Shown here in pieces: positions 1-64,000 of a DNA stretch of 64,000 nt (positions within the stretch are counted from its first letter, which is position 1; each line of letters starts with the position of its first letter). This stretch comes from Mycoplasmatota bacterium (GTDB lineage: Bacteria; Bacillota_I; Bacilli_A; Haloplasmatales; Haloplasmataceae). Below the pieces are notes generated by a model, which was given only the letters and a program-made list of their open reading frames with translations, was not told the origin of the DNA and did not search any database. Where the stretch lies: the NCBI GenBank assembly GCA_018394295.1, contig CP074573.1, positions 1,488,001 through 1,552,000 of the forward strand. Reading direction: 5' to 3'. Both the position numbers and the translations under genes were made by a program.

Positions 1-22
1 AATCTAATCCTAATATTTTCAT
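1..22 (-). CDS. ruvX: RuvX/YqgF N-terminus (partial)
   Basis: The first seven codons of a minus-strand gene run off the left edge. They read MKILGLD, preceded by an AAGGAAG ribosome binding site about 6 nt upstream. This is the usual opening of the YqgF/RuvX Holliday-junction resolvase family, whose first catalytic aspartate lies in the motif ILGLD. In B. subtilis a RuvX gene (yrrK) follows alaS, which fits this position. Only seven residues are visible, so the call rests on that short motif plus synteny. Confidence 0.5.
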
Positions 23-91
23 GTTAAACTTCCTTTTTAATACTACGTCTCATGTTTATTATACCATTTATTGGTTGAAATAAATATCTTT

Positions 92-2722
92 TTATTTATT
101 TTTTAAATATTCAGATACATATTCTAATGCGGTTTGAACATTCTCGACATTTTTAGCGCCTGCTTGAGCAAAATCAGGACGCCCGCCTCCATTACCACCG
201 CATATTTTAGCCATTTCTATTACTAAATTACCTGCATGGATACCTTTAGAAATATAATCTTTTGTGACACCACTCATAAATATAACTTTATCTCCAGTCA
301 CATTCGCTAAAACAACAATTACATCTTTTAACTGATCTTTAAAATTATCAATCATATTTCTTAATGCACTAGTTTCAATATTTTTAACTACAGCTGTTAA
401 AACTGTGTACCCATTTACTTCTCTTTTTTGGTTGCCAAGGTCATTTGCTTCAATATTAGCAATCTTTTGATTTAAACTATCTAGTTCTTTTGATAAACTT
501 CTATTTTCATCTACTAAAGAAGTGACTTTTGATACAACCTCTTGTGGTGTTGTTTTAAGAAGACCAGCAATTTCTGAAATTGAATTAATAAAAGATTGAG
601 TATACTCAATTGCTTTTTCACTCGTTAGGGCTTCAATTCTTCTAATACCAGCACCGATTCCAGATTCAGAAACAATCTTGAATAGACCAATTTCTGATGT
701 ATTATTTACATGACTTCCACCACATAATTCAATACTAAAAGTTCCTGCACTAACAACACGAACAATGTCTCCATACTTCTCACTAAAAAGAGCCATTGCA
801 CCTAATTTTATTGCTTCTTTAATTGGCATTTCTTGACAAGTCACCTTTAGGTTTTCAAATATTCTCTCATTAACGATTCTTTCTACTTCAACTAATTGTT
901 TCTTCGATACAGCTTCAAAATGATTAAAATCAAAGCGTAAACGTTCAGAAGACACATAAGAACCTGATTGAGCAATATTATCACCTAAAACCATTTTTAA
1001 GGCTTTATGTAAAAGATGCGTTGCTGTATGATTACGAGTGATTAAATCGCGTGAAAAATGGTTAACTTTTAACATCATTTCATCGCCAACATGAATCTTT
1101 CCTGATAAGACAGAACAGAAATGTAAATGTTGTTTATTTGGTGCTTTAACAACATTATTAACAACAATTCGTGCCTCGTTACTAAGAACAAATCCAGTAT
1201 CAGCAACTTGTCCACCAGAAAGGGCATAGAATGGTGTTTGATCAAAGATTAATTGAACTTCATCCCCTTCATTAGCCTCTGTTAATAATTCGTCTTTGTT
1301 AATAATATATAAGATTTTCCCTTTTACTTCTAACTTGTCATAACCTACAAATAATGATTCATCTTTTATATCCATCAATGTTTTATTCTGTATCTGCATT
1401 GAATCCATATCTTCTCTTGCTTCACGTGCTCTTTTACGTTGCATTTCTAGTTGCTTTTTAAACTCTTTTGTGTCAACTGTAAAACCAGCTTCTTGTGCAT
1501 ATTCAATGGTTAATTCAATTGGGAATCCATAGGTGTCATATAATTTAAACGCTGTATGTCCGTCAATTTCTTTATTTTTCGCATTTTTTATAAATTCATT
1601 TAATATCATCAAGCCATCTTGAAGGGTTTCGTGGAAACGTACTTCTTCTTTTTCTAGTAGGGTTTGAATATATGACATTTTCGCTTTTATTTCTGGATAA
1701 AAATCTTCATTGATATTAGCTACAATTGGGACTAATTGTTTCATAAAAGGTTTTTCAATGTCTAATTTACGTGCATATTTAACTGCTCGTCTAATTAAAC
1801 GTCTAATAACATACCCTCTACCTTCATTTGAAGGTAACGCACCATCTGAGATTGCGAAACAACAAGTACGAATATGGTCAGATATCACTCGGAAACTTTC
1901 ATCTTTAATACTTGACTCTAAATATTTTTGCTTAGATATTTTTTCAATTTCACGAATTATTGGCATAAATAGATCAGTGTCAAAATTGGTATCCACATCT
2001 TGAATGATTGATGTCATCCGTTCTAATCCCATACCTGTATCAATATTTTTACTTGGTAATTCTTTATAATCTTCTCTATTTACTCCTGGGATTGCATTAT
2101 ATTGCGAAAATACAAGATTCCAAATCTCTAAATATCTTTCATTTTCTCCACCTGGAAATAATTCTTCTTTAGGGGTATTATAATTATATTTTTCACCACG
2201 GTCATAAAAAATTTCTGTATTAGGACCGGATGGACCTTCACCAATTTCCCAAAAATTATCTTCTAATTTAACAATGTGACTTGGGTCCATTCCTATTTTC
2301 ACCCATAGATCAAATGCTTCTTGATCATTCGGATAAATGGTTACATATAATTTATCTTTATTAAAAGCGAACCACTCATCACTTGTTAGTAATTCCCAAG
2401 CATATGAAATTGCTTCCTCTTTAAAATAATCACCAATCGAAAAATTACCTAACATTTCAAAAAATGTATGATGTCTTGCTGTTTTACCAACATTCTCGAT
2501 ATCATTTGTCCGTATTGATTTTTGTGAACTTGTAATACGAGGATTTTCAGGAACTAAACGTCCATCAAAATATTTTTTTAAGGTTGCTACACCAGAATTA
2601 ATCCATAATAATGTCGGATCATCAACAGGTACTAATGATTGACTTGGATAAATTTGATGATTTTTTGATTTAAAAAAGTTAAGAAACATACTTCTTACTT
2701 GTGAACCAGTTAATTTTTTCAT
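92..2722 (-). CDS. alaS: alanyl-tRNA synthetase
   Basis: Charges tRNA-Ala in the cytosol. The 876 residues match the usual family length. The N-terminal class II catalytic domain is followed by the editing domain with HTATH (about residue 564) and CGGSH (about residue 667), which hold the zinc-binding residues of the editing site, and by the C-Ala domain ending in a glycine-rich GGNGGGRPDFAQAG motif. The start ATG follows GAAGGAGGAATAAAT. The gene is preceded by an alanine-type T-box leader and its own promoter, so expression should rise when uncharged tRNA-Ala accumulates. ruvX follows on the same strand with no terminator visible between them. Confidence 0.98.
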   Translation of the reverse strand: MKKLTGSQVRSMFLNFFKSKNHQIYPSQSLVPVDDPTLLWINSGVATLKKYFDGRLVPENPRITSSQKSIRTNDIENVGKTARHHTFFEMLGNFSIGDYFKEEAISYAWELLTSDEWFAFNKDKLYVTIYPNDQEAFDLWVKIGMDPSHIVKLEDNFWEIGEGPSGPNTEIFYDRGEKYNYNTPKEELFPGGENERYLEIWNLVFSQYNAIPGVNREDYKELPSKNIDTGMGLERMTSIIQDVDTNFDTDLFMPIIREIEKISKQKYLESSIKDESFRVISDHIRTCCFAISDGALPSNEGRGYVIRRLIRRAVKYARKLDIEKPFMKQLVPIVANINEDFYPEIKAKMSYIQTLLEKEEVRFHETLQDGLMILNEFIKNAKNKEIDGHTAFKLYDTYGFPIELTIEYAQEAGFTVDTKEFKKQLEMQRKRAREAREDMDSMQIQNKTLMDIKDESLFVGYDKLEVKGKILYIINKDELLTEANEGDEVQLIFDQTPFYALSGGQVADTGFVLSNEARIVVNNVVKAPNKQHLHFCSVLSGKIHVGDEMMLKVNHFSRDLITRNHTATHLLHKALKMVLGDNIAQSGSYVSSERLRFDFNHFEAVSKKQLVEVERIVNERIFENLKVTCQEMPIKEAIKLGAMALFSEKYGDIVRVVSAGTFSIELCGGSHVNNTSEIGLFKIVSESGIGAGIRRIEALTSEKAIEYTQSFINSISEIAGLLKTTPQEVVSKVTSLVDENRSLSKELDSLNQKIANIEANDLGNQKREVNGYTVLTAVVKNIETSALRNMIDNFKDQLKDVIVVLANVTGDKVIFMSGVTKDYISKGIHAGNLVIEMAKICGGNGGGRPDFAQAGAKNVENVQTALEYVSEYLKNK

Positions 2723-2744
2723 ATTTATTCCTCCTTCAATATAA

Positions 2745-2985
2745 ATAAAAAAATCCCTTGCTTTAAAAGCAAGGGACGATTATGTCGCGGTACCACCCTA
2801 ATTCTGAAAAATAATAAACTTTTCAGCACTTGTAAGTTTTAACGGCCTTACCGGTAGTTATTAACTACACTCTAGAGTAGCTTCAATTATCCTATTCAAA
2901 AATTTCTTCCAGCCAAGGAAATTTCTCTCTATTATGACTTTAGATAATTTACTCTTCTCTATCATCGTATTATTTTATTCTTTTA
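2745..2985 (-). promoter_or_regulatory. T-box riboswitch (alanine specifier)
   Basis: On the minus strand this leader contains the conserved T-box sequence AGGGTGGTACCGCG (2786-2799) just before an intrinsic terminator (stem 2754-2776 followed by a U-run). The upstream part can form Stem I. Its specifier region reads GAA-GCT-A with GCT, an alanine codon, at 2879-2881. Uncharged tRNA-Ala pairing with the specifier and the T-box bulge would favour antitermination and alaS expression. T-box and terminator are seen directly; the Stem I placement is inferred by eye. Confidence 0.93.
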
Positions 2986-2986
2986 T

Positions 2987-3015
2987 ATTATATACGATAA
3001 TAATTCTATTATCAA
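2987..3015 (-). promoter_or_regulatory. sigma-A promoter of alaS
   Basis: The minus strand reads TTGATA (3010-3015), 17 nt, then TATAAT (2987-2992), immediately upstream of the T-box leader. Spacing is ideal and the -10 is consensus. Confidence 0.85.
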
Positions 3016-3038
3016 GAACTATTAATAAAAAGTCTTTT

Positions 3039-4112
3039 TTAATTTCTACAACGTCGTAACCGTAAATATATTCTGATATATTTGATAAATAACATTATAA
3101 TAGCGAGTAATGGAATCGCAAATATCATTCCTAAAATCCCAAAATATTTTCCAAAGATGATAAAAGCAAGTAAAATTAAAAGCGGATGACAATCAATTGA
3201 TTTACTTTGAACATAAGGAGTTACGATATTTGATTCAACTAACTGTACAACGACAATAATGACTAAGGTTAATATAGCGAGTTTCCATGATTTTGTTAAT
3301 GCGAAAATAACTGCAGGAACTCCTCCAATATAATTTCCAATAATTGGGATGGCATTAGTATAACCAACGATAAAACCAAATAACATAGGATATTGTAATC
3401 CTATAAAAAAGAATCCTATTCCAGAGACAATTGCCATTAAGTTCATGATAAGAATTAAGCCTCTAAAGTATTGACCAACCTCTTCATCTGCTTCTCTTAT
3501 AAAATGATATATAAACCTCATTTTATGTCTAATCAAAAACTTTTTAAGTTTAATTTTAATATGATTATAATCATATAAAAAATAGAAAATGATGATTGGT
3601 GTTAGAACTATAATATTAAAAGATTCTAATAAACTCGACATATGAGCAGTTGAAAAACGAATATTTAAGAGATTATTCATTGTCCAATTCTCAATATCAT
3701 CCATTCCAAAATGATACTTTTCTGGAATAAAATCAAATCGAATCCAAAAGTCATTAATAAAAGATTCCACTGAACGATATATTTGAGGGATTTGTTCTTC
3801 AAGATCACTAATTTGCGAAAATACGATCGGAATCAAACTAGATATTAAATAAGCTGCGATGATAATAAAAGTACAAAAGACTAATAAAACAGATAATAAC
3901 CGATTAATTCCTTGCTCTTCAATTTTATCAACGATTGTATGTAGTAAAAATGCAAAGAAAAACCCAATAATAAAAGGGCTTAATAAATAAATTAAACTCA
4001 TTAAATAACGATATAAAATTGGTAATGCCATGTTACTTAAAATGATAATAACATAAATAGAAAATATAAGAAGTAAGACATAAAAAATTTTAAACTCTTT
4101 TTTATATTTCAT
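3039..4112 (-). CDS. AI-2E family membrane permease (YrrI-like)
   Basis: A 357-residue polytopic membrane protein of the AI-2E/PerM (UPF0118) family, with about eight hydrophobic segments and the family-typical region around PIIGNYIGGVPAVIFAL. Members export small molecules or ions; the substrate here is not predictable. I start it at MKYKKEF (ATG at 4112) because GGGTGA lies 7 nt upstream; an earlier in-frame start would sit inside the terminator hairpin at 4179-4210. A homologue, YrrI, lies just upstream of alaS in B. subtilis, so the position supports the call. No terminator separates it from the alaS promoter. Confidence 0.85.
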   Translation of the reverse strand: MKYKKEFKIFYVLLLIFSIYVIIILSNMALPILYRYLMSLIYLLSPFIIGFFFAFLLHTIVDKIEEQGINRLLSVLLVFCTFIIIAAYLISSLIPIVFSQISDLEEQIPQIYRSVESFINDFWIRFDFIPEKYHFGMDDIENWTMNNLLNIRFSTAHMSSLLESFNIIVLTPIIIFYFLYDYNHIKIKLKKFLIRHKMRFIYHFIREADEEVGQYFRGLILIMNLMAIVSGIGFFFIGLQYPMLFGFIVGYTNAIPIIGNYIGGVPAVIFALTKSWKLAILTLVIIVVVQLVESNIVTPYVQSKSIDCHPLLILLAFIIFGKYFGILGMIFAIPLLAIIMLFIKYIRIYLRLRRCRN

Positions 4113-4178
4113 TAAAATCACCCATCTGCTATCACTATTATATGCATATTTTAACGAAAATATATAATATATAAATGG

Positions 4179-4210
4179 AAACTGCATCAATCTAATGATT
4201 GATGCAGTTT
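4179..4210 (-). terminator. intrinsic terminator
   Basis: A 14-bp perfect stem with a TAAT loop lies between the small gene at 4216 and the permease at 4112. The U-tract is short, so termination may be partial. Confidence 0.65.
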
Positions 4211-4215
4211 AATAA

Positions 4216-4365
4216 TTAGAAGATCTCTCTAATTTTTCTAATTGCTTTCGAATTATTTTTCATCATTTTTCGCATTTCTCTCGACAACATTGGTTGGTGT
4301 TCAGTTACTTTTTGATATGCTATTGTACCTATTATTCCTAACATTAGATAAGAAAAAGTTCTCAT
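4216..4365 (-). CDS. small DUF3918-like membrane peptide (YrzQ-type)
   Basis: A 49-residue peptide with a short hydrophobic N-terminus (about residues 4-16) and a basic, methionine-rich tail with repeated MRKMMK-like residues. It resembles the short DUF3918/YrzQ peptides found next to recD2 (yrrC) in Bacillus, and here it directly follows recD2. I start at MRTFSY because GAGGTGAT lies 6 nt upstream; the longer open frame has no ribosome binding site. Function is unknown. Identification rests on size, composition and neighbourhood. Confidence 0.6.
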   Translation of the reverse strand: MRTFSYLMLGIIGTIAYQKVTEHQPMLSREMRKMMKNNSKAIRKIREIF

Positions 4366-4456
4366 TAATATCACCTCATATAGAGAGATCTGTGTGCTTA
4401 GCACATTTATATTTTTGTCTAATATTAGAAAAAAATAAGGGACAATTTTTTCCATA

Positions 4457-6769
4457 TCAATTTAGAAAATCATAAACAGTCACATTTTTAACCGGATTAT
4501 ATTGAAATTCAAAGCCATCAATTGTGATCGTGCTTGTATTATCTAATGCTAATAACCTATCTTTTAAAGAAGTCTGACGAGCGGTTTCTCTGGTATTAAA
4601 AACAGCTAATTTATAAGCTTCAACATCTCCTAACATAATTAAAAACTTTTTGGCACGAGTAATGGCAGTATATATTAATTTTTTTCGTAACATTATACTA
4701 TAACTTTTCGATAAAACTAAAACTACAATATCAAATTCACTACCTTGTGATTTATGAATTGATATACAATAAGCAAGTGATAATTCACTTAAATCAGTCT
4801 CAGAAAAACTGGCTTCATTACCATCAAAATCAACAATTAACCTCGTATCATTCTCACTTTCATCTTCTGTAAAAACATGTTTAATATACCCAATATCGCC
4901 ATTCATAATATTTTTTTCTGGCTTATTCACTAATTGAATCACTTTATCGCCTAAACGATAGATTTTATTGAAATAGTTTATTTCTTTTTTTTCTTCAGTT
5001 TTTTGATTTATGCAATTTTGTAAAAATTGATTAATATTATCAATTCCAATAATTCCTTTATACATTGGTGCTAATACTTGAATATGGTCAATCGAATATT
5101 TTTTATCTAATGCATTGGTCATAATATATTTTAAATTCTCTAATATTGATTCATTATTTGAGGAAATAAAATTTCTATCGACTTGTTTTACTAATAAGTC
5201 TGAAGTAATTATTTGAGAATTAATATCATGAGCTAATGAGATAATTGTTGACTCCTCTTTTTGCCTATGAATTTTCTCTAATTTAACTGTTGATATCATA
5301 TTTGAAGTTATAAGATCCTTTAAAACATCTCCAGGACCAACAGAAGGTAATTGATTAATATCCCCTACAAAAACGATTGTAACATCGTTTTTTAAAGCTT
5401 TTAGTAAATTAGACAATAACCTAACATCAATCATAGAACTTTCATCTATGACAATTAATTTGCATTCTAGACGGTTATTTTCATCATATGTGAATTCACC
5501 TGTCATTTGATAACCTAAAAGACGATGGATCGTTTGGGCATTAATACCTGTTGTTTCATTCATTCGCTTAGCAGCACGACCGGTTGGTGCAACTAAGGCC
5601 ATGTGAGATGAAATATCTTCTTTTGCAAGTTTATTTAATTTTATATAAGCTTTTAAAAAACCATTTATTATCGTTGTTTTCCCTGTACCTGGACCACCTG
5701 TTAATATGGTAATTTTATTTTGAAGTGCTTGTTTAATCGCTAAATGTTGTTTTTTAGAATATTGAATATGAACTTCATCTTGAATTTTAAGTATAGTGTC
5801 ATTAATTTCTTTATCATTAAAATCATTTTCTATGTCTGAAGATAATAAATCATGAATTTTTTCAACAATTGTCATTTCAGCATGATACAAAATAGGTAAG
5901 TAATATTTCTTATTATCTAAAATAATTTGATTCTTGTTAATTAATTGAGAAATATTATCACTAATTTCTTCATCCGTTAAAGATATCCTATTTTCATTTA
6001 GGAATAACTTTGCTTTATTTAATAATTGTTCATACGTGATATAAGTAAACCCTTGATTAAAACAATAGACTTCAAATATATATTTTATCGCTGCTTGAAT
6101 ACGATAAGGACTCTTTAAATCAAATTGCAAAGAGATACCTAATGCATCTGCTTTTTTGAATCCAATCCCCTCAATTTCATCAATTAAGCGATATGGATTC
6201 TCTTCTAAAAAATGAATAGTATTTTCTTTATACTTATTAAATACTTTTTTAGATAAACGATTTCCAAACCCGTTTTTTAATAAGAAGCGCATAATCTTCT
6301 CTGCTTCATAATTAATTAATAACACGTCATAAATAGTATTTATTTTATTTTGATTTAAACCAGAAATACCAGCTAAAACAGATTTATCTTTAATTATTTT
6401 ATCAATCGCATTTTCTCCTAATGTTGAAACAATCTTTTTGGCAGTTTTTTTACCAATGCCCTTAAATAAATCACTCGATAAAAATAAGATTAAACTATCT
6501 TCATCTTTTTTTTCTTCCATCTTATGAAGATGAACAGAAAATTGCATCCCATAATTATTTTGAATAAACTCCCCATGAAAATGATATAATTCATCTTTAA
6601 GTAACTTAGGCATATATCCAACAATTGGGATATATCCATCTTTTTCATATTGTTTAATTATTTTAGAATTGATATCAGATTTTTGAACCTGAATTTTGCC
6701 AACATGATAATCATTTTCTTCATTATAAAAAATTTCTTTTTTATACCAACCCGTTATGACACTACTCAT
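4457..6769 (-). CDS. recD2: RecD2-type 5'-3' DNA helicase
   Basis: A 770-residue SF1B helicase (YrrC) without RecBC partners, active in DNA repair and replication-fork maintenance. An N-terminal OB/helix-hairpin-helix region (GIGKKTAKKIV, GIGFKKADAL) precedes the motor, with Walker A GGPGTGKTT near residue 356, Walker B VIDESSMID, and the C-terminal motif SIHKSQGSEFD. The start is ATG 6769, with GGAG 7 nt upstream, 16 nt after the mnmA stop. Longer in-frame starts overlap mnmA and lack a ribosome binding site. It is probably co-transcribed with mnmA, as in Bacillus (trmU-yrrB-yrrC), but the TPR gene yrrB is missing. Confidence 0.95.
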   Translation of the reverse strand: MSSVITGWYKKEIFYNEENDYHVGKIQVQKSDINSKIIKQYEKDGYIPIVGYMPKLLKDELYHFHGEFIQNNYGMQFSVHLHKMEEKKDEDSLILFLSSDLFKGIGKKTAKKIVSTLGENAIDKIIKDKSVLAGISGLNQNKINTIYDVLLINYEAEKIMRFLLKNGFGNRLSKKVFNKYKENTIHFLEENPYRLIDEIEGIGFKKADALGISLQFDLKSPYRIQAAIKYIFEVYCFNQGFTYITYEQLLNKAKLFLNENRISLTDEEISDNISQLINKNQIILDNKKYYLPILYHAEMTIVEKIHDLLSSDIENDFNDKEINDTILKIQDEVHIQYSKKQHLAIKQALQNKITILTGGPGTGKTTIINGFLKAYIKLNKLAKEDISSHMALVAPTGRAAKRMNETTGINAQTIHRLLGYQMTGEFTYDENNRLECKLIVIDESSMIDVRLLSNLLKALKNDVTIVFVGDINQLPSVGPGDVLKDLITSNMISTVKLEKIHRQKEESTIISLAHDINSQIITSDLLVKQVDRNFISSNNESILENLKYIMTNALDKKYSIDHIQVLAPMYKGIIGIDNINQFLQNCINQKTEEKKEINYFNKIYRLGDKVIQLVNKPEKNIMNGDIGYIKHVFTEDESENDTRLIVDFDGNEASFSETDLSELSLAYCISIHKSQGSEFDIVVLVLSKSYSIMLRKKLIYTAITRAKKFLIMLGDVEAYKLAVFNTRETARQTSLKDRLLALDNTSTITIDGFEFQYNPVKNVTVYDFLN

Positions 6770-6785
6770 ATTTACGCTCCAATTT

Positions 6786-7910
6786 TTAGTATTGTCGTTT
6801 TTCACCTTCAAAATAGGCACTGTCAATAAATCCTCCACCTAAACAAATTTCACCATCGTAAAAGACAGCTGCTTGTCCAGGGGTCACTGCACGAACTAAT
6901 TGATCAAATTCAACAAGCAATGTATTTTCATCTTGCCATTTGATTTTAACGTCAACATCTTTTTGACGATAGCGGAATTTAGCACTACATTTCATTTCAT
7001 TCTTAAATTTATTAGGTGAAATCCAATTAACATCCTTTACAATGCATGAATCAGTATAGAGATAATGGTAATCAAATCCTTGTCCAACATATAAAATATT
7101 TTCTTTTAGATTTTTACCTACAACAAACCAAGGATTTCCTTTTCCACCAATCCCTAGTCCTTTACGTTGACCAATCGTATAATACATTAACCCACTATGC
7201 TCTCCAATAATTTCACCATCTAATGACATCATTTTTCCAGATTGTGCAGGTAAATAATTCTGTAAGAAACCTTTAAAATTGCGTTCACCAATAAAACAAA
7301 CACCGGTTGAATCTTTTTTTGTCGCTGTTGCTAAATCTAATTTTTTAGCGATTTCTCGTACCTCTGGTTTATGTAAATGACCAATTGGAAATAGTGATTT
7401 CTGTAACTGTTTTTGATTTAATTGACACAAAAAGTAAGTTTGATCTTTATTATCATCAATTCCTCTTAATAATTGTGCTTCACCAAATTCATGTTTAACT
7501 TGTGCATAATGCCCCATCGCAATATAATCACAATTAAGTTTTTCTGCATACTCAAAAAATGCTTTAAATTTAATTTCTTTATTACATAAAATATCTGGAT
7601 TAGGTGTTCGCCCTTTTTTATATTCACTTAAAAAATAAGAAAATACCTTGTCCCAATATTCTTTAACAAAGTTTACTTTGTGTATTTTAATTTCCAACTT
7701 ATCAGCTACTCTTTTCGCATCTTGAAAATCTACTTCTTGTGGGCAAATTTCATCAAGTGCTGTTGGGTTACCTAATATATCATTATTTAGGGCAGAGTCC
7801 CAATTACGCATAAATACTGCTTCTACATCATAACCTTGTTCTAATAATAAATACGCTGCAACTGATGAATCTACTCCACCACTCAATCCTAAAATTACTT
7901 TTTTTGTCAT
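6786..7910 (-). CDS. mnmA: tRNA 2-thiouridylase MnmA
   Basis: Inserts sulfur at C2 of U34 in tRNA-Lys, -Glu and -Gln. The 374 residues match the family length. Near the N-terminus is the ATP-pyrophosphatase P-loop [13 protein letters not shown]; the catalytic cysteines are in [12 protein letters not shown] and [12 protein letters not shown] 7910 follows AGGTGATATT. The cysteine desulfurase gene iscS and regulator cymR, which lie next to this gene in B. subtilis, are absent, so the sulfur donor must be encoded elsewhere. It is transcribed divergently from rarA. Confidence 0.97.
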
Positions 7911-8051
7911 AATATCACCTTTAATAGTTTTTATCCTAATTATTATATCATACAAACTATAAAAAATAATCAAAATTGCTTATCAATTAAATTTTAAATT
8001 TTCTTAAAAATTTGTTACAATGGATTTAGTAATAGAAAAAAAGGTGATAAA

Positions 8052-9278
8052 ATGCAACCACTTGCTTATAGAATTAGACCTAAAAAAATTGAAGAAGTAG
8101 TTGGTCAACAACATTTGATTGGTGAAGGGAAACTAATAAATAACTTGATTGAAAATAATAAAATGTTTTCATTAATATTTTTTGGTCCTCCTGGTGTTGG
8201 TAAAACAACGATCGCTAAAGTTTTAGCTGAAGCACTTAATATTCCTTATGCTGAATTTAACGCTGCAACTGATAATAAAGAACGATTAAAGCAGTTAATT
8301 AAAACTGCCCAATTATCTACCGATTACATCATAATTATTGATGAAATTCATCGACTAAAAAAGGATATTCAAGATTTATTACTACCATATTTAGAAGATG
8401 GTACGACAAATCTCATTGGATTAACCACAAATAATCCCTATTTTAGTGTAAATCCTGCGATACGTTCACGATGTCATTTATTAGAGTTAAAACCATTATC
8501 TAATGATGACATTAAATATAAACTAATTGAGATAACAAAAAGTGAAGAAATTATTAAAAACAAAAGTATCCATGATGAAGCAATAAATTCTATCATTGAA
8601 ATGGCTAATGGAGATTTACGAAGTGCAATCAATTTGTTAGAGTTAACCGTACTATCCTCTAAAGATAAGGAAATTAAAAAAGAACAAGTAAATTTATTAC
8701 ATTCACAAACCTCATTTACAATTGATAAAAATTCTGATGGTCATTATGATACTTTAAGTGCCTTTCAAAAATCAATTCGTGGTAGTGATGTGAATGCAGC
8801 ACTGCATTATTTAGCTCGTTTAATTGTAGCGAATGATTTAGAAAGCATATGTCGAAGACTAGCAATCATTAGTTTTGAGGATATTGGCTTAGCTAATCCT
8901 TTAGCTTCTATACACACGATGTCAGCCATTGAAGCAGCAAGACAAGTAGGGTTACCGGAAGCTAGATTACCCCTATCAAACGCTGTGATTGAGCTTGCTT
9001 TATCGCCTAAATCAATGTCTGGTCACGAAGCGATTGATTTAGCAATTGCAGATATAAAAAAAGGAGTAATTGGTGACATACCAGAATTTATAAAGTATCG
9101 TCCGATTAATCCACCATTTAAATACAGTGCAAAAGACCCTAATAAGTATAAATATCAATATTTACCTGATAATTTAAAAGATATAGAATATTATAGACCT
9201 AAAGAAAATCCTAATACCTATGAATTCAACTTAATACAAAATTATAAATTACTTAAAAGTAAAAAGATTAAAGGATAA
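8052..9278 (+). CDS. rarA: replication-associated recombination protein RarA
   Basis: A 408-residue AAA+ ATPase (MgsA/YrvN) that acts at stalled replication forks. Walker A is FGPPGVGKTT, Walker B IIIDEIH, followed by a sensor-1-like TTNNPYFSV and the C-terminal helical tetramerisation region (LPEARLPLSNAVIELALSPKS). ATG follows AAAAAGGTGATAAA. A TACAAT -10 lies at 8016-8021 with only a weak AT-rich -35, so the promoter is tentative. It is divergent from mnmA, the same arrangement as yrvN next to the trmU group in Bacillus once cymR and iscS are removed. Confidence 0.96.
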   Translation: MQPLAYRIRPKKIEEVVGQQHLIGEGKLINNLIENNKMFSLIFFGPPGVGKTTIAKVLAEALNIPYAEFNAATDNKERLKQLIKTAQLSTDYIIIIDEIHRLKKDIQDLLLPYLEDGTTNLIGLTTNNPYFSVNPAIRSRCHLLELKPLSNDDIKYKLIEITKSEEIIKNKSIHDEAINSIIEMANGDLRSAINLLELTVLSSKDKEIKKEQVNLLHSQTSFTIDKNSDGHYDTLSAFQKSIRGSDVNAALHYLARLIVANDLESICRRLAIISFEDIGLANPLASIHTMSAIEAARQVGLPEARLPLSNAVIELALSPKSMSGHEAIDLAIADIKKGVIGDIPEFIKYRPINPPFKYSAKDPNKYKYQYLPDNLKDIEYYRPKENPNTYEFNLIQNYKLLKSKKIKG

Positions 9279-9293
9279 TCCCTTAATCTTTTT
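9261..9293. terminator. bidirectional terminator, rarA / Ig-repeat gene
   Basis: An inverted repeat AAAAAGATTAA...TTAATCTTTTT overlaps the rarA stop and reaches the last base of the convergent gene. A-run and T-run flanks let it act on both strands. Confidence 0.8.
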
Positions 9294-11182
9294 TAAGTTA
9301 AATGTCTTTTACGATAACCAATAAATCCTGTTCCAATCAAAGAAAGTCCAATCCCACCTACGATATAAAATATTGAGTAATCATTTTTATCTTCTTGAAT
9401 TGGTTGTCCTTCAATTACCACAATTAAATTAAAGGTTACTTCTGAAACATTACCGCTAGAATCACTTGCCTCTATAGTTATTATATAAGTCCCTTCTTTA
9501 CTAGTATCATAAAACCCTTTTACAGTAGCTAAAGATGTAATATCACCATCATAGTTATCTATTACACTCAATCCACTTAATAAATACGTTTCATCTATTT
9601 CTTGATTTAAATTAATTGTCAAATCTTGATAACCTGTTATCTGTGGTGCAGTTGTGTCAACAATCGTGACAATAGCGTATGTTTCTTCAATATTTCCGCT
9701 TGTATCAGATACAAAATATTTTATTTGATAGGTTCCTAATTCATCAAAATTAATTTGGTCTAAATCTACATCAACTGAACTTGTAATGTCTCCATCATTA
9801 TTATCAAAAGCTGTTACTTGTGTTAAGAAATATGCTTTTGTTAACTCAGATCTAACTTCAATAATTAAATCTGTTACACCAGTAATAACAGGATTTTCTT
9901 CGTCATATACAATAACATTTACTTGTTTTATATCATAATTTCCACTTGAATCATAAACAATATACGTTAATGGATACGTTCCAATTTCATTTAAGTTGAC
10001 TAAATCATCATATACAATAATTTGATCAGTTAAACATCCATCTGTTACATCTTGACAAGAAATATTTTCTAAATAATCGATGCTTTCCGTATTAAGTGGA
10101 ACTCTTATATCACCTGTATTTAGAATCTGTGGTTTATCCTCATCTAATACAGTAACATAAATAATTTTTTCTGTATAATTTCCACTTGAATCAGAGACAA
10201 AATATAAAACAGGGTATACACCAGGTTTATTAGGATTAATTAAATGGTAATCAACCCTTAGATGATATATAGAAATAACTCCATCATAATTATCTTCTAT
10301 GGTAATATTTTGAGTAAATATAGATTTTTCTATTGATGTATTCACCAATATCGATAAATTTGAAATATTTTTCAAGACTGGTTTCTTAGTATCAATCACT
10401 TGCACTTGAATTGGTACTCTTCTCTCATTATTTGATTCATCTATTGCGATATATTCAATTTCATATACACCAATCTTCCCAATTTTAAGATTATCTAAAT
10501 TAAGTGTTTGTGTCACCTGCTGTAAACTATTATCTGAAATATTAATTCCATTCCAAAAATCATAATTATCTATATCCGTATTTACTTCTAATATTAGATT
10601 TTTATAATTTTTTATAACTGGTTTTGTCGTATCTCGAATATGCACCTGAACAGTTTTAACGGTTTCATTACCTAAATGATCTTGTACTGAATAAATTAAA
10701 TCATAAGTACCAACTTTTGTATAATCAATATTTGAGGAATCGACTTCAATTGATGCAGTTAAATCATTATCATTAAACACATCTCTAGCAGTGACTCCAA
10801 TTAAATAATCTACTTCTTCTGAATTAACTTCAATATAAAAATCCTCTAATCCCTTGATAACAGGTATATCTTCGAAAACGTAAACTTTTGCAGTAACAAC
10901 TGTCTCTAAAGCATAGTATATGAGTGTGTATACCCCCTCTTCGTCATAATTAACAAGATTAACATTAACAGATTCATTAGTTATAAGAACAGGATTACCA
11001 CAAATATCTGTAACAGTGATTTTTTCAATATAATTTGGGGTAGGTTGTCCTATTTCATAATAAAAATCACTCACGTTTTCAAAGGTTGGATGATTATCAG
11101 GAACACATGCATCATCCGCTTTAGCCTTATCAAAATGGACTAAAAACATTAGCAAAATAAAAACAAATATAACCTTTTTCAT
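9293..11182 (-). CDS. membrane-anchored surface protein with seven Ig-like repeats
   Basis: A 629-residue exported protein. Residues 1-23 form a signal peptide (basic KK, hydrophobic core, cut near KADD). It is followed by about seven repeats of roughly 80 residues, each opening with a P-x-I element and ending in GTY-x-I-x-Y-x-SDSSGN and a V-x-V strand, the pattern of DUF5011/HYR-like bacterial Ig domains; the first repeat is the most diverged. The C-terminus is one transmembrane segment (FYIVGGIGLSLIGTGFIGY) followed by RKRH, so the protein is probably held on the outer face of the membrane. There is no LPXTG motif. Start ATG follows GAGGAAATG. It may act in adhesion or as a structural spacer; no enzymatic domain is visible. 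Confidence 0.85.
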   Translation of the reverse strand: MKKVIFVFILLMFLVHFDKAKADDACVPDNHPTFENVSDFYYEIGQPTPNYIEKITVTDICGNPVLITNESVNVNLVNYDEEGVYTLIYYALETVVTAKVYVFEDIPVIKGLEDFYIEVNSEEVDYLIGVTARDVFNDNDLTASIEVDSSNIDYTKVGTYDLIYSVQDHLGNETVKTVQVHIRDTTKPVIKNYKNLILEVNTDIDNYDFWNGINISDNSLQQVTQTLNLDNLKIGKIGVYEIEYIAIDESNNERRVPIQVQVIDTKKPVLKNISNLSILVNTSIEKSIFTQNITIEDNYDGVISIYHLRVDYHLINPNKPGVYPVLYFVSDSSGNYTEKIIYVTVLDEDKPQILNTGDIRVPLNTESIDYLENISCQDVTDGCLTDQIIVYDDLVNLNEIGTYPLTYIVYDSSGNYDIKQVNVIVYDEENPVITGVTDLIIEVRSELTKAYFLTQVTAFDNNDGDITSSVDVDLDQINFDELGTYQIKYFVSDTSGNIEETYAIVTIVDTTAPQITGYQDLTINLNQEIDETYLLSGLSVIDNYDGDITSLATVKGFYDTSKEGTYIITIEASDSSGNVSEVTFNLIVVIEGQPIQEDKNDYSIFYIVGGIGLSLIGTGFIGYRKRHLT

Positions 11183-11602
11183 TTCCTCACCATCTCATCA
11201 ATTTATTTAACCATATTATATATTTTATTTTTTATGAAATAGTGATTTCACTGAAAATCTTACAATTTTTTTAGTCGAAAATTATTTTGTTTAGCTATTT
11301 TATTAAATTATACTTGTATTTAAACAAAGAATTGTCGAATATTATATGAATATCATATAAGGAAAACTATTTAAATTGATATACATTTATTGCTTATTAC
11401 TACTTGGTATAATTTGTGGTTTATTTTGTGAGTTCTGTGAGGAACTTAAGACATCGAAATCATCAAAACTTATATAGTAAAAATATTTTATAAGACATAT
11501 CTATTTGATGATGATTGCTATACAATATTCAATTTCTCATAAAAAGAATGTTATTATATGGTCTTATTTTGAAAATACAACATTAAAGATTGTATATAAG
11601 TA
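11183..11602. other. intergenic, no gene seen
   Basis: Very AT-rich stretch upstream of the Ig-repeat gene and the RNA gene. No ORF with a ribosome binding site, no clear hairpin and no recognisable gene fragment. Confidence 0.6.
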
Positions 11603-11631
11603 TTGATATATAATATTCATTAATGTATAAT
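11603..11631 (+). promoter_or_regulatory. sigma-A promoter of the structured RNA
   Basis: TTGATA (11603-11608), 17 nt, then TATAAT (11626-11631). No open reading frame follows before the terminator at 11753-11779, so it should drive an untranslated RNA. Confidence 0.8.
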
Positions 11632-11637
11632 AAACTT

Positions 11638-11779
11638 ACACGATACAAAGGATTATTGAGGATCGGAAAGGTTCCCGACACGCTATAATTAATTTATAGT
11701 TACCAGGTATGCAAGAGTGCCGACTTGCCAAGAATCCTTTTATAATTAAAAGCACGGTAAATTGAATACCGTGTTTTTT
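11638..11779 (+). ncRNA. unidentified structured small RNA
   Basis: Predicted transcript of about 140 nt, from a near-ideal promoter to an intrinsic terminator, with no ribosome binding site or coding frame. An 8-bp closing stem AAAGGATT/AATCCTTT (11647-11654 with 11733-11740) encloses three small hairpins: TCGG/CCGA (11663-11666 with 11675-11678), CTATAA/TTATAG (11683-11688 with 11694-11699) and GCAAG/CTTGC (11711-11715 with 11724-11728). The locally GC-richer composition stands out from the flanks. I could not match it to a known family: it lacks the SRP GGAA tip, the tRNA T-loop, and the long rod of 6S RNA. Because no gene follows on the same strand before the IS66 element, a trans-acting RNA is more likely than a riboswitch. 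Confidence 0.7.
11753..11779 (+). terminator. terminator of the small RNA
   Basis: Stem CACGGTA/TACCGTG (11753-11759 with 11767-11773) followed by a T-run. Confidence 0.85.
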
Positions 11780-11877
11780 AATTAGTCTAAAATTTTATAA
11801 TTTAAGTTTATATCACTGTCTCTTAATTTAATGATATAACTAAAAAAAAGAGTTAATAACCTTCAACTCTTTTAATC

Positions 11878-12252
11878 TTATAAACCTAATACACTTATAT
11901 AATTTTCAGTAGTTAATTTCTCTTTAATCCAAAATACAATATTTTCATAATAATTAATTAATATTAGGGTATCCACATTAATATCTTTTGTATAATTTTT
12001 ATTCTTTAATTGATTAATAAAATTATTAATATCATTTAATATGTTCAACCAAGTCTTTTTATCAATTAAATTATTATCATAAATACTAAAATTAATACAA
12101 TGTTTTCTTATTACATTACTAAGGTATTTAATAGAATCATCACTCATATATAAAGATTCTTTATTCCAATGTTTATCTTTATATTTCCCAGGATAAAATT
12201 CTAAGTAATCAGTACTATTTATTTCATTAAGACTATAAATTAATTTGATAAT
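11878..12252 (-). CDS. orphan protein, probable ATT start or start-codon mutant
   Basis: An unrecognised soluble protein, predicted helical, rich in Asn, Lys and Ile. From the first ATG (12147) it would be 89 residues but has no ribosome binding site there. The open frame continues upstream to 12252, where GAGGTGG lies 4 nt before an ATT codon (next codon ATC). Read from ATT it is 124 residues. The upstream extension keeps protein-like composition (SLNEINSTDYLEFYPGKY), suggesting the true start is the ATT, or was an ATG that mutated. It may be an immunity-type orphan, but that is a guess based on size and location in accessory DNA. Confidence 0.5.
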   Translation of the reverse strand: MIKLIYSLNEINSTDYLEFYPGKYKDKHWNKESLYMSDDSIKYLSNVIRKHCINFSIYDNNLIDKKTWLNILNDINNFINQLKNKNYTKDINVDTLILINYYENIVFWIKEKLTTENYISVLGL

Positions 12253-12285
12253 AGTTCCACCTCAATTCTTAGTAATAATTATTAT

Positions 12286-12501
12286 AACTTTATTCCTTTT
12301 ATTATTTCATCACCAGATTATATTGGTATAAATCCTTCAGAACCAAATAGTATAGAAATAATTAAGCATTATGAAAATGATGTATTAATCGCAATTAAAT
12401 GGGGTAAAAACAGAAATTTGAAAATTTCATCTATGTATAGTTTGGCTGTAGGTAAAGTATCAAAAAGATTAAAGAGTGGTAGAATAATAAGCATAAAATA
12501 A
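12286..12501 (+). pseudogene. 3' fragment of a lost gene
   Basis: A plus-strand frame, open from 12244 and closed by TAA at 12499-12501, has protein-like composition near its end (for example IKWGKNRNLKISS and GKVSKRLKSGRI) but no start codon or ribosome binding site at its 5' end. It looks like the C-terminal tail of a gene whose 5' part was deleted. It ends 4 nt before the IS66 target duplication. Family not recognised. Confidence 0.4.
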
Positions 12502-12505
12502 TACC

Positions 12506-12513
12506 ATTGAACA
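12506..12513 (+). repeat. target site duplication of IS66 element (left)
   Basis: ATTGAACA directly precedes the left end GTAAGCG and is repeated exactly after the right end at 16856-16863. Eight bp is the duplication length known for IS66-family elements. Confidence 0.9.
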
Positions 12514-12537
12514 GTAAGCGTACAATATAGCACACAT
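12514..12537 (+). repeat. IS66 left inverted repeat
   Basis: 24 nt beginning GTAAGCGTACAATATA; its partner is the reverse complement of the right end, which reads GTAAGCGTCAAATATA at the tip, now split by the ISL3 insertion. Confidence 0.9.
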
Positions 12538-12597
12538 TTAATTTATGAAAATAATATGAGATAATCCTCTTAGCTAATATGTTAGGAGGATTTTAAA

Positions 12598-12915
12598 ATG
12601 AATTATAATAAGTTAAGATCTGAATGGAAAGAAAGAATTGAAGAATATCAAAAAAGTGGATTATCAAAATCAAAATGGTGTAGGGAAAATGGGTATAAAT
12701 TACATCAACTTCTATATTGGATTAAAAAGAATAATCAAAATGAAAAACAAGCACAAGAAATTAATTGGGTACCCATTCCTATTAATCATGAAATGGTTGA
12801 AATGAATGAAGAAAAATGTATTACGATTAAAATAGGAAAATGCAATATAAAGGTTGAACCAGGGTTCAATGGGAATCATTTAAAAGATGTGGTAAAGGTG
12901 TTATCAGAATTATGA
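12598..12915 (+). CDS. tnpA: IS66 accessory protein TnpA
   Basis: A 105-residue protein with the N-terminal helix-turn-helix pattern of IS66 OrfA (KSGLSKSKWCRENGYKLHQL, then LLYWIKK). It is thought to bind DNA during IS66 transposition. ATG follows TTAGGAGGATTTTAAA. It overlaps tnpB by 4 nt (ATGA), indicating translational coupling. The frame appears intact. Confidence 0.92.
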   Translation: MNYNKLRSEWKERIEEYQKSGLSKSKWCRENGYKLHQLLYWIKKNNQNEKQAQEINWVPIPINHEMVEMNEEKCITIKIGKCNIKVEPGFNGNHLKDVVKVLSEL

Positions 12916-13265
12916 TTAAACTCAAGGATGTAAAAACAGTTTATTTCGCGACAGGATATACTGATTTAAGAAAATCAATTGATGGACTATCTCTTATTGT
13001 AAAAAAACAGTTTGATTTAGATCCATTTTCAAATAACTTATTTGTTTTCTGTAATAAAAGTAGACAAATTTTAAAAATTTTACATTGGGATTATAATGGT
13101 TTTTGGATATATAAAAAACGATTAGAAAGTGGTAAATTTAATTGGCCTAAAAGTGAACAGGAGATTACAAGTTCGTCTTTAAAAGAATTTTATTGGTTTT
13201 TAGATGGTTATGAAATACGTAATGGAAAGGCCTTTAAAGAGGTAAAACAAAGGGGGATTGTATAG
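12912..13265 (+). CDS. tnpB: IS66 accessory protein TnpB
   Basis: A 117-residue protein of the IS66 Orf2 family, with the signature TGYTDLRKSIDGL near the N-terminus and LFVFCNKSRQILKILHWD followed by GFWIYKKRLE in the middle. It is needed for IS66 transposition, although its biochemical role is not settled. It overlaps the end of tnpA by 4 nt and lies 77 nt before tnpC. Full length and apparently intact. Confidence 0.95.
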   Translation: MIKLKDVKTVYFATGYTDLRKSIDGLSLIVKKQFDLDPFSNNLFVFCNKSRQILKILHWDYNGFWIYKKRLESGKFNWPKSEQEITSSSLKEFYWFLDGYEIRNGKAFKEVKQRGIV

Positions 13266-13342
13266 TTTCCTTTTCTTTATATAATTAGACTTTTTTCTAA
13301 TTTTATGGTAAAATAAAGTATCAAAAAAAGGTGAGAAAAGCA

Positions 13343-14898
13343 ATGAAAAAAGTAGACTTAAATAAACTAACTAAAGAAGAATTAATTGAATATATCTCAT
13401 CACAAGATTCTAAAATAGTAGAACTTCAAAATAAAGTGAAAAAATATGAAGAGTTCTTTAAATTATATCAACAAAAGCGTTTTGGATCTTCTAGCGAGAA
13501 AATTGATCCTAATCAACAAAGTCTAGAATTATTTAATGAAGCTGAAAAGGAATCAAATTTAAATCGCGAAGAACCTAAACTTGAAAAAATTACCTACACC
13601 AGAAATAAAAAAGGACGAAAAAAAGTACTGATTATTTAAAAACTCTTCCTGTTGAAGAAATACATTATTATCCTGAAGAAAAAGATTGTCCACAATGTGG
13701 TTTTCTACTTCATGAAATGAGTACTGAAGAAAGAACTGAAATTGTAGTTATTCCGCCTAAAGTAAAAATCAAGAAACATATCCGTCATATAGTATCCTGT
13801 CGATTATGTGAGAAAAGTGAAATTAGAACGCCTATAATAAAAGCTAATATGCCTTATCCTGCAATACCAGGAAGCTTAGCTTCATCATCTTTAATTGCGT
13901 ATATAATGGATCAAAAATATACAAATGGGTTACCTCTTTACAGACAAGAGAAACAATTTGAAAGATTGGGAATATTTTTACCGCGACAAAATCTTTCTAA
14001 CTGGGTAATTAAAGGTGCTGCTTGGTTGGAAATCTTATATAATCGTATGCATAAATTATTACTTCAAAAAGATATCCTACATGCAGATGAGACAACTACC
14101 CAAGTATTGAAGGAAAACGGGAGAGAAGCAAAATCAAAGTCCTACATGTGGCTTTATCGAACAGGTTCAGAGGGGAAAGCAATTGTTTTATATAATTATC
14201 AGACGACAAGAGCAGGTAAACATCCCGAAGAGTTTCTTGAAGGATTTAAAGGATATCTTCAGGTGGATGCATATACTGGATATCATAATATTCCTAATGT
14301 AATACTTGTTGGGTGCTGGGCACATGCGAGGAGAGGATTTGCCGAAATAGTAAAAGCTCTATCGAGTGATGATGTGTCCATTGCGAAAGAGGGATTAACT
14401 TTCTGTAATCAGTTATACTCAATTGAGCATAAAATAATGGACTTAACACCTGAAGAAAAGTATGAAATAAGAAATAATGACAGTCGAGAGATTTTGGATG
14501 ATTTTTTAGTATGGCTTAAAAATCAAGCAGAAGAAATTTTACCTAATTGTAAACTTGGTAAAGCTATTAAATATTGTCTCAATCAATGGGATAATCTTGG
14601 AAGATACCTACTTGATGGGAGATTAGAAATTGATAATAATAGAGCTGAAAGATCAATTAAACCTTTCGTGATTGGAAGAAAAAACTGGTTATTCTCTAAT
14701 ACTCCTAAAGGAGCAAAATCAAGTGCCATCATATATAGTGTTATTGAAACCGCGAAGGAGAATAATATAAAACCAATTGAATATCTAACCTATTTATTTG
14801 ATAGATTACCAAATGTAGATTTGAATGATGAACAAATTCTAGACACATTATTACCTTGGTCAGATGAACTCCCTGAAAATTGTAAATTGAACACATAA
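13343..14898 (+). pseudogene. tnpC: IS66 transposase TnpC, frameshifted
   Basis: DDE transposase of about 518 residues if restored. Start ATG 13343 follows AAAGGTGAG. The N-terminal part (coiled region, then QQKRFGSSSEK) runs to 13639. The rest, with zinc cysteines (CPQCG, CRLC), catalytic HADETT, VDAYTGY and DNNRAERSIKPF, continues in the -1 frame from about 13625. The break is at a run of seven A at 13611-13624 (KGRKK|STDYL): one extra A restores a continuous frame. Either a deletion inactivated it, or a slippery A-run allows -1 slippage. IS66 TnpC is normally a single frame, so I favour inactivation. Confidence 0.9.
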
Positions 14899-14940
14899 AA
14901 AAATCCCTCATTTTAGTAAATGAGGATTTTTTATGTGTGT
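14891..14940 (+). terminator. long hairpin after tnpC
   Basis: Arms of about 22 nt (ACACATAAAAAAATCC... pairing with ...GGATTTTTTATGTGT) with a small loop and a T-run in the descending arm. It overlaps the tnpC stop and leads into the right inverted repeat, so it probably ends transcription inside the element. Confidence 0.75.
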
Positions 14941-14942
14941 TA

Positions 14943-14950
14943 TATTTGAC
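14943..14950 (+). repeat. target site duplication of ISL3 element (left)
   Basis: TATTTGAC precedes the element and is repeated exactly at 16842-16849 after it. Eight bp is the usual ISL3-family duplication. Confidence 0.92.
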
Positions 14951-16841
14951 GGTTCTTTCCAAAGTTATTGGATTTATAGTAAAAATTAATAGTAGACTTT
15001 ATTTGCCTACTTTACTTAAATCTATCATTTTAATGATTCCAATAATAATACTTTAGACCTCAGTAGATCAAATTTATTTCTGCCATACATAATCCTTTTT
15101 ATAGATTTTAGTTTATTAACACTTCCTTCTGCTAAACCGTTATTATAACTATACTTTATGGCATTTTCTACGGCATCTTGGTCATTTTGTATACCATTAA
15201 TGAAACTATCAATTTCCTGAATTTCAGATTCTCTTGCCCGTTTAATCCATTTACTTAAACTGTCTTCTGTATCTTCAAGTAACAAAAGTCTGAATTCTTT
15301 TAGTCTTTCAAAGAGTACTTTTATGTCTGGATATTTTTTGAAAAATTCATTCAATTGATTCTCCGTGATCCCTTTTACCTTTTCAAGTGGTTTATATAAT
15401 AATTTATTGATCAAACGTTTGTCTAAAAATTCTGTAGGTTCTTTTGTAGATGAGGTGTCTTTAGCTAAACGCTTTTCTTTTGAGATAAAAAATCTCAATC
15501 CATCTACAGTTCCTGTGTATCCTTTTTCCCTTATATGTTCTGTAATCTTCTTATATGTTATCCCATTAGCACGCATATCAATAACTTCATCTCTAAATGG
15601 CATTAGTTTACCATTTCGGCCTGTTCCATATTGTCCGTGCACAGGATTGAATTCACCTTTGAGATAAGTATCAATGCTTGTAGTGCTATATCCTGTTTTC
15701 TTTGATATGTCTCTTTTTGTATACCCTTTATTCCATAATTCTAGCACCTTATTTCTTTTCTGTTCCACTTTCGAAATGGCGTTGATGTGCTCTTTTCCAC
15801 GTACAGTTATTTTCTCTTTAGGTATATCTTCTTCCCTCATTTTTATATATTTAGCAACTGTTGTTGGTGAAACACCTAACTTATTTCCAATCGTATCATA
15901 GCTATTTCCTTCCTTTGCATATAAACGCCTGGCTTCAATAATTTTTTCTCTACGGCTTAAACCACAAAGATAATCATAACGTTTCTTTCCATCTTGTGAT
16001 ATGAGTGGTATTTCAATGCGACCTGTAATTATTCGTTTCATATACTTTGATATGGATTTCACTAAATTTTTAACTAAATGAAAACGATCACTTACCTGAG
16101 TGGCTTTAGGATGAGCGTCTGCAATAGCCGAGCGATAAGTTGTTGAGCCGTCACGTGAGACGAGTTTAATATTTGGAAACGTAGTAAGCCATTCCGTAAC
16201 TTTCATACTATCTCTTGATTCTAATAAGTCTATAATACATTTAGTTTCAATATCTACCATAATTGTTCCATATGATTTTCTCTTTTTTATCGCAAAGTCA
16301 TCTATACAGACATATTTAACTTCACTCTTGTTTATGACTAGAGTTTTTTTTTAGGTAATTACAAATTGAGCTTTTCTTGATTTCAACGGTCGTATCTGAA
16401 AGGTATTTTGCCGCCGATATAGAACTTTGTGTCAAAGAAACTCGTATAATTTCATCAATTAATCTTTTCGTTTTCTTGCCTTTTTGATCAATAAAACCAA
16501 AGCTTTCTGAGAATGTATACTTCTTACAATTTGGATTTGTACAGAACATATTTTTATTTTTTAGTGCAATAACAACTTTTTTCCCCTGTAATGGCAAGTC
16601 CTGAAAGCTTTTATTGTATCTAGAATGTACTTTTGTACTTTCCTCTCCGCATAGAGGACATGGGAGTGACTCCTTATTTGATTTTACATTAATGTATAAA
16701 GTATCATCAATTAACTCATGTGATATGTAATCAAGACTTTCGTCAAGCATTTTAATTATTTCGTCCATAAGGTACCTCCACTTTTGATACCTTTATTATA
16801 ACATATTTTTACATAAAATTCCAATAACTTTGGAAAGAACC
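14951..16841. mobile_element. ISL3-family insertion sequence inside the IS66 right end
   Basis: A 1891-bp element with perfect 21-bp inverted repeats (14951-14971 and 16821-16841) that begin GGTTCTTTCCAAAG and stay similar further inward, flanked by the 8-bp direct repeat TATTTGAC. It holds one minus-strand ISL3 transposase gene, broken by a frameshift. Its insertion into the IS66 inverted repeat shows it arrived second. Confidence 0.94.
15025..16768 (-). pseudogene. tnp: ISL3-family transposase, frameshifted
   Basis: The ATG at 16768 follows GTGGAGGTACCTT. The first part (148 codons) has the ISL3 zinc-finger opening CPLCGEESTKVHS and DLPLQGK. The second part (from about 16340 down to 15025) has the DDE region CIDDFAIKKRKSYG, a helix-turn-helix repeat region (RDISKKTGYSTTSIDTYL), the motif DRFHLVKNL and the C-terminal NNGLAEGSVNKLKSIKR. 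The parts are joined at a run of nine A near 16343-16353; removing one A gives a continuous frame (YLKKTLVINKSEVKYVCIDD). It is therefore likely inactive unless slippage occurs. Confidence 0.92.
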
Positions 16842-16855
16842 TATTTGACGCTTAC

Positions 16856-16863
16856 ATTGAACA
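16856..16863 (+). repeat. target site duplication of IS66 element (right)
   Basis: ATTGAACA, identical to 12506-12513. Fusing the two copies rebuilds the presumed empty site, which runs directly into the terminator downstream of nadE. Confidence 0.9.
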
Positions 16864-16878
16864 ATTTCTAATAAATAT

Positions 16879-16916
16879 AAAAAAACTTCTCAGAATCTAT
16901 CAGAGAAGTTTTTTTT
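16879..16916 (-). terminator. terminator of the nad operon
   Basis: Stem AAAACTTCTC/GAGAAGTTTT with A- and T-runs on both sides, so it can act in both directions. It ends the nadA-E transcript and shields it from the IS elements. Confidence 0.85.
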
Positions 16917-16966
16917 CATGTTCTTATTTACGATAATATTATACAAATAATTATACTTTACCACCA

Positions 16967-18850
16967 TTAATATTTAGCATCACTTGGCATTCTCCAATCA
17001 CTTCGTGGAGATAAAGAGATATCTAATATTTTCGGGCCATCTGGTAATGTAGAACGTTTAAATTGTTGACTAAAAAATCTTTGATAGAAAGTTTTAATAT
17101 ATTTTTGTCTATCATCCTTAGTTAATTGATCTTCAAATGTTTTTTCAAGTAAATAATCTATCCGTTTTTCATCATCACCACAGAAGAGCATACGGTATAA
17201 AATAAAATCATTTATTTCATATTTTCCAATAATTGCTTCTGTTTTTTGATCTAAACCAGTTAATTCTGGAGAGATTGGTGTTTCTAATATATCAAGCAAT
17301 GTTTTATACAACAATTCATTGTCTTTATGCTCATATAAAGCAAAGCATTGAACCATAAATTTTATTAAAGTTTTTGGTAATCCACTATTAATACTATAAT
17401 TGGACATGTGATCCCCATTATATGTACACCAACCTAGTGCTAACTCTGACATATCACCAGTCCCCAAAACAAATCCATTCAACTGATTCGCTTTGTTAAA
17501 TAAAAGACTTGTTCTTGTTCTTGCTTGTGTATTTTCATAAGTAATATCAGTGGTCTTTGCATTATGATGCATCATATTAAATTGTTCTAACACAGAGTTT
17601 TTAATATCTATTCGTTCACATTCAATATTTAAAGCTTTCGCTAAATTTATCGCATTATTCAAGGTTCTATCCCCAGTACCTAATCCAGGCATTGTAATGG
17701 TTTTAATTCCTTTTTTATCTCTATTTAAATATTCAAAGGTTTTATTTAAAACTAAAAACGCTAAGGTAGAATCTAGTCCACCTGATAAACCTAATAGAAC
17801 CGTTTCAGCATTAATATGGGTGATTCTTTTCGCTAATCCGGCCACTTGTATCGCTAAAATTTTTCTGAATGCACTTTCATGATTAGTAGTTGGTATAAAT
17901 GGGGTCTTTGAGAATGGTTTTATAAACTGATAATTTGAATCATCGAAATTACAGTTAGTATTAACCGTTGAAAAATTATTTATATAAATTCTTAAAGATT
18001 CGCGATTTGTCGCATTTTTTCTTTTCAAATATTTCAAAAAACCTAAATCAATATCCCCTAATAATACTGTACTATCATTATTTAATAATTTTGTTTCAGC
18101 TTTAATTTTACCGTTTTCTAAAATCAAACAATGATTTGAAAAAACCGTATCCTGAGAAGATTCATATCGACCAGATGAAGCATATACATAGGCACAATTA
18201 TTCCTTTTTGAAAAACTTTTAATCATATAACGTCTTACTTCATCTTTATCTAATACTTCATTACTAGCTGACACATTAAAAATAATTTCAGCTCCACTAA
18301 TTGTTTGATAAGAAGCAGGTGGAATAGGTGCCCACATATCCTCACATACTTCAATACCAAATTTAATATCTTTACTTTTCTCATGGAATAATTGTGATCC
18401 AAATGTGGTATCAAAATCTTCAACATAAATGACTTGATTATTTAGTACGGTTCCATGAGCAAAATAACGTGTTTCATAAAATTCATCACGATTTGGTAAA
18501 TACATTTTCGGAATGATTCCTAGTACATTATTTTCTTGAATTACATAAGCACAATTAAATATATCGTTTTTATAAATATATAAAGCACCAAATATAATGA
18601 TTCCTTTAAAAGTATTATGTTTTAATAAATGGCGTATCGCTTTATTATTCTCCTCTATTAAATAGCTTTGAAAAAATAAATCTCCACAAGTATAACCTGT
18701 TACAGCTAATTCTGGAAAAACAATAAAATGAGGATTGTCATTTTTGATTTTATCTATTTCTTCCAAAAATTGTTCAATGTTATACATTGGCTTTCCTACC
18801 TCTAATTTAGGAGCAATCGTAGCCACTTTTACAAAATTATTATTTCTCAT
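16967..18850 (-). CDS. nadE: glutamine-dependent NAD+ synthetase
   Basis: Amidates deamido-NAD to NAD using glutamine. The 627 residues comprise an N-terminal nitrilase-type glutaminase (catalytic Glu in VFPELAVTGY, Lys in IPKMYLPN, Cys in FGIEVCEDMWAP) and a C-terminal ATP-pyrophosphatase domain with the P-loop LGLSGGLDST near residue 353. Length and domain order match the long glutamine-dependent class; B. subtilis has the short ammonia-dependent form. ATG follows GAGGTGAAAAAGT and overlaps the nadD stop by 4 nt. Last gene of the nad operon. Confidence 0.96.
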   Translation of the reverse strand: MRNNNFVKVATIAPKLEVGKPMYNIEQFLEEIDKIKNDNPHFIVFPELAVTGYTCGDLFFQSYLIEENNKAIRHLLKHNTFKGIIIFGALYIYKNDIFNCAYVIQENNVLGIIPKMYLPNRDEFYETRYFAHGTVLNNQVIYVEDFDTTFGSQLFHEKSKDIKFGIEVCEDMWAPIPPASYQTISGAEIIFNVSASNEVLDKDEVRRYMIKSFSKRNNCAYVYASSGRYESSQDTVFSNHCLILENGKIKAETKLLNNDSTVLLGDIDLGFLKYLKRKNATNRESLRIYINNFSTVNTNCNFDDSNYQFIKPFSKTPFIPTTNHESAFRKILAIQVAGLAKRITHINAETVLLGLSGGLDSTLAFLVLNKTFEYLNRDKKGIKTITMPGLGTGDRTLNNAINLAKALNIECERIDIKNSVLEQFNMMHHNAKTTDITYENTQARTRTSLLFNKANQLNGFVLGTGDMSELALGWCTYNGDHMSNYSINSGLPKTLIKFMVQCFALYEHKDNELLYKTLLDILETPISPELTGLDQKTEAIIGKYEINDFILYRMLFCGDDEKRIDYLLEKTFEDQLTKDDRQKYIKTFYQRFFSQQFKRSTLPDGPKILDISLSPRSDWRMPSDAKY

Positions 18851-19434
18851 ACTTTTTCACCTCTTGTGTAAAGTTGATGTTTATAAATATAATCATTTAT
18901 TTCATTTAAAACCACCGCATCACTAGTTAAATTGCGATATTGTGATGATGATAGGTTCATCTGTTTGAAGTCATTTTCAATGATAAAACTATTTTTGAAT
19001 TTATTAAGTCCATCATTTCTTTCAAAAATGTCTTTTATATCTAAACCATCACGATTTAGTACAATAAATTTAAAAGAAGATAATAAAGTCTGATAATTTA
19101 TCCATTTAGTGATCGATAATAAATTATCAGCACCTATCACATAAAATAAGGGTTCATCTTTAAAGATAGATTGAAAATGATTTAACGTTTGTATGGTTCC
19201 CTCAAAATTTTCTTTATTCTCATATTCCGATACAACTGTATTATTTAATTTACTTGCTAATATTTGGAGCATTTGGTATCGATAGATAAAAGGTATTAAA
19301 TTAGCTTTGTTGTAGTTATTACCAACAGGTATAAAAATAAAACGATGTGGCTGGTATTTATTAATTAAATATTTAGAGATTTCAAAATGAGCAATGGTTG
19401 GCGGATTAAAGCTACCACCATATAAAATAATCAT
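18847..19434 (-). CDS. nadD: nicotinate-nucleotide adenylyltransferase
   Basis: Transfers AMP to nicotinate mononucleotide to give deamido-NAD. The 195 residues show the nucleotidyltransferase signature GGSFNPPTIAHFEI at the N-terminus and an SSSQYR-type ISSTxxR motif near the C-terminus (LSSSQYRNL). ATG follows GGTGAATAG. It lies 10 nt after nadC and overlaps nadE by 4 nt, so it is translated as part of the nad operon. In B. subtilis nadD lies in a different operon with yqeK; there is no HD-domain yqeK here. Confidence 0.95.
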   Translation of the reverse strand: MIILYGGSFNPPTIAHFEISKYLINKYQPHRFIFIPVGNNYNKANLIPFIYRYQMLQILASKLNNTVVSEYENKENFEGTIQTLNHFQSIFKDEPLFYVIGADNLLSITKWINYQTLLSSFKFIVLNRDGLDIKDIFERNDGLNKFKNSFIIENDFKQMNLSSSQYRNLTSDAVVLNEINDYIYKHQLYTRGEKV

Positions 19435-19444
19435 CTATTCACCA

Positions 19445-20278
19445 TTATATTTTAAAACGCAAACTAATATCTAATGCACTATAAGAATGGGTAAGCGCAC
19501 CTACAGAAATAATATCAACACCACACTTAGCAACTTCTTCTACTCTATCTAATGTCATATTACCCGAAGCTTCCAATATGGCTTGATGTTGATTGATATT
19601 AACAGCTTCTATCATCAAATCTGTGCTCATATTATCTAACATTATTATATCTGCTTTTACTGCCAATGCTTCCTTTAACATCTCTAAATTTTCAACTTCA
19701 ACTTCAATTTTAGTTGTGTGAGATATTTTCTTTCGTAAACTCGTAACTGCTTCCTTAATTCCACCCTTGGCTTCAATATGATTATCTTTTATCATAACTG
19801 CATCTGATAAACTAAAACGATGGTTGTATCCTCCCCCTAATAATACCGCATCTTTTTCAAAAATCCGAAAATTAGGTGTTGTTTTTCTGGTATCAACAAT
19901 TTTAGCATCTGTCCCTTTTACTCTTTCAACAAATTGACGGGTTAATGTTGCTACACCAGACATTCTTTGCATAATGTTTAGTGCAAGTCTTTCACCCTTT
20001 AATATTGATTTTGTCTTTCCTTCAATTTCAAGAATAATGTCACCTTTATTAATATTAGTACCATCTTGAAAATGTTCTATAAATTGAATGGATGGATCAA
20101 TGTATAAAAAAACTTGTTTCAAATATTTTATTCCAGCGATAACACCTTTTTGTTTAGCGACAAAATAACCTTTTGATACGTTGTTATCAGTAATTAAATA
20201 ATCTGTTGTCACATCTCCAGAAGGCATATCCTCAATCAGAGCTTGTTTTATCAATTGTTCAACTAATAATTCTTTCAT
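19445..20278 (-). CDS. nadC: nicotinate-nucleotide pyrophosphorylase (quinolinate PRTase)
   Basis: Converts quinolinate and PRPP to nicotinate mononucleotide, releasing CO2. The 277 residues match the family, with LNIMQRMSGVATLTRQF, DTRKTTPNFR and KDNHIEAKGG motifs in order and the C-terminal SVGALTHSYSALDISL. ATG follows AGGAGTTAATAATA. It lies 18 nt downstream of nadB. No truncation or missing key residue is seen. Confidence 0.97.
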   Translation of the reverse strand: MKELLVEQLIKQALIEDMPSGDVTTDYLITDNNVSKGYFVAKQKGVIAGIKYLKQVFLYIDPSIQFIEHFQDGTNINKGDIILEIEGKTKSILKGERLALNIMQRMSGVATLTRQFVERVKGTDAKIVDTRKTTPNFRIFEKDAVLLGGGYNHRFSLSDAVMIKDNHIEAKGGIKEAVTSLRKKISHTTKIEVEVENLEMLKEALAVKADIIMLDNMSTDLMIEAVNINQHQAILEASGNMTLDRVEEVAKCGVDIISVGALTHSYSALDISLRFKI

Positions 20279-20296
20279 TATTATTAACTCCTTTCT

Positions 20297-21793
20297 CTAA
20301 TTAATACGGTAATGACAGCCCACGCTTTCTTTTCTATCTAAAGCAGAGTAGATAATTAATGAAGCAACAGTTGCCATATTATGTACCTCATAATAAGTTT
20401 TACATATTATTTGATTTTTTTCTAAATTACTAATAATTTGGGCAATCTTTTCTTTCGCAAATACCAAATTCTTTTCTTTACGAACAATTCCCACATTACG
20501 TTCCATAATTTCTTTGATTTGATTTCTAATATCCTGATAATTAAAATAAGATATTTTAATGGTTTTTTCATCTTTCTTCATAATGGTCTTGTTATTTTCT
20601 ATCTCATTTATATTCTTAGCAATTCTTTCACCGAATACAACACATTCAAGTAATGAATTACTTGCTAGACGATTAGCGCCATGTACACCACTATCACAAC
20701 ATTCACCATTTGCATATAGATTATGAATGGTTGTCCGGCCATTTAAATCAACTGAAATTCCTCCAACTGAAAAATGCTCAACTGGTGCAACAGGTATATA
20801 ATCTTTTGTCATATCAATCCCATAATCTAGGCATTTTTGGTAAATAGTTGGAAATCTTTTTTTAATGAACTCAGCATCCAAATGGGTTACATCTAAATAA
20901 ACATGATCACTCCAAGTATCATACATTTCACGATAAATACTTTGAGAAACAACATCACGTGGTGCTAGTTCTAATAAATGATGGTATTTATGCATGAAAC
21001 GTTTTCCTTCAATATTTCGTATATACCCACCTTCACCACGAACTGCTTCAGAAATTAAAAATCTAGAACCAGTTGTTTTAATAAAGAAAGCCGTAGGATG
21101 AAACTGAATAAATTCCATATTGTTAATATTAGCACCAGCTCTATAAGCCATCGCAATTCCATCACCAGTAGCTACTGCAGGATTCGTACTATTTTTATAT
21201 ATTTCACCCAATCCTCCTGTACATAATGCTGTTGATGTTGAATATATATTAAAGTATTTATCATCTACTAACACAGAAACACCTAAACAGGTATTATTGT
21301 CTATGATTAAATCAATAGCCATAGTATTCTCTAATACTGTGATATTATCTTTATGAAGAACTAGGCTTATGAGTGCATTGATTATTTCTTTACCAGTAGC
21401 ATCTCCTCCTGCATGAAGGATTCTTCTTTCTGAGTGTCCACCTTCTCTTGTAAGCAATAGATTACCTTCATCATCTCGATCAAAATTAACACCATAGTGA
21501 ATTAACTTATTTAAATTATGACTTGATTCATAAACCAAAGTTTCTAATGCATCTCGATTATTCAAATAAGCCCCAGCTAACAATGTATCTTCAATATGTT
21601 TTTGATAAGCAATATCATCATTTTGTATTTCCCCAGCTATCCCTCCTTGAGCAAGAGAAGAATTACTAATACGAATTTCATCCTTAGATATTAATAAAAC
21701 CTTTTTTTCACTTGTCACATTTAACGCTGTATATATTCCTGCTAGTCCACTTCCGATTACAATTAAATCATAATATTCTTGGATATCAATCAT
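20297..21793 (-). CDS. nadB: L-aspartate oxidase
   Basis: FAD enzyme that oxidises L-aspartate to iminoaspartate, the first step of NAD synthesis. The 498 residues start with the dinucleotide-binding motif VIGSGLAGIYTAL, then SLAQGGIAGE, and carry the substrate region EGGHSERRILHAGGDATG and EFIQFHPTAF, plus PVAPVEHFSVGGI. The C-terminal helical domain is somewhat short (family about 510-540). ATG follows AAGGTGATAAA. It lies 9 nt after nadA, consistent with the NadA-NadB pair handing over unstable iminoaspartate. Confidence 0.96.
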   Translation of the reverse strand: MIDIQEYYDLIVIGSGLAGIYTALNVTSEKKVLLISKDEIRISNSSLAQGGIAGEIQNDDIAYQKHIEDTLLAGAYLNNRDALETLVYESSHNLNKLIHYGVNFDRDDEGNLLLTREGGHSERRILHAGGDATGKEIINALISLVLHKDNITVLENTMAIDLIIDNNTCLGVSVLVDDKYFNIYSTSTALCTGGLGEIYKNSTNPAVATGDGIAMAYRAGANINNMEFIQFHPTAFFIKTTGSRFLISEAVRGEGGYIRNIEGKRFMHKYHHLLELAPRDVVSQSIYREMYDTWSDHVYLDVTHLDAEFIKKRFPTIYQKCLDYGIDMTKDYIPVAPVEHFSVGGISVDLNGRTTIHNLYANGECCDSGVHGANRLASNSLLECVVFGERIAKNINEIENNKTIMKKDEKTIKISYFNYQDIRNQIKEIMERNVGIVRKEKNLVFAKEKIAQIISNLEKNQIICKTYYEVHNMATVASLIIYSALDRKESVGCHYRIN

Positions 21794-21802
21794 TTTATCA
21801 CC

Positions 21803-22720
21803 TTATCTATCTGTATATTCAAACATTTTTTCTAATGATTTTAATGCTTTATGTCGAATTGATTCTTCTACTTCTATTTTAGTTTCTTCATTTAATAACG
21901 CATAATACACATCTCTTAATGTAGTTAATTTCATATCGTAGCAAGCTAAATTCTCAGTTAATAAATAAAATTTCTTTCCAGGACAACTAAGTTCCATTTG
22001 ATGAATGATCCCTTTTTCTGTCCCAACGATAAATTCTTGACAGTCACTATTTTTAACATATTCCAGTAACCCTTTTGTACTTCCAACATAATCAGCCATT
22101 TTAACAATATCTAACTGACATTCAGGATGAACAATAAATTGAGCATTTGGATGCATTTTTTTCGCTTTTAGGACCTCTTCATTTGTTACATCATTATGAA
22201 TACAACAGAATCCTTTCCAAACATCCATATCTAACTCAAATTTTTCTTTTAAATAAGTTCCTAAATTCTTATCAGGTACATATAATAATTTCTCACCTTT
22301 ATAATGTGAAATGACTTTTTCAGAATTACTACTTGTCACACATACATCACTCAATGCCTTAACTTTCGCAGTAGAGTTAACATAACATACCACTTTGACA
22401 TCAGGGTTTTCTTCCTTATATTTTTTCAAACGTAAATCAGTGACCATCTCAGCCATAGGACAACCTGCTTCTTTAACAGGAAGAAGAACCATTTTATCTG
22501 GCGATAAGATTTTAGCTGTCTCAGCCATAAAATGAACACCACAAAAAACTATAATATCAGCATCTGTTTCCGCAGCAATTCGACTTAAGGCTAATGAATC
22601 GCCTAAATAATCAGCAATATCTTGAACTTCAGATCTTTGATAATAATGTGCTAATATAACAGCATTTTTCTCTTTTTTTAATCTATTAATTTCACTGACG
22701 TAATCAATTTGATTATTCAT
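21803..22720 (-). CDS. nadA: quinolinate synthase
   Basis: Condenses iminoaspartate with dihydroxyacetone phosphate to quinolinate and needs a [4Fe-4S] cluster. At 305 residues it is of the compact NadA type. Likely cluster cysteines lie in VFCGVHFMAE or KEAGCPMAE, in FCCIHNDV, and in ELSCPGKKFY; the usual AHYYQRSEVQDIADYLGDS and HPECQLDIV motifs are present. ATG follows TGGAGGAATTTGA. First gene of the nad operon, preceded by a candidate promoter. Confidence 0.97.
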   Translation of the reverse strand: MNNQIDYVSEINRLKKEKNAVILAHYYQRSEVQDIADYLGDSLALSRIAAETDADIIVFCGVHFMAETAKILSPDKMVLLPVKEAGCPMAEMVTDLRLKKYKEENPDVKVVCYVNSTAKVKALSDVCVTSSNSEKVISHYKGEKLLYVPDKNLGTYLKEKFELDMDVWKGFCCIHNDVTNEEVLKAKKMHPNAQFIVHPECQLDIVKMADYVGSTKGLLEYVKNSDCQEFIVGTEKGIIHQMELSCPGKKFYLLTENLACYDMKLTTLRDVYYALLNEETKIEVEESIRHKALKSLEKMFEYTDR

Positions 22721-22754
22721 TCAAATTCCTCCATTTTTTCTTTGTACCATTATG

Positions 22755-22783
22755 ATTATAACACAAAAATAATAAGAAGGTAA
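22755..22783 (-). promoter_or_regulatory. candidate promoter of the nad operon
   Basis: A consensus TATAAT (22755-22760, minus strand) with a weak -35 TTACCT 17 nt upstream. I see no clear repressor palindrome here, so control by an NAD-responsive regulator is not demonstrated. Confidence 0.55.
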
Positions 22784-22803
22784 TACCATTTATAAAAGAA
22801 AAA

Positions 22804-22826
22804 GACACATGATTTTCACATGTGCC
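22804..22826 (-). terminator. terminator after nupQ
   Basis: Stem CACATG/CATGTG with a U-rich tail on the minus strand, between nupQ and the nad promoter. Confidence 0.75.
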
Positions 22827-22844
22827 TATAAGTTTCTCTTTATA

Positions 22845-23819
22845 TTAACGTTTACCTGTATCATATGGTTCTCCAAGCGCTTTTGGAGCATTAGAATTTC
22901 TAGAAAAAACTAGTAAGGCAATAATTGTAGCGATAAATGGAATTATGTTGAAAGCTTCTCTTGGTAATTGAAGTGATTTAATGGTTTCATTAACTTGAGA
23001 GAATGTAGCAAGTGTAGACATACCACCAAAGAATAATGTCGCACCTAATACATTAAATGGTCTCCATTTTCCAAATATTAGAGAAGCTAACGCTAAGAAT
23101 CCTAATCCATTAACTAGTCCATTAAATTCTAATGGATAAGTTAAAACAAAGATAGCCCCACCAATTCCAGCAAGAACTCCGGAAATAAACACCGCTTGAT
23201 AACGCATTCTAACGACATTAACTCCCATAGAATCAGCAGCGTGAGGATTTTCTCCACATGCTCGTAATCTTAATCCATAAGAAGTTTTAAATATAATGAA
23301 CCAAGCTAATATTACAATTAGTAACACAAAATAGATTGACAAGTTCACTGAAGTGAAGAATAATTCACCTATAAAAGGAATCTTACTTAGTAAAGGAATA
23401 CCATTATCATATCTTTTTAGTCCTACTGGTAAAGTAATATTTTGTGTACCAATCAGTCCTTCAGCTAGAAATAGAGTGATAGCTGGAGCAAGAAGATTAA
23501 TTGCTGTCCCAGAAATAACTTGGTCAGCTTTCAAAGAGACAGATGCATACGCATGAAGTAAAGAAAATAATCCTCCTACTAGAGCGGCTAATAAAATACT
23601 GACCCACACCATGTATTGTGGCATTACTCCTAAAACTGAAACCATGGATTTAACAAATATCGCAGAGGTAAAGGTTCCTACTACCATCAATCCTTCTAAC
23701 CCGATATTAACAACCCCACTTCGTTCAGAGAACAATCCACCAGTTGCAGTAATTAAAATAGGTGCAGTAAAACCTAAGATATAGGGCATTATTTCTTGTA
23801 TAAAATGATAGAATTCCAT
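22845..23819 (-). CDS. nupQ: nucleoside ABC importer, permease 2
   Basis: A 324-residue integral membrane subunit of the BPD_transp_2 family, with eight or more hydrophobic segments and the family motif ATGGLFSERSGVVNIGLEGLM near the N-terminus and GENPHAADSMGVNV (coupling region). It pairs with NupP to form the membrane channel of a nucleoside importer; B. subtilis NupNOPQ imports guanosine, and the substrate here is inferred. It overlaps the upstream permease stop (TAATG). Confidence 0.93.
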   Translation of the reverse strand: MEFYHFIQEIMPYILGFTAPILITATGGLFSERSGVVNIGLEGLMVVGTFTSAIFVKSMVSVLGVMPQYMVWVSILLAALVGGLFSLLHAYASVSLKADQVISGTAINLLAPAITLFLAEGLIGTQNITLPVGLKRYDNGIPLLSKIPFIGELFFTSVNLSIYFVLLIVILAWFIIFKTSYGLRLRACGENPHAADSMGVNVVRMRYQAVFISGVLAGIGGAIFVLTYPLEFNGLVNGLGFLALASLIFGKWRPFNVLGATLFFGGMSTLATFSQVNETIKSLQLPREAFNIIPFIATIIALLVFSRNSNAPKALGEPYDTGKR

Positions 23820-24973
23820 TATTTCACCTCTTTTTCTAATTCAATTGATTGATTACGATATCTTTTTGATAGTTTGTGTAAAAAAGAACGAATTAATAAT
23901 GAAGCTGCAGCAAAATAGATAATTAATGAAACTAATATATCAACAAACTGTTTTGGCATATTGTATAGGGCATTAATATAATCTCCACCATTTCTTAATA
24001 AACCAAATAAGCCAGCAGATAATAAAACACCAAAAGGAGTATTCAATCCTAATAAAGATACTGCAATTCCATCAAATCCTAAAGTAGGAAGAACACCGAT
24101 TTGAATATGGTCTACAAATCCAATATAATAACTAGCACCAGCTAAACCAGCGATACCACCGGAAATAACAAATGATAATAAAATATTTTTATTTACTTTC
24201 ATCCCTGCATACTTAGCTGCGTTATGATTAAAACCAACGGCTTTTAATTCATATCCAAAAGTTGTTCTTTCTAATATATACCATACTAAAATTGCACAAA
24301 TAATGGCTAAAAATAATGATAAATTAACAACGGATCCATCAAAAATTTTAGACATCCAATCAACTCTTAATGATGCATTGTATCCAACACGTTTTGATTC
24401 AGTATCAAAATTACTTAAAATATTCGTCCGTACTAAGTAATGAACAATCCAGACAGCACAATAATTCATCATGATACACACAACAACTTCATTGATTCGA
24501 TAAGAAGCTTTTAATATCCCTGGAACTAATGCCCATAGAGCACCACCCAAAATTGCAACTAATATACAAATTGTCATTAATAATGGTTTAGGTAGTGTAT
24601 GTAACTGTACACCAACAAACACTGCCAAAAATCCACCGAATAACATTTGTCCACTAACACCTATATTGAATAAACCTGTCTTAAATGCAAAAGCAACAGC
24701 AAGTCCTGTCAAAATTAAAGTAGTAATTCTTAACAAAGTATCGCCCAAACGAGACAAATCACCTTGAAATAATCCACGGAAAATACTACCTTTTATAATG
24801 TCTATATAAACAGATATAGGATTTTCACCCATCATTATAATTAAAATAGCACCAATAAGAAAACCAACGATGACAGAAATAAATGGAGCTGCTGTATTTA
24901 CATGTCTTTCATCTTTGAAATAATTCGCAATGTAATAAGAAAATTTTTTCTTTTGTTTTACTTTATTCTCCAC
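23819..24973 (-). CDS. nupP: nucleoside ABC importer, permease 1
   Basis: A 384-residue BPD_transp_2 permease with a basic cytoplasmic N-terminus and about nine membrane segments, including LTGLAVAFAFKTGLFNIG and the coupling region KAVGFNHNAAKYAGM. It starts with GTG at 24973, 7 nt after GGAGGT, and overlaps the ATPase gene by 11 nt, which points to coupled translation. Partner of the permease encoded immediately downstream. Confidence 0.93.
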   Translation of the reverse strand: MENKVKQKKKFSYYIANYFKDERHVNTAAPFISVIVGFLIGAILIIMMGENPISVYIDIIKGSIFRGLFQGDLSRLGDTLLRITTLILTGLAVAFAFKTGLFNIGVSGQMLFGGFLAVFVGVQLHTLPKPLLMTICILVAILGGALWALVPGILKASYRINEVVVCIMMNYCAVWIVHYLVRTNILSNFDTESKRVGYNASLRVDWMSKIFDGSVVNLSLFLAIICAILVWYILERTTFGYELKAVGFNHNAAKYAGMKVNKNILLSFVISGGIAGLAGASYYIGFVDHIQIGVLPTLGFDGIAVSLLGLNTPFGVLLSAGLFGLLRNGGDYINALYNMPKQFVDILVSLIIYFAAASLLIRSFLHKLSKRYRNQSIELEKEVK

Positions 24974-26489
24974 TTTGTTTACCTCCAGACATTAGTAAAC
25001 CAATTTGATTTTCATTCGTGTTTTTAGCATCCAGTATATCAACAATCTCACCTTCATACATAACTGCTATACGATCACTAATATTCAGGATTTCATCAAG
25101 TTCTAAAGAAACTAATAACACAGCATCATTTTTATCTCTTGCTTGAATTAATTCTTTATGAATAAACTCAACTGCACCTGCATCAAGACCACGTGTAGGT
25201 TGGGTTGCAACAAGCAATTTAGGATTACGGGAGATTTCCCTACCAACTATCGCTTTTTGTTGATTTCCTCCAGACATCGACCTTGTTATTGTCTCACTAC
25301 CTTTTCCACTTCTAACATCAAATCGATCAATTAAATTCAGTGCATTTTTTCTAATCGAACCTCTTTGCAACACACCGTTTTTACTAAATTTATTTGTATA
25401 ATATTCTTGTAATATAAAGTTATCTTCTAAAGAATACTCAAGAACTAGCCCGTGTTTATGACGATCCTCAGGAATATGTCCAATCCCTAATTCAGTTCTT
25501 TTTCTAATAGGAAACCCAGTAATATCTTGACGATTAAAAATAATATGTCCTGCTGTTGGTTTCCTTAGTCCAGTTAATAACTGAACAAATTCACTTTGTC
25601 CATTCCCTTCGATACCAGCAATCCCTAATATCTCTCCCTCATGGACGGTGAGATTATCAACATGCAATTTATTTTTATTTTTTTCTTCATCAAATAGGGT
25701 TAAATTATTAATTGCTAAAATTGCTTTTCCTTTCTTTTTATCAGCTTTGTCTACCTTAAAGCTAATGTCTCGTCCAACCATCATTTTCGCTAATTCTTGC
25801 TCATTTACTTCATTAACATTAACTGTATCTATATATTTTCCTTTACGTAATATTGTACAACGATCTGCTACCTTTTTAATTTCCTTTAATTTATGAGTTA
25901 TTAAGATAATGGATTTTCCTTCTTTAGAGAAATTTTTCATAATGTCCATCAATTCATCGATTTCTTGTGGTGTTAAAACAGCTGTAGGTTCATCAAATAT
26001 TAATATTTCTGCATCACGATATAACATTTTTAATATTTCAACACGTTGTTGCATCCCTACTGTAATATCTTCAATTAAAGCATTAGGATCAACTTTCAAA
26101 TTATATAAATTTGATAATTCTTGTACTTTTTCAGTTGCTTGTTCTAAGTTAATTCTACCAAAAGTTTTTTTAGGTTCATCGCCTAAAACGATATTTTGAG
26201 TAACTGAAAAATTGTGGACTAATTTAAAATGTTGATGAACCATACCAATTTTTAAATCATTTGCTACATTAGGATCAGTTATCCTTACTTCTTTCCCTCG
26301 TACTTTTATTACTCCATTATCAGGTTGATATAAACCAAATAAAATACTCATTAATGTTGATTTACCTGCTCCATTTTCTCCTAATAAAGCATGTATTTCC
26401 CCTTTTTTCAACTTAAGAGTAACATTATCATTTGCTAATATACCAGGAAACTGTTTTGTTATATTTAACATCTCAATGACGTATTCCAT
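24963..26489 (-). CDS. nupO: nucleoside ABC importer, ATPase with two ABC domains
   Basis: A 508-residue double ATPase of the sugar/nucleoside (CUT2-like) type. Domain 1 has Walker A GENGAGKST, signature-like TVGMQQRVEI and Walker B LIFDEPTAVL. Domain 2 has the degenerate P-loop GIEGNGQSE and signature SMSGGNQQKAIVGRE, both normal for this family. ATG follows AGAGTGATGTGA. A terminator-like hairpin separates it from the lipoprotein gene upstream, so it is probably made in smaller amount than the binding protein. Confidence 0.95.
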   Translation of the reverse strand: MEYVIEMLNITKQFPGILANDNVTLKLKKGEIHALLGENGAGKSTLMSILFGLYQPDNGVIKVRGKEVRITDPNVANDLKIGMVHQHFKLVHNFSVTQNIVLGDEPKKTFGRINLEQATEKVQELSNLYNLKVDPNALIEDITVGMQQRVEILKMLYRDAEILIFDEPTAVLTPQEIDELMDIMKNFSKEGKSIILITHKLKEIKKVADRCTILRKGKYIDTVNVNEVNEQELAKMMVGRDISFKVDKADKKKGKAILAINNLTLFDEEKNKNKLHVDNLTVHEGEILGIAGIEGNGQSEFVQLLTGLRKPTAGHIIFNRQDITGFPIRKRTELGIGHIPEDRHKHGLVLEYSLEDNFILQEYYTNKFSKNGVLQRGSIRKNALNLIDRFDVRSGKGSETITRSMSGGNQQKAIVGREISRNPKLLVATQPTRGLDAGAVEFIHKELIQARDKNDAVLLVSLELDEILNISDRIAVMYEGEIVDILDAKNTNENQIGLLMSGGKQSGE

Positions 26490-26559
26490 TCACATCACTC
26501 TTTCTTTATGATATTCATTATATTATTAGATAGAGGTTATAATTAAAAACTGTTTATAA

Positions 26560-26588
26560 AAGAAAAGGCTGCTAACAAAGTTAGCAGC
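26560..26588 (-). terminator. attenuating terminator between bmpA and ATPase gene
   Basis: A perfect 9-bp GC-rich stem GCTGCTAAC/GTTAGCAGC with an AAA loop and a U-rich tail. It lies inside the transport operon, where it would lower ATPase and permease synthesis relative to the lipoprotein. Confidence 0.75.
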
Positions 26589-26600
26589 GCTATATAATTG

Positions 26601-27767
26601 CTAGTACTCAACACCAGATGGTGTAGTATAATTATTCTCTGATAGGTAAGTTATTAAATCTTCTTTAGTGTCTGGTACTGTAATCTTACCATCTTTTAAA
26701 TCTTTTGCAGCCTCATCACATTTATCTTGTGTTGCATCAGATAAGTTAGGATTATCGATTGGTAATCCAACAGCATTATCAGTAATATCTAAGTTTAATA
26801 CTTTTCCACCAAAGTCAGACCATTTATCTGTAGCTAATTTGGCAATACTATCATAAGCTGCTACGTCAACGCGTTTTAATGCTGATGTTAATGTAACAGA
26901 TTTACTTAAATCACCGTATTTACCTAAATCATATTGGTCAGAGTCAACACCAACAACCCAAACTTTATCTCCAGAATCTGCACGGTTCTTAGCTTCTGTA
27001 AATACACCTACACCTACACCACCAGCAGCAGTGAAGATGACGTCAATTCCCTTGTCATACATACCAGCTGCTAAAGATTGTCCTGCAGCAGTATCCTTAA
27101 ATGTACCTTGGTATACATAGTCAATAACTTCTGCATTTGTATCAAAGTTTTCATTAGCATACGCTACACCAGCAACAAATCCCCAACCAAATTTTTGTAC
27201 AGCAGGAATTTCCATACCACCAATGAATCCTAATTTGTTAGTCTCAGTTGATAATGCTGCAGCAACACCTGCTAAGAATCCAGCTTGTTGTTCTGCAAAA
27301 TAAATTGATACTGTATTATCAGATACTTTTTCAACTCTTGTTTCATCAAATGCACCATTATTAGGGATTCCATCAATTAATACAAATTTAACATTTTCAT
27401 ATGTATCTTGAGCTTCTAAAATTGCTGTTTCAAATTTATAACCAGGTGTAATGATAATATCATGTCCAGCATCTACTAAGTTCTTGATAGAACTTAAATA
27501 AGTCACTTTTTCTTCACCAGAAGGTTGAACATATTTTTCTTCACCAGGATTTTTTGAAACATAACATTTGATACCATCCCAAGTACCTTGGTTAAATGAT
27601 TTGTCGGTAATAGTTCCTGAGTCAGTTACCATTCCGATTTTAAGACTTTTAGCGTTTTCTACTTTAGCTAACTCATCGCAATAGGTTTTATTTTCTTTTT
27701 CTTTACCACAAGCTGCCATAAGAATCGCTAATGTAAGAACAGAAATTATTGTGAAAAGCTTTTTCAT
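26601..27767 (-). CDS. nupN: BmpA/NupN-type nucleoside-binding lipoprotein
   Basis: A 388-residue substrate-binding lipoprotein. The signal peptide of MKKLFTIISV type ends in the lipobox LMAAC, so the mature Cys (residue 20) is lipidated and anchored outside. The rest is a BMP/PnrA-like fold with KIGMVTDSGTITDKSFNQG, FIGGMEIPAVQKFGWGF and VGVDSDQYD. I start at MKKLF because GGAGGAAAACATTA precedes it; the longer frame has no ribosome binding site. First gene of the importer operon, as nupN is in B. subtilis just downstream of spoIIIE. Confidence 0.95.
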   Translation of the reverse strand: MKKLFTIISVLTLAILMAACGKEKENKTYCDELAKVENAKSLKIGMVTDSGTITDKSFNQGTWDGIKCYVSKNPGEEKYVQPSGEEKVTYLSSIKNLVDAGHDIIITPGYKFETAILEAQDTYENVKFVLIDGIPNNGAFDETRVEKVSDNTVSIYFAEQQAGFLAGVAAALSTETNKLGFIGGMEIPAVQKFGWGFVAGVAYANENFDTNAEVIDYVYQGTFKDTAAGQSLAAGMYDKGIDVIFTAAGGVGVGVFTEAKNRADSGDKVWVVGVDSDQYDLGKYGDLSKSVTLTSALKRVDVAAYDSIAKLATDKWSDFGGKVLNLDITDNAVGLPIDNPNLSDATQDKCDEAAKDLKDGKITVPDTKEDLITYLSENNYTTPSGVEY

Positions 27768-27792
27768 TAATGTTTTCCTCCATCTCATTTTT

Positions 27793-27818
27793 ATTTGGTC
27801 GTTTTAATCATACCAAAT
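27793..27818. repeat. inverted repeat in the bmpA leader
   Basis: ATTTGGT-N12-ACCAAAT lies in the predicted 5' leader of the lipoprotein gene, downstream of a TATAAT (27847-27852). It could be an operator or an RNA hairpin; no known regulator is assigned. Confidence 0.35.
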
Positions 27819-27863
27819 TATTAAAAAAATGTAAATAAATTTAAGTATTATAACATAAATTCT

Positions 27864-29675
27864 TTAATATTCGTCTAAATTCGTCAAGTTTACAACTTGA
27901 ACCCTTGTACTTAAATTATCAGAACGGGAATAGATTATACAATCTCCATTTTTTAATAATTTTGTTGTATCATCTTCTAAGTACTTAAACGATATTTCTT
28001 TATTATTAATCATAAAGGAAATGATTCCATCAAACTGTGCCCTTAAATTATTTGTTAAGATTTTTTCATCCATATTATTAGTTGAGAAAATGGTGTAAAT
28101 AGAAACTTTTCCTCCATAGACTAAAATATAATTTAAATATTTTAAATAATCATTATTATTCATATAAAAGTCAACAAAATCATTTAGTACTAGAAGTATT
28201 GGTTTAAAACTTTTTTTATTTTCGTTTAACTTAGTGAGTCTCTGTTCTACTTCTGTATATATTTTTATAAGCATCGGTTTCATACTTTGGAAATCATGTA
28301 TAAATGGATAAAATAAATGCGGGATGTATTCAAATGAATTTAGTTCAAATTTCGTTGAATCACATAATATTAGTTGAAATTCATCCGGCCTATATTTATA
28401 AACGATTACATTAATAATTGTCTTTAACAAATCTATTTTCGAATTAATGTCATTGCCTATCACTAATATATTTGGCATTTTATTAAAATTTATGCAATGT
28501 AACTTACCACAGTAATTTCTTCCAATTGGTATCATTTGTTTATCTTCATCTTCTTCTAAAATTTCTCTTAAACTAACTAAATAACGGTACTCATTTGGTA
28601 CTTCTATGATTAAACTTTGTTTATTTTCATATTTTTCATACATCCGTATATTATCTGTATCTAATCGAACAAATAAATCATTTTTATAATTTAATATTTT
28701 TTTACTCTTAATACTATTTTCTACTTCAATAATATAGGTTGATATTGTAGGACCGATATATACCTCATCAATTGTAAGGTTTAGATTAAAAGCTTTTAAA
28801 AAATCATTAATTATTTTGGCGTTTTGTAAAGTAATCTCTTTTTGGTTTTCTAATATTTCTTTATTATCATGATACTTCAACATTTTTAAATTGGGTTTGT
28901 TATATTTCTTATGTTTAACCTCTATTTTTTCATTTTTAGTTAATGTAATATTATCAAATTTTTGATTACTCGGACTTTTCAACTGTACTTTATCTATGAC
29001 AACTTCTTTATTTTGAGTTTTATTATATTTGGACACTTCATACATTTTATCAAAAGTATTTTTCACTATTTTTTTACTTTTTTGATACAACTTAATGATT
29101 CCAAAATAAATATCATCAATGAAGTCATAAATTGTTTTCTCAAACAAATAAGCAACTCCTGAGATAAGCAATATAATCGCAATTATTTTGGTCCCAATAG
29201 AACCTAACAAAACATAACTTGTCCAAAACAAAAATGCACCTAACAATCCTCCTCCAAAAGTAGCGTTACTTGATTGCCTATCAATATAACCTAAAAACAA
29301 ATTATAGGATTCAGTTACAATATTAGAATGATTTGATTTGATTTGACTCTCTAAGGCATTGTAAATTGGAAAATGACTATAAATCAATAGTCCAGCACTA
29401 ATAAAAATAAAACCTTTTATTTTTATTGAAGAATAGGTGATAAATTCATGGTAAATAATCATCATCGTTCCATAATAAAACATAAAAATGAGAATGAGCC
29501 AATACCAATCACCAAAAATCATTTTAACTAATGTATTAAGTGTTTTTCCTACAGGACCTAATTCAGAAATTAAGATGAGTGAAAATAAAATGAATAAAAT
29601 CCCCCAAATTTCGAAGTAGACTAAACCTTCTTTATTATTATCATCTACAACTTTTCTCTTTTTATCTTTAGACAA
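27864..29675 (-). CDS. SpoIIIE/FtsK-like protein with degenerate ATPase site
   Basis: Located where B. subtilis has spoIIIE (between RNase J2 and nupN). A basic N-terminus is followed by four or five membrane segments (about residues 22-180), a charged linker, and a domain collinear with the FtsK/SpoIIIE motor: EVPNEYRYLVSLREIL, KMPNILVIG, FELNSFEYIPHLFYPFIHD, TKLLKNGDCIIY. The Walker A site, normally GATGSGKS, reads GNDINSKI (about residue 407), and Walker B, normally IDELAD, reads LNDFVD (about residue 498). The C-terminal DNA-reading gamma domain is absent; 603 residues against about 790. The frame is intact. TTG at 29675 follows GTAGGTGATAAA; a GTG 18 nt upstream is an alternative. It may be membrane-bound and structural, or decaying. 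Confidence 0.85.
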   Translation of the reverse strand: MSKDKKRKVVDDNNKEGLVYFEIWGILFILFSLILISELGPVGKTLNTLVKMIFGDWYWLILIFMFYYGTMMIIYHEFITYSSIKIKGFIFISAGLLIYSHFPIYNALESQIKSNHSNIVTESYNLFLGYIDRQSSNATFGGGLLGAFLFWTSYVLLGSIGTKIIAIILLISGVAYLFEKTIYDFIDDIYFGIIKLYQKSKKIVKNTFDKMYEVSKYNKTQNKEVVIDKVQLKSPSNQKFDNITLTKNEKIEVKHKKYNKPNLKMLKYHDNKEILENQKEITLQNAKIINDFLKAFNLNLTIDEVYIGPTISTYIIEVENSIKSKKILNYKNDLFVRLDTDNIRMYEKYENKQSLIIEVPNEYRYLVSLREILEEDEDKQMIPIGRNYCGKLHCINFNKMPNILVIGNDINSKIDLLKTIINVIVYKYRPDEFQLILCDSTKFELNSFEYIPHLFYPFIHDFQSMKPMLIKIYTEVEQRLTKLNENKKSFKPILLVLNDFVDFYMNNNDYLKYLNYILVYGGKVSIYTIFSTNNMDEKILTNNLRAQFDGIISFMINNKEISFKYLEDDTTKLLKNGDCIIYSRSDNLSTRVQVVNLTNLDEY

Positions 29676-29800
29676 TTTATCACCTACTTTCACACCTTAC
29701 TGTCATTTTATTAAATTTCTTTCTCAAAAAATGACGAATATTATCAGGTGTATCACACAAAGCAAAAAATTACTTCAATGCTAAGTATTAATCAAATAAA

Positions 29801-29823
29801 AAAGCACTATCAAATAGTGCTTT
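29801..29823 (-). terminator. terminator after RNase J gene
   Basis: Stem AAAGCACTA/TAGTGCTTT with loop TCAAA and a U-run on the minus strand, between the RNase J gene and the SpoIIIE-like gene. Confidence 0.85.
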
Positions 29824-29833
29824 AACATATAAA

Positions 29834-31531
29834 TTATAACTCATTAACTATTAACATAATGATTGGTTTACGTTTTGTTTCTTTATATAAATAGCGTCCA
29901 ATTTTTTCTCTCATCTCATTTTTCATTTTAATCATATCAGTATTTCTAGGATTAGATGAGTGTTCATTAACTAGATTAATTAACGTTTGTTGAACATGAT
30001 TAATTATTTCTTCATTATCTTTCACATAGATAAAACCACGAGAAACAATTTCAGGTCCAGCGATTATTTTTTTCGTCTTTACATCGAGAGTAAGAATGGC
30101 GAGTAATATTCCATCTTGAGATAACATCACACGGTCTTTTAACACCACATTACTAATTTCTCCAACACTTAACCCATCGACCATAATTTGATCAACTTCA
30201 ATGTCATTAGAAATATTGACTAAGTCACCTTGATCAAGTTCAACAACCATCCCATTATCTAATAAGATAATTTTTTCTGAATCATAACCCATTTGTTCGG
30301 CGATTTTAGCTTGTGCATATTGATGACGATATTCCCCTATCACTGGAATAATATATTTAGGTTTTAATAAATTAATCATTAATTTGATATCTTCAGCACT
30401 TGCATGAGAAGATGGTAAATAATTTTTATTGATTGTAATAACACTAGCACCTGTCCGATAAACGATATCAATTGTCCGAGCAGCCTTAATTTCAGTTCCT
30501 GGGATTGGTGGTGAAGCAATTAAGATGGTATCTGTTGCTTCTATATGAATAAGACGGTCTAATTTTCTTGACATTCTAATCATAGCGTCAAAAGGTTCTT
30601 GGCGTTCACCAGTTGCTAATACAACTAAATTAGGTAAATTATTATCATTTGCCTCATCAATAAATTTTAAATTCACTAGCATTCCTGGGGTAGGAAACTT
30701 TAAATAGCCCATTTTAACCGCGATATCTACAATTCGTTGCATCTTGCGACCAATAATCGCAATTTTACGTTGATGTTCATTCGCAACATTTATAATCTTT
30801 TGTATTCTTTGTAAGTCCGAAGAAAAAACAGAAACAATAACTCTTCCAGGAGCTTGTGAAATTGCTTCACTTAATTCATAGACAAATCGAGCTTCTCCAG
30901 TCGTATGTCCAACCTTATCAGCTGATAAACTCTCAGATAATAACGCTAAAACACCTTTGCGAGAGATATCAGAAATTTGATCATAGCTTGTCTGATATCT
31001 GTTTTCAACATTTTGTTCAAATGTATAATCGGATGTATAAACAATAGCTCCATCAGTTGTATTTAAACAAATTCCTACTGAATCAGGAATACTATGGGTC
31101 GTACTAAAAAAAGAAATTTGTACATCATTGAATGTTAAAACATTTGTACTCTTTATTTTCTTTAATTGATAATCATCGATATTTTCCCCATCATCACGCA
31201 TCGCATCTTCAACTAGAGCCATGGTAAGACGTGTACCATAAACAGGAATATTAATATTTTTTAAAAGATTTGGAACTGCTCCCATATGATCATCATGAGC
31301 ATGTGTTAAAAATAGACCTACGATTCGATTTTTATTTTCTACCAAATATTTAAAATCAGGGATAACTGCATCAACCCCCAATAAATCTTCACCAGGATAC
31401 TTTAAACCAGCGTCTAATATGAAAATTTTCGAATTGACTTCAATGACATACATATTTTTTCCATTTTCACCTAGTCCACCTAAGGCAAAAATCTTAATTC
31501 TTGAATGTTTTATATTGTTCACAAATTTCAT
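29834..31531 (-). CDS. rnj: ribonuclease J
   Basis: Metallo-beta-lactamase/beta-CASP RNase acting as 5' exonuclease and endonuclease in mRNA turnover. About 565 residues: LGGLGENGKNMYVIE, the metal motif HAHDDH (complete HxHxDH), TTHSIPDS and YTSDYTFE, then the beta-CASP region (SVFSSDLQRIQK, SSHASAEDI) and the C-terminal domain. By position next to dapA and the spoIIIE locus it corresponds to rnjB (ymfA). I start at the ATG at 31531 (MKFVNN). The nearest good Shine-Dalgarno (GGAAGGTG) is about 20 nt upstream, separated by an 8-bp hairpin; the longer frame from TTG 31582 has no good site. Confidence 0.93.
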   Translation of the reverse strand: MKFVNNIKHSRIKIFALGGLGENGKNMYVIEVNSKIFILDAGLKYPGEDLLGVDAVIPDFKYLVENKNRIVGLFLTHAHDDHMGAVPNLLKNINIPVYGTRLTMALVEDAMRDDGENIDDYQLKKIKSTNVLTFNDVQISFFSTTHSIPDSVGICLNTTDGAIVYTSDYTFEQNVENRYQTSYDQISDISRKGVLALLSESLSADKVGHTTGEARFVYELSEAISQAPGRVIVSVFSSDLQRIQKIINVANEHQRKIAIIGRKMQRIVDIAVKMGYLKFPTPGMLVNLKFIDEANDNNLPNLVVLATGERQEPFDAMIRMSRKLDRLIHIEATDTILIASPPIPGTEIKAARTIDIVYRTGASVITINKNYLPSSHASAEDIKLMINLLKPKYIIPVIGEYRHQYAQAKIAEQMGYDSEKIILLDNGMVVELDQGDLVNISNDIEVDQIMVDGLSVGEISNVVLKDRVMLSQDGILLAILTLDVKTKKIIAGPEIVSRGFIYVKDNEEIINHVQQTLINLVNEHSSNPRNTDMIKMKNEMREKIGRYLYKETKRKPIIMLIVNEL

Positions 31532-31549
31532 CCGTACTAACGTACGGAT
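31530..31549 (-). promoter_or_regulatory. hairpin between Shine-Dalgarno and start of RNase J
   Basis: On the minus strand ATCCGTAC-GTTA-GTACGGAT forms an 8-bp stem with a tetraloop. It sits directly after AAGGAAGGTGAA and its last two bases are the AT of the start codon. With the stem folded the ribosome binding site would be about as close to the start as in neighbouring genes. Confidence 0.6.
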
Positions 31550-31704
31550 TTCACCTTCCTTTCTATATCTATTTATAATCAATTTTTCTTTAAAACTAAT
31601 TTTTAGTTCCAGTAAAAAAAAAGAACGATATGTCTGTATATAGTATGATTCACCTTTCCGTTACTTATCTTATTATATATCAATTTTTTAAAAAAATAAA
31701 CAAA

Positions 31705-31736
31705 AAGGATATAACTTCTTTAATAGTTATATCCTT
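31705..31736 (-). terminator. terminator after dapA
   Basis: An 11-bp stem AAGGATATAAC/GTTATATCCTT followed by a U-run on the minus strand. It ends the dpaA-dapA operon before the RNase J gene. Confidence 0.85.
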
Positions 31737-31743
31737 AATTTGC

Positions 31744-32604
31744 TTATATCCTAAGAATACTATATAATTCATTTTTAATTTCTTCACTCATATCTACTAA
31801 TGGTAACCTGACACTTCCTACATTAAAACCTAAATGATTTAACGCTGCTTTTAACGGAACTGGGTTTGGTTTTATAAATAAAGCTTCAAATTTTGGATAA
31901 TAGATGTTAAAAATAGCTAATGCATCATTATACTGCTTCGTTCTCATTAACTGTATAATATGATGAATGCTTTTACCATAAATATGGCTCGCTACAGAGA
32001 CAATTCCATCTACATGGTGCTTTAACGCATCATAAAGTAATGTATCATCACCAACATAAGCTTTAAAATCTTTTATTTCTTCTTTAATTTTTTTGATTTT
32101 ATCAACATTTTTATTTGATTCTTTTATCCCTACGATATTACTTATTTTAGCTAATTTTTTAATTGTTTTATATTCCATATCAACCCCTGTTCTTGAAGGT
32201 ATATTATAAATAATGATAGGCTTTTTTGTATTTTGAGCAATTGTTTTAAAATGTTGATACATGCCTTCTTGATCTGGTTTATTATAATAAGGGACGACAA
32301 CTAAATACCCTGATAGTGGTAAATACTCCACTTTTTTTATAAAATCAATGGTCTTTTTCGTTGAATTTGTTCCAATTCCTGCAATTACAGGGATTCTATT
32401 ATCAACATATTCTAGTGTTTTTTCAAATAAAACAATTTTTTCAATGTCTGTTAATGTAGGAGATTCACCAGTTGTTCCACTTAATAAAATACAACTAGTA
32501 TTATTTTTTATTAAATGCTCCACTAACTTTTTTAACGTATCTAAATTAATATTATCATCCATATCAAATGGAGTTACCATTGCTGTAATAATCTTCCCAA
32601 ACAC
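31744..32604 (-). CDS. dapA: 4-hydroxy-tetrahydrodipicolinate synthase
   Basis: Condenses pyruvate with aspartate semialdehyde. About 286 residues of the Class I aldolase DapA family: ITAMVTPF, SGTTGESPTL, the catalytic Tyr in PYYNKP and YNIPSRTG, and the Schiff-base Lys in GIKESNK. The start is uncertain: GTG at 32604 follows GGGGTGAGG and best fits family N-termini; GTG at 32613 overlaps the dapG stop. Its product can feed lysine/peptidoglycan synthesis or, via DpaAB of the same operon, dipicolinate. Confidence 0.96.
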   Translation of the reverse strand: MFGKIITAMVTPFDMDDNINLDTLKKLVEHLIKNNTSCILLSGTTGESPTLTDIEKIVLFEKTLEYVDNRIPVIAGIGTNSTKKTIDFIKKVEYLPLSGYLVVVPYYNKPDQEGMYQHFKTIAQNTKKPIIIYNIPSRTGVDMEYKTIKKLAKISNIVGIKESNKNVDKIKKIKEEIKDFKAYVGDDTLLYDALKHHVDGIVSVASHIYGKSIHHIIQLMRTKQYNDALAIFNIYYPKFEALFIKPNPVPLKAALNHLGFNVGSVRLPLVDMSEEIKNELYSILRI

Positions 32605-32609
32605 TATCC

Positions 32610-33647
32610 TCACCCCGTTTCAAATAATTTTTGATGTAACTCACATAACTTCTGATTAACATCTTTTGTTTCTACAAAAATATACTGCTCTGATTTTACC
32701 TTATCATATTTGATGATTGTGATTTTACTATATCCTTTAGTTCTTTCATAAGTTTTATTTTGTTCATTCAATTTATTTTTCCATAATTCTTCATCATCTG
32801 AATGAATATAATAATTATTATCTATTTCAAATACGTTTTTATCACTAATATTTGCTTCAATGTCGTATTTTATATAATCATTCTGATAAGATAAATTTGT
32901 TAATAATACATTTTCATCTTCTACTTCTGTATAACAATTAAAATCATCTATCGCAACAAAACGTAAATTAACTTTATTATACTTGGCTAATAATGCCCCT
33001 TTTGCATGTAATACTTTTGAACCATTTTTAGTCATATCTACTAATACATCAAAATTTAATTTAGGAATTTTAATAGCTTCTTTTACAATACGGGGGTCTG
33101 CAGTAAAAACCCCTTCAACATCTGAGATTATTTCTACATATAATGCATCTAGGGCAATCCCTAAAGCAATTGCGGTTGTATCACTCCCACCTCTTCCTAA
33201 GGTTGTGACCTCACCATTTAATGTTTGACCTTGAAACCCAGGAATAACTAATACATCAAATTTAGATAATTTATTCAATATATCTAAATCATTAATCTTA
33301 ATAATATCAGCATTAGTAAAATTATTATTTGTTATTATCCCTATTTCTTTAGTAGATAAGGCAATCGCATTGATATCATTTTCAATTAAATAATCAGTGA
33401 ATACGATACTTGAAATAATCTCTCCAATTGACATTAATCTATCTTGTTCTTTCTTAGAAACATGAAAATTAATTAAATTTTTTAAGGTATCGGTTGCGTA
33501 AGGGTCCTTTTTTCTCCCCATAGCCGATACCACACAAATCACTTTATGATTTAATTTTAACTCCTTTTGAATATGAATAATGGATTTTTTAAATTGATCC
33601 TTGTTACATATAGAAGTCCCACCAAATTTTTGAACAACTATGTTCAT
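32610..33647 (-). CDS. dapG: aspartokinase, shortened regulatory part
   Basis: Phosphorylates aspartate, the first step to dipicolinate, lysine and threonine. The N-terminus has the kinase motif VVQKFGGTSI, then PGFQG and LGRGGSDTTAIALG; about residues 1-235 look catalytic. The remaining 110 residues are diverged and the protein is 345 residues long, against about 400 for B. subtilis DapG with its two full ACT domains, so feedback control by diaminopimelate may be altered. ATG 33647 follows GGTTGGTGATAGT, 4 nt after the asd stop. It overlaps dapA or abuts it, so expression is coupled. Confidence 0.9.
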   Translation of the reverse strand: MNIVVQKFGGTSICNKDQFKKSIIHIQKELKLNHKVICVVSAMGRKKDPYATDTLKNLINFHVSKKEQDRLMSIGEIISSIVFTDYLIENDINAIALSTKEIGIITNNNFTNADIIKINDLDILNKLSKFDVLVIPGFQGQTLNGEVTTLGRGGSDTTAIALGIALDALYVEIISDVEGVFTADPRIVKEAIKIPKLNFDVLVDMTKNGSKVLHAKGALLAKYNKVNLRFVAIDDFNCYTEVEDENVLLTNLSYQNDYIKYDIEANISDKNVFEIDNNYYIHSDDEELWKNKLNEQNKTYERTKGYSKITIIKYDKVKSEQYIFVETKDVNQKLCELHQKLFETG

Positions 33648-33651
33648 ACTA

Positions 33652-34677
33652 TCACCAACCGTATATCTTTTCTTCAAAACATTTTTCTGCAATTTGTAAA
33701 GCATTAGCTGCAGCACCTTTTAATAAATTATCAGCGACATTCCAAAAATGTAATATATGATCATCATAATAATCTTTTCTGATTCTTCCTACAAATACCT
33801 CACTTTTATCACGACAATGTTGAGCAAGTGGGTAAACTTGATTTTCGATATCATCCATCACAATTATATTTTCTGATTCCCATAAATTATGAAATACTTG
33901 TGTTAAATTAACTTTATTTATAAAAGCCACCGTCACACTCTCAGAATGTCCATTAATAATCGGTACACGGACTGCTGTACAACTTATAGAAAAGTTTTTC
34001 TTAAGTATTTTTTGAGATTCCTTAATAACCTTTAATTCCTCTTTTGAATATCCACTATCATCAAATAAATCAATTTGTGGGATTACATTATTTAAAATTG
34101 AATAGTGTTTTTCTAACCCTTTGACAGGAAGAATTCTTGCTTCTTTCACACCTCTTCTATAATGAATGATTTGGTCTTCTAATTCATTAATAGCCCCTTT
34201 ACCAGCACCTGATACTGCTTGATAAGTTGAAACATCAACTCTTTTTATCTCATTATCTTTAGATAAAGCATTCAAGATGACAACTAATTGAATGGTTGAA
34301 CAATTTGGATTGGCAATAATTCGGTCTGTTTTTTTAATCTCATTAAAGTTAACTTCTGGTACAACTAAGGGAATTTCATCAATCATCCTATATACACTTG
34401 AATTATCTATGACAACACAGCCTTTATTGACAGCGACTTTAACATATTTTTTCGCAATATCATTTGTTGCCATAAAAAATACCAGATCAAGATTTTCAAA
34501 TACTTTATCTGATATCGGTCTTACTTTAATTGTTTCTTTACTAAATACAACCTTCTTACCGGTTGATCTTTCTGATGCGATAAGTCTTAATTCATCTATA
34601 GGTAAAATTGTTTTATTTAACAACTGTATCAGTTTATCACCAACTACACCAGTTGCACCAACGACTCCGATTTTCAT
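33652..34677 (-). CDS. asd: aspartate-semialdehyde dehydrogenase
   Basis: Reduces aspartyl phosphate to aspartate semialdehyde with NADPH. The 341 residues show the Rossmann motif GVVGATGVVGDKLI, the catalytic cysteine in NPNCSTIQL, SGAGKGAINEL, and the histidine in INGHSESV. ATG overlaps the dpaB stop (ATGA). It lies between dpaB and dapG, the same order as in B. subtilis. Confidence 0.97.
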   Translation of the reverse strand: MKIGVVGATGVVGDKLIQLLNKTILPIDELRLIASERSTGKKVVFSKETIKVRPISDKVFENLDLVFFMATNDIAKKYVKVAVNKGCVVIDNSSVYRMIDEIPLVVPEVNFNEIKKTDRIIANPNCSTIQLVVILNALSKDNEIKRVDVSTYQAVSGAGKGAINELEDQIIHYRRGVKEARILPVKGLEKHYSILNNVIPQIDLFDDSGYSKEELKVIKESQKILKKNFSISCTAVRVPIINGHSESVTVAFINKVNLTQVFHNLWESENIIVMDDIENQVYPLAQHCRDKSEVFVGRIRKDYYDDHILHFWNVADNLLKGAAANALQIAEKCFEEKIYGW

Positions 34678-35261
34678 CTTGTATCAACTCGCTTATTTTT
34701 AACAATAATAATCGGTTGAATTTGTTTATCCATTAAAGCATAGCGAATTGTATCTTCAGTTTTATTAAAATCAGACACCAAACTATTTGGTTTCTCTTCA
34801 GGATTATCTTGACCAAATGGGATAAAATATATATTTTTCATGACTAATAATTTCATTAAATTAGACCCATTCATTCCTAATGCATCATTACTTGATACGC
34901 CTATTATTACAGGACGACAGTTTCTTAATGTTGATTTAGCAGCCATGATTACCGCATTATCAGTTAAAGCATTCGCTAATTTACTTAATGAATTGCCTGA
35001 ACAAGGAGCAATCAACATACAATCAAAGAATTTACTTGGTCCGAATGGTTCTGCATCTTCAATCGTATAGATGACTTTATCATTGACTAATTCCTCTATT
35101 TCTTTCACATATTCAGGATGTTGTTTAATCGATGTAGTCCCAAACAATTTAATTGTATATTTTTTTAGTAACATATTTTTTATAATAGGTACTAAATCAT
35201 TTATTTTACCATATGATCCTGTTATACCTATCGCAATTTTAAGTGCTTTATTACCTTCCAT
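34674..35261 (-). CDS. dpaB: dipicolinate synthase subunit B (SpoVFB)
   Basis: Flavoprotein subunit of the enzyme that oxidises the DapA product to dipicolinic acid in the mother cell during sporulation. 195 residues with IAIGITGSYGKIND, an FMN-type LIAPCSGNSLSKLANALTD and NGSNLMKLL. ATG 35261 overlaps the dpaA stop (TGATG) after GGGGTGAATCG. Its presence is the strongest sign in this window that the lineage makes, or made, endospores. Confidence 0.94.
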   Translation of the reverse strand: MEGNKALKIAIGITGSYGKINDLVPIIKNMLLKKYTIKLFGTTSIKQHPEYVKEIEELVNDKVIYTIEDAEPFGPSKFFDCMLIAPCSGNSLSKLANALTDNAVIMAAKSTLRNCRPVIIGVSSNDALGMNGSNLMKLLVMKNIYFIPFGQDNPEEKPNSLVSDFNKTEDTIRYALMDKQIQPIIIVKNKRVDTR

Positions 35262-36088
35262 CACGATTCACCCCTAACAATATCATGATAGATGAATTGT
35301 CCAATAAGTTCGCCAGTTGTTTTAGGTGCAATTTTACCAGGAATTCCTGGTAATAATAAAGTACTAATTCCTTGATTTTTTGCATATTCATGATCAAGTC
35401 CATAAGGTTTACTGGCTACATCAATTATTAAGACATCTTTATTTTGTAATTTTTTAATCATTGTAAAGTCTATTATTTTAAATGGAATCGTATTTATAAT
35501 AAAATCAAATTGGTCTATCTGCTTGATTATTTCTGAGTGAACAATTACATTAAAATCATTTATTTTGGCATGGATTATATCTTTTTTATGACGACAAGAT
35601 ATTGTGATATCAGCTTTTAATGTTTTCAATACCTTAGCACAAATTTGTCCTAATCTTCCATATCCTATCACTAATACACGACTATTAAAAATCGCTTTTT
35701 CATCATTATTTACGATTGAAGAAATAATTCCTTCTGTTGTAATATAATTATTTTTAATTGCTAGATCATCTGTTAAATAAGTTTTTAGTTGTATCTTATT
35801 TTCTTCACATTTATTTTTTAACTCATCTGAAATTAATCCAATATAAATTGTTTTATCTCTTAACATTTTAATATAATTATCAGTTAGATGAATATCTGTA
35901 CCATCAATTAAAAAATCTTTATCAACACCTCTAACTGGTAATATTACATAATCACAATTCTTTTTCTCTATACCATAAAATAAATGAAGTTCATCTGAAA
36001 TTTCTGAAATATCAATGCGACTTTTCAAGTAATTCTGTATGTACTTCATTCTTTCATCTTTATTTTTCACTATAAGAACTCTAGACAT
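35261..36088 (-). CDS. dpaA: dipicolinate synthase subunit A (SpoVFA)
   Basis: NAD(P)-dependent subunit of dipicolinate synthase. The 275 residues have an N-terminal DpaA domain and a dehydrogenase domain with VLVIGYGRLGQICAKVL and the closing motif LLLPGIPGKIAPKTTG. ATG follows AGAAGGTGATTTATA. First gene of dpaA-dpaB-asd-dapG-dapA, which encodes the whole route from aspartate to dipicolinate. A sigma-K-like promoter lies just upstream. Somewhat shorter than B. subtilis SpoVFA (about 297 residues). Confidence 0.93.
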   Translation of the reverse strand: MSRVLIVKNKDERMKYIQNYLKSRIDISEISDELHLFYGIEKKNCDYVILPVRGVDKDFLIDGTDIHLTDNYIKMLRDKTIYIGLISDELKNKCEENKIQLKTYLTDDLAIKNNYITTEGIISSIVNNDEKAIFNSRVLVIGYGRLGQICAKVLKTLKADITISCRHKKDIIHAKINDFNVIVHSEIIKQIDQFDFIINTIPFKIIDFTMIKKLQNKDVLIIDVASKPYGLDHEYAKNQGISTLLLPGIPGKIAPKTTGELIGQFIYHDIVRGES

Positions 36089-36118
36089 TATAAATCACCT
36101 TCTATATTTCTTTCATAT

Positions 36119-36146
36119 TATTTTATGAGATGTTATATCTTATGGT
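36119..36146 (-). promoter_or_regulatory. candidate sigma-K promoter of the dpa operon
   Basis: The minus strand reads AC, 17 nt, then CATAAAATA, matching the sigma-K pattern AC-N16/17-CATANNNTA. It starts transcription about 25 nt before the dpaA ribosome binding site. The -10 pattern is easy to match by chance in AT-rich DNA, so confidence is moderate. Confidence 0.45.
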
Positions 36147-36425
36147 GACATTATAATTTATTAATGATAATTGTATTTTTTTGTCTCTACTAAATCTAAA
36201 TTAAACGCCTAGATATTAAAAAAGGTGTGTACTTTTTACTCAATTATTAGTTAATATTTCACTATATTTTTGAATATAAACGCTTCTTTAAAGGTGTAAA
36301 AAGCTAAAGTACACATCAACAATTAATCCACCAAAGAAATATCTCAAGATAAATATATTATTATACTATTGGTGGGTTAATCCTTTTATGTTTGAAATCA
36401 TTATGTTTTTATTAAAATCTTTCAA
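36147..36425. other. intergenic with two inverted repeats
   Basis: No gene seen. GTGTACTTT (36227-36235) can pair with AAAGTACAC (36306-36314), and AATTAATCCACCAA (36321-36334) with TTGGTGGGTTAAT (36369-36381). These may be remains of a small mobile element or leader structures. Confidence 0.4.
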
Positions 36426-36461
36426 TAAAAAAATGATAATACCTTATAAAAAGCATTATCA
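36426..36461 (-). terminator. terminator after orphan gene at 36469
   Basis: Stem TGATAAT/ATTATCA with a U-run on the minus strand, directly after the orphan gene. Confidence 0.65.
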
Positions 36462-36468
36462 CTATTAA

Positions 36469-36978
36469 TTAATATTTTATTTTTTTCTTATTTTTTTTAT
36501 TTTTCTTATCTTCTTCTTCTTGTTTTATTTCAGCCATAAGATTTTCATAACAAGTTTCATGAGTATAGTATTCAATTTCTGTCACTGTTACCTTTTTATC
36601 AGAATAGTCTTGCCCGCATATGAAACAAAATTTACCCAAAGAAATTTTATAATCTCTTAGAAATTGAGTGATTGAATGTAGTATATACTCAATTTTTTCA
36701 ATTTTTATCGTACGATTAGGTTCTCTCACTTTAAATACTAACACTGTATTATCAAAAGAAAATTTTTTTAATCCAAAATCTACTTTATGTTGTTTTAAAT
36801 AATCTAAAACTTGTTCTTTATCTTGGGTTCTAATACCAGTTAAAGGTAAAATAAATAATATATATCTTTTACCTTGATACAAAGTTACAAGGTAATCATT
36901 TTCTTTTCCATGAGCAATATTATTCACTCTAACCCAATTTCTTTTTTCAACAAAAGATATAAATAAATTGTTAAGCAT
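36469..36978 (-). CDS. orphan protein with a Cys/His metal-binding-like motif
   Basis: An unrecognised 169-residue protein. The first 110 residues mix strands and helices (VRVNNIAHGKENDYLVTLYQ; LVFKVREPNR). Residues about 117-145 carry CFICGQDYSD...THETCYEN, a CxxC plus HxxxC arrangement that could bind zinc. The tail is extremely lysine-rich (KKNKKNKKK) and could bind nucleic acid. ATG follows AAGGAGTGAAAGT and it has its own terminator. It stands alone between the dpa operon and the Rhs remnant region. No function assigned. Confidence 0.75.
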   Translation of the reverse strand: MLNNLFISFVEKRNWVRVNNIAHGKENDYLVTLYQGKRYILFILPLTGIRTQDKEQVLDYLKQHKVDFGLKKFSFDNTVLVFKVREPNRTIKIEKIEYILHSITQFLRDYKISLGKFCFICGQDYSDKKVTVTEIEYYTHETCYENLMAEIKQEEEDKKNKKNKKKIKY

Positions 36979-37772
36979 ACTTTCACTCCTTATAAATAAT
37001 AACTATATATAATTATATCATGTATTATTTTAGGTATAAAGGATATTTATTCTTTAAGTATAAACTTCTAACAGGATTCTATCCTTTTATTAGATTATTT
37101 TATTCTTTAGAAACAAAGGATTGAAAACTATTTTCTAATGGATATATTATTGCAGTCAAAGGTACTAAAGACTTCAAGTTAGTAGAAATTAAATAACCTA
37201 GAGGGATGTTTTAAAATATGCTAAGCAGTATATTATTTTAATAAATTATCAATTGTTTATCAATTGATAATTTTTGTCTAGTAAAATGTTTTTCAGCAAA
37301 TCTCATCTGAATTATAGATGTCGTGAAAAAGTTTTCCAAATTTTTGAATTAGAACTATTAATAAGATTCATGTATAACTACTAATACATAAAGTATAGCT
37401 AATATAATCAAATTGATTAATTAGCTTTTTCTATTGTAAAAAAATATTACTTATAAACTCTTGGTTTTTTTGGAACAGAAACTTTTATTGTATATTTCAT
37501 TATCTGAATTTTACTATTTTATATGTAATTCATCTTATAATTACCTTCTAATAAAAGATCTTTTATAGTAAAAAAAAGAATAGAAAACAAAATTATATTT
37601 GAATTAAGATTTTGTTTATTACATAATAAAAAAGTTTACTTATCTTCAGAAATAAACTTAATCTACTTAACTTTTGTTGTTGTATCATTCATATGTTTCG
37701 ATAATCAAAATGTGTTTGAGATGTTATCATTCTAGTTTTATATGAAAATATTTTTGTGAAAAGGTATACTCT
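36979..37772. other. intergenic with gene debris
   Basis: About 800 nt without an intact gene. A plus-strand frame closing with TAA at 37194-37196 encodes a tail of about 23 residues (NGYIIAVKGTKDFKLVEIK) without a start, probably the last piece of a deleted gene. The rest is AT-rich with no further signal. Confidence 0.5.
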
Positions 37773-37862
37773 CTCCTTGTTAAAGGAGCGTAAATGGCAA
37801 ATGAACTTTTACACAATTTATTATTTAATATCAGAACAATATTCAGATATTATCATTATTAA
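37773..37862 (+). CDS. possible 22-residue leader/toxin-like ORF with sequestered ribosome binding site
   Basis: ATG 37794 to TAA 37862 would encode 22 residues. Its AAGGAG (37783-37788) is fully paired with CTCCTT (37773-37778) in a 6-bp hairpin with a GTTA loop, so translation would be repressed unless the stem opens. A TATACT (37765-37770) lies just upstream. Sequestered ribosome binding sites are typical of type I toxins and leader peptides, but the peptide is short and not strongly hydrophobic. It could be chance. Confidence 0.25.
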
Positions 37863-37900
37863 TGTTTAAAATGTATGGAATTCTACATTAACAATATCAA

Positions 37901-38356
37901 TTATACTGACTTCATATAATCTAGAAAAGATTCATCTACAATAGATTCTTTACCATGAAGTTTAATTTGCTCATATATATCATAATAAAGAGATTTATAA
38001 TCTACTATATTATATTGATAATATAATTTCTGCCCATCATTTCCATATAAAATAATCTTCTTATTTATTTTAAATTCTAATTTAATTAGGTCTTCCCATC
38101 TTATTACAATTTTCCCAAATATTGAATCATTAGATATTTCTTTATTATTAATCACTATTTTCAAAAAATATTGTGTAATAGATAAAATACTTGCTAATAA
38201 AAAGGGAAGAAATGTAAGAACTATGAAATTGTTATTGTCTGAAGGATTTATATTAAATAATGCAGCGATTAAAAATATAATTAATATTGGTAGGATAATT
38301 CCACCAATAATAATTTGTATGGTCAAATATATTTTATTCATTTTATATATCTTCAT
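37901..38356 (-). CDS. two-helix membrane protein with PH-like C-terminus
   Basis: A 151-residue protein: two membrane segments (about 11-34 and 43-64), then a cytoplasmic part with the strand pattern VIRWEDLIKLEFKINKKIIL, as in bacterial PH-like domains. ATG follows AAAAAGGAGATAGAAT. It lies between gene debris and an Rhs-core remnant, so it may be an orphan immunity protein of a lost polymorphic toxin; that is inference from position and size. No specific family recognised. Confidence 0.7.
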   Translation of the reverse strand: MKIYKMNKIYLTIQIIIGGIILPILIIFLIAALFNINPSDNNNFIVLTFLPFLLASILSITQYFLKIVINNKEISNDSIFGKIVIRWEDLIKLEFKINKKIILYGNDGQKLYYQYNIVDYKSLYYDIYEQIKLHGKESIVDESFLDYMKSV

Positions 38357-38437
38357 ATTCTATCTCCTTTTTACTCAATATCCAATATCTTCGCATAAAC
38401 ACACATATTATAACTAATATATTACTACTTTTACCTA

Positions 38438-38634
38438 TTAAACTATCATCATTCTTCCTATATCAGGATTTAAAGAATTAAATACTGTTTCTCCATCGTA
38501 ACGATAACCTGGGTAGCAATATGGGTTTATTTAACATAACTCAATATAAACACCATCAACATGTATGATATTCCCCATGCATCATAGCTACATTCTACCA
38601 TTATTATCAACTTTTTTGTAATATCTCCTTGCAT
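38438..38634 (-). pseudogene. decayed Rhs-repeat core fragment (copy 1)
   Basis: Read on the minus strand in more than one frame, this shows the order of the conserved C-terminal Rhs core: CSYDAWG, then GNIIHVDG, then INPYCYPGYRYDGET, LNPDIGR. Known Rhs proteins have YDAWGNI...NPYRYRGYYYDxETGLYYLxSRYYxPxxGRF. Stops, a frameshift and a deletion separate the pieces. It is similar to 39775-39874. Confidence 0.7.
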
Positions 38635-38807
38635 ATTATTGAAAAATAGATAAAAAATTCACAAAGCCTTATAAATTTAAGAATTTGTGAAATAAAATTC
38701 TATCCTATCATAAAATACTTTATTGAAGGTGAAGAACATCCAAACTTAGATAAGAAATGTAACCCTATTAACTAATATAAGTTAATTTACTTATAGTTTA
38801 GAATATA

Positions 38808-39011
38808 TTATTTTAATAATTTCTTATTAATTTTATAGATAATCATAAAAATTAAAATATAAACAAGAAGTATTTGATCAAATATTCGAAAAATAAATAA
38901 AAACCTTTCATTAAACAGAAATAAATGAAAGAAAATTGAAATTCTATTTAATACATCAATAAAAGATAGTATACCTATGATAGCTGCTGAATATCCAAGA
39001 AATCTCTTCAT
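38808..39011 (-). CDS. small two-helix membrane protein
   Basis: A 67-residue protein, almost entirely hydrophobic, with two membrane segments (about 8-30 and 37-60) and a basic C-terminus (KINKKLLK). ATG follows AGAGGTGGGAAAAT, a good ribosome binding site, which argues for a real gene. It lies within the region of Rhs debris and shares direction with its neighbours. No family recognised. Confidence 0.6.
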   Translation of the reverse strand: MKRFLGYSAAIIGILSFIDVLNRISIFFHLFLFNERFLFIFRIFDQILLVYILIFMIIYKINKKLLK

Positions 39012-39094
39012 ATTTTCCCACCTCTATTCTAGAATAGATAAAATATTCATGTATTTATTATCATAAAACATTAGCTAACAATATAAATCCATTA

Positions 39095-39502
39095 TTATAG
39101 ACCTTTTATGGTTTTTTTGTCTACTAATATTGTTACATTTGTTCCAGGGGTTAAACACTTTCCTAGTATATTTAAACTACGTTTATAAGATCGATCTATT
39201 AGCCAATAAGAATAAGTTATTTTACCACGATTATAAAAATCATTTTGAATAATAAACCCCTTTATCGGTATTCCAGTTTTAAATAATGTTTTTATATACA
39301 TTATCCTATACAAAAACATTGAAGCTGATAGTAGCCAAATAATAATAAACATTTTATATAAACCATTTTCTGAATTATTAATAGGTTCATTTTGAATAAT
39401 TAATAGTTGTACTAAAGCTATTGTTGCAATAATTAACGAAAAAAATGCTATTGATATATAAGTATCAACAAACATCTTCAATAATTTTGGCTTTCTTACC
39501 AT
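39095..39502 (-). CDS. membrane protein, DUF3592-like
   Basis: A 135-residue protein with two membrane segments (about 14-36 and 51-70) followed by a short beta-rich extracytoplasmic part (GKITYSYWLIDRSYKRS; LTPGTNVTILVDKKT), reminiscent of DUF3592 proteins. I start at MVRKPK because GGGGAGTGATATT precedes it; an ATG five codons earlier lacks a site. It lies between two Rhs-core remnants, and an orphan immunity role is possible but unproven. Confidence 0.65.
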   Translation of the reverse strand: MVRKPKLLKMFVDTYISIAFFSLIIATIALVQLLIIQNEPINNSENGLYKMFIIIWLLSASMFLYRIMYIKTLFKTGIPIKGFIIQNDFYNRGKITYSYWLIDRSYKRSLNILGKCLTPGTNVTILVDKKTIKGL

Positions 39503-39599
39503 AATATCACTCCCCATAGTATTGAGTTCTTATATAATATATTAATTCAGTTGATAATAAAAAAAATATTTTAATAAACATCTCCAACTCATTACCTTG

Positions 39600-39874
39600 T
39601 CAAGTATTTCATCAATATTATTGTACTATGGTAATTACATCAGATTCACTACTATCAGTAATTAAATGTACTCCCATATTCTGAGTGACCCCTTGACTTT
39701 ACATAACTGGTCTTAGGTGCCATACTCCTTGCAGGAATTATCTCAGCAGCTGCATATATAATCTAGCTTTATATTTCACTTAACTCAATATATAATGATA
39801 TTTCCCGTGCACCATAGCTATATTGTACCACTATTTTCCAATAATCATCAACAATTTTGTAATATCTCCTTGCA
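39600..39874 (-). pseudogene. decayed Rhs/polymorphic-toxin fragment (copy 2)
   Basis: The minus strand from 39874 begins like copy 1 (TGCAAGGAGATATTACAAAA...), then encodes VVQYSYGAREIS, matching the Rhs VxYSYDAWGNI element. It is followed by another short open piece, AEIIPARSMAPKTSYVKSRG, and stops. No start codon and several stops: gene debris. The roughly 100 nt shared with copy 1 suggest tandem or duplicated Rhs genes once stood here. Confidence 0.6.
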
Positions 39875-40068
39875 AATTACGAATATAAAAGAACACCGTA
39901 CCAAGATAACTGTAATAGTAAAAATTATCTATGATATTTTAACTCAAATTCTATCCAATACATTTGAATAACCTACTTTTTATATGTTAGTAGTAGTTGG
40001 TAACCACATTTAAATGATATCAAAAATGTTTATTAATCTACTAACTCTTTTTTTAAAATCAACAAAAA

Positions 40069-40090
40069 AAGCATATGGATTCATATGCTT
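40069..40090 (-). terminator. terminator after pnp
   Basis: Perfect stem AAGCATATG/CATATGCTT followed by a U-run on the minus strand. Confidence 0.9.
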
Positions 40091-42179
40091 AATCATTTAT
40101 TATAGCTGCTTTTCTAGATAAATTAATTCGATTCTTCTCATCAATATCTGTTACTTTTACGATGATTTCATCCCCTACACTAACAACATCTTCAACCTTA
40201 CCAACTCTTTCTTTATCAAGTTGAGAGATATGAACTAACCCTTCAGCTCCAGGGAAAACTTCTACGAAACAACCGAATTTTTCAACACGTGTAACTTTAC
40301 CAGTATAAATAGCACCAACAACTACTTCACGAACGATATCTTCAATAATTTGAATTGTTTTATTAATATTTTCGTAATCTTGATGCATGATAAAGACACG
40401 ACCGTCTTGCTCAATATCAATTTTAACGTCTGTTTGTTCAATTATCGCATTAATTTGTTTACCATTTGGTCCAATAACATCTCGAATCTTTTCTGGTTTA
40501 ATACGCATCATTTTAACTTTAGGTGCATATTTTGATAACTCAGGACGAGCTTCAGAGATTGTACCTGACATATGATTTAAAATTTCCATTCTTCCTGCGC
40601 GTGCTTGAACAAGCGCTTCATGTAAAATATCTTTATTAAGTCCTGCAATTTTGATATCCATTTGAATTGCGGTAACACCTTTTTTAGTTCCTGCTACTTT
40701 AAAGTCCATGTCACCTAAATGATCTTCTAATCCTTGAATATCAGTTAATACCGTATAATATTCACCTTTTTTTACTAGACCCATGGCAATACCAGCAACT
40801 GGTTCTTTAATTGGTACACCTGCAGCCATCATAGCCATAGATGATGCACAAATAGAAGCTTGAGATGTTGAACCATTTGATTCTAATACCTCAGAAACAA
40901 GGCGAATTGTATATGGAAAATCATCTTCACTTGGTAAAACTTGTCTTAATGCTCTTTCTCCTAATGCACCATGACCAATTTCACGTCTACCTGGTCCACC
41001 ATATCTTCCTGTTTCACCAACAGAAAATGGTGGGAAATTATAATGATGCATGAAACGTTTTGTTACTTCTTCTTCTAAACCGTCTAATTTTTGATATTCA
41101 CTTATTGCACCTAATGTACAAGATGATAAGACTTGTGTTTGTCCACGAGTAAATAATCCTGATCCATGAACACGTGGTAAAACATCAATATGACTTGATA
41201 ATGGTCTAATCTCATTAACTCTTCTTCCATCAGGTCTGATTTTATCTTCTGTAATTAAGCGTCTTACTTCTTCTTTAACGATATCATGAATTACTTCATT
41301 CACTTTTTTAATTACATCTTGATCTGCTTCTTCTTCTTCATAAATCGCAATAATCTTTTCAGAAATAGCATTAATATTTTCTTGACGTTCTTGTTTATCA
41401 AATGTTTTAACTGCTTCAATCAAATCTTTTTCTGCTAAACTTCTAACTCTATCGTTAATTTCTTGCGGTACTTCATAAAGCTTGATTTCAATTTTTTCTT
41501 TTCCAACTTCTTCAACAATTTCCTTTTGAAATTGAATTAATTTCTGTAACTCTTGATGTCCATAAATAATTGCATCTAACATATCTTCTTCACGAACTTC
41601 TTGAGCAGCAGCTTCAACCATATTAACAGCTTCACTTGTTCCAGAAACAGCCAAATCAATATCTGAATTTTCTTTTTGACTTACCGTTGGGTTAATCACA
41701 AACTCATTATTAACTCTTCCAACATAAACCCCAGCAATTGGTCCATTAAAAGGTATATCAGATATCATTAAAGCAAGTGATGAACCAAACATTGCTGTCA
41801 TTTCTGGAGTACAATCATGTTCTACAGACATTATATAATTAATTACTTGAACTTCATTGCGGAAACCATCAGGAAATAACGGGCGGATTGGTCTATCTAT
41901 TAAACGACCAGATAAAACTGCATGTTCTGTGGGTCTACCTTCACGCTTAATAAAACCACCAGGTACTTTACCTACGGCATATAAACGTTCTTCATACCCC
42001 ACTTGTAATGGAAAGAAATCTAAATCTTTCGGTTTTTTAGATGCCGTAACAGTTGATAAAACAACTGTCTCACCATAACGTACAAGAACGGCACCATTCG
42101 CTTGTTTAGCTAATTCTCCTTGTTCAACGATTAATTTTCTTCCCGCAAATTCCAATTCGAAAATCTTTTTTTCACTCAT
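40089..42179 (-). CDS. pnp: polynucleotide phosphorylase
   Basis: 3'-5' phosphorolytic exoribonuclease of mRNA decay. The 696 residues hold two RNase PH domains ([69 protein letters not shown]), then a KH domain ([15 protein letters not shown]) and an S1 domain ([20 protein letters not shown]). ATG follows AAAGGAGTTAAAAC. It follows rpsO as in most bacteria, with a terminator between. Confidence 0.98.
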
Positions 42180-42293
42180 GTTTTAACTCCTTTAACCAAA
42201 ACTTTCCTTATTAATAATACCATAAATAAGTTCTTTTTTTTATAGTTTGAGACATTTTTTTAAAAAATATTTCATTTTTTACAAATCAATAAA

Positions 42294-42320
42294 AAAGCTA
42301 TATACAAAGTATATAGCTTT
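42294..42320 (-). terminator. terminator after rpsO
   Basis: A 12-bp stem AAAGCTATATAC/GTATATAGCTTT with AAA loop and U-run, between rpsO and pnp. Confidence 0.88.
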
Positions 42321-42325
42321 TACTA

Positions 42326-42595
42326 TTAGTGACGAAGTCCTAATTTAGAAATAACATTACGATAACTTTCAATATTGTTTTCTTTTAAATAAACTAATAA
42401 ATGTTTACGTCTACCAACTTTTTTTAATAATCCACGACGTGTATGGTGATCTTTCTTATGTTCTTTTAAATGTTCATTAATACGTTTAATTTCTGTTGTT
42501 AAAATCGCAATTTGAACTTCAACAGAACCTGTATCACCTTCATGAATCGCAAATTCTTTAATAATTTGTTCTTTTTCTTGTTTTAATAAAGCCAT
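42326..42595 (-). CDS. rpsO: 30S ribosomal protein S15
   Basis: The 89 residues show the S15 motifs [14 protein letters not shown] and [15 protein letters not shown], ending in [12 protein letters not shown]. It binds the central domain of 16S rRNA. I start at MALLKQ (ATG 42595) after AGGAGGATTTAAA; upstream codons in the open frame are leader. It has its own promoter inside the end of ribF and a leader hairpin that could serve autoregulation. Confidence 0.98.
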
Positions 42596-42631
42596 TTTAA
42601 ATCCTCCTATATTATTTTGTCGCCTCAATCA

Positions 42632-42660
42632 AAGCTTACGTCGGAGCGTCGATAAGCTTA
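42632..42660 (-). promoter_or_regulatory. rpsO leader hairpin
   Basis: In the rpsO 5' leader, TAAGCTTATCGACG and CGTAAGCTT-type arms form an extended imperfect stem about 35 nt before the start codon. S15 represses its own mRNA in several bacteria through leader structures; this is a candidate site, by position only. Confidence 0.5.
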
Positions 42661-42676
42661 GATAAAAGTCTTTATT

Positions 42677-42705
42677 ATTTTACACGAAATCAATACAATA
42701 ATCAA
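42677..42705 (-). promoter_or_regulatory. sigma-A promoter of rpsO
   Basis: TTGATT (42700-42705), 17 nt, TAAAAT (42677-42682) on the minus strand. The -35 overlaps the last codons of ribF. Confidence 0.7.
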
Positions 42706-43634
42706 GCGTTATTAATAAATTTAAATGCTTTTTCTTTATCTTCATTTAATTGAGCAATTAAATTCTCAACACAATCAAACTTCTTTTCATCGCGTATTTT
42801 TTTTATCCATGTAATAGTAATCTTTTCATTATAAATATATTTATCAAAATTAAGAATATGAACCTCAACACTTTTATTATTATTTTCTCTAAAAGTAGGA
42901 TTATGTCCAATATTACAAATTCCATAGTATTCTTGTTGGAATACTTTAACTTTTACTATGTAAACACCATTTTGAGGAATTAAATAATTATTAATCGTTG
43001 AAATATTTGCGGTTGGATACCCCATTTCTCTTCCTCGTTTAAATCCATGGATGACAATTCCTTCTGTTGTATATAATCTTCCTAAATAAGGTTTTACTTC
43101 ATCAACTTGTCCATTTACAATTAACTCTCTTATTCTACTACTACTAATTTTAACTCCATTTATTTTTTGTTCGTCAATCATGGTTATTCCAAAGAGTTTT
43201 TTTCCATCTTCAAAAAGTGTATTTATATTACCTTTTCCTTTATAACCATATAAAAAATCAAACCCAGTCACAACATGCTTCGTATCAAGTGCTAAAATAA
43301 ATTTTTCGACAAACTGTCTTGGAGACAATTTAGCGATGGATAAATCAAATTTAACCACAAATAAATAGTCTACTCCCATTTTATCAAGTAAATTTATTTT
43401 CATATGATGAGGGGTTAATAAACTTTCAATTTTTTGCTTTCCTAATAAATATTTTGGATTTGGTTGAAAAGTCATTAATCCACTACGATAATGATTCTCT
43501 TTTGCAGTTTCTAATGTTTTTTTAATTAAACTCTGATGAGCTATATGCAAGCCATCAAAGTAACCTAAAGCTAACACTAACCCATTTTTTATCGGTAATA
43601 TTTTACTATTTGTATTCAAATAAACGACTTTCAC
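42702..43634 (-). CDS. ribF: riboflavin kinase / FAD synthetase
   Basis: Bifunctional enzyme making FMN and FAD. The 310 residues start with an adenylyltransferase domain (ALGYFDGLHIAHQSLI, SSSRIRELI), then the flavokinase domain (GRLYTTEGIVIHGFKRGREMG-like region: GYPTANIS, NGVYIVKV). The start is GTG 43634 after AGGAAGTGTAAAGT. It lies 12 nt after truB, the same order as truB-ribC-rpsO in B. subtilis. Confidence 0.97.
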   Translation of the reverse strand: MKVVYLNTNSKILPIKNGLVLALGYFDGLHIAHQSLIKKTLETAKENHYRSGLMTFQPNPKYLLGKQKIESLLTPHHMKINLLDKMGVDYLFVVKFDLSIAKLSPRQFVEKFILALDTKHVVTGFDFLYGYKGKGNINTLFEDGKKLFGITMIDEQKINGVKISSSRIRELIVNGQVDEVKPYLGRLYTTEGIVIHGFKRGREMGYPTANISTINNYLIPQNGVYIVKVKVFQQEYYGICNIGHNPTFRENNNKSVEVHILNFDKYIYNEKITITWIKKIRDEKKFDCVENLIAQLNEDKEKAFKFINNA

Positions 43635-43646
43635 ACTTTACACTTC

Positions 43647-44534
43647 CTATTCACCTATCAATACACGGACTGGTCTAATCATATGTGGATCTTTTGCATC
43701 CCTTTCATATACAGCTAAAACCTGTTTAAATATATCACAAAACACAATTGTTGTAAATTGTTTTATCTCATATGTTAATTTTTGACCATGAGTAATTTTT
43801 TTTCTAAGTATATCATCAACTTCAACCATATGATAACTCTTTAATGCATCATAAATAGAAATCAGTTCATAATTACCACTTTTGATTTCATCAAAAGAAT
43901 AACATTGATTTAAATGAAAATTACCTGATTTAATACGTATTAAATCACTCATGTGAGAAGGATATCCTAATTTTTTTCCTATATCAACTGCTAAAGTCCT
44001 GATATAAGTCCCTTTACTACAATGAATGCGAACATTAAATGAAACCTCTTTTCCTGTAAAATTGTCCTCTTGGGATAATAATTCAATATCATAAACCTCA
44101 ATCGTTCTTTTTGGACGCTCAACTTCAATATTTTGTCTCGCATATTCATACAATTTTTTACCATTAACTTTAACTGATGAAATCATTGGTGGAATTTGAA
44201 TTTGCTTTCCCAAAAAAGAATTTAACACATCAAGTAATTGTTCACGAGAAATACTTTTTAAATCATCATTCTTTTCTACTATTTCTCCACTTGAATCTTC
44301 ACTGGTTGTGCTATAGCCAATTGTAACCTCAGCTATATATTCTTTATTTGATTTATCTAAAAATTGGATGATTTTCGTTGCATCATTAATACATAAAGGT
44401 AAAACCCCTGTAACATTAGGATCTAAAGTTCCTAAATGACCTACTTTTTTAGTATGAAAGATTTTCCTTACCTGATTAACACAATCATGACTTGTCATCT
44501 TTTTGGGTTTATTTAATAATAATATTCCATTCAT
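43647..44534 (-). CDS. truB: tRNA pseudouridine-55 synthase
   Basis: Makes pseudouridine 55 in the T-loop of tRNAs. The 295 residues carry the catalytic aspartate in GHLGTLDPNVTGVLPL and the motif CSKGTYIRTLAVDIG, with a C-terminal PUA-like part. I start at MNGILL (ATG 44534), after AGGTGATGTT, 8 nt after the upstream gene stop; the longer open frame overlaps that gene. rbfA and ylxP, which precede truB in Bacillus, are absent here. Confidence 0.97.
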   Translation of the reverse strand: MNGILLLNKPKKMTSHDCVNQVRKIFHTKKVGHLGTLDPNVTGVLPLCINDATKIIQFLDKSNKEYIAEVTIGYSTTSEDSSGEIVEKNDDLKSISREQLLDVLNSFLGKQIQIPPMISSVKVNGKKLYEYARQNIEVERPKRTIEVYDIELLSQEDNFTGKEVSFNVRIHCSKGTYIRTLAVDIGKKLGYPSHMSDLIRIKSGNFHLNQCYSFDEIKSGNYELISIYDALKSYHMVEVDDILRKKITHGQKLTYEIKQFTTIVFCDIFKQVLAVYERDAKDPHMIRPVRVLIGE

Positions 44535-44542
44535 AACATCAC

Positions 44543-45097
44543 CTATATTCCATATGCTGCACAATATTCAATAAATGCTTCACTCATTAAAGTTAGTTCT
44601 GTATATTTATCTAATAATTCATAATAAAGATTTAGATACTTATCAAGTTCAAATTCATTGATAACAACATTTGGTACAATATTTTCTTCAAAAAACTCTA
44701 ACGATTGATCAATGCGTTTTAAATCATATGATTTTTCCTCTTCATCAATCTCTTGATTTTTCTCAATCTCTAACTTCAATTCTTCTAAATCAAATACTAT
44801 TTTGATATATAAAGACATTTTATCTAATAATGTATAATCATTATTTAATTGTCGTAAATAGAGTTTAATTTCCTCTAAATTTTCAAACATATAATTTAAT
44901 CCATATTCAAATAGCTCTTGAACATCTTTTGAGGGTTCTTCTTCCTCCGCTTTCATTATCAACATCAAATAACTGAGCGATTTAATGATAGGAGTAATAA
45001 ATTCATTTAATAAAGACTGTTCATTTTCTAAATGAGAAATTAACTGTCCATTTTCATTCACATAATTTTCAAAATCTGAGTATAGTGTATTATCCAT
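44543..45097 (-). CDS. acidic helical orphan upstream of truB
   Basis: A 184-residue, very acidic (Glu-rich), predicted all-helical protein without membrane segments; no family recognised. Helices such as LKSLSYLMLIMKAEEEE and LEELKLEIEKNQEIDEEEK suggest a coiled or helical bundle. It is 8 nt before truB and likely co-transcribed. The ATG (45097) is 29 nt from a strong AAGGAGGG, with an 8-bp hairpin between; no other start fits the frame because a stop lies 4 codons upstream. Confidence 0.75.
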   Translation of the reverse strand: MDNTLYSDFENYVNENGQLISHLENEQSLLNEFITPIIKSLSYLMLIMKAEEEEPSKDVQELFEYGLNYMFENLEEIKLYLRQLNNDYTLLDKMSLYIKIVFDLEELKLEIEKNQEIDEEEKSYDLKRIDQSLEFFEENIVPNVVINEFELDKYLNLYYELLDKYTELTLMSEAFIEYCAAYGI

Positions 45098-45104
45098 TAT
45101 AACA

Positions 45105-45125
45105 AGTCACTATAAACTAGTGACT
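45105..45125 (-). promoter_or_regulatory. hairpin between Shine-Dalgarno and start of the orphan gene
   Basis: AGTCACTA-GTTTA-TAGTGACT, a perfect 8-bp stem, lies between AAAGGAGGG and the start codon. If folded it leaves an effective spacing of about 8 nt, the normal value. Confidence 0.65.
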
Positions 45126-45277
45126 TCCCTCCTTTCTATCTACTGTCAATCTTTAAATTGATAAGTTAATATCATTATATCAATTTTTCCTAAAAATAAA
45201 ACATATTTATTTAAATTTATCCTACCTTCTTATTTTAAATAGCCATCATTTATATATACAAGGATTTATAGATGAAA

Positions 45278-45316
45278 AAAGGGATTAAATCCATTTTACA
45301 ATGAACAAATCCCTTT
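45278..45316 (-). terminator. terminator after trxA
   Basis: Stem AAAGGGATT/AATCCCTTT with a 21-nt loop and a U-run on the minus strand. Confidence 0.7.
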
Positions 45317-45320
45317 AGTT

Positions 45321-45632
45321 TTACTTATTTTTATTAATCCATGTTGTTAGCATTTCTTTTGATTGAAATCCCATTGTTTGAGCAACATTTTCACCATCTT
45401 TAAAAAGAATTAGCGTTGGTATACTCATTACTTGGTATTGTTGTGCTACTTGTGGAACATTATCAACATTCACTTTAACAATTTTCACATCAGTCATCTC
45501 TGTAGATAATTGATCTAAAACGGGGGCAATCATTTTACATGGGCCACACCAATCAGCGTAAAAATCAACTAAAACAAGACCAGTTGAAATATTATCCTTA
45601 AAATTATTAGCATCAGCATAGATAACAGCCAT
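45321..45632 (-). CDS. trxA: thioredoxin
   Basis: A 103-residue cytosolic disulfide reductant. Active site WCGPCK near residues 29-34, preceded by LVDFYADW; cis-proline in VMSIPTLILF. ATG follows GATAGGAGGTATTAGATT. It lies 86 nt after mutS2; in B. subtilis trxA is also a few genes downstream of mutSB. Full length and typical. Confidence 0.98.
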   Translation of the reverse strand: MAVIYADANNFKDNISTGLVLVDFYADWCGPCKMIAPVLDQLSTEMTDVKIVKVNVDNVPQVAQQYQVMSIPTLILFKDGENVAQTMGFQSKEMLTTWINKNK

Positions 45633-45718
45633 AATCTAATACCTCCTATCGTATTTTACATCCATATTATACGTGTTAAATTGGTTATTTACAACAATTT
45701 TGCTTTAAAAAAGGTAAA

Positions 45719-48067
45719 TTAATTAAAAGACACGACCGTAACACCAAGTCCACCTTCACCATCGCCACCAAAACGAAAACTTTTTACATAAGGACATTTT
45801 TTTAAATAACTTTGTACACCTTTTCTTAAAGCACCTGTACCATGACCATGAATGATTGAGACTTGATGGTAATTACCAAGCATTGCAGAATCAATAAATT
45901 TATCCAACTTAATGAGTGCATCCTCATATCGTAATCCTCTTAAGTCTAATTCTAATAGACACTTTGATTGCTTAACAACGCTAACTTTATTTTGTGAATT
46001 TTTAGCTTTTTTATTATTGTTACCTTTTCCCTCAATTAATTCTAAGTTCTTTTCATGAATACGTGAAGATAAAATTCCAATTTGGACTAACCATTCAGTC
46101 TCATTAACTTTTTCAAGCAGTTCACCAGTTCTATTCAACGTTAATACCTTCACTAAATTACCTGGTTGTAAACTTTTATAAGTAGTAGAAACCTTTTTAT
46201 CCTCTTTATAATATTGATTTGTGTTTAATTTACTTTTAATATCAATGACTTCATGTTCTTTGTAGTTCGCTTTTTTTGTTTTTTTAAGCTCCTTTAGTTC
46301 ATCGATAATTGTCTCCACATCTTGTTGTGCTTTTTTTACGATTAATTGTGCTTCTTGTTGTGCTTTACTCTTAAGTTGGGCTTTATATTGATTAAATTCA
46401 TTATTTTGTTGTTCAACTTGCTTCTTTTCATTTAATAAATCTGTTTTAATCATTTCATTTTCATTAATCAGCTTATCTAAATACAGCCCTTGATTCTCTA
46501 ATTGGATAATTAATTTATTAACATCTGTTTTTTCAGTTTCTAATTGTTCAGTCGCTTTTGTGATAATATCATTATTTAATCCCAAACGACGTGATATATC
46601 AAGCGCATTACTACGACCTGGTATTCCAATCAGTAATTTATAAGTTGGACGGAGTGTCTCAACATCGAATTCAACAGAAGCATTAATAATATTATCTGAA
46701 TTATAAGCATATGTTTTTAATTCAGAATAATGAGTTGTAGCGATAATTCTAGAACCTCTTTCATTTAAATAATCTAATATACTTACAGCAAGTGCTGCCC
46801 CTTCTTTTGGGTCTGTTCCTGCCCCTAATTCATCAAGTAATACTAAACTATTAATGGTTATATCACTAGTAATATGAATGATGTTTTTCATATGGGATGA
46901 AAATGTTGACAAGGACTGTTCTATACTTTGTTCATCACCAATATCAGCAAACACATTATCAAATACAGCCAGTTCTGTTTGATAATTTGCTGGCACTAAT
47001 AAACCAGCTTGCATCATTAAAGTAAATAACCCTACGGTTTTTAAAGTGACTGTTTTTCCTCCCGTATTAGGTCCTGTTATAATAATTGTTTGATATTCTT
47101 CACCTAAAAAAATATCATTTGGAACTACTTCATCTTGATCTATTAAAGGATGACGTCCTTTAAAGATTTTTATAATTCCTTCACTATTAATAATTGGTTT
47201 CACCGCATTCATATCACGTGCAAATTTAGCTTTAGCGAAAATAAAATCAAGACTTTTTACAATAGCACTATTTTCAAGCAAGGCTCCATCATTTTCTGCG
47301 ACAAGTTCAGTTAATCGACGTAATATTTTTTGTATTTCTTCCTTTTCTTCATGAATTAAGGCATTGACTTTATTGTTCATCTCAACAATTGCTTTCGGTT
47401 CAATATAGACGGTATTACCACTTTGAGACATATCATGAATGATCCCTTGAAAAGAGTTTTTATATTCAACTTTTACAGGCAGTACATATCGATCATTTCT
47501 AATAGTGATGATTGAATCCGTTAAGTATTCTTTTTTGGTACTTAAAATACGATTGATTTTCTCTTTGGTTCTACTTTCCATCACTTTAATTTGTGTTCTA
47601 ATTTCTTTTAATCGTGGTGTAGCATTATCTACAATATGTCCATGGATATCAATACATAATTCAATTTCTTTTCGTAAAGAATTTAAATTAACTAATTGAT
47701 TAATATAGTCACCAATCAAATCACAACTAATTTTTTGATTTTCTAGTTTATCTAGATACAATTTCATTTGATAGACACCATAAATAAAATCTGTGATTTG
47801 AACTAAATCTGAAATCGCTAAAACGCCACCAATTTTCGCTCTTTTTACAAACGCCCTAATATCTGAAATTCCTCCCAAAGGAATTTCACCCATTCTATAT
47901 AATAAATGTAGCGCTTCGTCTGTTTCATTTAATAAAGATTGAATTAAATCAATGTCGTTAGAGATTTCAATTTCTTCTATAGCTTCTTGACCTAAACTAC
48001 AACTCGTATAAGGACCCAATTTTTTTAAAATCTTATCAATTTCCAATGTTTTATAACTTGTATTCAT
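45719..48067 (-). CDS. mutS2: MutS2 endonuclease
   Basis: A 782-residue MutS paralogue lacking the mismatch-recognition domains; acts on branched DNA and, in B. subtilis, on collided ribosomes. Core/clamp region, ATPase with ITGPNTGGKTVTLKTVG and LLDELGAGTDPKEGAAL, a long coiled coil (ENQGLYLDKLINENEMIKT onward), and a C-terminal Smr domain (LDLRGLRYEDAL, HGHGTGALRKGV). I start at MNTSYK (ATG 48067) after GGAGGTTTTAAG. Divergent from rnhC as in Bacillus, but zapA, cvpA and polX between them are gone. Confidence 0.96.
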   Translation of the reverse strand: MNTSYKTLEIDKILKKLGPYTSCSLGQEAIEEIEISNDIDLIQSLLNETDEALHLLYRMGEIPLGGISDIRAFVKRAKIGGVLAISDLVQITDFIYGVYQMKLYLDKLENQKISCDLIGDYINQLVNLNSLRKEIELCIDIHGHIVDNATPRLKEIRTQIKVMESRTKEKINRILSTKKEYLTDSIITIRNDRYVLPVKVEYKNSFQGIIHDMSQSGNTVYIEPKAIVEMNNKVNALIHEEKEEIQKILRRLTELVAENDGALLENSAIVKSLDFIFAKAKFARDMNAVKPIINSEGIIKIFKGRHPLIDQDEVVPNDIFLGEEYQTIIITGPNTGGKTVTLKTVGLFTLMMQAGLLVPANYQTELAVFDNVFADIGDEQSIEQSLSTFSSHMKNIIHITSDITINSLVLLDELGAGTDPKEGAALAVSILDYLNERGSRIIATTHYSELKTYAYNSDNIINASVEFDVETLRPTYKLLIGIPGRSNALDISRRLGLNNDIITKATEQLETEKTDVNKLIIQLENQGLYLDKLINENEMIKTDLLNEKKQVEQQNNEFNQYKAQLKSKAQQEAQLIVKKAQQDVETIIDELKELKKTKKANYKEHEVIDIKSKLNTNQYYKEDKKVSTTYKSLQPGNLVKVLTLNRTGELLEKVNETEWLVQIGILSSRIHEKNLELIEGKGNNNKKAKNSQNKVSVVKQSKCLLELDLRGLRYEDALIKLDKFIDSAMLGNYHQVSIIHGHGTGALRKGVQSYLKKCPYVKSFRFGGDGEGGLGVTVVSFN

Positions 48068-48147
48068 CTTAAAACCTCCAGACATGTTTTATTTTACCAA
48101 AAAATTTGCTAAAATAATAGTATTAATTGATGAGGTGAACAAAAAAA

Positions 48148-49047
48148 ATGAAAAGTATATCAATAATAGTTAATGAGAATACATTAAATAAGATAAAAAG
48201 TTTTTATGAGGATCATTTAATTCCTAATAATAATAAGAATGCCCTATTTATCGCAAAAATTGATGGTTGTACAATTACTGCATATCATACAAAAAAAGTC
48301 CTGTTCCAAGGAAAGAATTCAGAAACTGAAGCAGCAATGTGGGAAGGAATTAAAAATGATAAAAAGAGCGTCTCAACTAATCAAAATCAACATTCATATT
48401 ATTTAGATTGTATCGGAAGCGATGAAGTAGGGACTGGTGATTATTTTGGTCCCGTTGTTGTTGTAAGTGCATTTTTAGATAAAGATAAATTACCATTAAT
48501 TAAAACATTAAATATCGATGATTCAAAAAAATTAACCGACAATGACATAATGAAAATAGCGCCTACTCTATTTAAAAATATTCCATATTCCTTGCTGGTT
48601 GTCCATAATGAAAAATATAATGAAGTTATGAAACAAAAAGATATGAACTTAAATAAATTAAAAGCAGTTCTTCATAAACAAGCTATCTCAAATCTATTAA
48701 ATAAAATAAAACAACAACCACCCATTATTATTGACCAATTTTGCTCAATTGAACATTTTAATAAATATATTAACGAAAGAAATTTTACTAAAGGTATTCA
48801 CTTTCATACCAAAGCAGAAAGCAAATATGCTTCTGTTGCTTGCGCTTCGATGATGGCACGCTATATTTTCCTACAAGAAATGAAAAAGTTGTCAGAATCC
48901 CTTAAAACAACGTTAAACAAAGGTGCTTCTAACCAAGTTGACATTCAAGGAAAAGAATTAGTCCAAAAATATGGACCAGATATCTTAAATAAGGTAGCTA
49001 AACATCATTTTAAGAACACAGAAAAGATTAAAGCGCTCATCGATTAA
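48148..49047 (+). CDS. rnhC: ribonuclease HIII
   Basis: Removes RNA from RNA-DNA hybrids. 299 residues: an N-terminal TBP-like substrate-binding domain and the RNase H domain with catalytic GSDEVGTGDYFGPVVV, DDSKKLTD, the aspartate in IIIDQFC and the late SVACASMMARY region. ATG follows GATGAGGTGAACAAAAAAA, a rather long spacing. It is transcribed divergently from mutS2. Confidence 0.95.
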   Translation: MKSISIIVNENTLNKIKSFYEDHLIPNNNKNALFIAKIDGCTITAYHTKKVLFQGKNSETEAAMWEGIKNDKKSVSTNQNQHSYYLDCIGSDEVGTGDYFGPVVVVSAFLDKDKLPLIKTLNIDDSKKLTDNDIMKIAPTLFKNIPYSLLVVHNEKYNEVMKQKDMNLNKLKAVLHKQAISNLLNKIKQQPPIIIDQFCSIEHFNKYINERNFTKGIHFHTKAESKYASVACASMMARYIFLQEMKKLSESLKTTLNKGASNQVDIQGKELVQKYGPDILNKVAKHHFKNTEKIKALID

Positions 49048-49061
49048 AAACTATTATTTAA

Positions 49062-49099
49062 AAGGGATTTATTACTATATGATATGTAATAAATCCCTT
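49062..49099 (+). terminator. terminator after rnhC
   Basis: A 14-bp stem AAGGGATTTATTAC/GTAATAAATCCCTT shortly after rnhC. The 3' U-tract is poor, so efficiency is uncertain. Confidence 0.6.
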
Positions 49100-49150
49100 A
49101 TACAAATATATGTAGTCTATATAATCTTATAAAATTTAATTTTATACTAT

Positions 49151-49179
49151 AAAAAAAACGTTGCCATCTGACAACGTTT
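49151..49179 (-). terminator. terminator after rpsU
   Basis: Stem AAACGTTG/CAACGTTT with a U8 tail on the minus strand. Confidence 0.88.
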
Positions 49180-49186
49180 ATTTTCA

Positions 49187-49360
49187 TTAGAATGATTTTT
49201 TTCCTTTAGCCTTAGCCTTCATTTTTTTAGTGACACTTGGTTTTAAGTAATATTGACGTTTGCGGGCCTCAGATAGGGTACCAGCACGTGCAACATCGTT
49301 CTTAAAACGACGTAAAGCATCTTCTAATGATTCGTTATTTCTAATTATAGTTTTTGCCAT
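49187..49360 (-). CDS. rpsU: 30S ribosomal protein S21
   Basis: A 57-residue basic protein starting [19 protein letters not shown] and ending in [13 protein letters not shown], typical of S21. It is part of the 30S platform near the anti-Shine-Dalgarno. ATG 49360 follows GGAAGGAGGGAATAAAAAATC. It has its own promoter and terminator. Position after mtaB matches B. subtilis (yqeU-yqeV-rpsU); yqeY, normally next, is not here. Confidence 0.97.
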
Positions 49361-49403
49361 GATTTTTTATTCCCTCCTTCCGCACACAAACAAATACAAA
49401 AAA

Positions 49404-49432
49404 ATTATACCTCAAATTCAGTAAATAGTAAA
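49404..49432 (-). promoter_or_regulatory. sigma-A promoter of rpsU
   Basis: TTTACT (49427-49432), 17 nt, TATAAT (49404-49409) on the minus strand, in the gap after mtaB. Confidence 0.65.
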
Positions 49433-49450
49433 TATTTTTTTCAATATTTG

Positions 49451-50755
49451 TTATATTAATTCACCAAAAGCAAGTGATTGTGTCGTATTTTTTATTAAAA
49501 CTTTAACTTCTTTCCCAATATTTGACTCATTACCAATGGCTTTAACTTTTACATAATTTGAAGCATGACCTAAAATATATTGTGAATCTTGTTGACATCT
49601 TTCTTCAAAAATAACATTCAGTATTTGATTTTGAAATTGGTTCACATATTTTTCTGTTAATTCCTTTGATAAAGCTAATAATTCATTTACTCGCATTGTC
49701 TTGACAATTTCTGAAACTTGCAAAGCCATCTTGGCTGCTCTAGTTCCTGAACGTTTAGAATAAGGAAAAACATGTAATTCACTAAAACCAACTTTTTTTA
49801 TAAAATCATAAGTTTCTTTAAATTCATTTTCGGTTTCTCCAGGAAATCCAACAATTACATCAGTTGTAATCGCAATATCAGGAAAAATTGCTCGGATTTC
49901 ATTTATTTTATCCATATACTCATTAGTAGTATATTTTCGATTCATTCTTTCTAGAACAGTATCAGACCCGGATTGTATAGGAACATGAAGATGATTCGCT
50001 AAAATATGAGAGTTTTTCATCACATTTAACATTTTCTCATCAATTTGTGAAATTTCGATTGAGGAAATTCTGAGTCTCTTTATTCCATGGACTTGTTTTT
50101 CAATATCTACGATTAAATCTGCTAAATCATAATTATCAAAATCTATGCCATAACCACCTGTGTGTATACCCGTTAAAATAATCTCTAAATGACCATGATC
50201 AACTAAATTTTGTATCTCCATAATGACAGAATCTTTATCTTTTGAACGCATCTTACCTCTTGCAAATGGAATAATACAATACGTACAAAAATTCTGGCAG
50301 CCTTCTTGAATTTTAATATTTGCACGTGTTCTTGATTCATAATTTATGACCGCTAGATTTTCAAATTGAACATCATGAAATAGATCTTTGACATAAGTTA
50401 CAGGTTTCCTGTTTTTAATAAATTTTTCAACCATCTCAACAATATTTTCTCGACCATTCGTACCAATAATGAGGTCTACACCATCAATTTTTGCTACTTC
50501 ATTCGGTTGTGTTTGCGCATAACAACCTGTTACACAGATAACTGCATCAGGATTTTTTCTAATCGCTCTTCGAATCATTTGACGACTCTTTCTATCTCCT
50601 TTATTAGTTACTGTACAAGTATTTATGATATAAACATCAGCGACTTGATTAAAATCAACTCGCTTATAATTAGCATTTTTAAATAATTCACTTATTGCTT
50701 CTGTTTCGTAATTATTAACTTTACACCCTAAGGTATAAAAAGCAATTGTTTTCAA
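49451..50755 (-). CDS. mtaB: tRNA t6A37 methylthiotransferase MtaB
   Basis: Radical-SAM enzyme that methylthiolates t6A37 of tRNA. About 434 residues: N-terminal UPF0004 domain with cluster cysteines (YTLGCKVNNYE, NTCTVT, CVTGCYAQ), radical-SAM CQNFCTYCIIPFARG, VGFPGETENEF, and a C-terminal TRAM domain. I prefer the TTG at 50755 (MKTIAFYTLGC), 8 nt after GGAGA, over the ATG at 50764, which overlaps the Shine-Dalgarno. It follows rsmE directly. Confidence 0.95.
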   Translation of the reverse strand: MKTIAFYTLGCKVNNYETEAISELFKNANYKRVDFNQVADVYIINTCTVTNKGDRKSRQMIRRAIRKNPDAVICVTGCYAQTQPNEVAKIDGVDLIIGTNGRENIVEMVEKFIKNRKPVTYVKDLFHDVQFENLAVINYESRTRANIKIQEGCQNFCTYCIIPFARGKMRSKDKDSVIMEIQNLVDHGHLEIILTGIHTGGYGIDFDNYDLADLIVDIEKQVHGIKRLRISSIEISQIDEKMLNVMKNSHILANHLHVPIQSGSDTVLERMNRKYTTNEYMDKINEIRAIFPDIAITTDVIVGFPGETENEFKETYDFIKKVGFSELHVFPYSKRSGTRAAKMALQVSEIVKTMRVNELLALSKELTEKYVNQFQNQILNVIFEERCQQDSQYILGHASNYVKVKAIGNESNIGKEVKVLIKNTTQSLAFGELI

Positions 50756-50760
50756 AACAA

Positions 50761-51504
50761 TCATCTCCTTAGTTCTAGTTCGTAAGTAATCGCAGACATA
50801 ACAAATAATGGTGCTGTTTCAGTTCTTAATATCCGATTTCCTAAAGAAATTACTTGAAAATCATTTTCTTTTAATAATGAGATTTCTTTATCTGATAGCC
50901 CTCCTTCAGGACCAATAAAAATCAATAATTTCTCATTTTCATTAATATTTTGAAGTCGTTTTGACAGATTAAATTGTTCTTCTTTTGAACTTGCTTCATA
51001 AGCAACACATTTATAATGAAAGTTTTTACTAAAAGCAATCATTTCAGTAATCGACATAAATGAATGGACCTTAGGAATCATTAAACGGTGAGATTGTTCA
51101 GCAGCACTCTTAGCAATTTTATTAAATCTCTCTATTTTCTTATGTTCTGTTTTTTTATCGACTTTAAATAAGGAACGTTCACTTAAAACAGGTATTAATT
51201 CATATCCTCCAAGTTCAGTGACTTTTTGAATGACAGTTTCAAACTTCCCTGATTTAGGCATTCCTTGGGCGATGGTTGTATGAATTTTTAATTCACTTTC
51301 TTGCTTTACTTCATATTGTAATTCTACAATAATTGCATCACTATTGATTTCATTAATCGAACCATAGTAAACGACTTTACCGTTTGAAATATAAATTTGA
51401 TCGTTTATTTTCATCCGCATAACGTGTTTAATATGGTGATAGTTATCACCAATAATTTCAATAAATTTATCCTCTATATTAAACTGAGTAAAATAACGTT
51501 GCAT
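50761..51504 (-). CDS. rsmE: 16S rRNA m3U1498 methyltransferase
   Basis: 247 residues of the RsmE SPOUT family: N-terminal PUA-like part (DNYHHIKHVMRMKIND), then the knot with KVTELGGYELIPVLSERS, KSAAEQSHRLMIPKV, the SAM-binding LLIFIGPEGGLSDKEI and LGNRILRTETAPLF. ATG follows AGAGGTAATTTT. In B. subtilis prmA (yqeT) lies between dnaJ and rsmE; here prmA is absent and a terminator separates rsmE from dnaJ. Confidence 0.97.
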   Translation of the reverse strand: MQRYFTQFNIEDKFIEIIGDNYHHIKHVMRMKINDQIYISNGKVVYYGSINEINSDAIIVELQYEVKQESELKIHTTIAQGMPKSGKFETVIQKVTELGGYELIPVLSERSLFKVDKKTEHKKIERFNKIAKSAAEQSHRLMIPKVHSFMSITEMIAFSKNFHYKCVAYEASSKEEQFNLSKRLQNINENEKLLIFIGPEGGLSDKEISLLKENDFQVISLGNRILRTETAPLFVMSAITYELELRR

Positions 51505-51640
51505 AAAATTACCTCTTATTAATTACTTACTAACAATCGCTTGATATTGTAATTTCAAATTAATTATATCACGTACCCTTTAAGATATAAAGATACTTAC
51601 TTAATTAATTATTATAACCCTGTTTTTATATTCCATTAAA

Positions 51641-51680
51641 AAATCTATTGTCTTACCCATTAATGGTAAACAATAGATTT
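51641..51680 (-). terminator. terminator after dnaJ
   Basis: Long stem AAATCTATTGT...ACAATAGATTT with an inner TTACC/GGTAA extension and a U-run on the minus strand. It ends the heat-shock operon. Confidence 0.88.
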
Positions 51681-51686
51681 TTAGTT

Positions 51687-52811
51687 TTATTTTGAACGTT
51701 TAAATACATTTTTAATTTTATCAAATAATGTATCATTATCTGATTCAATCGTTGATAACTCCTCAAATAATGCTTTTTGCTTAGCAGTTAGATTTCTCGG
51801 TGTCACAACTTTTACAATCACATATTGATCCCCTTTAATACCAGATCTAAGGCTTTTAACCCCTTTATGTTTTAATTTAAACTTCGTTTGTGATTGTGTA
51901 CCTGCTGGAATGGTTAGTTTAACATTCCCATGGATTGTTGGAATTTCTATTTCCTCACCTAGTGCTGCTTGTGAGAAAGTTAATGGTAATTCACAATAGA
52001 TGTCATTTCCTTCTCGAATAAAGAAATCATCTGCTTTAACATTAAAGTAAATATACAAATCACCGGTTGGTCCACCATTTACGCCTGCATTTCCTTTTCC
52101 AGATAAACGGATTTGTTGACCATCATTAATTCCTTCAGGTATTTTAACTTTAATGGTAGACGTTTGACGTTTTTTACCAATTCCACCACATTCAGTACAC
52201 TTATTTTTAATCATTTTTCCGGAACCATGACAATCAGGACATTCATGCTGTGTTTGAACACGCCCTAAAATCGTTTGTTGGACACTTGAAACAACACCTC
52301 GTCCTTTACATCTTGAACAAGTCTTAATATCATTTTTAGATTTAGCACCAGTTCCAGCACATCTTGTACATTCCTCTTCACGTTGTAAATTAATTTCTTT
52401 TTCAGCACCAAAACAAGCTTCTTCAAAAGTGATAGTCATTTTTATACGAATATCTTCGCCTTTTCTTGGACCATTTGATCGGCGTGAACTGCCTCCGCCA
52501 CCGAAACCACCAAAAAATTGTTCGAAAATATCTCCAACATCACCAAAGCCACCAAAACCACCAAAGTCTCCCTGACCAAAACCTTGCCCATCTACACCAG
52601 CATGACCAAAACGGTCATAGTTTGCACGGTTGTTCGCATCAGATAAGACTTCATAAGCTTTTTGTACTTCTTTAAACTTCTCTTCAGCGCCTGCTTCTTG
52701 ATTAACATCAGGATGATACTTTTTTGCTAGTTTACGGTAGGCTCTCTTTATCTCATCATCAGTTGCGCTTTTACCTACTCCTAATATATCATAATAGTCT
52801 TTTTGACTCAT
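51687..52811 (-). CDS. dnaJ: chaperone DnaJ
   Basis: Type I Hsp40 that delivers substrates to DnaK. 374 residues: J domain (HPD at about 33-35), Gly/Phe-rich linker ([18 protein letters not shown]), four zinc motifs of CxxCxGxG type ([32 protein letters not shown]), and the C-terminal substrate and dimer domains. ATG follows TTGGAGGTGAAAGA. An intrinsic terminator lies between dnaK and dnaJ. Confidence 0.98.
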
Positions 52812-52839
52812 TCTTTCACCTCCAAATTCATTCTAAAAA

Positions 52840-52862
52840 GTCAAAGTCATATGGACTTTGAC
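52840..52862 (-). terminator. attenuating terminator between dnaK and dnaJ
   Basis: Perfect 9-bp stem GTCAAAGTC/GACTTTGAC followed by U5 on the minus strand, 22 nt after dnaK. It would let only part of the transcripts reach dnaJ. Confidence 0.75.
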
Positions 52863-52881
52863 TATTTAAATGTTTAGTTAA

Positions 52882-54720
<1,839 letters not shown>

Positions 54721-54724
54721 TTAA

Positions 54725-55339
54725 TTAATTAATGATATTTTCATTTTCATTATCATCGTTTTCTTTTTCAATCTCATTTGATTCTATTTTTTGTTTACTA
54801 ACCTTTACTTTAACAGGTTTTATCACTCGGTCTTTATAGGTATAACCACTTTGAAGGATTTCAAGGATTGTTTCTTCCTTTGCATCATCAACTTCAACAA
54901 CTTCTGTTACTTCGTGAACATGAGGATCAAATGAATCATTTACTTTTGTATTAATTTCTTTCAAACCATCACTTTTTAAAGAGTCTAATAATAAATTATA
55001 TATCATTTCAAATCCCTTTAAAAAGTTATTAAATGATTCATCTTCAGATTTAAATTTTAAAGCTCCTTCGAAATATGACATTGGAACGAGTAATTTTGAC
55101 ACTAAACCGCTAGAAGCATATTTATTATTAATTTCTATTTGTTTATTACGATTTACAATATCAGCTGCTGCTTTTTTAACTGTTTCTAGTTCATTTGTTA
55201 AACCAGCTAATTTTTTTTCTAATTCTTCTATTAAAAGATCTTTTTCATTAACTTCTTGGTTGCCATCTTTATTGTCTTCATTTTCTTGGTTTAATTCTAC
55301 TTTCTCTTCGACAATGACTTTTTCCTCGTTTTTTCCCAA
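54725..55339 (-). CDS. grpE: nucleotide exchange factor GrpE
   Basis: Exchanges nucleotide on DnaK. About 204 residues: an acidic N-terminus, a long helix (LIEELEKKLAGLTNELETVK), and the beta domain with FDPHVHEVTEVVEVDD and LQSGYTYKDRVIKPVKVKV. The start is taken as TTG 55339 (MGKNEEK) because AGGAGGTG lies 6 nt upstream; longer in-frame starts overlap hrcA and lack a site. Coupled to hrcA, 13 nt after its stop. Confidence 0.95.
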   Translation of the reverse strand: MGKNEEKVIVEEKVELNQENEDNKDGNQEVNEKDLLIEELEKKLAGLTNELETVKKAAADIVNRNKQIEINNKYASSGLVSKLLVPMSYFEGALKFKSEDESFNNFLKGFEMIYNLLLDSLKSDGLKEINTKVNDSFDPHVHEVTEVVEVDDAKEETILEILQSGYTYKDRVIKPVKVKVSKQKIESNEIEKENDDNENENIIN

Positions 55340-55352
55340 ACTACTGCACCTC

Positions 55353-56363
55353 CTATTTATATAATTTTGAGATATTATTCGCAATATATTCTAATAAAGG
55401 AATTACTTTAGAATATTCCATACGTGTTGGTCCGACAACCGCAATCGTTCCAAACTCTTCATCAGAAACTTGATAAGGAACTGTAATTACCGTACAATTT
55501 TGCATGGCATCAATGTGATTTTCATGACCAATGTGAACTTTTAATCCTCTTTCATTTGCTTGAATGATTTTTAACATCTGTGTATCTTCTAATGCTAACA
55601 TTAACTTCTGTAACTTATTTATATCTTGAAATTCTGGCTGATAAAAGATATTATTACGTCCTGATAAATAATATTGATCACTAACTAATGTTGAGAAAGC
55701 ACTTAAGATAGAATCGATTAACTTTTCATGATAATCCATAAATTGTTTAAAATATGGTTTTAACTCATAATTTAATTTCTCAGGAATATCAGAAACTAAA
55801 CAATTAACCAATGTTTCATTCATTAAATGAATGACTTTCTCTACTTCTTTAATATTTATTCCATCAGGTATAATTAAATTTTTACTTTCAACATGACCAT
55901 TATCAGTAATTAAAATTAATACAGCATTATTATCTGTTAAAATGACAAATTCAAATTTTTTCACACGACTGTGATTAGCACTAGGTCCTAACACAATTGA
56001 GGTATAATTTGTGATTTCTGATAAAACTCGAACTGCTTCTTTAATTGCTTCATCACGTTCTATATTCTTATTTGTAAACAACTTATGAATCGGTGTAAAT
56101 TCTAAAGACTTTCGTTCACAATTATTTTGTATAAAGTCAACGTAAAAACGATATCCTTTTTCACTTGGGACACGGCCACTTGAAGAATGTGTTTTTTCAA
56201 GATACTCTAATTCTTCTAAGTCAGCCATCTCATTTCTAATGGTGGCAGAAGAAAAAGGTAGGTGTTCCATTTTAGATAATGTTCGTGAACCAATCGGTTC
56301 AGCTGTTCTTACGAATTCTTCTATAATCGTTATTAAAATCTTAATTTGTCTATCAGTTAACAT
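55353..56363 (-). CDS. hrcA: heat-inducible transcription repressor HrcA
   Basis: Repressor that binds CIRCE and depends on GroE in B. subtilis. 336 residues: N-terminal winged helix (ILITIIEEFVRTAEPIGSRT, FSSATIRNEMADLEELEYL, SSSGRVPSEKGYRFYVD) and C-terminal GAF-like domain ending VVGPTRMEYSKVIPLLEYI. ATG follows AAGAGGTGATAAG, and the CIRCE operator is just upstream, giving autoregulation. First gene of hrcA-grpE-dnaK-dnaJ. Confidence 0.98.
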   Translation of the reverse strand: MLTDRQIKILITIIEEFVRTAEPIGSRTLSKMEHLPFSSATIRNEMADLEELEYLEKTHSSSGRVPSEKGYRFYVDFIQNNCERKSLEFTPIHKLFTNKNIERDEAIKEAVRVLSEITNYTSIVLGPSANHSRVKKFEFVILTDNNAVLILITDNGHVESKNLIIPDGINIKEVEKVIHLMNETLVNCLVSDIPEKLNYELKPYFKQFMDYHEKLIDSILSAFSTLVSDQYYLSGRNNIFYQPEFQDINKLQKLMLALEDTQMLKIIQANERGLKVHIGHENHIDAMQNCTVITVPYQVSDEEFGTIAVVGPTRMEYSKVIPLLEYIANNISKLYK

Positions 56364-56375
56364 CTTATCACCTCT

Positions 56376-56402
56376 TTAGCACTCAGATTACCAAAGTGCT
56401 AA
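56376..56402 (-). promoter_or_regulatory. CIRCE operator (HrcA site 1)
   Basis: TTAGCACTC-N9-AAGTGCTAA on the plus strand; one mismatch to the CIRCE consensus TTAGCACTC-N9-GAGTGCTAA. It lies between the promoter and the hrcA ribosome binding site. Confidence 0.95.
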
Positions 56403-56406
56403 TAAC

Positions 56407-56435
56407 ATTATAATCATTTCCAGTAGCAGTGTCAA
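56407..56435 (-). promoter_or_regulatory. sigma-A promoter of the hrcA operon
   Basis: Perfect consensus: TTGACA (56430-56435), 17 nt, TATAAT (56407-56412) on the minus strand, flanked by CIRCE-like sites. Confidence 0.93.
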
Positions 56436-56449
56436 CATTTGAGTGCTAA
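56423..56449 (-). promoter_or_regulatory. degenerate second CIRCE overlapping the -35
   Basis: On the minus strand TTAGCACTC (perfect half-site), N9, CACTGCTAC (6 of 9 to GAGTGCTAA). It covers the -35 box TTGACA, so HrcA bound here would block polymerase directly. Confidence 0.6.
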
Positions 56450-56508
56450 AAATTTACAATTTATTTTATGTTTTTTTATAAAATTAATTCTATAAATTTC
56501 AAGCAAAG

Positions 56509-56541
56509 AAAAATCTGCCAATAAAACATTGACAGATTTTA
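56509..56541 (-). terminator. terminator after ParB-like gene
   Basis: Stem AAATCTG/CAGATTT (with inner CAA/TTG) and a U-run on the minus strand. Confidence 0.8.
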
Positions 56542-56561
56542 CTATTTATTTAAATATGTCT

Positions 56562-57020
56562 TTAAAATTTAGTTGTGAGACTATTATAATAATTAATAAA
56601 ATGTTCATAGTCTTCTTTTTCGGTAATCCAAATAATAATATAATAATCTTTTATATTTTCTCTTCTTAAGGCTTCATAGCGATGATTACCGTCGGTTAAT
56701 TCAAAACTTTTATTTACATAATTAATAATAAGTGGTGGCATATCCCAACCTTTTTTATATCTTTCTTGTATTGCTTTTACATTTCTTTCAAAGTCTGTTT
56801 GATCAATAACATATTTCAAATTTTCTTCAGGTCCACAACATCTTTTAAATAAACTTAGAGGCATCTTTATTGGACCTATATAATATCTCTTACTTAATCT
56901 TAATCCTTCAGAAAAGGGAATATTATTCCCTTCATCATGTAAGAATGAATGAATCCAATCCTCAATATGATTATTATTCTTATATTCTAAAGCCTTCTTA
57001 AGCGTAGCTATTTCTGACAT
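56562..57020 (-). CDS. stand-alone ParB/sulfiredoxin-fold protein
   Basis: A 152-residue protein whose second half has the ParB N-terminal-like (Srx fold) core: MPPLIINYVNKSFELTDGNH followed by RYEALRREN, then YYIIIW. The DGNHRYEAL motif corresponds to the nucleotide-binding GxxRxxA-type box of ParB-like proteins. There is no helix-turn-helix, so it is not a partition ParB. ATG follows AAAGGAGTGATAAC. It lies 24 nt after the M3 peptidase gene and is probably co-transcribed. Biochemical role unknown; members include nucleases, kinases and CTP-binding switches. Confidence 0.75.
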   Translation of the reverse strand: MSEIATLKKALEYKNNNHIEDWIHSFLHDEGNNIPFSEGLRLSKRYYIGPIKMPLSLFKRCCGPEENLKYVIDQTDFERNVKAIQERYKKGWDMPPLIINYVNKSFELTDGNHRYEALRRENIKDYYIIIWITEKEDYEHFINYYNSLTTKF

Positions 57021-57044
57021 GTTATCACTCCTTTAAAATATTAT

Positions 57045-58550
57045 TTATTTAAGATATTTTAAAGAAAAGTCTTCACCACTAACCTTTTTAAATAAATCAT
57101 TAAATTTGTATAATCCACTTGGTTTAATTATTTCATCAATTAAAAATGAACCAAATTGTTTTAAATTAGATGAAGCATCTACTTTATATTTTTCTTCAAA
57201 TATTTTAAATAAAGCTTCACATAATACATCACCCATTAAATAGTTTTGTAAATAGATTGGATGAGTCGTATAATGGATGCGATATGCCCAAGGAACGTCT
57301 TTACCAAATGGTTCTTCCTTAAATAAATCTTGATAATTTTCATGATATTGTTTATAAATATCATCTAAAGATTTAATATCATTTAAGTATAATCGATGTT
57401 CAAAAAAGATATTATTTAATGCTTTTAAAGCACTTGCTTTTTCAAATTCAATTAATTCCTCAAATTGATTTTTAACATTGTCTTCTTTAAAGAAATCTTT
57501 ATAAAAGACTTCTTTACGAATAAAGGATTGAAATAAATTGGCAATTCCTTCACAAACAATATCACTTAGTTCTGAATTAATGATTGGTTCATTCGGATCA
57601 ATTAAATAGGAATGTACCGCATGACCTGTTTCATGAAGGAGCACATTGTATTCATAAAATTTATTTTTAACATTCGCTAATATTCTGCTATCTTTAGCTG
57701 TTTCTATTGGAAAATTATAACCCCACTCAGATTTATTCGCGCGTGGAAAAATGTCATAAGTAATATTAAATTTTGTAATATCTATCCCAAACAACTTAAA
57801 AAATTTACTTAGAACCTCATAATACTTGCTTAAATCAACCGTTTGATTCCAAGCAGGTACAATTTTACTCATGATATAACTTTCATCCCAAGGGTACACT
57901 GTATCATCTTGAAGGTATTTACGTGCATATTTACTTCTAACTTCTTTCATTTTCGGTAATACATCATGAAGATCTTGTTTCCAATTATCAAATAAGTTTT
58001 CAGGTAATTCTGCTTCATCTAATTTATATTTTATAAAATCAGAAAAACCTGCTAGCTTAGCATATTGCTTTCTTAAATTAATTAACTCAATAAAACCACC
58101 ATCAATCATCGATTGATTAATTTGACCATAAGCAAAGTAAGCTTTTTTTCGTTCATCTCGATTATCACTATGTGATAGTATTTGTTCAATGTCCACAGAG
58201 GTCACTGTCTTATTATCTATTGTAAAACGAAATGAATTTAAAATTTTAGATAGTTTATTAACTAAATTTTCAATTTGTAAATTTAACTCATTTAATTCAT
58301 CTGATAAATGATAGGGCTTAAATAATTTATAAACAATTTCTACCTTTCTTTTATCAAATTCATTTGTTACCGTTTCTTTACACTTTTTAATATGATTAAA
58401 GCTTTCTTTATTTTTCAGCAACTCTATTTGTTTTAAATAATTCTCTTCAACTCCAAAATCATAACCTGTTGTATACAGTGTCCACCCTAAACGGTCATAC
58501 TCAACCTCTAACTTATAAAACTCATTAAATATATTGTTTAATTTTTCCAT
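57045..58550 (-). CDS. M3-family oligopeptidase
   Basis: A 501-residue cytosolic zinc metallopeptidase, mostly helical. The zinc motif HETGH is near residues 306-310 (NVLLHETGHAVHSYL), with a downstream glutamate in SELSDIVCEG as the likely third ligand. It resembles M3 (oligoendopeptidase F/thimet) enzymes but is shorter than typical PepF (about 600). No signal peptide. Start at the second of two ATG codons, after GAGGTGAG. Likely role: breakdown of short peptides. M3 assignment is by motif and overall pattern. Confidence 0.8.
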   Translation of the reverse strand: MEKLNNIFNEFYKLEVEYDRLGWTLYTTGYDFGVEENYLKQIELLKNKESFNHIKKCKETVTNEFDKRKVEIVYKLFKPYHLSDELNELNLQIENLVNKLSKILNSFRFTIDNKTVTSVDIEQILSHSDNRDERKKAYFAYGQINQSMIDGGFIELINLRKQYAKLAGFSDFIKYKLDEAELPENLFDNWKQDLHDVLPKMKEVRSKYARKYLQDDTVYPWDESYIMSKIVPAWNQTVDLSKYYEVLSKFFKLFGIDITKFNITYDIFPRANKSEWGYNFPIETAKDSRILANVKNKFYEYNVLLHETGHAVHSYLIDPNEPIINSELSDIVCEGIANLFQSFIRKEVFYKDFFKEDNVKNQFEELIEFEKASALKALNNIFFEHRLYLNDIKSLDDIYKQYHENYQDLFKEEPFGKDVPWAYRIHYTTHPIYLQNYLMGDVLCEALFKIFEEKYKVDASSNLKQFGSFLIDEIIKPSGLYKFNDLFKKVSGEDFSLKYLK

Positions 58551-58709
58551 CATCTCACCTCAGAACCATTATATCATACAATTATCTATTTTATAGCACA
58601 AAAATTAAATTAAAAAAAGACCCATTAAAAAGCCTTCTAATTTGAATCAATGATAATCTTACCATTTCTTCATCATTATTATTAGGTTTATAAAATATCT
58701 ATCGCTTTC

Positions 58710-58929
58710 TTAAAATAGTTTGTCCAAATCTCTTGTACTGTTTTTAAGAGATTGTTTTTCATTAATGTAAGTATGATAAGATATTTGAAATAATTTATCT
58801 TCATCATTTAATAACTCAATGGCTTTATATCCTAGTAATTTACCTGCATGTATTCCAGTGAAGGGAACCCATGGTGCTCTTTCTGTTTTTTCATGTTTTA
58901 ACGTTCTAAATAATAATTCTTTCCCCCAT
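58710..58929 (-). pseudogene. UroD/methyltransferase-family gene remnant
   Basis: An AAGGAGGAGAAATAG site precedes ATG 58929. If one G is removed from the GGGGG right after the ATG, the frame reads MGKELLFRTLKHEKTERAPW and then VPFTGIHAGKLLGYKAIELL, the N-terminus of uroporphyrinogen-decarboxylase-family proteins. After NDEDKLF the similarity stops and the frame ends at TAA 58710-58712. So a frameshift plus a large internal/3' deletion left about 70 codons of a protein normally near 340 residues. Confidence 0.7.
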
Positions 58930-58985
58930 CTATTTCTCCTCCTTGAACCAAAATAATGATTTTATATAAATCATAAATTCTAAAA

Positions 58986-59011
58986 AAATGGTAACTAACT
59001 TGTTACCATTT
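58986..59011 (-). terminator. terminator after lspA
   Basis: A 10-bp stem AAATGGTAAC/GTTACCATTT with a U-run on the minus strand. Confidence 0.85.
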
Positions 59012-59028
59012 TCATGTTATGACTTCAT

Positions 59029-59541
59029 TTAATTTTTAGGATATTTTTTTTCTTTATTTGCTTGATTTAGGAAATGTAAAAATAATAATATCCCACCAAT
59101 TGTAATAGATATATCGGCAATGTTTAAAATACCAGTACTTAAATTACCAATTCCGAATATTAAAAAATCAGTAACTTTCCCATCATTAAATATACGATCT
59201 TGAATATTTCCTATACCACCAGCAATAATTGAAACGATAAGAATGATTGAAATTTTATCTTTCTCATGAAAATAACAATAGAATAATCCATATATACAAA
59301 AAATTAATGGAATGATAATAAAAACTAAGTACTTAACAAAATCTGGAAAATTATTCCCTACACTCAAAAAAGCACCTCGGTTTTCAGTAAAAGATAATGA
59401 AAAAAACTCTCCAAGAATATTTTTTTCATATCCCTTTAAATGCTGAAGATGTTCAATAGCTAAAATTTTGGTAATCCTATCTAATAAATAATTAATAAAA
59501 AATACAATAGATATAAGAAATAATTTATTTTTATGCTTCAT
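59029..59541 (-). CDS. lspA: lipoprotein signal peptidase
   Basis: Membrane aspartyl protease that cleaves lipoprotein signal peptides such as that of the BmpA protein in this window. 170 residues with four membrane segments; catalytic aspartates in GNIQDRIFNDGKVTDF and LNIADISITIG; also FTENRGAFLS. ATG follows AAAGGATTAAAATA. Its usual partner rluD (ylyB) is not next to it; upstream lie divergent orphan genes. Confidence 0.95.
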   Translation of the reverse strand: MKHKNKLFLISIVFFINYLLDRITKILAIEHLQHLKGYEKNILGEFFSLSFTENRGAFLSVGNNFPDFVKYLVFIIIPLIFCIYGLFYCYFHEKDKISIILIVSIIAGGIGNIQDRIFNDGKVTDFLIFGIGNLSTGILNIADISITIGGILLFLHFLNQANKEKKYPKN

Positions 59542-59688
59542 TATTTTAATCCTTTCGTGTATAAATCATATTATTACTTAATGATACCATATTAAGATAA
59601 GAAAAGAAAATATTTTATTTTTTTAATTCTTACATATATATTGTATCAATGCTTGTTAAAATTGTGATATAAAGGGGGAAGAAATAAA

Positions 59689-59904
59689 ATGAATGAAAAC
59701 AACCTAATGAGAGAATTTATTTTATTTTTTGCGAATTTACCAGAACATGACTTTCACCATTATTCAGAGTACTTTATTCATAATAGAGTACACTCAGAAA
59801 TTGCAGATATAATTACTCACTACATACGCTTAGATAAATCATATGATTTTTTAGCAACAAAAGCTTTTTTAAAAGCGATTGAATTAAGAGCGTTATTTAA
59901 TTAA
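59689..59904 (+). CDS. small orphan protein, 71 residues
   Basis: An unrecognised soluble, helical protein with many His, Phe and Tyr (DFHHYSEYFIHNRVHSEIAD). ATG follows AAAGGGGGAAGAAATAAA, a strong ribosome binding site, and a possible promoter TTGTAT-N18-TGATAT lies just upstream. It is the first of three plus-strand orphans ending at the terminator at 61361. No function assigned. Confidence 0.7.
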   Translation: MNENNLMREFILFFANLPEHDFHHYSEYFIHNRVHSEIADIITHYIRLDKSYDFLATKAFLKAIELRALFN

Positions 59905-59986
59905 ATAAAACTATATACTCATTCATAGTTTCTATTGTTTGTTTCAATTAAAAATGTTAAAATTAAAGAAAAAACGAGGTATGACT

Positions 59987-60985
59987 ATGAGTGAGTATGA
60001 TTTAAGTAATATTTTTAGAAAAAAATTTATATCAAAAGGATTAAAATCATTATTAAAACAAGTGAAGAAAAATGATTTAGAAATATCTTTAGCTATCATG
60101 TTAGGTGATGAATTTCAAGGAACCAAGGATGAAATCATTGATTTATTTAGTGTACATCATGGTTTAATACTAGATAATGCCTTAAAATCTTTTCAAACTG
60201 AATTATTCGACTTCATCTATAAAATCATTGATCATGGTGGAGAAATTGAATTTAAAAATATAGACCCTGGTTATGCGATTCTTTTAAAAATATATTTAAT
60301 CGCATTTCCAGTAATAAAAGATAACAAAAACAAACTTGTCATGTCAAATGAAGTGATGGATTATTTTCTAAGAATTGATATAAAACATTGGCGTAAAGAA
60401 ATTCAATTAAATGACTTAGTGATTCATTATGCACGAGGATTATTAAATTATTATGGAGCATATGAAGCGAATATGATATTTAAATATATAAAAGAATATG
60501 AATCTATCGACTTAAATATGGAAGAATTTTATGTTTTATTAAATAATGATAGTTTGATTTATGGGTATGACATCAAAGATGAAGTTATCTATTATTATCA
60601 AATTAATGAAATTACACATTTCTACGATAATCGAAACAAATATAAAGAATTAGATTATTACCATTTAACAAAGGATCAAATATTAAACCCTGATGAGATA
60701 ACAGATTTTGATCAAGAAATTATTGATTTTTACGAACATCAACTTGAAATGCCAGAAGCAATGGCACAACATGGATTATATCTATTAAAAGATTCCATTT
60801 TATTTGAAGTACCACTTCCAGAAATTAAAGGAATGCTGAAACAATTACATATTAATGGTTATCAACTTAAACAACTTGAAAAATTAGTTGAAAAACTTTC
60901 TTTAAATACAAGATTATGGTCCCTGAAAGGACATACCAAAAATGAAATAAGTATCCCTAAGATGATTAGATTTCCCAAGAGATAA
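59987..60985 (+). CDS. orphan helical protein, 332 residues
   Basis: No family recognised. Soluble, acidic, mostly helical; no signal peptide or membrane segment. Region about 150-185 (LNDLVIHYARGLLNYYGAYE) and the following LLNNDSLIYGYDI suggest a helical-repeat fold, and the C-terminus is basic (IPKMIRFPKR). ATG 59987 follows GAGGTATGACT with 6-nt spacing; an ATG 6 nt earlier is the alternative. Lies between two small orphans on the same strand. Confidence 0.75.
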   Translation: MSEYDLSNIFRKKFISKGLKSLLKQVKKNDLEISLAIMLGDEFQGTKDEIIDLFSVHHGLILDNALKSFQTELFDFIYKIIDHGGEIEFKNIDPGYAILLKIYLIAFPVIKDNKNKLVMSNEVMDYFLRIDIKHWRKEIQLNDLVIHYARGLLNYYGAYEANMIFKYIKEYESIDLNMEEFYVLLNNDSLIYGYDIKDEVIYYYQINEITHFYDNRNKYKELDYYHLTKDQILNPDEITDFDQEIIDFYEHQLEMPEAMAQHGLYLLKDSILFEVPLPEIKGMLKQLHINGYQLKQLEKLVEKLSLNTRLWSLKGHTKNEISIPKMIRFPKR

Positions 60986-61012
60986 TAATAAATCAAAGGA
61001 AGGAAATATTCT

Positions 61013-61309
61013 ATGATAAATGAAAAAATAATTACCATTTATAACAAAGGTAAAATAAGATTCTATTTCAGAAGATTGATAATAGCGTTGTTTCTATCCA
61101 TTATTGGGTTAGGTGGTTATGTATCATGGGAATATCTAAAAAGTAGAGTATTGGAAGATAATAGTTTAATGAAACAAATAAATGTATTAGAAATCTTACT
61201 TTTTTATTTTATAGTGTTTTCTTTGTGGCAAATTATAGTCGCTTCAAAACAATGGAAAGAAATTAAAAGTCAGTTTAATAAACTTCAAAAAGAAAAAAAA
61301 GATAATTAG
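61013..61309 (+). CDS. small membrane protein, 98 residues
   Basis: Two membrane segments (about 20-42 and 60-78), a basic cytoplasmic N-terminus and a charged C-terminal helix (KQWKEIKSQFNKLQKEKKDN). ATG follows AAAGGAAGGAAATATTCT. It is 27 nt after the 332-residue gene and ends before a strong terminator, so the three plus-strand orphans form one unit. No function assigned. Confidence 0.7.
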   Translation: MINEKIITIYNKGKIRFYFRRLIIALFLSIIGLGGYVSWEYLKSRVLEDNSLMKQINVLEILLFYFIVFSLWQIIVASKQWKEIKSQFNKLQKEKKDN

Positions 61310-61360
61310 ATTTTATCCAAAGTATTTTGAGTGTAAAAAGGCTATCATAATTAATAAATA

Positions 61361-61386
61361 AAAAGGTGAATCTTCACCTTTTTTAA
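61361..61386 (+). terminator. terminator of the plus-strand orphan operon
   Basis: A 10-bp stem AAAAGGTGAA/TTCACCTTTT followed by T6. Confidence 0.88.
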
Positions 61387-61426
61387 TTTTATAAACTTTT
61401 CATTAAATAATTACCTTTTATTATAA

Positions 61427-61939
61427 TTAAGATTTCTTTTTTGGATTTAGAATAAATGACTTCTTTAGATTCATACTATCTTCTATGTTTACATAACAAT
61501 TTCCTAATGATAAATTAGAACAATTAATATCATATACATAAATATCTTTAAGGTATTTAATAGGTTTTACTGTTATCTCAGATAATGAATATTTCCCTAA
61601 AAGTTCTTTATTCTCATATAAAAAGACGATATTGTTTTCAATAGAAAAGTATTTAATTTTATCCGCTAATTCGTTATACAATACTTCCTCTTTTTTTCCT
61701 ATTAAAATAAATAATATTATTACAATAGTAATTAGACTTATAATAATTATAAATGCATATTTGTTAAATAAAGAATCTACTAAAAGGTAGAGAATTAAAC
61801 CTATCACACCTAAAAAAACCCTAATACTATTCACACTATTAATTTCATTCTTGTATTTATTAGCATCGTTTTTACCGATAAAAGGGATTATATTATAAGT
61901 TGGATTTTCTTTTAATATAGACTCTTTCCTTTCAGTCAA
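61427..61939 (-). CDS. two-helix membrane protein with beta-rich C-terminus
   Basis: A 170-residue orphan with a polar N-terminus of about 38 residues, two membrane segments (about 40-58 and 62-82), and a cytoplasmic beta-rich part (FSIENNIVFLYENKELLGKY). The layout resembles the 151-residue protein at 37901, though the sequences are not obviously alike. The start is TTG 61939, with only GAAG 5 nt upstream, a weak site. No function assigned. Confidence 0.6.
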   Translation of the reverse strand: MTERKESILKENPTYNIIPFIGKNDANKYKNEINSVNSIRVFLGVIGLILYLLVDSLFNKYAFIIIISLITIVIILFILIGKKEEVLYNELADKIKYFSIENNIVFLYENKELLGKYSLSEITVKPIKYLKDIYVYDINCSNLSLGNCYVNIEDSMNLKKSFILNPKKKS

Positions 61940-62070
61940 AAAACTTCAATTATATTCTTACATATTGAGAATACTAACAAAAATCACACCCCCCTTATTT
62001 ATAATACTTTTTAAAGACACAGGTATTTGTACATGTAAAGGTTTTTTAAGAAATGTTTTATTAGTTATAC

Positions 62071-63183
62071 TTAAACAAAAACTTCAAATACTTCATTCCC
62101 ATAAAATAAACCCGTGTGTGTTAATTTAATACGATCACTAATTTCTATAAAACCTTTATCAACTAAACATTTAAATTCTCTTTCAAAATATTCTAATATA
62201 TTCACTTGATATCGTTTATTTATTTCCTCTATTGATAATCCATCAATTAAACGTAATCCTAGTAAAAATGCTTCCTTTAATTCTTCACTTTTATCTATTG
62301 TGTCTTGGTGTTTTATTGGTCTTTTTTCTTTTTTAATAAGTTCAATATACTGATTGACATAATTTACATTATAATAACGTACATGATTGACATATCCACT
62401 AGCACCCATTCCAAAACCATAATAAGATTTATTTTGCCAATAGACTTGATTATGTCTTGATTCATAGCCTTTTTTTGCGTAGTTACTTATTTCATAATGA
62501 TGATATTTTGATTTTTTCAATGAATTTAGGATTAGTTCATACATTTGTGCTTCAGTTTCATTATCAATCAATTGTATTTTATTTTCTGAAAGTAATTTAT
62601 CAAAAACTGTTTTTTCTTCTAAAATCAATGAATAGTACGATATATGCGGAACATCTAATTGTTGAATATGTGCTAAATCTTCTTTGACCTCTTCAATTGT
62701 TTGAAAAGGTATCGCAAAAATCAAATCCATACTAATATTTGATAGATTATTCTTTTTTAGTAAATTAACAGCATCATAAACCATATTCTTTAAATGTCCT
62801 CTATTTAAAATCCTTAATAAACGTTCATTAAATGTTTGGACACCTAAACTAATTCGATTAACACCCAATTGTTTTAATAAGATTATTTTTTCATTTGTGA
62901 TATGTTCTGGATTACATTCCATGGTAAATTCAACCTTATTTGACAAATGAAATAGTTTGATTATTTGATTTAATCTTAATAATTGTTTGGAACTTAAGAT
63001 AGATGGTGTTCCTCCACCTATATAAAGAGTATCAATGATATCATTTACTTGATACATCTTAATTTCTTTTTCTAATGTATCTAAATAATGATCAATTTCA
63101 ATTGATTTACTGACTCGTTTTGGAAAATCACAATAAGAACAAATTCTTTGACAAAAGGGAATATGTATATATACTGAAGTCAT
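62071..63183 (-). CDS. hemW: HemW (HemN-like radical SAM heme chaperone)
   Basis: 370 residues. Radical-SAM motif CQRICSYCDF near residues 10-19, then YIGGGTPSILS, ECNPEHIT and LGVQTFNERLLRILNRGH, and the C-terminal HemN domain (SHYEISNYAK-like: HHYEISNYAKKGYESRHN; YWQNKSYYGFGMGASGYV). The second residue after the cluster and length favour HemW, a heme-trafficking protein, over true coproporphyrinogen dehydrogenase. ATG follows AATAGGTGAGATT. In Bacillus it sits just upstream of hrcA; here about 6 kb of other genes intervene. Confidence 0.93.
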   Translation of the reverse strand: MTSVYIHIPFCQRICSYCDFPKRVSKSIEIDHYLDTLEKEIKMYQVNDIIDTLYIGGGTPSILSSKQLLRLNQIIKLFHLSNKVEFTMECNPEHITNEKIILLKQLGVNRISLGVQTFNERLLRILNRGHLKNMVYDAVNLLKKNNLSNISMDLIFAIPFQTIEEVKEDLAHIQQLDVPHISYYSLILEEKTVFDKLLSENKIQLIDNETEAQMYELILNSLKKSKYHHYEISNYAKKGYESRHNQVYWQNKSYYGFGMGASGYVNHVRYYNVNYVNQYIELIKKEKRPIKHQDTIDKSEELKEAFLLGLRLIDGLSIEEINKRYQVNILEYFEREFKCLVDKGFIEISDRIKLTHTGLFYGNEVFEVFV

Positions 63184-63225
63184 AATCTCACCTATTTTTT
63201 CATTATATTATAACTATTTATAAAT

Positions 63226-63256
63226 AAAAGTTACTTTAATATTAAAGCAACTTTTT
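63226..63256 (-). terminator. terminator after GltS-like gene
   Basis: Near-perfect palindrome AAAAGTTaCTTTAAT/ATTAAAGcAACTTTT with a U-run on the minus strand. Confidence 0.8.
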
Positions 63257-63266
63257 TACTATCTAT

Positions 63267-64000
63267 TTATTGGTTTGACTTTTTAGAATAATATTTCCTT
63301 CTCCACACTAAAAAACCGATTAATAACGTTAAATAACCGATAAGTCCTGCAATCATAAAGTAATTATAATATCCTTTGTGTGGAATGGTATAAGCGATAA
63401 CAGGAAAACTGAGTAGAATCATCATTGGAATTCCAATAGGAGCCGCAATGGCACTCCCTAAAACCACCACGTTATCCGCTGTATCCGTCTCTAATTCAGG
63501 ATCAATTCCTCGAAGAAGCGCAAGTCCTGTTGCGGCTACGCCGGTTAACATACCAAATAATGTTATCACATAATGATTTGGATTTTCATTAAAAACATAC
63601 CGGCCGAATAATGTCACATATATTAACGTTCCTAAAGCCCCTACAACCGTAACTAATAATAAAATTTCCCAATATTCCTTAATTGAACTAATTTTTATCG
63701 ACATAACAGAAGCCGTAATCATAACATTCAAGGCAAATGAAGATATATTATGCATCATATAATCATCAATTAAAGGTTTCGTCCGGTGACCGCGTGTCTC
63801 TAGTTTTCTTAAAAAACCTCTTAATCCTAAGGCAATAAATACTCCAAATAAATAACTAAAACCTAAAACTAAACCACCTAGTGTTTTTCCAATTTCACCA
63901 AGAGGTAACATCGTTTGATAAAATAACAATGAAACCAAATAAGTTAATAGAAAAATCAGAGATAGCCAAACAACTTGAACAAGAAAGTTATCGGAAAAAT
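63267..64000 (-). CDS. GltS-like sodium/glutamate symporter (3' part)
   Basis: The frame stays open to the right edge, so the 5' end lies outside the window (at least 244 residues visible). It is a polytopic membrane protein with about six hydrophobic segments, DNFLVQVVWL near the edge, a Gly-rich GMLTGVAATGLALLRGIDPE and GSAIAAPIGIPMM. The pattern fits the glutamate:Na+ symporter (ESS/GltS) family, whose inverted repeats contain such Gly-rich re-entrant loops. Substrate is inferred only. A TTG inside the frame is not a likely start. Confidence 0.7.
   Translation of the reverse strand, partial: FSDNFLVQVVWLSLIFLLTYLVSLLFYQTMLPLGEIGKTLGGLVLGFSYLFGVFIALGLRGFLRKLETRGHRTKPLIDDYMMHNISSFALNVMITASVMSIKISSIKEYWEILLLVTVVGALGTLIYVTLFGRYVFNENPNHYVITLFGMLTGVAATGLALLRGIDPELETDTADNVVVLGSAIAAPIGIPMMILLSFPVIAYTIPHKGYYNYFMIAGLIGYLTLLIGFLVWRRKYYSKKSNQ

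Follow-up and report, generated by a model that had tools for sequence, protein, structure and literature searches.

The window, a stretch of 64,000 nucleotides from a Mycoplasmatota genome (G000; family Haloplasmataceae, f1), carries on its minus strand an open reading frame of 603 codons (27864..29675). The TTG at 29675 is an in-frame start and agrees with the ATG, GTG or TTG starts of the relatives, which lie at the same or an adjacent place. A ribosome binding site, AGGTGAT (29679..29685), stands 3 nt 5' of the start, and the same block is found 5' of the f1 orthologues. The neighbouring genes discussed here are also on the minus strand. Upstream lies rnjB (RNase J, 29834..31582), which marks the spoIIIE locus, and downstream a gene for a BMP-type lipoprotein (26601..27788), followed by an ABC importer. 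Farther upstream are dpaA (dipicolinate synthase A, 35261..36088; TIGR02853, E 1.8e-50) and, directly after it, a dpaB-like gene (34674..35264), whose pairing with dpaA is kept in relatives. A promoter-like block, ATTCGyCAT followed after about 20 nt by TAAAAT, is present at window positions 29690-29760 and is kept 5' of the f1 orthologues; a recognisable sporulation-sigma promoter was sought there, but the block could be assigned to no sigma factor.

The surroundings of the gene were compared with those in further families (f3, f5, f11 and f16). The f1 relatives share with f11 genomes carrying an intact spoIIIE (f11 being, by inference, Turicibacter-like) the order dpaA ... dapA, rnjB, spoIIIE, BMP lipoprotein, ABC importer. 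The motorless gene occupies the position of the intact spoIIIE, between rnjB and the bmp/nup-type genes for the lipoprotein and the nucleoside-type ABC importer. The link to rnjB was kept in f3 genomes and in some f5 genomes, and was seen in no f16 stretch. In B. subtilis, too, rnjB lies upstream of spoIIIE. Judged by gene order, the window gene is the positional orthologue of spoIIIE.

The initial annotation had placed the gene exactly at the spoIIIE position of B. subtilis, and had described a frame of about 600 codons and a ribosome binding site that were kept, together with a Walker A motif, a Walker B motif and a gamma domain that were lost. All of this agreed with what was found, and the proposed homology to FtsK was confirmed by profile searches. 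The alpha domain (residues ~261-361; 28593..28895) matched PF17854 (FtsK_alpha) with E 3.4e-16. The recognisable part of a degenerate RecA-like beta domain (residues ~374-486; 28218..28556) matched PF01580 (FtsK_SpoIIIE) with E 7e-13, the match covering only positions 12-126 of the 221 in the model, i.e. the first half of the beta domain. A phmmer comparison with FtsK motor structures gave E 1.8e-23. An N-terminal domain of the SpoIIIE type with several transmembrane segments (residues 1-195; 29091..29675) was recognised from orthologue hydropathy, the helices of the structure model, conserved membrane-domain columns and the motifs FGDWYW and GGGxxG. Its match to FtsK_4TM was under the cut-off (E 0.077), as was the case for several intact relatives.

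The beta domain has lost both Walker A and Walker B. In the alignment the Walker A position reads GNDINSKI (residues 407-414; 28434..28457) and the Walker B position LNDFVD (residues 497-502; 28170..28187), in which D is replaced by N and E by D. The pore-loop consensus ATQRPS...GxIKAN is also lost. The chain runs on for only about 100 residues past the Walker B region, where intact SpoIIIE has about 205, and thus lacks the gamma domain. An AlphaFold model of the protein had a mean pLDDT of 69.6, with values of 80-90 across much of the alpha and RecA-like part. When this model was used in Foldseek, the top matches were FtsK motor structures (6t8b, E 1.3e-22, TM 0.77 on the target), and the prediction thus bore out the relation to the SpoIIIE motor. 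According to the model, the protein is a SpoIIIE retaining the motor fold without the motor residues. It resembles B. subtilis SpoIIIE in its locus beside rnjB, its N-terminal membrane domain, its alpha domain and its RecA-like cytoplasmic fold, and differs from it in lacking Walker A and B, the pore-loop motif and the gamma domain. Judged from these residues, neither ATP hydrolysis nor DNA pumping is to be expected of the motorless SpoIIIE.

An alignment-based search of 395 genomes was carried out across the class, and the loci were then read individually. Four families, f1, f3, f5 and f16, yielded motorless proteins with a membrane anchor, their open frames being 545-640 residues long. This spread over at least four families goes beyond what the initial annotation had described. 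The gamma (sequence-reading) domain was missing in 29/29 motorless proteins, all chains ending before it. An unrooted tree was built from these 29 and from 18 intact anchored proteins, some of the latter forming long branches. All 29 motorless proteins fell on the same side of a single branch, and the same split was obtained from the membrane-domain columns alone (bootstrap 98, SH-aLRT 95). Such a one-sided placement fits one old loss, read from an unrooted tree with some long intact branches. Of the columns conserved to at least 90% in intact SpoIIIE, the motorless proteins kept 90-100% in the membrane domain (9 columns only), 13-44% in the alpha domain, 15-30% in the beta domain and almost none in the gamma domain. 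No other part of the motorless proteins is as well kept as the membrane domain; FGDWY, which opens the second membrane helix, and GGG, which precedes a later one, are nearly invariant among those aligned. The cytoplasmic domain is strongly divergent from family to family.

All f1 genomes searched (8/8) carry an orthologue with the same dead site, seven complete and one cut by a contig end, at 49-77% identity. Between f1 pairs, overall dN/dS (NG86) was about 0.1 (0.08-0.18), with values of 0.06-0.19 for the dead beta domain and 0.04-0.13 for the membrane domain. Because synonymous sites are near saturation, pN/pS, which was 0.15-0.34 for the overall, beta and membrane-domain comparisons of the same pairs, is the safer upper figure. 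The linker was under looser constraint. Relatives with identities as low as about 25% still have frames of 545-640 codons, and the open frame is therefore far beyond chance. These results uphold the proposal that the gene is under selection rather than in recent decay. A decaying pseudogene, to which the loss of the motor and the gamma domain might point, was rejected as extremely improbable, given a frame kept in four families, dN/dS far below 1, a retained start and ribosome binding site, and a dead site that recurs in the orthologues.

A second FtsK/SpoIIIE protein with an intact P-loop, an active paralogue of the kind the initial annotation had considered as a partner, was sought genome-wide and proved to be SftA. 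The sole intact chromosomal FtsK-type motor of G000 is this soluble protein of 815 residues (C1:1582147-1584594, 66 kb from the motorless gene), with intact Walker A and B and no membrane domain. Its gene is flanked by a thioredoxin-like gene and by murC, and farther out lie ytxG-like, aroA and ccpA-like genes; this is the neighbourhood of sftA in B. subtilis. In those genomes with the motorless gene in which a complete motor was read, the motor was always of the SftA type, without a membrane domain (PF01580 searches). Exceptions to SftA as the only complete chromosomal FtsK-type motor were EssC-like proteins in G196 and G292. No motor above the threshold was obtained from G007 and G217, which was ascribed to missing data, and the SftA genes of G182, G203, G231, G237 and G258 were partial or split over contigs. 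In G086, G128 and G292 the soluble motor was present and the motorless gene itself lay outside the loci read. Searches with PF01580 and the 4TM model found no second anchored SpoIIIE in G000 or in the other motorless-bearing genomes searched. SftA belongs to the same superfamily as the motorless protein and occurs in the same genomes; as a soluble intact motor without a membrane domain it is the architectural complement of that protein. Since the only intact chromosomal DNA pump is an unanchored relative, spore loading in these organisms would have to differ from that in Bacillus.

A further soluble FtsK-like ATPase with an intact P-loop, GETGGGKS, is encoded on a 98-kb contig of G000 (G000:C2:1-989), the gene being cut at the contig end; soluble FtsK-like genes resembling it, of 430-440 aa, are present in G001 and G003.

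The association of the motorless gene with sporulation genes was also followed. SpoIVA and SpoIIE were found in 8/8 f1 genomes. G000 also has spoIIGA-sigE-sigG, spoIIAA-spoIIAB-sigF (with a diverged sigF) followed by spoVAC-spoVAD, and dpaA. Within f16, SpoIVA was present in 8/10 genomes with the motorless gene as against 1/15 without it (Fisher p 0.0003); read the other way, the motorless gene occurred in 8/9 genomes with SpoIVA and in 2/16 without. The exceptions were G100, in which SpoIVA is present but no motorless gene was detected, and the incomplete genomes G203 and G258, which have the motorless gene without SpoIVA. Phylogeny-aware pairing on the SftA tree gave 7 independent pairs, of which about 5 agreed and none disagreed, and with so few pairs and a median p of 0.06 this support is only suggestive. 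Since its distribution follows that of SpoIVA in one family, the motorless spoIIIE has the appearance of a sporulation gene. Cell-wall loss could co-vary with sporulation loss, which would be a point against the sporulation link.

SpoIIIAE (PF09546), part of the mother cell-forespore channel, was not found in the f1, f3 and f5 genomes searched despite the presence of SpoIIE and SpoIVA, which suggests that these families may sporulate without the SpoIIIA-SpoIIQ channel. Three f11 genomes in which SpoIIIE is intact do have it. Loss of SpoIIIAE is not tied to loss of the motor, because f10 and f13 lineages with an intact SpoIIIE lack it too. Four f3 and f5 genomes (G009, G011, G021 and G042) had one SigF/SigG-type factor at E <= 1e-20 and no recognisable SigF; it stood in the sigE-sigG position in the loci L151 and L158. 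The SigF encoded in the spoIIA operon of f1 is strongly diverged.

The initial annotation had offered scaffold, regulator and partner roles; the association with sporulation genes speaks for a role at the septum during sporulation. The reading we prefer, and consider on balance probable, is that the motorless SpoIIIE is a septal membrane scaffold or seal for sporulation and that DNA movement is left to SftA. The membrane-anchored protein, no longer a motor, would use its membrane domain and its dead FtsK-like cytoplasmic domain to assemble at the sporulation septum. The resulting structural ring would organise or seal the septal membranes around the chromosome, and DNA would be moved by the soluble SftA. 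A precedent for assembly without translocation, and for a motor-independent role in septal fission, is provided by ATPase-dead SpoIIIE of B. subtilis, which supports septal membrane fission and no translocation; fission there relies on the transmembrane domain and the large extracellular loop (PMC4423119). That protein is a laboratory mutant, whereas the present case is an old natural loss that removed the gamma domain too. The sealing role of SpoIIIE is debated, an aqueous open pore with SpoIIIE as a checkpoint having been argued (PMC3646729). SpoIIIE is regarded as the motor by which the forespore is filled. A clade that keeps sporulation genes while a motorless SpoIIIE stays under strong selection amounts to a natural separation-of-function experiment. 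It bears on the debated role of the membrane domain, paired sealed channel versus open pore, and raises the question whether the work of an anchored FtsK-type motor can be taken over by a soluble one.

It is possible, though we think it unlikely, that no pumping follows septation at all. SftA and other segregation factors would then bring the whole chromosome into the forespore ahead of closure, leaving the motorless SpoIIIE only to seal or monitor the septum. B. subtilis SftA, which appears to have no membrane domain, works where division sites are just forming and is unable to rescue septum-trapped DNA (PMC4744071), and this, the fission supported by ATPase-dead SpoIIIE (PMC4423119) and a sporulation set reduced in other ways, with no SpoIIIAE in f1, f3 and f5, are all consistent with loading before closure. 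However, about two thirds of the B. subtilis chromosome is translocated after septation (PMC4423119), and the order of events would have to change completely. Sealing alone, moreover, leaves a large cytoplasmic domain under strong selection unexplained.

In another reading, SftA would dock in trans on a ring of motorless SpoIIIE at the closed septum, anchor and motor being two proteins of one pump. The losses are complementary, an anchor without a motor and a motor without an anchor co-occurring in the genomes checked; the dead domain retains the FtsK-motor fold under strong selection, and some B. subtilis SpoIIIE variants may mix with each other in oligomers (PMC4744071). Against this, SftA is retained in f16 genomes without the motorless gene, which indicates that it has an independent role and that its retention does not depend on the motorless SpoIIIE. 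No trait was found that sets the SftA of motorless-bearing genomes apart, and the dead domain has lost its pore-loop residues. The cytoplasmic domain of the motorless proteins shows strong divergence between families. In addition, SftA was not required for the rescue of a gamma-less SpoIIIE in B. subtilis (PMC4744071). Taken together, these points make such a pump rather doubtful, somewhat more so than loading before closure. The broader proposal, that a whole branch of spore-gene-bearing Bacilli may have split SpoIIIE into a septal anchor and SftA, which would jointly load the forespore chromosome, is held in equal doubt.

A general division scaffold with no link to sporulation is improbable. 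The membrane domain of E. coli FtsK is essential and separable from the motor, and in this respect the N-terminal domain of that protein is similar to the motorless SpoIIIE; unlike the latter, it is part of an intact protein, is essential in vegetative division and has no tie to sporulation. The presence of the motorless gene in all f1 genomes would suit such a role, but the gene was not found in f16 genomes without SpoIVA, even though these keep SftA. A negative regulator or decoy of SftA, acting as a dominant-negative subunit, would account for a dead subunit with preserved fold alongside an active paralogue, but it is the membrane domain that is kept best, and nothing indicates inhibition, and we regard this as very improbable.

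No earlier description of a degenerate or motorless SpoIIIE was found in the literature searched, supplements and most subscription journals being outside its scope, and SpoIIIE is absent from the main text of the survey of sporulation loss in these orders by Field et al. (2024).

An F[VI]S[PS]xxG-type peptide was seen at the N-terminus of many SftA proteins of f1, f3, f5, f16 and f11 (L009, L047-L050, L161-L181 and others). An F[VI]SPxxG-type peptide as a docking motif specific to motorless-bearing genomes was rejected, as it occurs with and without the motorless gene; the F[VI]S[PS]xxG-type peptide is perhaps a septum-targeting motif. One sftA (L187, G203:C121, from an incomplete genome) contains an in-frame TAA, possibly a frameshift or an assembly error. 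Elsewhere in the window, positions 12598-16768 carry insertion-sequence genes, which were judged by their ORFs to encode IS66-like and ISL3-like transposases.
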